From Branchiostoma floridae (Eukaryota; Chordata; Leptocardii; Amphioxiformes; Branchiostomatidae): a stretch of 64,000 nucleotides of DNA. The stretch covers positions 13,904,851 to 13,968,850 of the forward strand of contig NC_049984.1 in NCBI RefSeq assembly GCF_000003815.2, in the 5' to 3' direction. Shown one piece after another: positions 1-64,000 of this stretch; positions within the stretch are counted from its first letter, which is position 1; each line of letters opens with the position of its first letter. The position numbers were made by a program, and so were the translations under genes. The notes under the pieces were generated by a model. The model saw only the letters and a program-made list of their open reading frames with translations. It did no database searches and was not told where the DNA came from.

Positions 1-713
1 GTATAGTATAGTTGTCCTTGTGCTAGCTTTTGAACTTGAATGCAATTTGCTGCTGCAATGCATACTTAACATGAGTAGCCATCACACTAATGTATTGTAC
101 ATAATAACATCTTGGTTCTTTTGTAGGGCGGGACTGTGCTGGGTTCATCATCCTGTGTACCTTTATTGTCTAATCCCTGCTGTGAATATTTTAATCTGTC
201 TCATATCACACCGCCATTCTCACTTCATCTCATTTAGCATTGTTGCTTGCTTTAGCTTCCAATTGCACTTTGCTGTAACCTTTTTTGTATAAACTGACTT
301 GTAGTGTTTCTGTGATAGAATGGCAAGCATATGGAGTATATAGGACAGCACAAAGCCTAGTAAACAGGCTAATCTCTTGTGTATTTACTGGTGACTAGAG
401 CAGTAAGAGGACTTCTACACTCCTACATCTACTTTATGATGCTTATCCTCCAAAATGTGTAATTTAAAACAAAGCTGCTGTCACAGTTGTTTTTGTATAC
501 ACTATATACATTTTAAATTCACATGAACAGTTGGGGCTTTCTACATCTGACTCACTTCTATTGAAGAAAATAATGTCCGTTGTCCCTTATCTCTTGAAGT
601 CACAGTTGTAAAGTGTAGTCAGCACATGGAGGTGGCCATACTTATAGTAAGAATTATGTACTGTAAATTTTGTAGTAACCTGCAGACTATAGATCTCAAA
701 AGTGGAGAATAAA
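1..713 (+). other. Possible 3' end of an upstream gene
   Basis: A pyrimidine-rich stretch ending in TAG at about 126 resembles a splice acceptor. It is followed by a short open frame that stops near 240. A canonical AATAAA lies at 708-713. Together these could be the last exon and 3' UTR of a plus-strand gene that begins before the window. I recognise no protein, and AT-rich sequence makes such signals by chance, so this is a weak call. Confidence 0.22.
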
Positions 714-3700
714 AACTACCAAAACCAGTGTTCTGTATCTTTGTGTAATGTCTTGTAACATTTATTTTCAAACAGCCATGAGATATAACCGTTTGTGTAC
801 AGACACCAGATTGTTAAACAGTACATGTACAAATGTAAGTGTACCTTAAAAAACCATCTAGCCCAATTCTGCAAAAAGTAAACTACCCTTGATTATTCAT
901 TTATTGAACCTCTAGATAACTCTATAGATCTACAACCACAATCAAGACAAACATAAGGAGTATTATCTTTTAACTCTTTACTGGGTTTAGAAGGCATTGG
1001 TCTCCAAATGATGAATCGAAGAGGATCGCCTGACAAGTGTCCGTGTTGTAGCGCCGCAAAGCGAAGGTAACTGCCCGAGCAGTCAGAGTAGGGTCATTCA
1101 GAGGTCAGCGATTCTGCTGAAGTTTGTCAAGTCGAGTCCATCTGGAAAAGGGGTGGTAGAGTTCATGGTAAACTTTTCAATGTGAAGTCGCAGAACCTGG
1201 AAGTATTTTAATTCAGTAGTCTTGTGTTTAGAGAAGTCTAATAAAGTAATTGCTTCTAAATGTCCGATTTGCGAACGGTTGGTTGGCGTCCAGGAATCTC
1301 CTTGTGCGTGAGAAAATGCTCGGTAAACTCAAAGTTGCTGGAATCGCCAGAATAAATCTCGCCTCACATGATCGGATTACGCCATCCCTGGCCCCTCCCC
1401 CTACCCGCAACTCTCCCAGCTCGCCGCAAGCCGCTCAACCAGCCGCCGGTCCAAGGGTCTTCCGAGGGTCCAACGTCCAGTTTCCCCTGCCCAACCACCC
1501 GTCAACAGATGCCGGGTCAACGCATTATGACCGGAAAAAAGTCCGAAGAAGGTGAATTTGTCGCGCGACCTCTTTTTTTCCGCAGAGTGTGGGAAACGCG
1601 AGCGATCTGGGCGCGTTTTTACACAGGTTGCTTGTCTCCCACCAGCCGGCTGACCAAAAATTGTTTGCACAGTTTTATCTCACGCTGGTAACGGGGCAGG
1701 CGACCTGTAAGTGTACAAACTCGCCCAGAAAAGGCGCAAGGCAGAGAACTTCTAAACTTTGGGCCAACTTTTACTTTCATTTTCGACCAGCGGAGAAGGA
1801 AGCAAGGTCTAGAAGTTTTTAGCGCGATGGTTCACAAACATGTCCAAACCTGCTGAGATCGCAGTTTGATTGTCACACGAGTAACCACAGTTGTTTTTCC
1901 CGAGCCAAGTGGTACCAACTGGGGAGCTGCTCGGAGAACTCATGATTTCTCCAAATTTCTAATAACACTGTCGATAAGGCGCTTTACTGTGATTCAGAAA
2001 TGCATGCATACGACATTAAAAATTCCTAAATGTTTCTTTTCTATTTGTAATATGTTTATTTGGTTGTCAGCTCAGGAAAGACCACCCCCTCCCGCTGTTG
2101 TTTTCCTTATTCAGTCCAGCTGTTTTGTATTTAGCAAGGTTGTTGTGATGATCACTTTCTTCATATTTGGCAAGTCGCCCGTCACTCTCTGAAAATCATT
2201 GAACGAAAGTTGCTGAATTTATCTGGACCCCAAAACACACCTTGACCCCATCAGCTGGCCGTAGCCATGACTGGGCTTAGCCTTGGTTCTTGTAACAGGG
2301 GACCAACCAGTATTGCTAACCAAAGGGGTGGTAGGGTGGCTACCTAATCTCCAAGCAGATGTACAGATCTAACTCATTCTCAATGTCTACACCTGTTTTT
2401 TGCAGCATTTACTTAGTGTTCTTTTCTTAGAGTAGTATTCCTAACAATACTAATGCTAGGAGCAGGTGTATCATTTAAAAATACAATACTTGGAAAGAAC
2501 TTTTAATGTTGCAAAAATGTGAAAAATACTAAGAATGAGAGAGGTCTTTCATTTTGCCATTCTCCAAACAGATTCTCTTTTTCTCTCCAAGTGACAACAA
2601 CCCTTACCTACTTGTCTCTTGTCAGTAAGTGTGTGTACAATATTAATAGCACCCTAACATACTTCTGCAAGTCACCATTCTTACTGCATGCTATCAAACT
2701 CATAGCTATTTTGCCTATGTTGTTTTTGTGATCTTCCTGATACCATAACAACAACAACAACAACAACAGGCGTATTCATTACAGTCCAGCCAAGTGTAGC
2801 AAATAGATACACAAAGGCATAACAAGGATTACATTTCAAACATGTTGTACTAGAGAACCTATACATGTATTTACAATCAGCTATTGCTGTCAGGACATTC
2901 TTAGAAGGACCTTTGATGTGTGACTTAGGATGTCAAAATTGCACAATATGCATGTATTGGTAAGTTTTGTCATATGCTCATAATTGTTACCACTTCCTTG
3001 ATTTGTTTGCACTAATAAGCATAACTCAGGGTAGTTTTAGGGATTGATTTTACTAACAAAAGAAAAAAAAAGATATGAAAAAAATCCCTCCAACTTCTCT
3101 GGGACCCTTCGCTCTATCCTGGGACAAACATTTCACATTTCATTAAAAAATTCTGAATTTCTTTCAATAAAATTGATGGAAATGCTTTTTCGAAAGCTAT
3201 GAATGACAGATTTAACAATGAAATTCAACAACAAAGGCTATCAAGCACTGATTTAGATGGAAAAAAAAATGAAGCAGAATACTGTCCCAAATCTCAATCT
3301 CTGGTGTCCTTGGAGGAAGGGGTGGATGAAATCTGATGCTTTGTGATTGGTTGGACCATTTTGCTCTGTGATTGGATGGTCCAAGAAGATAAGGCTTGGT
3401 AAGATAAGGCTGTATAAATACTGGTAATTGAAACATGTGACATTTGGGTGGCAAAAACTACAGTAGAGCTAATTAATCTTCCTACAGCCTGCATTTTGAT
3501 GCTGCTGTCATGTGCAGGTATGCAACAGGTGTCTAAAGTGCCCAGACCAATGCATAGCACTATACAGCAACATAAATCGCTCTCTTTTGTTGCTCGATGG
3601 TACCAGGGTTTTGAGCCTTTATTGAAGGATGCCAACATACATCGTGCAGTCTGGAGAAATATCACGGAGGGAGCAAGGGGCCAGTCACTGGCCTAGGCAC

Positions 3701-4872
3701 TTAGAGTGAGAGAGAGACATACATCAACATAATGAACATACATCAACATACATTTGTATTCAGTGGTATTTTCTCTCATGGTCTTTTACCTACTTTTTGG
3801 CATTGATTTATTGATTGTTTAAAGTTTGGAGAGCTTATCTAATCAATCATCTGTCACATCCTGAGATGAAGGGGCTGTGGTTGCATCACCTAGACTCTTC
3901 TCTCGGACTGATGAACGTTTGAGTGGATCTTAACCCTCAACTGTGCTCCAACATCATCCGAAGAGCAGCTAATGATGAATAATCAGCTCTCATGGATATA
4001 GAATCGAGTTAAATTAGTGCTGGGTCCGTTCCATATAGGGCATGCGTTACATAACTTCATGAGATTAGATTTAATGGATATTTGTTCAAGCGTACCATTT
4101 CTGGAATGACATTGATCTTTGACTTGGCACTAAACACATAATGGAAAGATCATAAATCATCCAAGAGAGAACAAAACTAACAAAAAAGTAATTAAAGTTG
4201 CTGCTATATATACTTATGCATCGTAATGTGTCGTAATGTGTCACTACTAAGTTATTTACTCACACACGCAACATTGAAGAAGACCTGGGTTTTTCCCAAG
4301 ATTGTGAGTTATGGAAGTTGGTGCCTATGCCAGATTTTATACGGTAGACAATATTACTGGTAATCTGCTGTTGGATGAAGAAGATAAGATGATTTTGATG
4401 ACCTGATTATCACAGCCTCTTCAATTTTACAACCAAAGACCAGCTGTCAAGGAATGTTGGCTAGGGGTATTCTTTCTTATTACTCTTATAGCTTTTAGAT
4501 GTTTTCTATCATAAAGAAACAACCAGACAATTAGGGTGTCCTGTCCCCATCACGAGGCAATGGTATATCCCACATGACAACCTTGCTTTTTTGGGGATAA
4601 AAAGGGGCCAGTTAGAAGCAAGTGGCCTTGTGGGCTGACCTTTTGTGACCCCACATCCCCCACGAAGAACAATTGTACACCTATTAATAACTACCTGACT
4701 GGTGGGAAAGTATGTTAGTGTGTTGTCATAATGATAACGCCATTAGTCAAACAGCAGATACACAAACGATCAATCAAGTCAGGATGTGGGAGATGTGTGA
4801 AGATCTGATAACAGACTCATGTACTCTTTTCAACTAGATCCAAAAGAGTTGGCACCTTTCTGTTTATATAAG
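714..4872. other. Non-genic stretch, no recognised gene
   Basis: I see no conserved coding segment here. About 1000-1830 is richer in G+C and CpG than its surroundings and has overlapping open frames on both strands, as a CpG-rich promoter or untranslated exon might. A (CAA)n microsatellite lies at about 2743-2768. The missing 5' exons of HNF4 could start in this region, but I could not identify one. Confidence 0.4.
1010..1830. promoter_or_regulatory. G+C/CpG-rich segment, candidate promoter
   Basis: Base composition differs clearly from the AT-rich flanks, with many CG dinucleotides and long frames open on both strands, which is a composition effect. It is the most promoter-like segment upstream of HNF4 in this window. 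No TATA box or recognised first exon was found, so the assignment to HNF4 is only inference from position. Confidence 0.2.
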
Positions 4873-5260
4873 CATGTTGATTTGATCATATGGATGGCAT
4901 CTGTGTATGCATCAAATTTCGTCCGTTTCCCAAAAAAAGTTTCAACGGTACTAAAATCATTCAAAGCCGCTGCAAAATGAGCAAAAAAAATGTGCACGTT
5001 GTGTGCCGTAGATTGCCCAAAAAAATTAGAATGTCATAGAATGCCAATGTAAAAGAAGAAGATGGAAAAGGAGAGAAATGAAGAATCTATTGTTTGATAC
5101 ACCATACTCTGTGTTCTCAATCATGTGTTCAACCTTCCTGACCGCTTAGATTTCGTACAGAAGGCAACTGTTTTGGCCCAACTTTTTTTATTCGCACGCT
5201 CTCATCAGATTTGGGGTTCCCAGAGGATGTCATCCATATGATATTATCAAATCAACATTG
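4873..5260. mobile_element. MITE, family A, copy 1
   Basis: About 388 bp bounded by inverted ends. The left end reads CATGTTGATTTGAT then ATATGGATG; the right end is its near reverse complement. A second copy in opposite orientation lies at 32564-32952 and shares the subterminal sequence, including a run GCGTGCGAATAAAAAAA. There is no coding capacity, so it is non-autonomous. The superfamily is not assigned because no clear target-site duplication was seen. Confidence 0.65.
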
Positions 5261-8200
5261 TTAAGTACAATGTGCAGGATTACTTGGTAGAGAACAATTC
5301 CTGGTAACGTTAAGTTATAAGCAGTAACATCTTTTTATTTTGATGTTGTTGTTGGATAGAATTAGATAGTGATCGCCATAATTACTACATGTAAAGTTAG
5401 ATATGATAACATGAAATGAAATAGGCCTGATCAATCTAAAAAGTTCAACTTATTTATTTGCTTTTCTTTGAAAGAAAAGACTTGGCCTGAGAGATAAATG
5501 AACGGAATATGGAAAGTGTTGTTAAGCCTTTACTTAAGGTTGAAGAACCAGAGTGGAATAAGTCCAAGTGATCATCCCCATTGGACAATGAGAAAGACTG
5601 AGGATTTGATGGGGAATTTTGAATGGGACAATTTAAAAAAAGACTTCCTAGTGGTACAATGATTTTAAAGAAGAAAGTTAGATTGAGTGTTATGAGGACA
5701 CGTCTCAGTTTCTATCTCCTTATTTGGGGTGACAAATAGATCTGTCGTTGTTTAATTTTTACTCTTGTCCCACCCTCCTTCCCTTTCTCACCAGCTTTTT
5801 ATTGCATCTAACCTGTATCTTGATACAAAAATAGTTCACTATTTCTGCTGAGCCTGCAAGCTTATTGATGACCCCTTGTATATGACTTGTGGTACATAAG
5901 GCTGATGAATTGCATAATTTGCAGTAACCTTGTTCTATGTGTCAGCCATAGTTAACTGTAACTGCACCTATGCATACTTAGTAAGACGACCTTAACATTC
6001 ATGCCACTTATTGATGGACATTAGGCCATTCAAGTCCCTTTTCAGCTACAGATGGGTACATATTCCACCTGTCAGTTTATTTGTTGGTTATAAATACCAT
6101 ACATCTGTAGCTTTAGATGTCAAATGTTCTATTCTCTGCATGTTCTTTTCACCAGTGTGATGTTTTTCATCCTCTTCATTCTCACCTCCTGGTCTAGGTA
6201 AGCAGCATCTCTCCCTGTTCAAACACTCTGTGAAGGCATGTATCGGGCTGTGCAATGAAAACCCAGTTGTGTGCCTTACTAGGGGTGCAAAATAGTTAGC
6301 CATTAACTATTGGTGATTGTTCGACGGCCAATCGGGATAACATGTTTTTCTCGCCGGCTGTACACACCTGTCAGTTAAAGATCTTTTATCACCTGGGAAC
6401 GTACCACTCCATAGTGGACAGGTATGGGCGGCTTACGTTAGAAATTCCTCTGTGGCTACACAGCATAAACCTTGTCAAAACATTTGAGAAATGGGGCAAT
6501 AAAAGGTGTGGTCCATACAGTACAACAATGGCCAAGGGAACAAAGTTTAAAGTTTTAGGAAAGTCAAAGTAACTGTGTAGATACACTTCAGACTTGCACC
6601 TGAGACCTTGTAAGGGAAGGTTCGCGGTGCTTTGGAACTTTTGAGTAGTAGAACAGGGGGGCAATAGTGGTAAGGTTGCTGTGGCCGCAATCTCAGAAAT
6701 CAATTGAGTAAGCATATTTCGCCAGCTAGCAACAGCGGCCACGACCTTAACGGCAAATTTACACAAGCAGGTTGGGAGGCAAATGGGAGCCTCGATAGAA
6801 GACCCAATCTCAGTCCCCTGATAAAAACCGCAAAAATAGTAGCGTTGTTTCACGATCCATCAAAATCCCGGCCGGCTTAAGACCTGGATGCGTATTTGTG
6901 GGCTGGGCAGTCAAACACACATTGCACTTCAGTCGAGTTGTTTCAGGCATCGAAGTCCTTTTAAATTGCCTTATCAGGTAAATGGTGGAATTTGTTCTTT
7001 ACCCTACTAATTAGACTTCGGATCTGCTAGTCTTTAAAATCCTTCAGAATCCGCATGGATTATGTCCATTGTTATGTAATCCCTGATGTAAAAATCTATT
7101 ATTGCAATTTAAGCAATGTGTAGATATTTTGTTGCCAAAGCAGGAAGTTAGGATTTATGTGCAGAGTACAGATTGAAATAACTTGGTTGGCCAGGTGGGC
7201 AGACTGTAAGGTCTGTTGTGTGAGTAAGTCGTTGGCTTTTGTACCAAGGGGCACAGTGTACTTCTCTTTAAACCAACACAGTGAAAGCTACAGTTGTAAA
7301 TCTTGGGGATGTTTTGGGGTAAAGGGTAGAAGTGAAAGCTTGATTGTTTGTCCGCTCCCCTTGATTGTGTCTGGAGGGTAGAGAAGTGAAGATGGCGAGG
7401 TTTGTAATAGGGTAAGTTTGGATCAGGTGCTGTCGTTTAAAACACAAGAAGTTTGTAATGGTTGTTACAGGTGATATTTGTAACATGTGTATCATCTTGT
7501 AATGTGTAATATCCTGAGGTATATCTCTACAGGCATTTCACTTTCTAAAGCAAGAAAAGTAAGCGAGGCAGTGCATTAATTCTAACATAAGTCTATAAGT
7601 TAATTGCGAACTCTGCTGCTTGTATAAACCAAGTCCAAAAGAAAGAATCGTATGATAAACTTTGTAAAAAGATCACTGCATGAAACAGTGTTACGGTAGA
7701 ACATTCCTTCCACAGTTTCTACCATTGTTGCAGCTTTCTCTGTCTTCAGACCTTCTTTGCTATCTGTTCTTTCAGCCATGTTTGGTGGATCGGACAGCAT
7801 GACAGGGTTACCCACCATCAAACCTCCAGGTATTCACAAGTTTCTCTCCTGATGCTTCACAGTTATACATCAACCTTTTAATTCTTTGTATTCCCTTGAA
7901 GTATGAGATCATTGAGGTCTTGCAGAAGTGTCAGCATGAGGGTCTATTTCAAAACTTACAGCCCTATTAATGTCTAATTGCAACAAGATTTGATATCATA
8001 ATTGTCCATAGCATATAACTACCAATGTGATCAATGAACAATTTGGTATCTGCATCGGATGCCTTTAATTTTTCTAGCCCGATAACCTCGGATTCTCACT
8101 CAGTAAGTTGGTAGGTGTGAGTGTGAACTAAGGTTCCTAGAATTTAACAATGTCCTTGGCTTGTAATGATGAATGTCTTGGTAAAGTCATGGTAATGTGT

Positions 8201-11093
8201 CAGGTTTGAAAGATGTTGAGAGAATGTTCAAAGAAAGTAAATGCTTCAATTTCTCATTTAGTTTTACCATAGTCACTCATCAGCCGCCCTCTTCTGGGCC
8301 TAATGGTCCTTTAGGAGACGGGGTGTCTCCATAGTAGCTTGGGGCAAAAACATTAGTTGCATAAGTATCTTATCTCGAAACTTTTGGCCTAGAAGACAGG
8401 ACAATTCCTCCTGTTGCAAAATACTTGACAATATGTACATCCCACAATCATGCATGAAGTGTGAATAGTTGGGATCAGAAATTGTATAACATTGTTACGT
8501 GATCTTTTATGATATGTTACTAATAGACGTTAGAAAAATGACTTTTTCAATGATTTGATATCCACTGCTTCTCATATATTGATGATTTTCAGCACTACAG
8601 AGCTAGTGGGAGTTAATTTGAGTCTCCTTGAGTATTTGGGCCTTTTGTGGTCTTAGAATTTGAATTCTCATTACCAGTACAAATATCGGACATCCTAGCC
8701 TAGGATGATGTTGCAAAAGACAAAACTTGAACTAAAGGTGTAAGGTGCTAGTCTCAAGAATTACTAAGATTAAGTCCTGAAATTCTAAATTTTTTTTCTG
8801 TTTCATGTCTGTAGCCATCTTTCAATTCCTGTCCATTTTATCGAGAGGTGAACAAACCAGGTACTTTGTTGTCGTGACACTCCGATCCACTCTACCCCAC
8901 AGATTATAAAGCTAACCCAGCCGTATCAGCGGTGTTTGAAAAGAGGGGGGCAACACAAAAGTAGAGCAAATATTTGTGAGTCCGATTATCATTAGTGACA
9001 CCAGCTAGTGTTTGATCTGACTTGAGTCAATTACTTTATCTTCTTGGAGTCACGGGACTAGTAATTATTTTGCTGACTGCAGTAACAAAATCAATTGACA
9101 GTTTCAAGATATCTAAGTTGTTGTTGTACAACTTAAATGCTAAAGAAATTCTACAGTTTTCTAAAAGATTTACTTCCATTTTTGAAGAAGATATAATTGG
9201 AGAGGAGGAAGGAAATGATTAGTACCCATGTTGAATTACTGTGTTGTTTGGCTTGGCGTAGATAAGTGGCTATTAATTAACGGGTAGAACTTTGCCTCAA
9301 ATGACATTTTTCTTGATCCAGTTCATTAAACTGCTACATGCGTTACTTTATAATGTCAAGATATCATTGGTCACTTTTCGCTCAACTGTTTGCAGAGCTT
9401 ATCGTTTTTTTTTCCAATGACGCTCATGCGTTGGAATGTTCGGGTGACCTGGAGGTCAGCGCAGGCAAATATCAGGCTCCTCACACGTAAGGTACCTTCT
9501 ACTCACCCACAGCGGCATGTTTTTCAAGTCATATTTGCATTAGTTGGCAAATATTTAAACATATTGATAAGTGCTTATATTCAAATGTCATATCTTGCTA
9601 ATAATTGAGAACACATTCACTGGCAGGTTAGAAAGGGGCGTGGCCTTTAGAAGATGTGTTAGTACATGCCATATAGCAGCGAAGACATACTTCTAATGGC
9701 AGCTTAGATTGTTATTTCCCATAGTCTCAATCTTGGGAGTATGGTTGTATGTATTCTCTCAGAACAAAATAACTGTGTATTCCTTTGTCATCTCAGGTGT
9801 GTGTAAATGTAGGAATCACAGTTAACATGTCTTTTTCTCTCTTTTGTTTGCGTTTGGAGTCAGAGTTCATTGTTGTGAAGGGCGTATCCCTTGAACATGT
9901 TCTGCCGTGCCCTGCACTCAAACAGCTTTATTTTATAAACTTAAGAAGGTCTCTGACCAAAACTGTAACAGTTCTTAAATTCCATGCTAATAACAGCTAG
10001 TTTTGCTGGAAATAACTTCCAAAAGTTCTTGATTTCTAAACCAAAAGTTACTGCCATCTAGTGTTGGTGACAAATAAACCAGTTGTTGAAATTAGTCTAT
10101 AAAACTAGAGGGGGTAAGTTGTGATTAATGGGGATGTCTACATGGCATTAGCCTGATTAAGTCACTCACAGACCCTCCCACCAAGTATCTTAAAAAAGGC
10201 TGAGAGTTTGTGTTGCACAGACTAATACAACCTTCAGCAAAATTCCCTCACATACATGTACATGTACAGTTCCATACTCACTCCCAATTTTTAACTTGGG
10301 CAGTGCTACTACTGTTCAAAGCATCTGCTACATGTGTTAACAGTGTATTCCAACAAGCTAAGGTGTTTGGGTGTGTCTTAAGTTATTGCAAGAGCCTTAA
10401 GCCACAGGAATGTAGTTACATTAGTTGACACGGGCCCTGTTGACTCTGTATTGTGCGGCACTGTGGTGAGTAAACAAGCCGTTCTGCCGACAGGCTGGGC
10501 CTTTTCTTAGTAGGGACTGACCCGTCAGTTGAACCTCTTTCCGGGTTTGAAGTTGGCCGTGCTGAAGAACTGTAGGAAGGACAGGGCTTTTATTTGAAGA
10601 CATTTCAGCACCACGGAGATGACTAACAAGGAGAATAGAAGGAGGCCATCTTGACTGCTTCAAAAAGCTTTTATGATCAACTGAATGTACTCTAGCTTAA
10701 GCTGGCATGACAATCATATATTAGCAGATCTATAAACTTGTATGGATCATTATAACATTTGAAAGTATAAAATAAAGTCAATTTACCCCCCCCCCCCTCC
10801 CACAAACACCACCACCACCACCATACACAAACAAGTGGAATCAGTATCAGTTCAGTATTTTTCATGCAGTTTTTTTTTTATAGACAGAAGATTGGGACTG
10901 TGGTTGTCTGTGTGGAGTTATGTGGAGCAAAAATTTCTCATTTCAAGAGGGCATGCTTGTTTATTTTCCCATTTGTCAAATTCCTAAGATCATTTTTCTC
11001 CCTGTAACCTGTTCCATGATTCCTTCTGTCCCTCAGTGGTAGTTATGAAGCTATGATAAATCCTAGATCCAATGCAGTGTCGCATTTTATATA
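5261..11093. other. Non-genic stretch, no recognised gene
   Basis: Several frames of 70-150 codons occur, the longest on the minus strand at 6389-6853, but none has recognisable motifs, splice context or family resemblance. At about 6670-6750 there is an imperfect inverted repeat containing GTGGCCGC. A poly-C run followed by (CAC)n lies near 10788-10822. It may be 5' intron or upstream sequence of HNF4. Confidence 0.4.
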
Positions 11094-11301
11094 CTGTAAA
11101 TGCAGAAATGTTCGCGGTGGATTAATGTTAGCGGTTTTCGCGGTGACCACTTCACCGCGAACTTAAAACCACCGCGAACATTTTTCTATCATGGTATTAG
11201 ATTGCAGTCTATGGTGTTACCGTGAACTTAAATCCACCGGGAAAAGTCTTTTTCCCCGCTACCGCGAAATTAAATCCCCGCGAACTTTAATGCATTTACA
11301 G
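11094..11301. mobile_element. MITE, family B, copy 1 (TA target site)
   Basis: A 208-bp element with inverted ends CTGTAAATGCA and TGCATTTACAG, flanked by TA on both sides (11092-11093 and 11302-11303). The interior holds repeated CCGCGAACTTAAA and GTTCGCGGT motifs in both orientations, so the whole element can fold. Related copies lie at 31875-32079 and 52308-52494. It ends about 90 bp before the first visible HNF4 exon. The TA duplication suggests mobilisation by a Tc1/mariner-type transposase, an inference. Confidence 0.8.
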
Positions 11302-11390
11302 TATCAGAATAACAAGAGCTGACGTTTCTCAAATGTGCGTTGTTTATGGTCATGAAAGAGGTGATGATCATATTTATGGTCCCTTTACAG

Positions 11391-17858
<6,468 letters not shown>

Positions 17859-19412
17859 GCAGGCCCGTGCAGACAGGGTTACATGTTTGCAGAGTATGGA
17901 ACAAATGCAACACCACTGATATCACCTCAGTGAATCAAGTTAAGGTGTCACTATTAGCATAGTACATCAATTGGAAAGTCTATTTTTATTACTTCACACA
18001 AGTAATGCTACATGAATTTAGAAGTGTGAATGCAGTACATGGTGAACATGTATACATGTATGTATAATTGGAACGGAGCCAGTAAAATAGTTATATACTA
18101 ACTATATTTTAGGTTAAGACTTCTCAAAGGCTTTTAAAACATTTCTCTTCAAACTTTTTGCCCTCATATGATAAATGTATCAAGAGAATATAAAGGATTT
18201 TGAAAAAGGGGCATATATGATGACAATCATTGTATCAACTAGAAATAGTTTAATGTTGCAAATGCTGTCTAAACCAAGACATTCCCTAAATTGTGAGATA
18301 TTGACATTGCATATTAGACAGATGTCACTGAGAAGATAGGATGTTTTGAAAAGTTTACAAAAGATGAATTATTTTGAAAGTATTGCGACCATTTCTGCTT
18401 AATATTCTTTTCCTAATTTGGTGCTAGTAAATCTTGCGCAAAGGATAAAGTTTGCTTCTTCACAGTGAATGAGGATATTCTACAAAAAGCAGTTGTTCCC
18501 ACAACTGGTCTTGTGGCCCTGCTTCAAAAATATTTTGAAAATGTTACTTGCAAATGGTATAAATGTACAGTAAGTCACTTCTGGGCTAAAAGTGACTTTG
18601 AAAACTACATTGACTTCTGAACTGTGTAAGAGAACTTAAGTTTTAAAAAAATCACATTATAGATTGAACTGTCGTACATGGCATTTCTCAAATGTAGCAG
18701 AAAAAAATGTGGAATTTTACCTTATATCTAAGATGTAAAGATTTTGAAGACATGTTTTAGTTGGTTCAAAAGCTCTAATAGCTCTGTACATAGAAGAATT
18801 TCCTTCAAATGTAACAAATGCTGACAAAATACCATTTCTCAAGTAAATGGGAAAGATGCAATTAATGACTAATTTGTTATAAGGAATGTTGTTGCTGACA
18901 TGAATGTAACTTTCTTGATAATGGTTGTTGCTATTAGGTTCTTACTAACTCAACTGAGCTCTTTTATTAGGTACTCAAATTTACTGTAGATATCAGCTAG
19001 ACTGACAATATGATCTTACCAAATCTTAACAAATAACAGTTTAATTTACTGCAATGTTATTCCTAACAAAGTAAAATTCATCAATGTCAAACATAACCTG
19101 ACCTCGAGATATGGAACATTTTATAGGATGTCTCTTTTCCAATGGGACATCTAGATACTAGAAGTTCTGTTTTATGAAGTTATCTTCCCTTTCTCATCAC
19201 TTTGTACTTAGTTATGGGATACTATACTAGCTTTAGATGGCATATCAAAAATTGAGATTAAGCCATGAGAAAAGATGATATCAGGGTTTCTGTAATTACG
19301 TGTATATATCAAAGTGCAAGATAATTTATTTTTGATGATGAGATTTTATCCTGAATGACATATATCCATGAATATATCAAGAAGAAATATTTGTATGACT
19401 TATTCAAATAAA
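17859..19412 (+). other. HNF4: HNF4 3' UTR
   Basis: AT-rich non-coding sequence follows the HNF4 stop codon. The first convincing polyadenylation signal, AATAAA, is at 19407-19412, giving a 3' UTR of about 1.55 kb. No open frame of note lies inside it. Confidence 0.5.
19407..19412 (+). terminator. Polyadenylation signal for HNF4
   Basis: AATAAA within TTCAAATAAAAAGG, about 1.55 kb after the HNF4 stop and about 530 bp before the opposing DCAF11 signal. Assigned by position. Confidence 0.45.
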
Positions 19413-19530
19413 AAGGGCATAATGCTGTGCACTTGATGCGAATGTTTTTCAGATGGATGAGTGTACATGTAAAAATAGAGTTAACCTCAATTGCACAAGG
19501 ACATTATATCATATGAGTACAAAGCATTAT

Positions 19531-19752
19531 ACTAGGCCATAAGTGTTCTTTTACACAACGGCAGTTTTTCTCACCGTTTCGATGTCTGTCAGACATTTAG
19601 TGTTCTTTTACACAACCAGTTTTTTCACCGTTTTGATGTCTGTCAGACATTTTCTTCAGAGCTTCTAACTGGAGTTCTTCTCGCCACTATATGTAGCCGA
19701 TGTAGGTGGCGCTTTTGCTGGTTGTGTAAAAAAGAAAACTCTTATGTCCTAT
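19531..19752. repeat. Fold-back element with internal tandem duplication, between convergent genes
   Basis: The ends are inverted: CATAAGTGTTCTTTTACACAAC on the left pairs with GTTGTGTAAAAAAGAAAACTCTTATG on the right, with a few mismatches. The left arm and a segment GATGTCTGTCAGACATTT are duplicated in tandem (19544-19598 and 19599-19651). It looks like a short MITE that underwent internal duplication, and it sits in the short gap between the HNF4 and DCAF11 3' ends. Confidence 0.65.
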
Positions 19753-19938
19753 GATCTACCAACCTGATGAAATTATTTTCGGAAAGCATGATACTGTATG
19801 TTAAATGCACCACATAAATAGACACATAATGATGAGTCAATGTCAAGTTGACACATGACTTGCAAACAGAACCATTTCATTAATCCCCACAGCACACATG
19901 ATAAGGACATACCGATTGCAACACTTCAATTTGTGTCT

Positions 19939-21602
19939 TTTATTCATACAATAGTCAGTCCTGCAGCCATTACAAGAACTGTACAAAATACAGTACAATG
20001 TATATCCTTCTGGAGTACAAAGTCTGAGATGTACAGAGTAACATACAGCAATATGTACATTCAAAGCTATTTACAGTTTTTGTCAAGAGCACACAATACA
20101 GACCAATGACTGGTATCAGTCTACATGCAGTTGGATTCACTGCCCAAACAATGCAATTCTGGATACAGAAGTGCTTATTACTTAATGATGATTCCAAATT
20201 CTTTCCATATCAGAAGTCATATACTGTACATGGAAGCCAAACTTCAAAATCCCACCACAAGAATCCAGTCACTCCATCATTATGCCCAATTCTTTAAAAT
20301 ATTAACTTAAATTAAGCTGCAGTTACAATTTCACTATATCAAAACAAAGGACGGAAACCCATTCCATAAAGTTGCTTTCCAATATTTGTCACAATAAATT
20401 TATCTCTTCAACTTTTGAGATCAAAGGAAATTGATTCAGTTTACTGTCTGATTCTGTATCTTGAGAAAAATTCCCACTACATGCAAGTCAATGGTGGATA
20501 ATCACAGAGGAACACCATCTGTTTTCTACTTCAACTACACTGAGATCCCTGTATATTCACTGACCAGCTCCTAACATCACAATACTACATCTCCTGTCCA
20601 TACTTACATCATTACCAACCACCGTACACACGCTCATACATGTCAACCCATTACCCAATGTTGCCCTCAAGTTTACATCCATTGGTATCCTTAAACACAT
20701 TCCCTCACCTCAAGTACCACACTTGACTTTCTATGCTTGTTTTACCTTTGTCAGAATTTAAGGTACTTTGCTAATAATTGTACATGCTACTTTCTCCATC
20801 TCTGTGCTTGCCTGACTGGCTTATCAAATCACTATCAAAAAAGTTGGAATCAATTGTACAGATTGTTTTTCTGTATGTAGAATTTCTAGCAAACCAAAAT
20901 TCCACCAATACTCATAAAGGAAGGGCCCTAATTCCCTGCCTTAACTCCTGTAACCATCAGATACATGTATATCAGTTTTACAATGTGGTTTTCTAAGACC
21001 CATTTTTTCACAAAGTCCTCCTGAAGTCTATACAAGTCCTTTGCAAGAAAACAACACATAAAATCTTTTTCAATCACAAAGTACACAAATATTTGTTATA
21101 CTGCAATGGTAGTTATGTCAATTCATAATTATGATAGTACATTTTTATAATTTGAAGAATATTATAACTTTAAAAATGTGCACATCAAGAGAAATATCAA
21201 TTCAAAATGATTTCTTAAATCAAACACAAATACATGTAGACATTGTACTTGCATAGTTAAGGCTGTAGTTCTGTACACACCTGAGCTACATGTGTTGTGT
21301 TTTTACAGAGAAGACACTACACTCAGAGGTGAAATTGTTATCACTGATATACATACATTACATACAATGTACACAATATACTATGTAGAACTACATGTAC
21401 CTAACTGAAAACAACGGTGGTGATAATCTTTCATCATTTGAACTCTTGAATCAAAAGAAGGCTGAAAATTTCTACCAGAAAAATTTGCCCTCAGAGAGGG
21501 AGAGAGATGCAATACAATACGATACAAAATGGTAACAAGTCAATCGTCAGGTGCTAGTTTGTATAATCCAGAAGAAATTGTGCAAAAGAAAACAAATCAA
21601 AA
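19939..21602 (-). other. DCAF11: DCAF11 3' UTR and polyadenylation signal
   Basis: On the minus strand AATAAA occurs at 19939-19944, about 1.66 kb after the DCAF11 stop. The interval has no convincing coding frame. On the plus strand it is rich in A and C, with (ACATGTA)-like repeats. The 3' end is inferred from the signal and from convergence with HNF4; other AATAAA copies in the interval could be used instead. Confidence 0.4.
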
Positions 21603-24600
21603 TCACCACACAGCCTCCCCGATACCAGATGGATGGTTGGAGAAGGCGTGACGTTTGCCGTCCTTCCAAGGTGACCTCTTCCTCCGCTTCCTGTCATCCT
21701 CCTCATCTTCCCACAGTTCATCAGAGTCCGAGTCGTCCAGGGGGTCATGGATCCTGCGTCTCCACTCCCAGAGCCCGAGTACACCATCCCACTGTAGAGA
21801 CACACAGCACACACATGCATACATCAACTACATCAACACAACAAGCACACACAACTGTCTGAAGCCAAAATCATACATCCACATTGATCAAACCAGTTAA
21901 AACTTTTTCTATATGAAAAGACATCTTTAGCACACTTTCTGGTGAAACTGAGGAGGGTTTGGCACAAGAATACTAGACAGGTTGACGGGTCTTTACCGAA
22001 GACATCGGAGTCACAATCAGAGTCTTGATAATCGTCAGATCTCCTTTCCCACAGCCCAACTATACCATCCCACTGTGCAGGTGAAACAAACAGCATCAAA
22101 TACACTACCATGGCCACACAACAGCAAAGGTACATGCAAATACATATGTTCATTTACATTAAGGGAAGATATATCTGTAGCTTCACCCTTCATAAATGTT
22201 TAAGTCTTCTGCCATTGCATTTTTTCTGAATTATCTTACCTTCAGCCTGGTGCAAGAGATTTGACAACTTTGACAAACAAACAGCATCAAATACACTACC
22301 ATGGCCATATAACAGCAAAGGTACACACAACTTTTGTCAATATCTAAGTTTCCTGCCATGGCATCTTTCTGATTGTGTCTTACATTCAGCCTGGTGCAAA
22401 AGATTTGCTAACTTGACCTGAAGCTTTGTTACATTCATACCTCAGAGCTGAAATATTTGTCTTTAACAAAACTCTATAAAATCGGCAGCAATCTTTCAGT
22501 CCTCACATTCCAGTCATCCACATATCAACCACACAATCTCTTAAGGTATAACAAGTCCATTGAAGATTTTTAGACATCACTTTTACACACTTTTATCAAA
22601 ACATGTGACTAAAAGTATGACATCAAGCTCTTCATATATTGCACGTCAAAGACAATTGACCAAAGCAGATATGATTGTAAGTAAGAACTACAGCATACTG
22701 ACCCCTGTGCTCATGATTTTGGGTTCATACGGATGCCAGGACACGTCCCTCACACAGGCCTTATGTCCCCTCAGCTTCTCCACTATCTGCCCAGTCAGAA
22801 CATCATACACTGGAAAGGGAAATTAGTCAATGAAAAATGTGGTACCTTTGCTTCTTTTCCTTGCCTTTTGTGTCTTACTACTATCTTGACTCTTGGGAGT
22901 TAAACATCTAAGTAAGGTTGATTAGTAAAGTTGTCATAAAAATTAATTCTTATCTCCAATTTGAAGGCTGTCTCAAGGGGGTTAGCAACATAAGAATCAT
23001 TCTCAACCTTATTAGAAAATGAACAGACTTCACTATGTCCACTGTCAACACCTGTCATATTTTGAATAAATTGTGTTGAGATAGTAATTTTATATTCAGC
23101 AATCTTGATTGTGGCAACACAATTTTGTACAAAATAAGATGAGTGAAAAACTTACCAACAACACTCCCTGTTGAGCAGCCACTGTAAATGAACCTCTGTA
23201 ACAAATCAGATAACATGTATAACATATACATTGTGATTGAAAAATTGAGCAAAACTGATACAACTTATAGATTGATACCTGATGTGTGATATACATGCAT
23301 TTTCCTATCAATATAATTTTTTTTTTGTGTGCAGTAATTCCCAATGAAACAATCAATAGTCCCCTAATCCAGTGCCCACCTGTCCCGTAGTGTGTACAGG
23401 TGAGAAGCGACACCTGACCAAGGTGTGCAGGACACCGTGCCCCCTGTAGGTCATCAGGGAGGTGTCACCGGCCAGCCTGGCACTGCTTGTTCGAACTGAA
23501 ATTGAGGAAAAACATAATGTCAAAAATTATGAAACAAACCTTTTCCCTGCCCCCCTTCCTGTCTTCCTACTCTAAAACTTATTTCCAATGAATGAAGCAA
23601 TCAATGACAGGGAGGTACTTTAACAGACATGAAACAATCAGATATTTTATAATAAGTTGGTGGGACATATAAATGTTCTGTTGGAGTTCCATACAGTTCT
23701 TGACAAGTTCACCAGGAGGCGTAGTTAAACAGTAACTTGTACCTACCTCTTTTTGGCACAGGTTGCCACCTGTAGTCCCAGTTCTGATTAGCCACTGCTC
23801 TTCTAGAAGCCTGTAATGTAGACAAGTCTGATGATAAACACACTTAAACCACTTTCAAACTGATAGTAAAGATTGTTTAAGTGCCTTGAAGTTTCCACCT
23901 AGTAGGAGGTATACTCTAAAGAAAGAGTGCCATTTTCTTCTTCAGAAACAGGGATATAAATCTATGCACCTCCAACCCCTCTGGAGGGGAGAACTTCCTG
24001 ATGTCCCACAGTTTGATGGTCTGGTCCTTGGAGTTGGAGATCAGATGTCGAGCATCCGCCTGAAAGGCAGGGAGAGGGCATTTGTTTGTTTGAACCTTTG
24101 TTTATTCATGAAAGCTCAAATAGGCCTACAGGCCACTTTTCATTAAAGTCATGAGGGAATAGGTAAGGGTCAGAAGAAATATACATATATTTGTAACAGA
24201 GGTACAGTTTACTTTGTAATAAGTCTATACACATATTTTACACAATCATATATGGTACACGGTACATTTACAGATCCTCTCAGATCTGAATGTACCAGCA
24301 ATGGGGACTTGGTATAACCATAACACATAGATTGACAATGCATAACCATTGACATGTTTACACATTTACAACTGCTGGTAATTACAGGAGAAGAGAAGGA
24401 GACAGCAGAGCATCATCCCAACTGTTCCTCACCTTGGAGTCGATAAACGTGATCCCGTCGGAGTGCCCTGCCAGCGTCCCAACGGCGTTGGGGCTGTTCT
24501 CGCTCAACATTCTCCTGTCCCACACACGACACAGCCCGTCATCGCCCCCGGAGTACAGGATCTGTGAGCTGTCGTCTGCGTACGCCACGGCATTCACATC

Positions 24601-27600
24601 GTCTTCATGGCTCTCAATCTGTCAGGGACACAGACAGTTCAGACGGTATTGATAATGTTCATCCTAAATTCATGTTGGTACTCATCACTTACCAGTAATG
24701 GTGCAAGCAAGCAACTTATCGGTTGACAATTTACTTCCTCCTCCTCTCTACTGTATTTGGATATCTTTGACCATTTTCTGTCAACTCAAATTTGTGCAAT
24801 CACGATCATTATGACAAACTGGATGGCTCTAAAAATTCTGAAAACACTTCTGGATGACAGAAAAAAAACTGGCTTTACCTTATACCAAAACTATCTCAGT
24901 CAATACTAAAAAATTGGCTATTTTGAGCTGCATATATACTTACCCGTAATGTTCGTTCATTCCTCTCTCTGTCATAGATGTACAAACATCCATCGTTGGC
25001 CCTGTATGAAACAGAAAAAGCTATGCCTATCAGATTGGTGGTATGAATGGATAGAGAAATCTCATAAAGAAAAAAATCATGGCTAAAGCATTTTATGAAA
25101 CTGTTCAAAAGTCAGGTACATATGCAGACAGACTACTCACCCCCCGAGTACTTCCTTATTGTCACTGGAGAACGTTAGGGAGAAGATACAGAACCGCCGC
25201 TCACTGGGACTAGAAATCAAGAACGACATGACAAACATTTTAGTAATCATATCATGGAACCTTGTCCTAAGAAGAAAAATATGGGTTAACTTTGGGACAA
25301 ATTTATGCCAATGTTTATGTCACATTCCTTTTCTACTGTTATTGTCTCCATGTTCAAATAAAAAAAAGGTTTCATGTTGCTGTGATGAGAACAATAAACC
25401 TATCAGTCTTGTCCATTTTTTAATTTTAGACATTCAAAGTAGTTGGGAAGGAACCTACTTCAAGTCCAGGGCTATGTGAGTCTCGTAATCTCCATAGATG
25501 TTGCATAGGTGGACTGTGAAAGGGTGAAACAAGTCAGCAAAACACAAAAATGTACTTGTCTTGTAACTTTAACTATCAAAGGTAAAACTCAACAAATGAT
25601 TTCATATTGAGCCAGTTCCATCAGTATATTATACCACAGATCAAGGGAGTGTTCTCCTAAATACAAGAATCATATCTTAGAATGTCATTGCAATTATACT
25701 TACTGGCATCAGACCAGCTAGAGTAGATCAGGTAGCAGCCATCAGGACTGGAACCAAAACACACAAGTTTTCATGGTTATCCCTTGATAGTCCATGCACA
25801 CATGTATAAGGTTTTATGTCATACCTGTGACGTGAAAACGTTCTATACGGGTGTTCCGGACCGTGTGATAACTTTACGTATCACACAGGCTCAAAGTTTG
25901 TATCACGCAGGCTTCCTTGGAGTAAATTGAACCATTTCGAGCGGGACGAGTGCGGCACGGTTGGCAATTCGAATACCTGATTCGGACGTTGGAACATTGC
26001 TGTTGTAACACTTTTTTTGTTCGAGGGCACCAAATTTGTTCAACTTCTGGCGCATTTCGCATCAAAACATGGGTTTTCTCAGGTGGGTATGATATAAATA
26101 AAATACAACACGGTGTATTCCGCATCCCCCTTGGTCCCAGCCCTGCCGCGGGTCGGGCTGGTACCTCGGGAGATACGGAATACACCGTGTTGTATTCTAT
26201 ATGTATAGACAGAACTTACACCTAATATCATGTATGTTACAAGTATGTTCTTTAATAATAAATAAATAATCCTTACAAAGGGTTCCTGATACAACACTGA
26301 ATTGTATCTTTTGCATACATGTATATGTAAATATTATATGGTTTTGATAACAAGTTGTGTTGGTTCAGTAATAAGTGCCTAAATCCCAGTCACTTTGCTG
26401 CAGTACTGATTACCTGAAGGCTGTGTCCAGGACGCTCCAACCCACGTCTCTCGCCCGGATTGTTCGGAACTCCTGGAACTTCCCATTGCCTACATTGTAT
26501 AACCTGATATTCTGATCTGTAACAGGGAAGTAAATAAGAAACACTGTAACTTCTCAAAGCTTCAGATCCAAATTAAGATGGCAAGTAATGAAACATATAT
26601 GAAAAAGGAGGTTTTGAAACAGATGCTCTCTATATCTACTGAAAGATATGAGAAATGTGTTCATTTTATTGTTCATCGACTTAAATGTGTCAACAAGATA
26701 TTAATGCCATACAATACAAAAAGTACCAAATAGCAATTACATACTATGATGTTTTAGCTCCAAAGAGGAAGGATATATTTCTGCAAGTAAATATGGTCAT
26801 TGTTTTCTTCTATAAAAGCCACTTTTACTCTATAAAGAGAACTCTAGCAGCAGAAAATGGCACAAACTGAGTCTACTTAGTATATCATCACCTCACTAAT
26901 AGTATCTTAAATACCATTATGGTGACTGAATACTTATCAAAATTGTAACATGTCTATTAAAAGTATATTTGCATTTTCAGCCTTAGTCAGCACATGTATC
27001 TATATTGTACGTATGTAAGTTACAAGTTACTTACAACACTTCATGATACTAGTACCAAATCATGGAACAGAAGAAACATTGAAATAAACTGAGACCAAAC
27101 AAAGATACCTTGGCAAGCAGAAAGGAAGACCGAACCATCCAGTGAGTACTGTCCACAGAATGCCTTGTGTCTATACTGAGCCATGGTCTGCATGGAGTTG
27201 GGCACAAAACTGTTCCAAACACAACAAATAAATGAACACAAATTAAACTAAAAGAATACTTAAACACAAGACACCTCTATACTGTATACACTCCTACCAT
27301 TTGGAGCGAGCAAGAGAATCATTGAATATGGGCAGCATTTTTTTTTCATTTCGGATGTCAACATTGCTAAGTGTCAGCATTAAAACAAAGCAGCTGATAA
27401 GACAGCAACATTATAATTATGACTGTCTAGTATCTAAAACAACTTTGCTACAGATTACTACAAACATTTTACCTAACAAGGGAGACTAAAGAATAATATT
27501 TCAATATTTCAACTGTTTAAAAATAGAGGTTTCAACTGAAGACCTTTAAAATTTTTCCCTTCACAGCTCTCTGCAATGGTAAGAATACAGACAGTACATT

Positions 27601-30600
27601 TTCACACATTCCCTTTGGTAAATTTGCACATGTTCTGTTTCTACCACCTTGGCACGCTGAGAGGAAGACAGAGCCATTGTGTGAGTACTGCCCACAGAAG
27701 GCCTTGTGCCAGTACTTGGCAACTGTCGTCATGAAGTTGGGTAAGTAACTAGGGAAGAGGAACAGACTGTTAACATCATCAACAATTCATGTCTGTTGGG
27801 AAATGTAACTTAAGGAGTAATGGAGATCTGTATACCACACTCACTCACCCATCAACTCTTAATGGGCATGGGTAATGCTGTATACTGAATGAATGTTATC
27901 AAATTACCAACAGAGTTGAACAGACACATTTCATTCAGAGGTACAGAATTTGTGGAGAACTTAAACTTACTTCTCAGAGAAATGTCTCTGAAGGGTCAAT
28001 CAAAACATTAGGAGCTTTGGATGAGGTAAGGATGCATATATTTCTAATAGATTAAAAATTAAATATAACTGATACTATCATATCAATACATGTAGCTGCA
28101 TTATTAAAAAGGAAGAAAAACATAGACAATGTCATAAACAGCCTTTTTAAAAGGACAAAGAACAACTAAGGCTATGCCCACATGGACTAGCTTAAATTTA
28201 AATTTTAAGGAATTCTCATTTTTCCAGCAGTGATGCCCACAGTACCTGGACCCAATCCATGAGCACTGTCCACTGGTGAAGCCATCACACCTCTTGGGAA
28301 GACCAACTTCTCTCTGGAACAATGGAAACATCAGATCAGATGAGAAACTAAGTCCAAACAAAGCCTACGTTCAAATCCCAAAACGTTGATACTTATATCA
28401 TGTAAACTTGCTATCAGATGACGGTTTTAATGTCCAGTATAAGGTGATGAACATAACCCACCTGTTTCAACATCCGAGTGATACATGCTTGTGGTTGCCT
28501 GAAGTTCTGTGCCCTTGCTGTAGCTAACAACACCTCCTGTTTGAAGTCACTGTCCTGCAAGGCCACAAAATGTGATTATCAGTCCACTAAACAGCTAGTT
28601 TATGCTGAATTTCTCCAAAACATTGTAGATACTGTGATTGCTTGGAATTTACATTTGCCTATGACCATGCATCCAATGATACTGAGCTTGGTTATGTAAT
28701 ATTACTAATAAGATAAGTATTCTCTACAAAGAATTCTCAACCTTCCAGTTGGCTTGCTTGCTTGACTTAAGCCATTTATTGTATTTAGCTCTCACTACAG
28801 AGACGCTGGCGGACTTAGGTCCACTTTACATTACGTTTTTCGCGTTAGCGGGACTGGCGTTAGCGGGGCTGCGTTAGCGGGAGTCCCGTGTAAAGAGAGT
28901 TCCCGTTAACGTAGTCCCGCTAACGCCAAATTTTCTCCCGTCCACTCCGAAGCGTACGCCCGTAGGCTCAGCGGGAGTCCCCATCAACGCCAAACTGCTT
29001 ATAAAGAGAACACGTCGGGCTCGCGTTAGCGGGAGTCAGGGTTTAGACGTTTAGCATAAAGTGCACGCTTATTAGCATATGGCGCGAAAATGGTGGGTAC
29101 AGATTTGCAAAACATTGGAGGAAAATTGCCAGCAGTGATCATGTTCATAACGCTGGGTATTAAAGAATACAGTGATAAGAAAACAGTCTCCCGATAGTTA
29201 CTTTTTTATACACTAGTAGAATGAATGTCAACCCAAAAATCAACCCGAACTACGCAGAAAAAATAGTTTTCACGGCCTGCCTTTGCCGTAATGGCCACCT
29301 ACGCAGGCTCTTACGTCAATCGGGTCTGCGTTCAAAGCAGGCGGGATGTCAGCGAAAAATAGTCTCATTTTCACATTTTTGGACGACCTACTTTTGCACA
29401 ATTTTCGTGGAAGACCTGTAAAAAAATATACAAATTCGATTCCAAATATTTTCTCCTGCAATACATCATTATGTTGTAGCGAAACCAGAAGCCGCTATCT
29501 CTGCAAATTTTGTATGAAGTAATCCCATTACGCGTCTCCGATTGGCCGTTGCTATGACATTGCTGGGGAAATTCCCGCTACATGAACTGCTGGCAGCTTG
29601 AGTTTTTACGTACAAGGTAGTTATTATACCTGCAGGAATTATGCGTATAGTTCACGGTTATTTCAGTACTGGCCATAATTTAGCAGGTCATCACTGAAAG
29701 AAAGAGATCTTCTATCAAACAGTTCGCTTTGAAAGGGTTTTTAAGTGCTTTTTTATCGAAAATTTTGTGGTCGAAGTTACCGGAAGTCTCAGCGAAACAA
29801 CAACAACGTAGTCAGGGACTTGTATTTCTCATGCAAGTCACGTATTTGAATCTTCAATCACTTGGTAGCGGTACGCAAACAAAAGATTAACGGTTGTTCA
29901 ATATAACAACGTGCAGCTAAAAAGAACTGCGATCTTTACGGGTAGACTTTCACCAAGATTTTACATTCCACCGCGCGCCGCGGGTGTCCTGTCAGATTTC
30001 CGGGCGGTGTGTCTAAAGAGGTGCCAATAGCGGCGTCCCGATAACGGGAAATTTACCGCTAACGCGAAAAGTAAAGTGGGCCTTAATGTACCTTAATGAA
30101 CCGAAAATGAAATGTATCGACTTCCAACATCACAGTCAATCAACTGCCATTTTATGATGCTTTCCTTATCACATTCACATACAAGAACTCTACGTAAAAA
30201 GGAAATAATTTGAACTTACATCTAAGGTCTTTGTATCAGGCTGGCTGTCACCTACATGGAAAAATCAGACAGGGAAAGGACATACCACAGTTAATGTTAA
30301 TGAAAAATCAATATGAAATGGGGTTGATGTTCACATTGGGAGTAATTATACCACACAATATGTATTAGAAAATCATTGTACAAATGAAACATTGATTAAG
30401 ATTTTACATTATTTCCATTTATGAAAGGACACTTCAGTGCTTCTCCTTGGGGCTGAGGTAATTGTTTCTGTTGTCTGGGCTGTATTTTAACCTAAGTTTA
30501 ACAAACTGATAGATTTATAAATTTGGCATGTTTTATCCCAAATATTTTCATGGAAAGTTGAATTTACTAATCTCCAAGCAGATTCCTCCGGTGGCATAAA

Positions 30601-33600
30601 ATAGTAACATAAGCTGGGGAAGGACTTTAGCCGGCAGAGGACTCCTCTGCCGGCTAAAGTAAAATTAAAAGGTTAAAGGTTAAGTAAAAGGTTAGAATTT
30701 ACAGCAAATCCTTTACAGTAGCCAAAAGTAAAACTAGGATGTTTCTTTCATGAATAGTTTTTATCAGTTTGGTAAATCCTAGCTGACATTTTGTTGACTG
30801 TGAGGAAAGTAACAGTATGTCTGCAACATGTCAGCTAGGTGTTATCTATTTGGTTTTGTTAGTTTCTTTCTACATCATACACATTCACAGGGAACACTGC
30901 ACTGTCAGGTGATGGACTTTCCTCCGTGCACTTTAAACATTTATGACATAATTTATCAGTGCAGAAGAGCTCATACGTGCAGAAGAGCATGTTATTATGC
31001 ATGCTCAGCGAGCAGAACCATTTATGAGTTCATTGCCCTGAAATGCCCCAGCCTCAGTGTAAGGTGCAGGTGAAGTGTCCTTTGTTATAATTAAATCTGT
31101 TGAAATACATATCATCAAGACTTGTGGGTGACCCAAGACGACCCCACAGGGTTTCTAGGCTGTTGTTGAGACAACAACTTCATACTACAGGGCATTCCTA
31201 GACATTACATGCTACTAGTATGACTAGTATGAGCCCTGAACTTTGTCCTAATGACACTTGATATTTGAAGTGTCACATAGTTAGATGTAGGAAGAGCCTG
31301 CAGTAACAATGAAGCTATTGTAGAACTTGTCATAGTAACAACATATTTAAAATGTGAACATTTCAACCTAATTTTCATGTAAATGTGTAAAGCAAAGCAT
31401 AGCTTTTCTGGAGTGCACACTTCTCAAACTTTCCTACCCAAAAAGGATAAGATGAAAATAAAATCCAAAGGAAGAGAAAGGAAAGCAACAGGAGTAAAGA
31501 AACTCAAGCAGGCAAACTTAGGATTCCTTTTCTACCTTCGGGGCAGCATGCCTCGGAACACGAGGTGGGGTCGTCTTCGTCACTGTCGGAAGAGCGAAGG
31601 AGAGCTATACCTGAACCTCGCGTCTGGATAAGTCGTACCTGCCCACTGGAAACACAACGACAACGTGCTAGACAGTTACACCACTTGCACCTGGAGAGGA
31701 ACGTGTGGCAAGTTTTTTCTCACGTAATAAACTACATGGACCTTCCTGATATAGAAAGATTGAAAGGTTATGATCAATGTCATCATTATCTGTATAATAC
31801 ATGTAGATATACAATAATCATATCAAAGAATTCAACTATGCATACAATAGTCAACTGTTGTCAAATATAGTATATTGTAAATGCAGAAACTTTTGCGGTG
31901 GTTTAATGTTCGCGGTTTTCGTGGTGGCTGCTTCACCACGAACTTAAAAGCACCGTAAACATTTTTCCATAGCAGGAGACTACAGTGCATGGTGCTACCG
32001 CGAACTTAAAACCTCCACGAAAAGTCCCTTTTCCCGCTACCACAAAATTAAATCCCTGCAGACTTAAATGCATTTACAGTAACTAAACAGCAAGCAAGAT
32101 GCAGCCCTGCTCCATGACATAGCAGTTTTCTCACTGCAATGACAACAAATCCTTTTGTTACCTGTTGGCACATCAACCACATGCGGCCACACCAATGGAG
32201 GAAGGCAAATAAACTAGTTACTAGCACTATAGTACATAGCTGAGACAGATCTTTGGCTGATGAAAGTGCATACCAGTTTTCGTAGTCCATCATCTATGAT
32301 GACTGTATCTGTGTATGGGTATGGGAAGAGTTGTGTCACACTTGGATTATTAGCATACGATGAATACTTAGAAAAATTCTTGTCACCTCAGCAAGCAATT
32401 TTCCAGTTGAAAAAGCACATGTATTCAAACTTCAATCACCAACAGTGCACACCCCAATTCTTCCCAGTCTGCCTAAACACCTCATCAAATGACCTTAAAC
32501 AACCTCAAATGACTCTAATATGTAGTGTACATGTGGTAACGTTCTTGTATGGCACTCTGGATACATTGTTTATGCATTGATTGATGACATGTTCTGGGAA
32601 TCCAAAAACTGATGTAAGCGTGCGAATAAAAAAAAAGTTTGAAAAAAAAAAAGGTGCCTTCATTCTGAAATCTGTACATGTTCTGGAAGGTTGAAGAAGT
32701 GACTGAGCACACAGAATGTAGAACAATTTTACATTCTCAATTTTTGTTTTTTCACACCTTCTTCGACCTTGAAATGTTCTTTGAAATTAGTATACATTTT
32801 TCGATATTTATTTTTGCAATACGCGGCATATCTTTCCTTATTTCAAAGCTGCTTTGTACGATTTAGAGTATGGTTGAAGACTCTTTTTATCTTTGAAAAT
32901 GGCCGAAAATTGATGCACACGCGGATGTCATCCATATAATCAAATCAACATGGCCTTATTTCGAATTAATCCGCTGGGTTTCACTCACTCATTCCCATAG
33001 CCATTAGCCATAAGTTACATAACAGTTGTTAAAATCCTACTAACTCAAATCAAGAATATATATTTTGTATATATAACGTTAGTCGTTACATTTGTTATGT
33101 GGGATATTCTAACCTGAGACTTTCAAACAGAACACAGATCAAATGGCTGCTCATGTTCCCTCACTGTGTCCACACAAACAGTTAACTGGTATTGCATATG
33201 GCAAATGTTTACATGGAAAGTCACCAAACTTTTTATGATTATGCAATAAAGAATCCATGAGTAGCAGCACATCTATTGCATGATGATGCAATGTATTTTT
33301 GGTGGGTTATTAAAATCAAAAGATAAAGTTTATAAACATCTGTCTACATTAAGAAATACCAATACGAGTAACAGCAGCTGTGCAAAAATTGTGCCAAATC
33401 GCTGCATGAAATAGATAATACAGTTTAATAGCTTGTTGGTAAAGGTCAACAACTGTCAACAACGGCACAAGGTCTAGTTTCATGAACACAAATGTAGCAC
33501 CTGTTTGTTTGGAACATATGCAACATACGCAACATGCCAAGAGCCTGAAACATCACAACGTCATGGTTTGTTCCAACAAAAACAACACGGGGGAGGGGTA

Positions 33601-34002
33601 AGACGGTATCCCGTCGGTTTTAACCCCCCAAGCCATCTCTACCCACCACTAGTGTTGTTTTTCTCTCTCGAGCTCGTGTCGTCATAAAATTTGCTCCACA
33701 TTTTCTTGAGCATTTCCTTGAACAACAACAATCCACGGTGACTCTACGATCCATGTTAGTCGTTAGAAACAAAGTGGAGAGTCGACTGACCTCCTCAGCA
33801 ATAGAGCCAGGACTTGTGCGAGATCAAAATCTCCAGAATCTGAGTCGTCTCCGGAGTCCGGCCCTGAGCCAACCCCCTCCCCCTCAGCCCCCAGTTCCCC
33901 TTCTGCCACCTCCCCAGTCTCCCGGCTTGTCCCTGCGAGAACCTCGGGGTCTTCTTCCATCGGTGTCGGTCTCCTGGCGTCTCTGGAATATCTAGAGCCC
34001 AT
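21603..34002 (-). CDS. DCAF11: DDB1- and CUL4-associated factor 11 (WDR23), complete
   Basis: WD40 substrate receptor of CUL4-DDB1 ubiquitin ligases; the family is known to target NRF2/SKN-1. Exons in transcript order: 34002-33791, 31645-31536, 30251-30220, 28554-28462, 28313-28246, 27748-27648 (or 27209-27109), 26516-26414, 25747-25704, 25513-25459, 25209-25141, 25001-24944, 24618-24433, 24059-23970, 23810-23747, 23495-23380, 23195-23156, 22809-22703, 21791-21603. These sum to 579 codons (578 residues) with all phases matching. Signatures: an acidic N-terminus then FDLAQVLALLLRR, ARDVGWSVLDTAFS, LGGANDGCLYIYDRE, SHEDDVNAVAYAD, ISNSKDQTIKLWDIRKF, QNWDYRWQPVP, TYRGHGVLHTLVRCRFSP, HKACVRDVSWHP. 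WDXR motifs (WDRR, WDIR) used by DCAFs for DDB1 binding are present. The two GTCAGT donors are slightly unusual. It is convergent with HNF4 and divergent from ANO10. Confidence 0.95.
21997..22072 (-). CDS. DCAF11: Alternative 3' exon of DCAF11
   Basis: A good acceptor (CTGCACAG) is followed by an open frame beginning WDGIVGLWERRSDD. This parallels the start of the standard last exon, WDGVLGLWEWRRR (21791). Both follow the exon at 22809-22703 in the same phase. It has a GTAAAG donor-like sequence after 76 nt, but joining from there to the standard last exon would break the frame. Read on without splicing, the frame runs to a stop at 21833. It is either an alternative terminal exon or a decayed duplicate. 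Confidence 0.55.
22083..22418. repeat. Diverged tandem duplication in DCAF11 intron
   Basis: Two copies lie at about 22083-22269 and 22274-22418. They share AAACAGCATCAAATACACTA, then CCATGGCCA, ACAGCAAAGGTACA and, further on, TTCAGCCTGGTGCAA. They directly adjoin the duplicated terminal exon at 21997-22072, so local tandem duplication is ongoing or recent at this end of the gene. Confidence 0.7.
26102..26196. repeat. 95-bp imperfect palindrome in DCAF11 intron
   Basis: The left arm begins AATACAACACGGTGTATTCC and the right arm is its reverse complement over about 47 bp with a handful of mismatches, with the centre near 26149. The first 21 bases match exactly. Single-stranded DNA or transcript could form a long hairpin. 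A smaller palindrome, GTGTGATA...TATCACAC, lies at about 25863-25886 in the same CpG-richer patch (25830-26200). It looks like a fold-back element, though no superfamily is assignable. Confidence 0.75.
27109..27209 (-). CDS. DCAF11: DCAF11 mutually exclusive exon, version A
   Basis: 101-nt exon with acceptor AACAG and donor AAG|GTATCT. It encodes 33 residues beginning FVPNSMQTMAQYRHKAFCGQ and ending SVFLSACQ, the start of the first WD repeat blades. It has the same length, phases and position in the protein as version B (27648-27748), and 24 of 33 residues agree. Including both would shift the frame because 101 is not a multiple of three, so only one can be used per mRNA. Confidence 0.8.
27648..27748 (-). 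CDS. DCAF11: DCAF11 mutually exclusive exon, version B
   Basis: 101-nt exon with acceptor CCTAG and donor AAG|GTGGTA. It encodes YLPNFMTTVAKYWHKAFCGQ and ends SVFLSACQ, then joins in phase to DQNIRLY of the next exon. Version A at 27109-27209 occupies the same slot. Differences cluster in the first half (R/W, Q/K, S/F) while the second half is nearly invariant, suggesting selection on the WD fold and divergence on one face. Confidence 0.8.
28818..30082. mobile_element. Non-autonomous Harbinger-like DNA transposon in DCAF11 intron
   Basis: About 1265 bp with inverted ends. The left end, GGTCCACTTTAC then TTTTTCGCGTTAGCGG, matches the reverse complement of the right end with a short indel. Both ends are flanked by TTA (28815-28817 and 30083-30085), the target type of PIF/Harbinger elements. 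The left subterminal part repeats GCGTTAGCGGG several times in both orientations. The only open frames are under 70 codons, so no transposase is present. The superfamily is inferred from the TTA duplication and the GG-starting ends. Confidence 0.72.
30624..30660. repeat. Perfect 37-bp palindrome in DCAF11 intron
   Basis: Two 18-base arms, ACTTTAGCCGGCAGAGGA and its exact reverse complement, are separated by a single C at 30642. It lies in otherwise AT-rich intron between the exons at 30220-30251 and 31536-31645. No flanking duplication is evident. Confidence 0.9.
31875..32079. mobile_element. MITE, family B, copy 2 (TA target site)
   Basis: A 205-bp relative of the element at 11094-11301 in the same orientation, with ends TTGTAAATGCAG and TGCATTTACAG, flanked by TA at 31873-31874 and 32080-32081. 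Internal CCGCGAACTTAAAA and GTTCGCGGTTTTCG motifs are shared. It is more decayed than copy 1, with several CpG-to-TpG type changes. It lies in the first coding intron of DCAF11. Confidence 0.8.
32564..32952. mobile_element. MITE, family A, copy 2 (inverted)
   Basis: Reverse-oriented relative of 4873-5260. The right end GGATGTCATCCATATAATCA and subterminal AAGCGTGCGAATAAAAAAAA match the reverse complement of copy 1. Its left inverted end is partly decayed. It has two A-runs but no coding capacity, and lies in the first coding intron of DCAF11. Confidence 0.65.
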
Positions 34003-34133
34003 CCCACGGCCAAGCCATGGAAAATTATGTGTTTTCTAGGTAAAATAACTCTCTGTTTGGTCGTTATTTCATAACGACGTCCCTGTCCGGGATATCTGAG
34101 ATGGGTGACAAAGTTCAAAGACCTTTCGCGCGG

Positions 34134-34146
34134 TAACCTTTGACCT
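34134..34146. promoter_or_regulatory. DR1-type nuclear-receptor site 1
   Basis: TAACCTTTGACCT is the reverse complement of AGGTCA-A-AGGTTA, a direct repeat with one-base spacing as bound by HNF4 and RXR heterodimers. It lies 132 bp upstream of the DCAF11 start codon. A nearby ACAAAGTTCA (about 34108-34117) resembles an HNF4 half-site extension. Confidence 0.45.
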
Positions 34147-34275
34147 AAAAAAACGTAGCTCGGAATTAATAGATTATCACTAATCATTTAATCTAAGTAA
34201 AAGAATGATGATTTATACAGCTAATATCACTACACTGCTAAACGGATATTTTAATTTGTTGAAAAAATCTGTCAC

Positions 34276-34288
34276 TGACCTTTGACAT
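34276..34288. promoter_or_regulatory. DR1-type nuclear-receptor site 2
   Basis: TGACCTTTGACAT is the reverse complement of ATGTCA-A-AGGTCA, again spacing one. It is in the same orientation as the site 142 bp away, within the DCAF11-ANO10 promoter interval. Confidence 0.45.
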
Positions 34289-34984
34289 GCAGATTAGTTG
34301 TGGTAGGACTTCCGGTATGTGTCTTGTTGTGGGAGGGGCCCGTTTTAGGTGTACAACCCTTGTTCCCTCTAGTTGATGTCACGCCCTAAATGATTTTTTA
34401 GTAGCATACTTTCTGTGGCTGTAGACAAGCACGCAATAACGTTCAGCGCTTTGAGGTGAGGGTTTTGTCGTCGTTCGGGTGAGTCCGAGTGCCTGCGTGT
34501 GTCACTGTGTGTTTGGGATGTGAGGTATTGCAGGCATGTCCACTAGTGGGGCAACACGTCACACAAACAGATGAACTGGATATAGAACTGTGCAGGGTTA
34601 GCAGACGGCATTGACACTAACCTGCCAAATGTTGTCACCTTCATGTTAGCTATCACTTCATAAATACTCAGGATTTTCCCATCAAAACTTGTGGTCAATG
34701 GAATTCACATAATAACTGTCAAGTTTGTTAACAACGTTATTATTCATTTTTTATGTACGAAAAATCCTATTGGATCCTGTCAATAGTGCAAGAAAAATTT
34801 GTATTAAATCCTGTCAATCATGCAACAAAAGTTTTATTAGATCTTGTCAATAGCGTAAGAAAATGTCTTATCAAACCCTGTCAATAGTGCAAGAAAAAGT
34901 CTGGTTGACATTAAATGACTCGTATCAGTCATAATTACATAAAAGTATTTTGTTTTCACAGGTGAACAAGTATTAGCTGGAGAT

Positions 34985-37900
34985 ATGTTTCGCAGACAGA
35001 AGGCACAGGATGAGGGGGAGAAGGAACCACTGTTGGATGAGGGGGAGGCAGAGTCCCTGGCAGACTTCAGACCACTTGTTGTGCTGGAGTTCTCCAGTAA
35101 GACCACACCTGTCACAAGGGAATGGATGAAGTCAAAGATTGAAGCTTCCAAGAGGCAGGGAGGAGCAGATCTTAATGCAAAGGTGCAGCGGGTCCTGTTC
35201 TTGCATCTGTATTGATATTCTTATTTGATATACTAGTAGCTAACCAGTTTTATCATGCTGGTTATACAATGTACTGTATAACTCTAGTTATAGTCTAATA
35301 TTTATCATTTAAGTGTAACCTGGATGTGGATGGATATCAAAGCATCGCAGGTATGAAAAGCCTATGTTACTCATTAGTGCATACTGAATTATCAGAAGAA
35401 AACATATTTTCAATTACCTTGAGTTAGACATCCAGGTAATGAGATATGCCAAATAGCTGTTACTCAAGCAACTCAGTCTGGATATGATATTGGAAATGGT
35501 CAGGTATCATCCAGTACCTTTCCACAGTGTATAAAACCAGCTCTACAAGAGATCTCCTCAGTGTCACTAATGAAAGGTAGTGGTTGCTACCTGAAACATC
35601 TGACTATTTCCAAAATCATGTACAGTTGGCACATCATATTTCCAAGTTTTGGGGGGACATCAGAGGCCATGAAAAACTAAGCTAATGTTTTGTCCTGTAG
35701 CTGGTTGTTGCTCGAGATGGTGAGGAGCGGGTGCTGCTGGTGTCTGCACCACAGGAGAGACTCCTGCAGGGTGCTGAACAGATGGGGCTGAAGAAGAAGT
35801 ACAAGGACGGGTCCGTCAGGGCCTTCACTTTTGCAGAGAGACAAAATGTTGAAGACTACACAGGTGAGACAAAATCATCTCTGTAAACCTTAAAAGTTTG
35901 ATAATAGGTAACTCATTTACTGTTTGGTTTATTGCGAGGATTAAATGCAAATGTTTATTACTCTTCATCCTAATATACTGGAAATTTTGTTGACAATTTT
36001 TACTGCAGGTGCAAGTTGACCCAACAAAAAAACTTTCAGCCAATCAGAAGCCAAGTTAACATGTTTTAATTTATGATTGAACAGCAGTAGTTTGGAGCAG
36101 CTAATAAGAACAAAAGCTAGTTATCCAGAATTAGTTATAAACAATTCTAGGAAACTTACAGCACATTAATCTAAAATACCTATAACTTGATGATTATAAC
36201 ATACTTTCAACAACGTAGATAGTTAAAATTGCAATCTGCATGTGTCGTTAGTACTAACAGTGGTTTGTTGTATTAATAGAGTCACTGGAGGGCATGTTAA
36301 CCATGTCACAGAGCCAGTACATTATCAAGGTAGAGCTTGATAACATCCGTGCACTGGAGGCAGAGAACCACATCCCAGGCTGTAGTCACCCCAAGGCAAG
36401 GCTTTACAAGGGGAAGTCAATATGTGAGTTTTGCATCAAATGTTGGTAAATAATTGCTTACTCTTTTGTGACAGAAATGCAGTATGCTCTTTAACGAATG
36501 CCATTTTTATGTCATTTTGTGATAGATCTATTCAAGGATGTTGACCTATGTGTGACATAATATTGCATAATTTGTTACAAGGTACAGTGTGAAATGAAAG
36601 AGCATTCAAATCTCTGAGATTTTCAGCAAATTCAAAAGTCTTTGTGACATATATCATTATATGTGAAATAAAATAATGAAAAGAGGAGATAAAGTTTGGA
36701 CTGCAGATATATAACTTTTTTCAAATGATCTCAATAGTTGATGGCTATAATATGCTTCTTTGTGGTTAACTTGCTGGTAGGTTTTTGTGTATTAGTCAAT
36801 GGAAACTTGATTTGCTGTTATCATTTTGCATTTATGCAGTGAGTAGAATGGTATCATGTCATCTCCTGGAGAAAATGTATCCAGTACACAACCCTGAGCA
36901 GCTCAAGAGACTGCAACACGATTGGTACCACCTGAATAAACCTAAACAGCTCATTGGGGGCCAGCCTATTGGTAAGTACTGTAATTCCTGATTTTTTTCA
37001 ATGTACTTTTATGTTCACTGTTTTCACGGTGATGACTGTAACATGAACTTATCATTACCAATAACAAATGACTTGTCTTGGTGACAATAACAAATAATTC
37101 TTTCACTGTGAACATTTAGTTCAGAGAACAAGTTAAATTTTCTCAGGCCGTGAAAGTTTGGTACCGAGAAGACAAAGTGAATTACAGTATACAAATCCTG
37201 CTATTGACAATATAAAAAAGTAGACTTAGAATTATCATATTCTTTTGATGATGTGTGTTCTTTATTACTTCCAAGAAATATTATTAATGTCATAACATTG
37301 TTTTTTTTAATCACAGAAACTATAAGAGGTTACTTTGGGGAGAGTGTGGCTATGTACTTCTCCTTCTTGGGCCACTACACCAAAGCGCTTCTGGTACCAA
37401 CCGTGATCGGAGTCTTGTACTACCTTTTCAACGAGAGCGGCCGCAATGATTTTGTCATCTTTGCCGTCTTCAACATGATATGGGCCACAGTTTTCCTTGA
37501 GACATGGAAACGCACCAGCAGCGCACATGCCTACAACTGGGGAACTCTTGGAAGGAAGGTCTTTGAGGAACCGCGGGCAGGTTTTCATGGAAAGCTGGGT
37601 GTGAACCCAATAACAGGAAGGTCGGAGCCGGTGTATCCCTCGTGGAAAAGGCTTCTTCGAATCTACTGCGTGTCCTTCCCAATTGTGATCTTGTGCATGC
37701 TTGTTGCTGTGGTAGTGATGATGATTTACTTCTGGGCAGAGAATATCGCCAAGGCAAAACACAAAGAGGAGAACACCATGCTGACGCAAGGCTTGGTCCT
37801 TGTCCCCAGTATCATCTACAGTGTTGTCATCATCTTAATGAACCAGGCATACAGGACACTGGCTCAGTACTTAACAAAAAATGGTGAGCAACAGTTGTCT

Positions 37901-40900
37901 ACATAAATGACACTAATATCTCAATTTAAAACAAACAAGTTGCTGTTTTTTTGTTTGGAACTTTATGACTTTATGACCTTGTTCTTAAGCAGTGACACTT
38001 TCTTTATTTCACAGAAAACCATAGAGAACAGTCAGCATATGAGAACTACCTGATTGTGAAACTTGTCTTGGTAGGTTGTATTTTCTCTTTTTGTTTGATT
38101 TAACGGCATAGAACATTTATCCGACACTTTCCAGCATTTTCAACACTGAACCATGAATAAACAAGCAGGCTTTTGAGCATTCCGGAAACTATTTAGTGCA
38201 CTGCTTACTATGTTTCCCCGGCCATCACTACACATGCATTGGTCTCCCACTTTCCGTGGTATCAGCAGAAATTAACACTTCAAAGAGAGTGTAACTGATA
38301 GCAAGTCGCTTGGGATTCTATTCCCAGGGGAACTTTAATCCGTCACAATAATATGACAAGGCTGATTATCAACGGATTTCATATTTACAACGTCAAATTT
38401 GTATCAATCGGCAGGCACTTACTCAAGGTTTCATCGGCAAATCGGCATGTCGGTAAACTGCCGGCATCGCGATCTAAACATGGCCCGAAAATGTGAAACA
38501 ACCCGAGGGGCGAGTAAGAACAGAAAGAAACAACACCCCGACTCCCGGGATTCGAACCCGCGCCGAACCCGGGCAGCCGGATTACAAATCGAACGTGCAA
38601 ACCGTTCGGCCAAAAGGCTTAAGCCGTTAGGCGTCTTCGGTTTAGCAGTCCTTGAACACCACTGTTACAAATGCATCAACCAGTGGCAAATCCTTTCTGC
38701 TGTTCCACTACACGGTTATGACGTTCTATGAAACTTTTAATCCGTTATTTGATAAGCAAATGTCGGTAAATACGTTGTTTTGTGAATGGCTCCCAAAAAA
38801 TATACCAACACAACACACTACAAACTCCTTACAGTACGTCCCCATGTGGGGCTGTTGGTATCGCCGGTGAGATCGGCCTTGCTGTGTATTGGGATGTGAG
38901 CATTACAGATTGGGGGTGCTGATGCACGTTTTCAAAATGGCGCCTGCGTTCGGAAGGCTTTACGTCGATAAGCATAACAAAGCCGCGTTGTACTTGAAGG
39001 AGAGACATTCCAAGGCATGTTGGTTGTCATCAATGGACAGTTCATTGATTTGTTATTTATTCACTGTGATTGTGGTTTTGTAATTTAAAGACGTGATGTA
39101 AAATCCCTCGAAATCATGACCTCTGCCCCGCTCCCACGGCTTCATTAACAGCAGGAAAACACACCGGAAGATTGATTAACTTGCTGCTCCAACATACGAT
39201 CTTTGAGAGCTCAAATTTTCAAGGTTTTATGTCATACATGTTGATGGTTTTATAAAGCACTAGAAAGAATTTGCATGCCAGCGGTAGATTTTTACTGACA
39301 GAGAGGTGATGAAAAGTGTCGGATAAAAGGGGTGTCGGATTAATGTTCTTTGCCGTTACAAGTTTATGATTAGTTTTGTCACATAACATTATATTGTCTA
39401 TATTCTTCAGCATAATAGTTAAGCAAGGAAGTTTTATCAATTTATCAAATCTCCTTGAGTTAATATAAGTGACTACAACCCACACTTGAGAATAGTGATT
39501 GTTTTGAACAGAAGTTGATAGATCTTTAGAGGTCATTCCTGCTCCCCTCTAGTGACGAGATTGTGTGGAATTGAAAATGGCATATCAGAGACATTTATGA
39601 AAAGTGGTTTGAATGGCTTGTGGTGTTTCTCTTTACAGTTTGACTTTGTGAACTGCTTCCTGTGCCTGTTCTACATCGCCTTTGTCATGCAGGATATGAA
39701 CTACCTCAGGCAGGTATGTCCAGCTAGATATCCTATTCTATAAAAATGACAGCAATATGCTGTCCACCATATGCTGTAACAATGACAGTAATGAAATCTT
39801 CTTGTGCTGCAATAATGAACCCTATCTTCAGGCTTCAGTATAGCACCATGCCATTGTACTGTCAAAAACTATGAACCAAACTTTGACACCCTTGGAGATG
39901 ACATAAGTGCTGTTCCTTTCCTGCAGAGCCTGGCCATCCTGCTGATTGTACAGCAGCTGGTGGGACAGCTACAGGAGACTCTGCTGCCCTACCTGCTGAT
40001 GAGGAAGAGGATCAAGAAGGGGGAAAAGTCCGGGCTGGACCATGTATCCAAACCCCTCCACGAGATCCCAAGGTCCAAGCAAGCTGAAGTGGAAAGTCTT
40101 ATGGACAGATATGAGGTGATTCACTGGTTTATTTTAGACAACAGCAGCAGATGTTATGTCATCAGATCAGCTTTTGTCCTTCTTTGAAAAATTGATTTCC
40201 TGTAAAGTAAACAGAAAAGAAAACTCCTGCGCAGGCCTTTGCTGTGGTGTTGCTAGCTATAACACTTTTATGGATTACAATTTACAAATGGTCTTTGCAC
40301 TTTCAGTACATGTTTTCTTATGTACCAGTACTTCATCTTGGTCATAAATCCTTGAAAAAAATATGGCTTCATGTTATCTTTTTCCAGGGCACTTTTGATG
40401 ACTATCTGGAGCTGTTTTGGCAGTTTGGGTACGTGTTCTTGTTCTCAGCTGTGTACCCCATGGCAGCATTCTGGGCCCTAGCCAACAACATCATGGAGAT
40501 CCGCACTGATGCCTTCAAGATGTGTCGCATCTTCCAGCGCCCCTTCATGGAGCCTGCTGCAAACATCGGTGCATGGCAGGTATGGTACTGTTAGTGAGAA
40601 TTTATATTTGTCCATATTGAGCAACACCATTACAGATGTCTACAGGTGATGATGTTTGTTGGTCTGAGTGCATGAAGGCATTCAACCTAATATGTTATTC
40701 TTGTATTGCAGACTGTGTTTGAAGTGATGGGGTTCATTGCTGTAATGACCAATATGGCACTGATTGGCATGTCACCTGAGATACAGCCACTCCTGGAGGG
40801 CTACACAACAATACAGAAGGTCCTCATATTCGTGGCTGCAGAAGTAAGCATTCACCTGACAATCAGTGAGCCTATTGGGTACTTAGGAATTTACTTCAGA

Positions 40901-41612
40901 GTTGAATTATTTTTGTTATACCGGCCCAATCTGATGTAACACATGAAATTTATGATTCATTAGCTCTTGCAGCATTCTTTCATGTAGGTATTGTTTTCAG
41001 TAGCATGGGAGTTTATGGAAGGGGCGTATCCGGCGCAATATCTCCAGAACCAATCTTGCGATTGCGATGATTTTTGGTACATGGGTTGGTGCTGGCTGCC
41101 TGATGCCTTCTTTCTTAACATATATTGTTAAGTCTGCATTGTCTGTTGTTTGGTGGAGGAGATGATCAAGTAATATATTCAAATAAGAACCTTATTTGCA
41201 TAATTTATGACAAACACAATTAATGAAGCAGTTGTAAAGGTAAGAATCATTTGGCGAAGGTGTGGTGGACTCTAGTTTAATTATAATAAAAGTAGATTTA
41301 CGCTTACTACACAGGTATTTGCAGAATTTAAAAAAAAACTGATTATTTCATCCAGGTATGAGGTGTTTGAACTCTTGTTCTTATTTTTTGTCTTTTTAGC
41401 ATCTCATTATCTTCATCAAGGTTGTGCTGGCCTTCGCAATCCCAGACATGCCCGAGTGGGTAGAGACACAGATGGGCCGAATAGAGTACCAGTCTACACA
41501 GGCACTGAAGAAGCAGGTCAGCCTAACTGAGGGGAAGGACCCGCCTGCTTTTGGAAGTAGTACTGGTGGGGTGGTGATGGATGGTGATGATGATGAGGAG
41601 GATGAAGCATGA
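34985..41612 (+). CDS. ANO10: Anoctamin-10 (TMEM16K), complete
   Basis: Multipass TMEM16-family protein; the human member is an ER lipid scramblase. Exons: 34985-35182, 35701-35863, 36280-36423, 36840-36971, 37317-37883, 38015-38070, 39639-39713, 39927-40115, 40388-40579, 40712-40843, 41400-41612. These sum to 687 codons (686 residues; human about 660) with matching phases. Signatures: N-terminal [17 protein letters not shown], then [20 protein letters not shown] before the first membrane helices, [42 protein letters not shown]-like helix [56 protein letters not shown] and the terminal helix [20 protein letters not shown]. The tail is acidic ([10 protein letters not shown]). The ATG is the first in its exon and follows an acceptor. 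It is divergent from DCAF11. Confidence 0.95.
38103..39356. mobile_element. Non-autonomous DNA transposon in ANO10 intron
   Basis: About 1254 bp bounded by inverted ends, ACGGCATAGAACATTTATCC on the left and the matching reverse complement on the right, each continuing into GACAC. It is flanked by TA (38101-38102 and 39357-39358). No transposase frame is visible. A tRNA-like segment lies inside at about 38535-38615. TA duplication again suggests Tc1/mariner-type mobilisation. Confidence 0.72.
38535..38615 (-). repeat. tRNA-like sequence, non-functional
   Basis: On the minus strand a D-arm-like TGGCCGAACGG, a possible TGT anticodon in TTTGTAA, and a good T-arm GGGTTCGAATCCC are in order. The 5' acceptor strand does not pair with the 3' side, so it is not an intact tRNA. 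A relative occurs at 50866-50945. It is probably a tRNA-derived repeat carried inside the enclosing transposon. Confidence 0.5.
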
Positions 41613-43017
41613 TGAGACTGCACTAACACTGCTCTCTCATTGGGTACTAACATGGGAACAGTAGCACTGAGGAACTACACTTTAGCCATTGCAGGGGAAC
41701 ACCAAACTACAGCGTCATACTGTCAAGTTTGAAAATATGAAAGGTGCTTGGACACATTTTGTTGCATCTGACCAGTGTTACAAAATATTCAAAATTTCAC
41801 TACAGAAAGCACAATTTAAACATTATTTCCTGATATACCACACAAAACTGCAAATTAAATTATCACACCAAATATGGCCTTACACTTTGGTACTACCACA
41901 TGGCTCAGGAAGGTAACAATTTCCATGGAAATAAAGCCTTTGACAACTTGAATCTATCAATTCTACCTGAGCAGAAAGAATATTTTTATTCTCAAATGTT
42001 GGTCAGTTCAACTGCAACACAGTAGTACCCTCAGGTTGGTTACATGTACATAGCTGCTGATTATATCAGACTGCTTGCACCATGACCTTGCATCTTATCT
42101 GCTATTTGTATGTACAATTACTTTATTGTGTAGGTTACGCACAGAATCACTTCCTGTTGTATATTGGATAATACTGTACCATAGCATAGCATAGTGCCTG
42201 AGGGAATATGTTGCTGTCTCATTATTGATTATAGTGCATTATTGTACTGCTACTAACATTATTGCTTAATATGCATGAAGTTCACAAATGTATATTACAG
42301 CACTTAACAACAATGGTGATTTTGTACAGTAACTGGCCAAGAGGTAACCCATAGGCCGCCCAAGATGTTGGTAATGTTGAACATGAGATGGTATTGACAG
42401 CCATGAAAATGAATTTTGATGCATTGTACGCATGTGCATTTCAGCCTGACTCTGCCGTAGAGACGGAGGTGTGAAGGCATGGGTATGTTCTGTTAGTTCT
42501 TGTGCACAGATTTGGTGCTGTGGGCTGCAGGTGCTGGTGCAGGTACTGACACAGCTGCGGAATGGTGCAAGGGTGCAGGTGTATGTCTGAATCACTTTGC
42601 AAACAGTTGCTCTTTCTTGGGGTGAGAGCATGGCAAGGCTAATAGTTTGGCCATTGCCATTCTGTCTCAAAGTTATTGCAGTAATGCCGAAAATGTTTTG
42701 GGATGGTGGGAGGTTTATATTTCCTTGTGTGTCAACGTCTAATAGTTCTGGCCGTTGCAATTTTTTGGGGTACTTTTACATAGCAGTTTTCTTTCCCTTA
42801 CGTATTTTCCTTCGATACCCCCTGATGCCGTTTCACCCATCACAAAATTCTCTTTCTTTTTCTGACTGAAAGTTCTCTCCGTCATGTGCTGTGGCATGCA
42901 AATTGGCACAACAGATATTCTCATTCATTTGTTTTCATGTCTCCATTACCTGACAATTTCAGTCCCTGACATTATCATGTTGTACTCAATGTACATTTCC
43001 TCCTTTGCTCCATGTAG
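41613..43017 (+). other. ANO10 3' UTR or downstream intron
   Basis: AATAAA at 41929-41934 gives the shortest ANO10 3' UTR (about 0.3 kb). Beyond it lies a 164-codon minus-strand open frame (42266-42760) that I do not recognise. If the alternative 3' exons at 43018 or 43862 are real, this stretch is an intron in those transcripts. Confidence 0.4.
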
Positions 43018-43395
43018 AATATCAGCAAACAACGTAGTTGGTGGGAAACATTTGATGGCATCTGTTGCCATGGCTGCTGTCTCCATGGTTACCTGTTCTG
43101 GGAAAACACCAGACCCTGCAAGAACCAAAGCACAACCACAGACATATTGGACATGGGAGCTCAAAGCACTAGTCAAACTGTGGAGAAAGAACAAGACTTA
43201 TGTTTGCAAAGTGGTTCAGACGTGTTGCAAAAAGAGCTTGCTGGACAAGATAACAAAAAGGGTGTTTTGGGGTTTGTTAGCAACTGTTTACTGTGGATTG
43301 GTAGGGGATGTCAGAAGGTGACGTGGTGGCTGTTCGGAGTGAACTACCCTGTTTTTATTTGGTTAGTGGTGTCCAGGTTGCTGAGAAGGAATTGA
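43018..43395 (+). CDS. Possible alternative terminal exon or unrecognised coding segment
   Basis: Immediately after an acceptor-like TTTGCTCCATGTAG, a frame stays open for 125 codons to TGA. It opens NISKQRSWWETFDG and ends in a hydrophobic segment, YPVFIWLVVSRLLRRN. The phase matches splicing from an internal GT at 41517 in the ANO10 last exon. I recognise no family. A second long frame overlaps it, so chance cannot be excluded. Confidence 0.25.
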   Translation, partial: NISKQRSWWETFDGICCHGCCLHGYLFWENTRPCKNQSTTTDILDMGAQSTSQTVEKEQDLCLQSGSDVLQKELAGQDNKKGVLGFVSNCLLWIGRGCQKVTWWLFGVNYPVFIWLVVSRLLRRN

Positions 43396-43861
43396 ACTGT
43401 AGGTGCACAAGTTAGACTTGTTATATATGTAATTGAAGGTGCAATCTAACAAATTATGCAAATGAAGCTATCCTCCAAGGGGTAAAGAAAGGTCTGTGAC
43501 TGAGCTCATACTTTAAACTACCATTTTCACTATCATTGCTGTGTATAACTTTTTGTTGTCTTTATTCATTAATGTGGTAATCATTGTGCCATTTTTGTGA
43601 ATCTATGTTTAGTCTACTTGTGCTGCTTTTTGTCAACATGCTTCCGATCCAACTGTCCTACCCCACCCATTATTATACAATCCTTGTGTAGGATCATCAC
43701 TGCAGTTCTCCATTGCCATTTCCCAGTCTGTCTCTTCCCCTCAGCTCATCCCTTCTGCTTGGTAAGTGGCTGTTCATCCCTGCTGCCGGATTGGTCACTT
43801 CTGTTTTTGATTGACAGGCCAACCCCCAACTGACATGATTGGTCCTTCCCTTCTCTCACAG
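43396..43861. other. Non-coding stretch, no recognised feature
   Basis: Nothing recognisable apart from the pyrimidine-rich run (CCTTCCCTTCTCTCACAG) at its end, which forms a strong splice acceptor for the candidate exon that follows. Confidence 0.4.
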
Positions 43862-43936
43862 GCCCAGCTCCACCGCACCAGGTGGATGATCACAAGCGCC
43901 CCCTCTCTTGACTATGAGAACTACAACCATTCTTAA
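43862..43936 (+). CDS. ANO10: Candidate alternative last exon of ANO10
   Basis: A strong pyrimidine tract and CAG precede GCC CAG CTC, giving a frame AQLHRTRWMITSAPSLDYEN then YNHS and a TAA. It has 24 codons plus the stop. It joins in phase 0 to LKKQ in the ANO10 last exon if the GTCAGC at 41517-41522 is used as a donor; GTCAGT donors are already used in DCAF11. This would replace the acidic tail with a basic-to-polar one. It needs transcript support. Confidence 0.35.
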   Translation, partial: AQLHRTRWMITSAPSLDYENYNHS

Positions 43937-45612
43937 AGCAACATTATTATAAGGACAGAAAGAAATCATCATGACAGTACAGGCTTTCTCTAATTATATA
44001 AGGGCTGTCTCCAGGACCCGTCCCGGAAAGGAAATTTGCTTATTGGCAAAGAAAGAGATTTCACCTACCCTTCCCAAACATCAGAGCTTCATGACACAAA
44101 AGTGATGAACATGTATTTTCATAAGATTAAATTGACAGATTTAACAACAAAAATGAACAACAAACAATTAGTGGGATGGAAAAAAATTAAAGCTGCAAAC
44201 AGCCCTGGTTCCTTAAAAATGTGCTGATTTATTTAAGATATAAAAACAATGTGGAATGATGACATGATGATACCCATTGTGTCAGATAAAGTCTCTAAGC
44301 AACGTCTATCTGCAGAGTGCTGAGGAACTGGTGGTGTCAATGGTACAGACAGAACTCCAGGGCCCCTCCCTTGGTTTACCTTTTGTCTAATTGAAGACCA
44401 CTTAAGTTTTATCCATGAGGAGTTGCATAGACATTTTGATACATTTTATTATTTGATTTATGTTATTAGTTATTTGAGGTGCATACCTTATCAGTATGCA
44501 CCTTGGTCCCTTTATTTTCCTTTTTGCATGACAAGGCTCTGCCATTGTGGCATTGCCAAAAAAAAGGTTTTAAGGTATCATGAATAGTGTGGTGACCTGG
44601 ATCTCTGCATTCTACTTAAACATAACTTTCTGTGTTTTGTTACAATGATTTAATTTCAAGAAAAATGTGTCTTTATTGCTTCTGCAATAATTAAGATAGC
44701 TTGTAGCCGTGCTTAATGTGGCAAATTTCAGTGTTGCATAGGTATATACAAAATTGTGGAATTATGGTATGTATGAAAGTTGCTCTGATATTATGCAATA
44801 ATATAGCCATGTAATATATGCCTAGCATATTAGTACTTGTAAGCTGTGGAAAGCAAGTGATAATGGTTTGCATATGATCTGATAGATCTACTGTCCCTCA
44901 AATTGTTTCACAAATTGATCATTTTTCTGATCAAGATTATTTTTCTTACTAGTGCATCATAAGAAGCTATAGTTGCACTGTACACACATATTTTTATAGC
45001 CATGTAGATTACAATTAGGAAAAGTTACTTATATTTGATTACAAATTGCAACGTTCAGAGTACGTTATTTTCGCATAAAGAGTAATGATATGGCTGGTTG
45101 CAAAGTAAACTTGTTTGCGGGTACTTTTAGTACTTGGTACCTAGACTTGTTAGTTATCTAAGTTTTGAATAAATTGTACTTAGATTCTTGTTAAAGCTAC
45201 TGCAACGTTACTGCATTCTGTTACTGTCAGTAAAGCAACACTATGCTTTGTTAGTGTACGTGTACACCATGTACCAGTGAAATTATATATGTTGAGTTTT
45301 TGATGCCACGGTGTTGTGTGAATTGGTTTAATATAGAATACCAGAATATGCAACAAATGTGAGACAACACAACTGTGCCGTGTGTTCCACCAGGCTTGTA
45401 TAATGTTAGATTAACACAAGTAGCATACTTATATGAAAATGGTGTCTGACATGTTCTATTTATGACATTACGGATACATAATACTTTTGCGATATGGAAA
45501 CATTTATGAAAAGTTGATTAAACAAACTACGCATTAATATAAATTTCGCGCCAGATGTCAGAAGTAAAGTTAACGTCTTGTTGGCTGAGTCGAGGTGGAT
45601 TTTAGGGACGGT
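43937..45612. other. Non-coding stretch between ANO10 and the axonemal-type gene
   Basis: No coding segment recognised. AATAAA occurs at 45168-45173. A perfect 10-bp-arm hairpin, AGGTGCATAC...GTATGCACCT, lies at 44477-44503. The downstream minus-strand gene must end within the last few hundred bases, but no clear polyadenylation signal was found. Confidence 0.4.
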
Positions 45613-48522
45613 TCAGTCATGGCTTGTGGGGAGGTTGACGCCCCTGTCACGGTAGAACCCCTTGAAGACATGCGCGACTCGCACGTACTCTCCCCGCATG
45701 GGCGGGTCGCACGGTCGGTTTAACAAGAAGCCGTACTGAGAGGAGCTCCGCAGGGGCACCGCCTTGGAGGTCTCCTGGAAGTTAAAACCATAGTTGGGAC
45801 ATCCAGTGCAGTTAAACAGGTCCAGAAACGCCAAATCTATACAGGTCAAAATATTAGTTACAATAAAATCTATCATTTACTAGCTCTTGCTGTCCTTGGT
45901 GCTGAATATGCCATCATATGAACACACGGACAGGTTTTGCGCGACACGGTTTGGGACCTCCAGTTCTGTTAAACAGCTCTAGAAATGCCAGAGAATTATA
46001 CAAGTCAAATCATTATTCATTTATCTATTCATCTCAAAACGGGTGGGGCCCCAGGGACTTTTGAAAGTTGATTTCCAAGAGGCCCCGCCATACATGTCAA
46101 CAAGACAAACAACGTGTTACAGTCAGTCAATGTTATATAAAGACACCAGTGGACAATATACAGTAGATCACATGAAAACCGAGGCGTCAAAACAAAATCA
46201 GTGTCCATTTCATCAATGAGATTTCATCAGATAAAACCTCATTGATTTCATAGTCGTAAACGTTCAAAGGCCAACCCGAAAAGTTACGATAAAATACAGC
46301 GTGTTACTAGCTTTCACTGTCATTGGTGCTGAATATGCCATTATCTGATGAACACACGGACAGGTTTCGTAAACTATGGAACACTGAAACATCAGTAAGG
46401 AGAATAACACTTATTTGTGTTGGTTCAGACTGCAACAGACCAAGATACAACTTGACTATTAATACAATACCCCAACAATTTTCCTGCTGGGTGACATGTT
46501 TAAGTAGACAATGAAGGGAAGAGTAGGGTTACCTCCGCGTGGACATTGAGCCCCACGGTGTGCTGTCTGTCATCACGGTGCAGCTTGCTGTTGTAGTCAG
46601 ACTCCTGGTTAAACAGACGTTCGTACGCACTTTTCTCTTGATGCTGGCAGGAGAAACAAAACAGGAGAGTTTGTCACAACATTTCGAGGGCAAATTTTTA
46701 AAAAGCCTGTTCTCTCTCTACGTCCGTGCTGTCTGTGAGTGCATGAAAAAAAATCCAATCAGATATCCCTCGTCTTTATCGAGTATTGTATATTTTTACA
46801 TTTCTATAAATGTGTAACAGAACGTGTCGATAGAACACAGTGGAGCGTAGCGAACGGAGTTCGAGAACGAATAGAACGTTACCGGTATCTTATGAAAATA
46901 AAGGAGAGTTTGGTTTGATCGTCTCACAAGACAGACGTGTCGTCAATTCCTCCGACTAGTTGTGTTACATATCCAACATTGGTGGCAGCGGTGGGATGCC
47001 GCTTTCGAGCGGCCGGACCCGTGATGAAACACCATCCTAGGCCCTCTGCCCGCTACCGTGTCGCCCGACTCGCCCGGAGACCATCGGCCAACCGTCTGAT
47101 CACCCGACAACGTCTACCATGTGTCCAGCCGTCTCCGCTCGCTGTCGCTGACGACAAAGCCCGACTCCGCTCCACCCTGACACCGTCCGTCACTGACCGC
47201 GTGTACCTGAGTCTCCTGTAGACCATGCCGCAGTCTTCATGGCCCGACCCAACTCGGATTTCACACCAAGGACCCGCTCCTGGACGCTGTCCACCTCGAT
47301 CAAAGCCAACCTTGAACTTTTGAGAATGAGCACCGGCGCAAACTTCTGCTGTGACCTGACCGAACTGCAAAAGGGCATCGACTTGCTCCAGGAAGGCCAC
47401 TAACTTGTCATTCCGCAAGACCTACGAACTTGAAATGTACTGCTGCACGATGTCCTGTCCATAATATGTTATGTATTTTGTCTGGAGAGTATTGTGATAT
47501 TGAGTACTGTGGTGCTTACCTAGGAAGAACAAGAGCCTTCGGGACGACACTCCTAGGAAGAAGGCTACTTTCCCCTTTGTCAGAACCTGCGAGGTTGCTG
47601 ATCATGGAAATACTGTCGCAATGATTGAATTTTGTGCATTGAAACTATTTGAACTGATGCTTACCAAGTGTACCAGTAGAATCAATGACATTATTGATGC
47701 CTGTGGGACGACTACTGTATAAGACTATCCTGACCACGCTGAGGGTGTGATGTCGAATGACTATGTCTGTATGTATTAGTATAATGTTTGTGCAGAGATG
47801 TTCGTGCTCTGAAGTACTTTAAAATGTTCGTCGTTTGTCATGAGTTAAGCAGATAGATAAATACAGGCATTTGAGGGCAAATGCCAAAGTTTGTGGGGAG
47901 GAATGTAACAGAACGTGTCGATAGAACACAGTGGAGCGTAGCGAACGGAGTTCGAGAACGAATAGAACGTTACCGGTATCTTATGAAAATAAAGGAGAGT
48001 TTGGTTTGATCGTCTCACAAGACAGACGTGTCGTCAATTCCTCCGACTAGTTGTGTTACATATCCAACAAATGTAATATTTACTTTCCACCTCTCCACCC
48101 ACCTCTTTGTTGTTATTGTAGACCGTCATGTTAGATTTCAGCATTTCCTCGGTCAGTACGATGTTAGGCTTTCCCAGCCTCCCTCGCGTCGCGAGGTGGT
48201 TCTTCTCCAGCCGTTTTTCACGCTGAAGAGACGGTTAGAACATGCTGAACATTTAAAGTTAACATCAACTTCCTACTTATACACACACTGTTTCATCTTT
48301 GAAAACAATAAATACAACATGTCTATTTCCTCATTCCTCACAGATTATGAAAACGTTTCTATTTCATTCCAGCCTTGAGGCATTAGAACAGAAGTAAGTT
48401 CTATGAATGGTGTTGTTGCCTACATTGACGTACTCCTGCCACTGTAGTTTCTGCTCGCCAGGTGACCAGTTCTTCAGACCGTACATGGACATCTTGTGTG
48501 TTCCTTCCCCTGGGTACGACAT
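45613..48522 (-). CDS. Small axonemal-type protein resembling CFAP90/C5orf49
   Basis: Four exons (48522-48424, 48222-48103, 46643-46533, 45774-45613), all phase 0, give 163 residues. It starts MSYPGEGTHKMSMYGLKNWS. The third exon has SAYERLFNQESDYNSKLHRD and DRQHTVGLNVHAE. The last exon runs SSQYGFLLNRPCDPPMRGEY, then HVFKGFYRDRG. The order Tyr-Asn...KLHRDDR, then S-x-YG...N+P, then HV..FYR fits my memory of CFAP90 (C5orf49), a ciliary microtubule-inner protein, but the N-terminal half is not recognised. It has no signal peptide or membrane helix. An earlier acceptor at about 45855 would break the frame, so the GAG at 45774 was chosen. A young LTR element lies in the second intron. Confidence 0.72.
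45797..46370. repeat. Duplicated exon-intron fragments in the last intron
   Basis: Segment 45951-46015 is a diverged copy of 45797-45850, which holds the upstream part of the terminal-exon region: on the minus strand both read CTGTTTAAC after a GGC(A/G)TTTCT block. Segment 46303-46370 repeats 45873-45943, sharing TTGGTGCTGAATATGCCAT and GAACACACGGACAGGTTT. This suggests old local tandem duplication of the end of the gene. Confidence 0.6.
46813..48069 (+). mobile_element. Miniature LTR retrotransposon (TRIM-like), complete, young
   Basis: Two LTRs of 166 bp (46813-46978 and 47904-48069) read identically. Each begins TGTAACAG and ends CCAACA (TG...CA), and contains AATAAA. Right after the 5' LTR is TTGGTGGCAGCGGTGG, a likely tRNA primer-binding site. 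The 3' LTR is preceded by the purine tract GTGGGGAGGAA. AATG flanks both ends (46809-46812 and 48070-48073). The 925-bp interior has no reverse transcriptase, integrase or gag; it starts G+C-rich with only short frames. It therefore needs enzymes from an autonomous relative. It lies in an intron of the axonemal-type gene. Confidence 0.9.
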
Positions 48523-49560
48523 GTTTCTTTGTCTCTTCTTATAGTTGAACTAAATGAAGCGGGATAGCAAGGTTTGCTTGGGACTTCGCTATGACTACTC
48601 CGTTTGTTGTGGCTTTGGTTCTAGAACGCTACATTTGTAGTCTTTGTGACGTGGGTTATTGACAACGAACAGATGGTTTGTGTCCTCGGTTTACATCGCG
48701 GCCATTGAAGTGGCATAGCTCTATGAACTTCAATTTTGGAACCAATTTGTAGACAAGTTTATAATGGATTCATCAAGGATTCCTCAGTGAAAGTGTAGCC
48801 AACAATTCTAACCGGAATCGCCACCAAAATCCCAAATGCAACTAAATTGAAAATCGCCACATTTCAAATCACTGCCAATGTTTTGTTTTTTGAAAGGTAT
48901 GGTTTTCCCAAGGGCTGCAGAATTTGAAAATTTAAACTTTTAACCACGTGACATGTTTATTCTAGACATCACTTTTGTGAAAGATATTGCTTTTATTAGT
49001 AGAACAGTTTTCTGTTCATACAAATTCTTACTGCATTTTAAAAGATAGAGCTTAAACTGTAACTTATCAGACACATACAGATAAATTAACTTTTTGACCT
49101 TAACATATAATGCATAATTTTTTTTGATCATACTTAAAAACATGTCGTTGTTAAAAGTATGTAACCTCTTCATAACATGTTATCATTATGTCATCAGTAT
49201 GAAAAAAGATGTTGTGTTGCATAAGAGAAAATAGCAACAGAATGCATGGCCAGTAAATGCTTGTCTTTTGTGTGCATGTCAGAAGTGATATCATAGTCTC
49301 AGATCTTGTCTTGAAGGGAAATTCAATGATAACTTGGCAGCAGAAACTGAAAGGCATAGTTCAACTTTATTAATATGTTGCATCTTGTTTTACAAAGTGC
49401 TTTTTTTCTTTGCAAAATGGTAAGAAGGTGATCAATTTTCAACATATAATAGAGGAAAATGAAGATTATAAGCATATATTTGTACACAGTTGTATGGGTA
49501 AAATTTTATGATTTCTGTGTAAAAATATTAGTAATAAAATCCAGGGTAAATTCTAGATCT
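48523..49560. other. Intergenic, no recognised gene
   Basis: Promoter side of the axonemal-type minus-strand gene followed by AT-rich sequence up to the GST-A polyadenylation site. No TATA box, repeat or coding segment was recognised. Confidence 0.4.
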
Positions 49561-49566
49561 TTTATT
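49561..49566 (-). terminator. Polyadenylation signal for GST-A
   Basis: TTTATT on the plus strand, AATAAA on the minus strand, 258 bp after the GST-A stop codon. Assigned by position. Confidence 0.5.
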
Positions 49567-49823
49567 GCTTTATGATGAACATTTCAATACAGCAATGTGC
49601 AGACAATACTTCCTGTAAGGCATTTAGGTTGACAAAATATGTATCTTTTAGGTTCAGTATTGCACGTGACAAAGAGAAGCTGCATTGTTAAATTGCATTC
49701 TTAAAATACAGTTAAACACTAGTATTCTAAGTGACTGTTGACTTGAACATACTGCATGTAGTATCAAAGACTCACCCTCAAAGTACACATACAAAGCCCC
49801 CTTAAAGAAACTAAACATCATCT

Positions 49824-52235
49824 TTAAAACAAGTCTTTGAAGTAATCTGGACCAGGTGCCTTCTTCCAGTGGGGCGGCCAGGTCTCCTGAACAGATGGAC
49901 GCTGCTTCACCTGTAAAGAGAAAAGAATCTTTCAGCAAATACTGTTGGGTTGCACATTCATAATAGGGACAAAATATTAACACTGAAGATACAAGGTAGA
50001 TTGTATATACAAGCAAGTCCCAGACAAGCTTACATTCTTTGGGTCAACATGTTGTTTTAAGCACACATTGTAACCTCATGTGAAGGGCAATTCACTCACG
50101 TTGACAGCCTTCTAACTGTAAAGTACCAAATAACAAACAAAAGCATACAAACAGTTTCTGCTGTAGCACTGTAGGAATGACCTACGATGTCTATTTTCAA
50201 ACTTGACCTTTGTCTCCTCAATTAAAACATGCCTATCAAATATTGTGAAGATCTATCAACAGCTTCTCAAGTTATGCACACAAAAATAAAAAGAAACTCA
50301 ACCATGTTACATTTCTAAACCGGGGCCAGGCCGGGCCGGGCTGTTTGCGAAAATGAAAAATAGAAATGTATCCGTAAAATATACACAAATAATGCCCATG
50401 ACTATTCTCTTGTAGTTTGGTGTCTCTTATGTCATACTTTTTGTTCCCGAAAGCTGCGCGGCAGGGCCCCGGGTTGGAAATGTGGCGTAGATTTTAGGAG
50501 CTCAAGAGTGTTTGTTGTGAGACCTGCACCACAAGGTACTCACCATTTCATAGTACTTGGCCAGGTTTGGGCAGCATGACTGGATGGGGAGGCCCAGTCT
50601 CACCAGGAAGGCGAGGGAAGGCCAGAACGTGGCATCAGCAACGCTGAAGTCCTTCCCAGCAATGTGTGACCCAGGTCCTTGCTAAAAAATGATACAGTTT
50701 ATCCAGATAATTTAGAAATATGACATTTGAAAAGTGACAAATTGAATTCAAACATGCAATCATCTTATGATAAACTTATGATAATTTCCCTCCTTTGACT
50801 TCCAAGGATATTGGTCTTAGTCTGCAATATATTTACTGGCTGTGTGAGAAGCAAGTAGATACAATCTCCTGGGTCGCGGGATTCGAACCCACGACGAACC
50901 AGGGCCGCCAGATCACAAACCCAACACGCCAAACTGTTAGATCAAAAGGGTCATACCTGTTTGGCGCTGATTTGGTGGCACTTCGCTGTTACACCTGTAT
51001 GATTTTCTATACTTGTTGTGTACATGTACATTCAAGATTGAATTCCGTACAGACATACCTTGGCAAGGTGTCCCTCCCAGTACTTAACCTCCTGGGCAAG
51101 ATTTTGCTTCTTCTGCTTCAAGAGATCCTTGGGAAAAAGGAACAGACAAAAAAGTGTTTTAATCCATACACATACTTCATAGATACCAATACCATGTTCA
51201 TATGGTACACACATATAACAAAATACTGTGAGAATGTGTAAGTTGGCTAAAAATACTTATTATTAAAATTTGTGTGAACCATAGTTGTTTATGACTGTGA
51301 CCGCTGGGTGATAGCTTTTTATTATGTGCATTTGTGTTTAGGCATAGAGACATATCAGAGGACAAATTAAACAGTTTGTATCCCTTTGCAGGAAACACAT
51401 ACCTGGAATGGTACCAGCCTACTTGTCAATACAACCAGCGGTGACCTGAAATACCCCTAATTTAGACCTGACTTGGTGTTACCTGGTTGATGTCCTCAGG
51501 TTTGGTTGTCCACATGTACATCAGGGTGTCCAGCACCATTTTCTGCCGCACATTCTCCGCCTCCAGGCTACGTTGCAAGACTGCAGCCTGCTGGGATAGC
51601 TCCTCAGGCATCAACTGGGTCCCTTGACCTTTGAAGGCACTCTGGAAAGGTCAAATGTTTGGTTTATTCTATCCTGTAAATCATGTAAAAGGAACAAATT
51701 GATATATAACAGGTTATGCTACAAAATCTTAATTTTCTCTTTACATTTAATGGACAATGTAACTGACAGGTAAACGAAGCCACAGATAAAACGAAGATTG
51801 ATAAAATTAAGAAGTAGAGTCAACAACATATTGGGGTGGGAAACTGTATAGTATATTACCTGTATAGCTGCTGTGTGATCTTACCTCAACATACTGGCAG
51901 ATCCCCACAGATTCGTTGATGATAACCTGACCATGCTTGAAGATAGGAAGCTGTAATAAACATTGATGTTCTGTTAGTTTAATGTCATTATCATATAAAA
52001 CATTACCAATAGAATTCTTTCAAAGAGAAAGTACTTTTTGGAGAAGGTGATAAAGACTAACTTGGCCACGAGGGTTGAGTTTGAGCATTTCCTCCGTCTT
52101 GTGTTCCTTCTTGTCCATGGACAGCAGGTGACTCTGGTATTTCACCTTCTTCTCCTCCAGACACAGCATCGCTCGCCAGCAAGGGAAACTTCCCGAACCC
52201 CAGTAAAACTCCGTCTCACTCTCCTTGGCAGCCAT
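49824..52235 (-). CDS. Glutathione S-transferase, rho class (GST-A), complete
   Basis: Cytosolic enzyme that conjugates glutathione to electrophiles. Exons: 52235-52062, 51950-51885, 51641-51483, 51127-51059, 50681-50544, 49910-49824, all phase 0, totalling 230 residues. The N-terminal thioredoxin-like domain has FYWGSGSFPCWRAMLCLEEK and MLKLNPRGQLPIFKHG, including the cis-Pro region and NESVGICQYVE. The C-terminal helical domain has WEGHLAK, GSHIAGKDFSVADATFWPSL and VKQRPSVQETWPPHWK. The WGSGS-PCWR start and the RPS...TWPPHW end are typical of rho-class GSTs of fish and amphioxus. The first donor is GTTAGT. The first ATG of a longer frame (52283) was rejected in favour of MAAKES, which matches the family start. 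It is head to head with GST-B. Confidence 0.93.
50866..50945 (-). repeat. tRNA-like sequence in GST-A intron, non-functional
   Basis: On the minus strand CTTTTGATCTAACAGTTTGG, a TTTGTGA loop and a T-arm GTGGGTTCGAATCCCGC occur in tRNA order. It resembles the segment at 38535-38615 in the same orientation. No pairing 5' acceptor strand was found. It is probably a tRNA-derived repeat. Confidence 0.5.
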
Positions 52236-52307
52236 GTTTGCCTGTGATAACCAACAAATATCAATGATATACAACGGGTACACTCTTGAGAGCTTATTAG
52301 TGACTTA

Positions 52308-52494
52308 TTGTAAATGCATTTAAATTTACAGGGATTTAATTTCTCGGGAGCGGGAATAAACAACTTTTTGCGGTAGTTTTAAGTTCGCGACAGCACCAGG
52401 CATGCAATGTAGTCTCTTACTGCCATGGAAAAATATTCGCCATGGTTTTAAACAGTGAACATTAAACCACCGCGAAAGTTTCTGCATTTAACCG
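52308..52494. mobile_element. MITE, family B, copy 3 (inverted)
   Basis: About 187 bp, with ends TTGTAAATGCATTTAAATTTA and TTCTGCATTTAACCG, in the opposite orientation to copies 1 and 2. It shares CCACCGCGAAAGTTTCTGCA and a diverged GTTTTAAGTTCGCG. It lies just upstream of the GST-A start codon (about 70 bp), so it may be part of the GST-A promoter or 5' UTR. It is the most degraded of the three. Confidence 0.68.
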
Positions 52495-53197
52495 TTATAG
52501 TATTTTGCAACAGTATCATGAAATAAAGTATAATATGTAGTAAAACTCAATCTCATTCTCCTTGTGACGATCAATAAGTCATTTGATGTTCGTCCATCGG
52601 AGTCGATGAGGACCTTGACTTCAGTTCAGTTCAGTTCAGTCGCCCTTGTAGGTCCAATGTCAACTATATACAACTGGTAACGTTACACTCTTGAGAGTTT
52701 AATATGTGACTCATTTTGTAACTTTATCATGAAATAAGTATAGCATGGCATGTAGCTGATGTCAGCAGTTATGTAGATTGTGTCTGCACAAAGCCAATGC
52801 AAACAATTGTCCTATGTGGCATTGATAAGAGTGTATTTATACTTAACCTGCAGGGGGAGGGATGTAATGAAGGGAGACAAGCAAAATCATGCCCATGACA
52901 ACCAACAACAGTATGCATGGCTGAACACTAGTTGTGCTGTTAATAGTTGTGACTGCCTGAGCATAAGTTGGTGAAAGTTAATTAAAGAAAACACGACTAC
53001 TCAGTCGCCAGTTCTCTGATGGCATATTACACAGTCTCTTGTTCTCTGATGGCATATGTGACCAAGGAGCACTCTGGGCCTGTTGACAAGGGTAAAGCTC
53101 CTTGACCATGTGACGTATTGTGTGAGATATAAAGCAGGTGACAGGTGACGCAGGGTGGGCGGGGCACAGCCAGCATATCTGTAATGTGTTTTGTAAA

Positions 53198-53207
53198 TGA
53201 CTCAGCA
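53198..53207. promoter_or_regulatory. NF-E2/antioxidant-response-element core upstream of GST-A
   Basis: TGACTCAGCA matches the consensus bound by NRF2 (CNC)-small Maf dimers. It is 963 bp upstream of the GST-A start codon and lies inside the block shared with GST-B intron 1, where the corresponding site is TGAGTCAGCA. Function is inferred from the motif and the neighbouring gene type. Confidence 0.4.
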
Positions 53208-54570
53208 CTCTGTGCTGTCTTCAGACAATACAAACAGTAGCTCAGCGTGATGTGTTTGTCCCATGCTGCACACACAATGACATAGATACTTGTCGGTTTT
53301 TCACCTGCAACTTAACAGAATGTGTCAATCTGAACTGTAAAAAGAATGGTACAGGGTAATACATTATGTTCGTTGCAGAATGACAGAAGGAAGAGAGTTT
53401 AGAAAAGATAAAAAAAAAGTGGTATTAAACGTTACCCAGTATGTGAGAGGGGTTTAAGAACCCTGCCTACGTGCCCAAACGCACAGAACCAAAACAGAAG
53501 CAAAAGATCGTGAATGCTAAGACACACGTTACAGCAGACGCAACGTGTAACCAAAAACGTATAACGTGATAATGATAAATCTAGCAAGCCTACGTGCTAT
53601 CGGCGGAGGAATTGGTCGTCGGCTGCCAGGACCAAGCGTTGTAGAGAAATCTGGTGCTTGCACTTTGAACTCACGGGTCACTAGTAGCCCACGTGTGCTA
53701 TATGGGGCCTCTGATGGGAATGTTTGGTCACGCCCACCACGTGTCAATCACGATGAGGGGCTAGTCCGCTGAGACCCAAGGTGAAGGACGTATTATCAAG
53801 CGTGGAATATAACGTTAGAGTTGCTACACAAAATAGGATAAGATATGGATTTATCTGATGGCATATAGAACTTTAGAACAGTCGCCAGCTTGGTTACACC
53901 CAGCTAGCACGTGATGGTATCTATTATATTGCCACATGTAACGTCAACACTAATAATAATAATAATCACCTGAGGTGTATTTTTCCAGCCAGTAGATACC
54001 CAAATTATGAGCAACTAACACTACCGTTAACAAGAGTTCGGAAAACCTTATACCTCCATGAAATATTTTGAGCCTTTGAAGATTTATCGTTTCATATTGT
54101 CTCATTCATCATGCAAACAAAACTGTAATTGGCATAATCTATTTTATTCTGTTTATTACGGTCTTCTTTAGAAAATAATACATAACGTTATGTATGTAAT
54201 ACTATGTATAGTAGTCATTTCATTTGGCAACATTCCATGTTGACATTTTATCATAGATTATGTCAATGGCTTTTATACAAATTTAGCTAACTTACACTTG
54301 TCACGACGAAGGTGTGACGGTATATGTGGCAAATGTGTCATTGTGACTTTATTATAAGGTTTCGCGATCCAGATGCAGAATATTTCCTGGATGCCGCCTA
54401 GCTCCTACATTGAACCCCTTTGAGGAGCTGATTGGTGCAGTTCTTGTCTCTGACGCCCCCATGAGGGTCTGCATGCTGTTTTTCCCCGCGAGGAGTAGCA
54501 TATTGCCCTAGCAGACATTGACCCCCTAGCTCACTTACCACACAGAGACTGAAATCTAACCTTTACCCAA

Positions 54571-54674
54571 TGGTCACGTGTTCCTGTTACATAATATAAT
54601 GTAGCGTCACCATTACGTTACACACAAACACACCTGTCCTTCTGTGAGGAAACGTTAGGCTGCATTTTCTAACC
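54571..54674 (+). promoter_or_regulatory. GST-B proximal promoter, conserved with GST-C
   Basis: TGGTCACGTGTTC (an E-box, CACGTG) and the block GGAAACGTTAGGCTGC just before the ATG recur nearly unchanged before GST-C (59526-59610). Between them is an AT-rich ATAATATAAT at the position where GST-C has TATAAA. Conservation between duplicates marks the likely core promoter and leader. Confidence 0.5.
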
Positions 54675-57447
54675 ATGGCTTCTGATATGATCCTGTACTG
54701 GGGAGCTGGAAGCGGCCCCTGTTGGCGTGCCATGATCTGTCTGGAGGAAAAGGGACTGTCAGACTACACCAGCAAACTCATCTCCTTCGACAACAAGGAG
54801 CACAAATCGGACGAAGTGTTGAAGATCAACCCTCGTGGACAGGTGTGTTTTATCGGTGTGTGCATGTTGGTAACATTTACCTCAGTAATAAAGAGTTCAA
54901 AGCTATCTCAAACCCTTCCAAGAGTCGCCATGCATTCTGCTTAGCCCATAATGTGACTCAACCATAGGTTGTTTACGTGTGGCGTAAGCCACCTTAACCC
55001 TTATGTAAACAAGATATGTGATACCGTCTAGTTTGCCAGGTGGTTCAATGAACATGCACTTTGCTTATAGTTATAGCTATGACTGTGATCAGAGTCTCCT
55101 TTTTGTTAGGACAGTACTCTGTCCAATCCACTTAACAATATGAGTACTTTTTTTAAAGGTCAACTATTGAATATTAACCACGACGCGAGGTACAGTCAGG
55201 TGGGCGGGGCACAGGCGTGCACGATACTGTGAATGAGTCAGCAATCTGTGCTGTCACTGAATGACTCAACAGCCTGCCATTATCTGTGTTTCGCCTTGCG
55301 TTCGGCAAACAGCCTTTCTCGCGAGGTGTTTGCTGCTAACTGCAATGTTCAAATATCTTACAAACGGCATTGGGAATATTTCACGTTGCTGCACACCACT
55401 GGGCCACTTTAAAGAACAACTGGACAGAATTGAATCGGGCTGCCAAGACTACCCCCACGATTCAATTCAATATGAATATCAAATTTAAAATGAAGCAGTT
55501 TAGAAAAGACAGTTTTTGGGGGTAAAGGTTATTATAATTTCTGTCCTGTCATCTCTCCAAAAGTGTACTTATTCAACACAAGCAGTCCTGTACAGACATT
55601 TGCTTCTTCTTACGTTTATGAAGCTGACGTCTATCTGAAACAACCATTATCTGTATTTGACTTGCAATGAAACAAAATGTTAACAGCAAGTTGTACCCAT
55701 TCCCTTACTCAGGCGCCCGCCTTCAAGCATGGAAATGTCATCGTCAACGAGTCACTTGCGATCTGCCTGTATCTGGAGGTAGGTTGGTGCAAATCTACAA
55801 ATTCACAGTCACACTTCAATAATTGAATAAATACCTACGTAAGAAAATTCCCTTCCGCGTATCATAAATCATGAACTTCAAGTTCAACACTAATTTGAAT
55901 TTCACTAGTGAATTGATGAATTCCAACTTTTATTCTAACGTTACTTTGTTGTCTGTACCACAGAACACGTTTAAGGCCCAGGGGACCAAACTTCTGCCGG
56001 ACGACCCCGCCCAGCAGGGCTTGGTACTGCAGAGGGCAGTGGAGTCACAGAACATCCGCGAGAAGGCCGCTTTCGGCGTTCTGTCGTACTTCTTCAGGAC
56101 TAAACCCGAGGACAGGACGGAGGTATATATGCGTTATTCTCCTACGCCGGGGCCTGTACAATATACCATGGGTACTCGGATTCTGATAAACCGGGCTGAG
56201 GTCTCCACTTTTGTGGGCGTGACCTCTTACCAGATGTCAACTTTTGTGGGCGTGACCTCTTACCAGCTGTCAACTAATTAGAGAATCATATTTACCTGAA
56301 GAAAACTCTCTGATTCACTGACAGTTGGTTACAAATCATGCCCACAAAGGTAGAAACTTTAGCCCGATTTAGCAGAGCCTTGCCAATGTAGGCCGCGATC
56401 GAGGCTCTACGTTGGAGAATGTTGAACCTGTGTTAGAGTAATTTGGGAACGTGAATTCATACAGGGCAGTATACTGAAACTACTCCTTGGATAGATGGAA
56501 TATTAATATGCCATAGCCATGTATATTCCATGGGCTTACAGTAATCTTTCCGTCATCAGGCGATGTTGGAGGAGAAGAAGAAGACGTGTCACGAGGAGCT
56601 ACAGGTGTGGGAGGGGTACCTGGCCAAGGTGATCACTGATATGTTTTCTAATAAAAAAAGGTAACAGTTATAATGGATAGAAGGTTACAGCAGGCAGCAA
56701 AGGTTTAACTTTTTACACTAAATATTAGTAATCTACATTGGCAACGTTGATACATGTTGCATTATGTGACCATCGTGGTAATTCAAAGTTATACAGTGGA
56801 AGAAAGTAGGTGCCGTCAGTTCTCCAGGTATGATTAGATGGAAAATGCTGATATTTATTAATTCATTGATCTTTTGGGTGGCCCCTTCAATCAACTTGGT
56901 AACTGATTTTCACGGAAGCCTTTACAAAATCATATCTACAAGTGTGCCTATTTTTCCTCCAATATTAAAACTCCTTACAGACTTGAAATGGCACAGTTCA
57001 CAACGATGACAGATCAGACTAAAGACAATCAGGTTTCCCTAGTAGTGAAGAATTCATGATGTCGGTTCTTTTCCGTGACTACAGCTGGGCGATGGATCGC
57101 ACATTGCTGGGAAGAACTTTACCCTGGCGGATGTTTGCGCGTTCCCTTTCATCGCCACCCTCGTGCGCATGGGGTTCAATATGAGCCGGTACCCGCATCT
57201 GGCTAAGTACTACGACCTGGTAAGATACTGAGAGTTGTTTTGGGCCATCAAGATTTAGTATCTGACTCTGTGCAGCTTTGAAAACTGTCATCATTTATGT
57301 TATATCTGCTGTTCACGCCTTCCTTGTCATCGGTTTGACTGAGTTCTCTTTCCGGACCCCTAGGTGAAGGACCGTCCGTCTGTGAAGGCGTCCTGGCCTC
57401 CTCACTGGAAGGACACACCCAACAAAGACGTGCTGAAGGACATCTAG
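54675..57447 (+). CDS. Glutathione S-transferase, rho class (GST-B), complete
   Basis: Same enzyme class and exon plan as GST-A. Exons: 54675-54842, 55713-55778, 55964-56122, 56560-56628, 57085-57219, 57364-57447, all phase 0, totalling 226 residues. It starts MASDMILYWGAGSGPCWRAM. The second exon is APAFKHGNVIVNESLAICLY. Later come WEGYLAK, GDGSHIAGKNFTLADVCAFP, RYPHLAKYYDL and the end VKDRPSVKASWPPHWKDTPN then KDVLKDI. Exons 2, 3 and 4 have exactly the GST-A lengths (66, 159 and 69 nt), showing ancient common origin. AATAAA at 57782-57787 gives a 3' UTR of about 0.34 kb. An NF-E2-type site lies in intron 1. Confidence 0.94.
55234..55243. promoter_or_regulatory. NF-E2/ARE-type site in GST-B intron 1
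   Basis: TGAGTCAGCA, reverse TGCTGACTCA, the NF-E2/Maf recognition element. It lies 34 bp after a GGTGGGCGGGGCACAGG motif that also precedes the GST-A site. First-intron enhancers are common, but activity here is inference. Confidence 0.4.
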
Positions 57448-57781
57448 ATCTGATGTGATGACCACAGCGTGTGAAAACACAGCATTGGACTTGTTTTTAG
57501 ATTGATGAGGGCAGACGTAGCGAGTAATCTAGTCCACAACTGATTCTGTACTTAATTTGTAGGAAACTACAATGGACGGTGGTTTGTCAGATGTACTGCT
57601 ATTAATTGTTTATCCTAGACGATCTATACCAAAGTAGAGATAGGATATGATTACAATTCCTGCTGTGTGTGTGTCAGCGGTGCTATGCATGTTAGCTATG
57701 TCATCCTCTTGTAGTAACGTTTCATTATGCTGTAAAGAATGTTGCCAAATGTCGAAAGAAACAAGCGCTAATGTGGAATGA

Positions 57782-57787
57782 AATAAA
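57782..57787 (+). terminator. Polyadenylation signal for GST-B
   Basis: AATAAA within GAATGAAATAAACTTC, 335 bp after the GST-B stop codon. Confidence 0.55.
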
Positions 57788-57926
57788 CTTCAACGCGTTG
57801 AAATCACTGTCGTGTCATTGTTGATAAAATTTACACAATCTAGAAAGACCAAAAATACTCTTATTAAAACAGTAAACTCATGACAACCCTTAGTAGGAGA
57901 TACCAACCCTTCCATTTCAGTGTATT

Positions 57927-58099
57927 GAAACATTCGACAGGAGAATCCATATAAACACTAAGTTATAGCTATATCACCTGTGATAATTGACTTTCTCCTC
58001 GACAGTACTTTGTTCAATCCGCTAATTCTTTTAAACTATTGCGTATTAACCGCAAGGTCTGGATGCGAAGGGTGGGCGAGGCACAGCGTACGTGAGGTG
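57927..58099 (+). repeat. Segmental duplicate, copy upstream of GST-C
   Basis: Begins GAAACATTCGACAGGAGAAT and runs through TATAGCTATATCACCTGTGA to GGTGGGCGAGGCACAGCGTA. It is nearly identical to 60376-60549 in GST-C intron 1. Parts also resemble GST-B intron 1 (about 55090-55210). It probably spread when the GST locus was duplicated. Confidence 0.75.
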
Positions 58100-58164
58100 C
58101 ACGATATACTGTATATGCTGTTGACAGTGACTCGTACATCAATCCCTACCCTTCTGTATGAAGT

Positions 58165-59455
58165 GAGATCGCGTGGCGCAGCAGCAGCGAGAGGTCTCGA
58201 GTACGAATCCGGCTGCGTGTCACCGATCTTGTGTTCTTGGGAAAGGCACTTTACACGCTTTCCTCACTTTACTCAGCTGAAAATGAGTACAGTCAAACCT
58301 GTATTAGCGGCCACCTTTGCATACCGGCCACCTGGCCATAGTGGCCACTTTTCGTCGGTCCCTTGGATTCGTAATGATTAAGAAATAGGCTTAGCGGCCA
58401 CCTGCCCAACGCGGCCACGGCCACACGATTTCCGGTCCGCAGATACAGAAACACTGCCGATTACGGCCACGGCGGACGGCTGATCTACGGTCCGGCACAC
58501 GTTCGACCATACAGCGGCCGTATCGTCACCCTACGCCGGATTTAAAACCTCTTTATTTTCAAAACAAAACTGCTTTACCGCCGACAAACGAGGTCATATA
58601 AGGTCAACAGACGACACCACTATTACGGAGGTAAATTGTGGTAAAGTAACGTTCTAATACACTATCGCTGAGGTTAATTTTCATTACAAAAACATTCTAA
58701 ATAAATTGTTACACAGATAAAATAATATGAACTTCAGACTATGGTGGATTTTATTCTTACATTTATTAAGAGATAAGTCTAAAATGACAGGCTTTTCTTG
58801 TGAGTACTACATTAGCATAATGGTGGAAACTGACGTGTGAACGCGAGCGGGAACACACGGACGGCGAAGTATCAAAGGATCTAAGCCGAAGGATCAAAGA
58901 AATATGACGATACCGGTCTCTTCAGACAATATCAACTGTAGAACATTTAAAACTTTTATTTAGCTTTTGTTGTCTTAATTTATATAGTGTAACAATCATT
59001 GCATGTACATGTATAGTACTGTATTATATGAATAAAGATCAATTGGTACTAAAACCATGTGTAACTTATTGATTGTGGTCAATTAATCAGCATTTTCTCT
59101 ATAGTGGCCACCCCTCTATAGTCGCCAATTTTGACCTGTCCCTTGAGTGGCCGCTATAGACAGGTTTGACTGTACTTAGCTTCGGCTAGGTTGGTCCCGT
59201 GTCTGGGGAGAGCCATAGCCCAGGCACGTTTAAGAACCCAACACACGTGCGATGGTGCGGTATGGGTGGTTCAAAACCTACAGTCCCTTGGTCGCAGCTG
59301 GGGCAATTACTAGTACCGTCGTATTGAGGTCACCTGAGTGGCGCCGAATGGTAGCTCGCTCCAGACACTTGCGACAGTCGTACTGAGGTCACCTGAGTGG
59401 GGCGACTCGCTCCAGACCCTTGTGATTTAGCTCCGCATATTGTAAGCTCCTCGCC
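58165..59455 (+). mobile_element. tRNA-related SINE, split by a later insertion
   Basis: The head has a pol III A-box-like TGGCGCAGCAG and a B-box-like GGTCTCGAGTACGAATCC. It is followed by CTTGGGAAAGGCACTTTACA and TTTCCTCACTTTACTCAG, typical of SINE bodies. After AAAATGAGTA the element is interrupted at 58290-59172 and resumes with CTTAGCTTCGGCTAGGTTGG. The 3' part includes a short duplicated GAGGTCACCTGAGTGG. Family name not assigned. Confidence 0.6.
58290..59172. mobile_element. Pogo/Tigger-like MITE inserted in the SINE
   Basis: An 883-bp element with inverted ends beginning CAGTCAAACCTGT and continuing into TAGCGGCCAC, flanked by TA (58288-58289 and 59173-59174). Pogo-group elements start with CAGT.AAACC-like ends and duplicate TA. 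Subterminal GCGGCCAC and CGGTCCCTTGGA/CTGTCCCTTGAG motifs repeat. No transposase frame remains. Confidence 0.75.
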
Positions 59456-59525
59456 CCTGGCTGCCAGGAGAGAGTAGTCGGCCCACCCAATAACCGATAG
59501 GAGACTGAAGTCTAAACTTTACTCT

Positions 59526-59610
59526 TGGTCACGTGTTCGTGTCATATAAAGTCGTTACACGCAAAACACCCGCCTTTTTGTGAAGGAACGTTAGGCTGCG
59601 TTTTCTAACC
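59526..59610 (+). promoter_or_regulatory. GST-C proximal promoter
   Basis: GGTCACGTGTTC, then TATAAA at 59545-59550, 66 bp before the ATG, then GGAACGTTAGGCTGCG before ACCATGG. It is nearly the same as the GST-B promoter and has a cleaner TATA box, so the promoter of this copy appears intact. Confidence 0.55.
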
Positions 59611-59778
59611 ATGGCGTCTGATATGATCCTGTACTGGGGCTCTGTCAGCGGCCCCTGCTGGCGTGCCATGATCTGTCTGGAGGAAAAGGGACTGTCCGGC
59701 TACAACAGCAAGCTGATCTCATTCGAGAAGAAAGAGCACAAATCGGACGAAGTATTGAAGATCAACCCTCGTGGACAG
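59611..59778 (+). CDS. Glutathione S-transferase, rho class (GST-C), first exon only
   Basis: The first exon encodes 56 residues starting MASDMILYWGSVSGPCWRAM and ending at NPRGQ with an intact GTGTGT donor. It matches GST-B exon 1 at 50 of 56 residues. Changes include G12V in the usual WG-GSG loop (WGSVSG), next to the glutathione-binding region. No exon resembling APAFKHG...LYLE was found in the remaining 4.2 kb, whereas it lies 870 bp downstream in GST-B. Intron 1 is repeat-filled. Either the other exons lie beyond 64000, or this copy is truncated. Confidence 0.8.
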
Positions 59779-60620
59779 GTGTGTTTTATCTGTGTGTTCA
59801 TGTTATAACATTGACCTCCGTGATAAAGATTTTAAAGAATTCAAAGCTATCTCAAGTCATTCCAAGAGTCGCCATGCATTTGCTGTTGGCCCATAGTGTA
59901 CTGAACGGATAGGTTGTGTGGCGTAAGCCACCTTAACCCTTGTGTAAACAAGACCGTCGATGTAATACCGTCTAGCTGGGCAGGTGATACAATGAACATA
60001 CACTTTGCTTTAATGTACTAAGTTATAAGTTATGGCAGTGGCAGGCATTGGGGCAGTTGCAGGCCTTAGGAGCATGTTCGGGCATGACGCACCCGCTATA
60101 TACCAGACAGGGGTATGAGGAACCCCTTTAATACATCCTTGGTCGGAAGTCCTCCTAGGAGACGGATACTCCGAACAACAAAACTGCATCGGCTGGGGCC
60201 GTCTCACACGTGGCATGCAGTTCTTGTCCCTGTGAGACTTAGTGCGCCAGTAGACGAGAGGGTGGAGAAGGAATTGCACACCCCTCCTTCACCATAAAAA
60301 GTCATGTGCAGGTCAGGCAAACAGGTTGCTGAACCCACCGGCAAAATGCCTGTTACGTTTGCCTGCTCATCTGTCGAAACATTCGACAGGAGAATCCAAA
60401 TAAACACAAGTTATAGCTATATCACCTGTGATAATTGTCTTATTTTCTTCCCGACAGTACTTTGTTAAATCCGCTAACTTTTTAAAACTATTGCGTATCA
60501 ACCGCAAGGTCTGGATGCGAAGGGTGGGCGAGGCACAGCGTACTCGAGGTCAATAGGGGCTGCAAGAGTATGAAGATAGCATTGTTAACTTTGTACTTCG
60601 TACACTAACCCTGCCCCTCT
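59779..60620. other. GST-C intron 1 or downstream sequence, duplicated from the GST-B region
   Basis: The first 150 bp parallels GST-B intron 1 (CATTCCAAGAGTCGCCATGC-type block, GTGTGGCGTAAGCCACCTTA). 60376-60549 copies 57927-58099. No exon is seen. Confidence 0.6.
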
Positions 60621-60624
60621 GTAG

Positions 60625-61000
60625 TCAAGTCAAAGTCAAGTCAAGTCAAAGTTTATTGCACAACATTTGTAGAACGGGTACAATGTAGGCAACTTAGGTT
60701 ACGTTATACTACATTATATTGTACATGTATAAGACAACTAGCAGTATACAAGTAGTATAATTAAGCTAATGACTTAACAATAGATGACGGATATGCACTA
60801 TTCGAAGAAACACAATGTGCAATGTGAATCAAATCCAGAATGTTGCGGCAGACTACTTACTAATAACATACATCTAGACTACTTACATAAATCTGGTAAC
60901 ATACTACATTCAGGCTCCATTTCTATACAAACACTATGATTGAAAGGAGACACAGCGAGGATCATATTATCTAGTATATGCATTACTATGACAATGTACA
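60625..61000 (-). repeat. Repeat with (AAGTC)n and TTTATTGCACAAC, possible LINE 3' end
   Basis: GTCAAGTCAAAGTCAAGTCA then AAAGTTTATTGCACAACATT resembles the reverse complement of a non-LTR retrotransposon tail that ends in a short simple repeat. There is no coding part. Low confidence. Confidence 0.3.
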
Positions 61001-62160
61001 CAATATTAAGTTGTTATAATGAGGTTTCTTTTCTGCATAGATGTATATATGTATTGGCCTACGTAGACGGAAACAGTGTCGGGACATGACATAAGTACAT
61101 GGTTCTGCTGCAGTACCAAGGTCACACACCAGGGGGCCCAAAATTGACCTGGACCTTTGTCTTCCCAACCCCTACCCACATACCAAATATTATTGTAGTC
61201 CATCAAGAGATTCTCAAGTTATGATGTCCACAAATATCCCCAAACACAAACACAGCTCTTTGTTTACCATCGACCACCTTGAGAAGGTTTCGTTTAAAAT
61301 GGAACTGTTGATGTTACAGAAATCTGACAGACTATTGCTGCCAAAAACGTAAATTTGTAAGTTGCAAGCAACGCTTTAGTATGACAATATTTTGTTTGTA
61401 AAATGTGAGAAATTTTTGTAGTCTCAGACTTACGATTTGTTTCCTCGAATTTTCATACCGTTTCTATACGTTTGTGTACAATTTACGCCAGAAGCACACA
61501 TTTTGTATCTAACGATAGATTAAGTAAGAAATTCCGTTGATATTGTATGGTAAATTTTGTGTATGTGTCGGCACATTTGGATTACGCCAAATAAGTCTCA
61601 TAAATTGGTTTCCGACACAATACTCAGTCTTAGCTTCTGATATCACACCGTCGACAAAACGTCGTTACAGTACGTAGAAACTTAACTAACGTCATACAAG
61701 ATAAGTACAGGAAGAGGTCCTTGTCTTGTGTAAATAAGCAGGGAAACTTCAAATCATAACCACGCCGTTGTCTGCTATAGTTGCGCTATACCGAAGTTTT
61801 GGGTCACATAACATGTTTCGCCTGTAGAAAAAGTACGGCACAATTTCCGTTTGTGACATAAATGTTTTCTTTCTTGAAGAACAACAGCGCCTTCTTTGTT
61901 AATGTGTTAATCACTAGCATGTTGTATGAGTGCTGTAATCAAGAAATAAAAGTGCGATTATAGTTATGGTACTAGTATGAACGTACCGAAGTTCGGGGTC
62001 AAGACCTTAAATGTACATTATGAAGTGCCCATTCTCACATGGGATAATGTCTTTCCAAATTCAACTTTGGAATAGTCCATTCAAGTTTGACAAATCAAAG
62101 CAGGTTAGAAAGAATAGGAGGTTGTGGGATAAAGGTTATGATAATTTCTGTCCTATCATC
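61001..62160. other. Non-genic stretch, no recognised feature
   Basis: AT-rich with short frames only. The last 60 bp (GGTTATGATAATTTCTGTCC then TATCATCTCTCC) repeats a segment of GST-B intron 1 at about 55525-55562, which lies 150 bp before GST-B exon 2. It hints that GST-C intron 1 extends at least this far. Confidence 0.45.
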
Positions 62161-62168
62161 TCTCCAAA

Positions 62169-62457
62169 AGTACTATATCCTGCCTGACCTCCGGGCGTGC
62201 TCCGAAGAGAGTGTAAGGTATGGGCAAAAAAGTCCGGAGCAAACGCCCGGATGGTCGTAAACGGCGGGATAACGAAACATACAAAAAATCAGGGTGGGGG
62301 GGTGGGCGTTTTGGAACAGCAACTTTCCTTGCCCGGCTTCTTAAGGAATGCGCAAACAGGCTGGGAGCGCTAACTTGACTCAATTAGAATAGTACTATAT
62401 CCTGCCTGACCTCCGGGCGTGCTCCGAAGAGAGTGTAAGGTATGGGCAAAAAAGTCC
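62169..62457. repeat. 67-bp exact direct repeat flanking a 155-bp insert
   Basis: 62169-62235 and 62391-62457 are the same sequence, starting AGTACTATATCCTGCCTGAC and ending GGGCAAAAAAGTCC. It could be a tandem duplication with a 222-bp unit, or the remains of a terminally repeated insertion. Confidence 0.85.
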
Positions 62458-62524
62458 TCCGCAATCTCCCTTCCGTGTACGTAATGCGGTATACTGAGGC
62501 ACACACCAGTATAGATAACCTCTA

Positions 62525-62695
62525 ATACCCCATACCTCCATCCTCTCCCATTCTTCTATCCTTCCCCAAACCTCAATTCTTTCCCAAACCTCAAACTTAT
62601 TCCAAACCTCTATCCTTTGCAAAACCTCTATCCTATCCCAAACCTATATCCAAACCCTTCTTCCAACCCAAACCTTTACTCGAACCTAGAAAAAA
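62525..62695. repeat. Degenerate 18-bp minisatellite
   Basis: The plus strand repeats units of the type CCAAACCTCTATCCTTTC with many substitutions. Read on the minus strand, the same array gives hexapeptides: RIEVWN, KFEVWE, RIEVWG, RIEEWE, RMEVWG. It lies outside any gene I can model. Confidence 0.7.
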
Positions 62696-62720
62696 CACTC
62701 TTTAGCTAAGTCAAGTACTA

Positions 62721-62929
62721 TTTCGTCCCAAGGCTGACCCTGAGATGACAATTCTCAAACAAAAACAACTCACTTTTACTCTTACTGTAACGAAAAAGGA
62801 AAGTTGCAAACTAAGAAATGACCGTCTCTCTCAATAGCCGACATTCCAAACAAAAAATACACGGCAAGCAGACTAGAAACATGCAATTTTAAAAAGAAAG
62901 ATTAACCCAGGGTCAGCCCTAGGACGAGC
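62721..62929. repeat. Inverted repeat pair of about 22 bp
   Basis: TTTCGTCCCAAGGCTGACCC at about 62721 and the near reverse complement of it in CCCAGGGTCAGCCCTAGGAC at about 62907 face each other across about 165 bp. It may be a decayed MITE; no flanking duplication was confirmed. Confidence 0.45.
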
Positions 62930-63340
62930 ACCAGCCCCCGGTTGGTGGGCCTACCGAAGTAGAAGGGTAATAATAGGAAACCCCGGTGCCCGCCGTCGAA
63001 CATCCCCCGAAAAAGGAACTAATAAGCATTACTTACTAGGTCTAAAAACTTCTGAACAATGCTAACCATGGAAAAACAAACAGAAATTAGCCGCCTCGTA
63101 AACTAGCAACAATCGGTAAATAAACCTATTCACAGTAGGTGCGTTCCACACAACCGATAAAACGTCTGCATCCGCATAACATGGATATCGTACCCAAAAG
63201 AGATCTAACAATTAAAAACAACCGAGGGTATACTCTCCCCACAACAGGCAAAATGAATCAAGTGGATATCTTCCACACACACACAAAAAAAAAATTCAAT
63301 TAGTACAGGCTTTCCCTAAGACCTCACCTGCCAAATTGGA
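62930..63340. other. Non-genic stretch, no recognised feature
   Basis: A short G+C-rich patch (about 62930-63010, GGTTGGTGGGCCTACCG) followed by A-rich sequence with a (CA)n/A-run at about 63270-63296. No gene seen. Confidence 0.4.
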
Positions 63341-63344
63341 TTAA

Positions 63345-64000
63345 AGCGCACAACTATAAACCACACCAAAATGCCATTGTTTAAACTAATCATTCGCCAC
63401 GTGGTCGTCAGAGGAATCAAATTATGCGCCACCTGCACCATGTTGGATTACAGCGTACAGCTGCAAACCACACCAAAATGTATCTGCTAAAATTAATGAC
63501 CCACCACATGGTCGTCGGAGGATAAAAAACATAATACCCTCCAAAAACTAGAGATCACAGCTAGTGGTTGCCCACCACATAAGGCGAGAGAACATTACTA
63601 GCAGACTCCTTCCGCGGAAACGATAGACAATTTATTAGTGGAAAGCCTCCACAAAACAATAAATCATTTACTTGTGGTTGCCCACCACATAAAGCGAGAG
63701 AACATTATTAGCGGACTCCTTCCGCGGAAACGATAGACAATTTATTAGTGGAAAGCCTCCACATACAAAACAATAAATCATTTACTTGTGGTTACCCACC
63801 ACATAAAGCGAGAGAACATTATTAGCGGACTCCTTCCGCGGAAACGATAGACAATTTATTAGTGGAAAGCCTCCACATACAAAACAATAAATCATTTACT
63901 TGTGGTTACCCACCACATAAAGCGAGAGAACATTATTAGCGGACTCCTTCCGCGGAAACGATAGACAATTTATTAGTGGAAAGCCTCCACAAAACAATAA
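63345..64000. repeat. Tandem repeat array, unit about 110-114 bp, continuing past the window
   Basis: The block CCCACCACATAA(A/G)GCGAGAG starts at 63571, 63681, 63795 and 63909, giving units of 110, 114 and 114 bp. The last three copies are nearly identical, with GGACTCCTTCCGCGGAAACG and TTTATTAGTGGAAAGCCTCC in each. Two older, diverged units of about 108 bp (AAACCACACCAAAATG at about 63359 and 63467) precede them. The array is cut by the window end. Confidence 0.88.

Follow-up and report, generated by a model that had tools for sequence, protein, structure and literature searches.

The question raised by this locus is whether a lancelet gene that carries two neighbouring versions of one coding exon uses them as alternatives. 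The window, a stretch of 64,000 nucleotides of the Branchiostoma floridae genome, contains on its minus strand a coding model of 20 exons running from 33960 to 21603, with a GT donor and an AG acceptor at every intron; the exon borders were placed by hand from the sequence (Table 1). An mRNA with 18 of the 20 exons, in which one copy of exon 6 (upstream copy U or downstream copy D) is used and exon 19 is omitted, encodes 564 amino acids and is stop-free. Similarity supports the identification of the gene as DCAF11/WDR23, with other DCAF11-like genes present in the same genome. The predicted protein matches PDB chain 9ptu_A, which is named DCAF11 and which we take to be human, over nearly its full length with an E value of 1.8e-199, against 6.7e-38 for the next solved chain, bearing out the gene name given in the initial annotation. 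WD40 repeats are detected by Pfam in both isoforms, and a WDRR stretch in the translation fits, at the level of sequence, the WDxR DDB1-binding motif that the excerpted text of PMC13373504 states for DCAF11. According to similar excerpts, DCAF11/WDR23 regulates NRF2 (PMC5428976), and degrader drugs make use of it (PMC13373504).

Table 1. Features of the lancelet DCAF11 gene in the window.
Feature	Positions	Strand	Basis
DCAF11/WDR23 gene (by similarity), coding part	21603..33960	-	open frame over all junctions; 9ptu_A match
Exon 5, upstream partner common to both copies	28246..28313	-	donor at 28246
Exon 6 copy U (upstream), 101 nt, SYLPNFMTTVAKYWHKAFCGQYSHNGSVFLSACQ with split codon	27648..27748	-	AG/GT borders (ccctag / gtggta), open frame
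Intron between copies, 438 nt	27210..27647	-	GT-AG; AG-free zone of 36 nt ahead of D
Exon 6 copy D (downstream; numbered exon 7 in the 20-exon model), 101 nt, SFVPNSMQTMAQYRHKAFCGQYSLDGSVFLSACQ	27109..27209	-	AG/GT borders (ggaacag / gtatct), open frame
Exon 8, downstream partner common to both copies	26414..26516	-	acceptor at 26516
Exon 19, putative copy of the first part of the last exon; WDGIVGLWERRSDDYQDSDCDSDVF	21997..22072	-	AG/GT borders
Exon 20, last coding exon	21603..21791	-	gene model

U and D have the same phase and are identical at 76 of 101 nucleotides and at 25 of 34 residues if the split serine codon is included (24 of 33 whole codons). The coordinates, lengths, phase and whole-codon identity originally reported for the pair were all exact on re-checking, and the junctions named as flanking it, the exon 5 donor and the exon 8 acceptor, were right. 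With U alone or D alone the 564-residue frame is open. With both copies included, translation ends in exon 8 after 233 residues, 905 nt upstream of the last junction; with both skipped, it ends in exon 9 after 193 residues, 823 nt short of that junction. Because joining both copies or skipping both shifts the frame, full-length protein is obtained only with single inclusion. The proposal that either-or splicing is forced thus holds for the reading frame, which stays intact only with exactly one copy, but not for the spliceosome, which is still free to join or skip both.

Relatives in the same genome were identified by a six-frame search of the assembly (513 Mb, 431 contigs) with a 207-residue query containing U. 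The 13 matches comprise seven to the window gene, three to an intron-bearing paralogue (P1, near 10.075 Mb on contig 6, which is also the contig of the window), a pair on contig 15 and a weak one on contig 4. P1 carries one exon 6, also of 101 nt and in the same phase, and the matches listed for P1 include no further copy of it. On contig 15 there is an intronless paralogue near 21.470 Mb, with a 502-aa open frame and a single exon-6 version, and near 21.460 Mb a shorter intronless copy that lacks the exon-6 region. U and D, with 25/34 identical residues, are closer to each other than P1 is to either (19/34 to U, 20/34 to D). The intronless paralogue, considered as a fossil record of the spliced copy, does not discriminate between them (20/34 to U, 21/34 to D). 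Inheritance of the pair from an older DCAF11 family is disfavoured, as both relatives have a single version; loss in a relative is still formally conceivable, because a 34-codon tree of U, D, P1 and the intronless paralogue does not separate the topologies (log-likelihoods within 0.1).

The nine replacements between U and D occur at exon positions 2, 3, 6, 8, 10, 12, 14, 24 and 25 of 34. Their reported clustering in the first half of the exon amounts to a mild trend, with seven of the nine in the first 17 positions (hypergeometric P 0.06). From the WD40 repeat pattern, positions 1-14, which hold the same number, presumably run up to strand a of blade 1, with positions 24-25 in its a-b turn. 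It had been suggested that swapping one blade surface could change the substrate choice of this CUL4 receptor. This is supported only in part: U and D have in common the run KAFCGQYS--GSVFLSACQ, with which blade 1 starts, and seven of the nine replacements are at positions where 9ptu_A, P1 and the intronless paralogue vary as well. Thirteen positions are invariant among these three proteins, and two of them (positions 2 and 25) are not the same in U and D; at both it is U that deviates (F to Y and D to N), while copy D keeps F2 and D25.

The donors of the pair are rather weak. The U donor, GTGGTA, agrees with the U2 consensus GTAAGT at two of six positions, the lowest of the 19 donors, and with the U12 consensus at 2/9. 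The D donor, GTATCTTTG, agrees at 7/9 with the U12 consensus, and this is the highest of the 19. A true U12 donor on D would mean that U and D are not both served by the exon 8 acceptor, which they must share; one copy would then be unable to join exon 8, favouring use of a single copy. A U12 branch site was sought before that acceptor, and the best candidate (6/9) was at chance level, 1125 of 3000 random places reaching as much. We read the D donor as a weak U2 site. The U12-like D donor and the weak U donor nevertheless lower confidence in an exclusive pair slightly. A G at +5, present in 12 of the 19 model donors, is missing from those of exon 5, both exon 6 copies and exon 8; this pattern was spotted post hoc and would suit regulated exons. 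The exon 6 donor of P1 reads GTCAGT.

As for what might keep the copies apart, steric exclusion, which relies on a branch point within about 50 nt of the upstream donor, appears unlikely, because, with an intron of 438 nt and an AG-free zone of 36 nt, a usual branch point would lie far from the U donor. By comparison, the excerpted text of PMC7969005 places human OGDH branch points 25-41 nt from the upstream donor. RNA pairing of the Dscam type was not distinguished from background in the 10 segment pairs compared in this one species, the two best of which, both involving the intron between the copies, were reached by 6/100 and 7/100 shuffles. Pairings of the start of U with an element after D, and of an element in intron 5 with one and the same site in either exon, were reached by 9, 12 and 11 of 100 shuffles and are not put forward.

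Several other explanations of the two copies have to be weighed. Chance similarity is ruled out by a self-blastn E value of 7.6e-15 and by a control scan of the genome for tandem, exon-bordered, open pairs. Its criteria were written once the U/D pair was already known, and it is blind to copies set apart by insertions, as exons 19 and 20 are. The scan covered 200,000 bases of the same genome (including 23,211 N) in 20 control stretches, where 153 similar tandem pairs gave five exon-like hits with a longest of 17 codons; the window has eight similar tandem pairs and one exon-like hit, the U/D pair, of 33 codons. The very high heterozygosity of lancelets speaks for an assembly or haplotype artefact, in which two alleles of a single exon stand side by side, but 25 of the 101 exon nucleotides differ, the 60-nt flanks of U and D are identical at 18/60 and 17/60 positions, about the level of unrelated sequence, and the 640-base region, searched as DNA against the assembly, matched only itself; we give this explanation almost no weight. 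Because the flanks are unrelated, a recent or artefactual duplication is disfavoured, and near-saturated dS indicates that the duplication is old. Synonymous divergence is 1.50 by NG86 (dN 0.157) and 1.63 by LWL85 (dN 0.158), and the maximum likelihood estimate of dS ran off to 20.5. We infer that the pair should also be found in other Branchiostoma species.

It is more difficult to judge whether one copy, probably D, serves the normal protein while the other is a relic or is rarely used. The two invariant residues kept by D and changed in U, and a U donor that is the weakest of 19 by consensus (2/6), speak for this view. Set against it, U has neither a stop nor a change of length, its AG/GT borders are intact, and dN/dS between the copies is about 0.1, the 25 differences being distributed over codon positions 1, 2 and 3 as 6, 4 and 15. 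In a simple model, two copies were evolved to 25 differences, and runs with at most nine residue changes and no stop were scored among 3000 for each setting. This outcome was seen in none of the runs with both copies free, and free drift of one copy fits in three runs if omega of the other is 0.1 and in nine if it is 0.05, whereas with both at omega 0.1 it was seen in 2244. Intermediate counts were obtained with omega 0.1/0.3 (769/3000) and 0.1/0.5 (254/3000), so full neutrality of one copy is unlikely and the simulation is compatible with partial relaxation of one copy. Constraint on the coding sequence favours two working copies, and we consider use of a single copy unlikely. That the pair acts mainly as an on/off control of DCAF11 dose through decay-targeted transcripts, the protein difference being minor, would agree with the early stops of both aberrant forms, over 800 nt upstream of the last junction, and with the seven replacements at positions variable in relatives; a dose switch, however, needs no second coding copy with conserved residues, and this account is very improbable.

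The explanation we prefer, and hold to be probable on the evidence of the DNA, is that exon 6 of lancelet DCAF11 was duplicated in tandem long ago and that both copies have been kept as a mutually exclusive pair. Each productive mRNA would carry U or D, and transcripts with both or neither, with their early stops, would probably be lost by nonsense-mediated decay. The choice would probably be made by splicing regulators acting on the rather weak donors and not by steric crowding. The two isoforms would then have a common ligase scaffold and might differ in the linker between the N-terminal region and blade 1 and in one turn of blade 1, a difference that could tune how partners bind or how the substrate arm is oriented.

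Exclusive use of duplicated exons is well known as a kind, and the pair in DCAF11 is most likely a new instance of it. The comparisons here draw on excerpts of the papers cited. The tandem-duplicated exclusive exons of the human atlas (PMC5740500) resemble U and D in being adjacent internal exons, equally long, alike in sequence and in the same frame, and their length is not divisible by three in 377 (60%) of the human clusters, as is also the case here; they differ in host gene and lineage, and the exclusive use of U and D is a prediction from DNA. Either-or use of mutually exclusive exons is reported for amphioxus FGFR (PMC5703972), where the IIIb/IIIc duplication is likewise an exon duplication in a chordate and affects a binding domain of a receptor, but that duplication is placed before the chordate split and is regulated by Esrp, unlike what can be said of DCAF11. 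The duplicated exons 4a and 4b of OGDH (PMC7969005) also swap a short stretch of protein, as U and D would. Within the family itself, isoforms of DCAF11/WDR23 are described that have partly different location, substrates or degrader use (PMC13373504, PMC5428976, PMC6692315). The human isoforms differ by residues 45-70 (PMC13373504) and those of the worm in the N-terminal region (PMC6692315), whereas U and D differ where the WD40 domain begins. The isoforms described in PMC13373504 and PMC5428976 vary outside the propeller. In open-licence PMC full text, no paper was found on an exclusive exon pair in DCAF11/WDR23 or on DCAF11 in Branchiostoma; an annotated isoform pair may exist, because genome annotations and subscription papers lie outside this literature search.

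A further, candidate duplication lies near the 3' end of the gene, where exon 19 resembles exon 20 (E 2.4e-5) and a last-exon-like stretch of P1 (E 6.9e-6). This duplication is weaker than that of U and D. Exon 19 may give an alternative C-terminus. Should the exon 6 pair combine with two C-terminal tails, up to four receptors with differing substrate or location preferences could arise on top of the paralogues, a combinatorial scheme that we find conceivable but doubtful.

Docking of DCAF proteins to DDB1 involves both the propeller and a helical element at the N-terminus. Because of this mode of docking, exon 6 may lie at a hinge between the ligase and the substrate arm, which is the functional reading we prefer for the exchange of U and D. 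If true, a natural either-or exchange at the propeller entry would offer a direct way to test which residues there determine the choice of partners.

Among the 19 donors of the gene model, that of copy D, one of the two tandem copies of exon 6, has the highest match to the U12-type consensus, with 7/9 positions matching. Exon 6 is single in the intron-bearing DCAF11 paralogue (P1, at loci L010 and L013), which shares contig 6 with the window gene at a distance of 3.8 Mb.

The candidate exon 19 is similar in sequence to how the last exon begins (E 2.4e-5), and a last-exon-like stretch of P1 also resembles it (E 6.9e-6). Its inclusion ahead of exon 20 is predicted to give a 542-aa protein with a changed C-terminus, the stop codon of which would lie within the last exon. 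Short direct repeats are interleaved in the intron immediately preceding it. Elsewhere in the window, a 166-nt direct repeat is present as two 100% identical copies spaced 1.1 kb apart (46813-46978 and 47904-48069).

Features of the DCAF11 gene and of DCAF11-like loci in the same genome
Feature	Position	Strand	Remark
Donor of copy D, GTATCTTTG	window 27108-27100	-	U12-type consensus match
Exon-like stretch, 76 nt (candidate exon 19)	window 22072-21997	-	AG/GT borders
Last exon (exon 20)	window 21791-21603	-	start resembled by 22072-21997
Short direct repeat, first pair	window 22084-22134 / 22275-22325		intron before exon 19
Short direct repeat, second pair	window 22195-22270 / 22339-22414		intron before exon 19
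Intron-bearing DCAF11 paralogue (P1)	L010 about 4460-9930 + L013 2593-2670		contig 6, about 10.074-10.082 Mb
Intronless DCAF11-like gene	L012 2652-4160	-	open, 502 aa; contig 15, about 21.470 Mb
Second, shorter DCAF11-like copy	L011 4081-4953	-	290 aa; contig 15

The 502-aa and 290-aa DCAF11-like copies lie on contig 15 at ~44-54 kb from its end, and over their matched parts they show 56 and 67% identity to the window gene. The intronless locus there looks like a retained retrogene.
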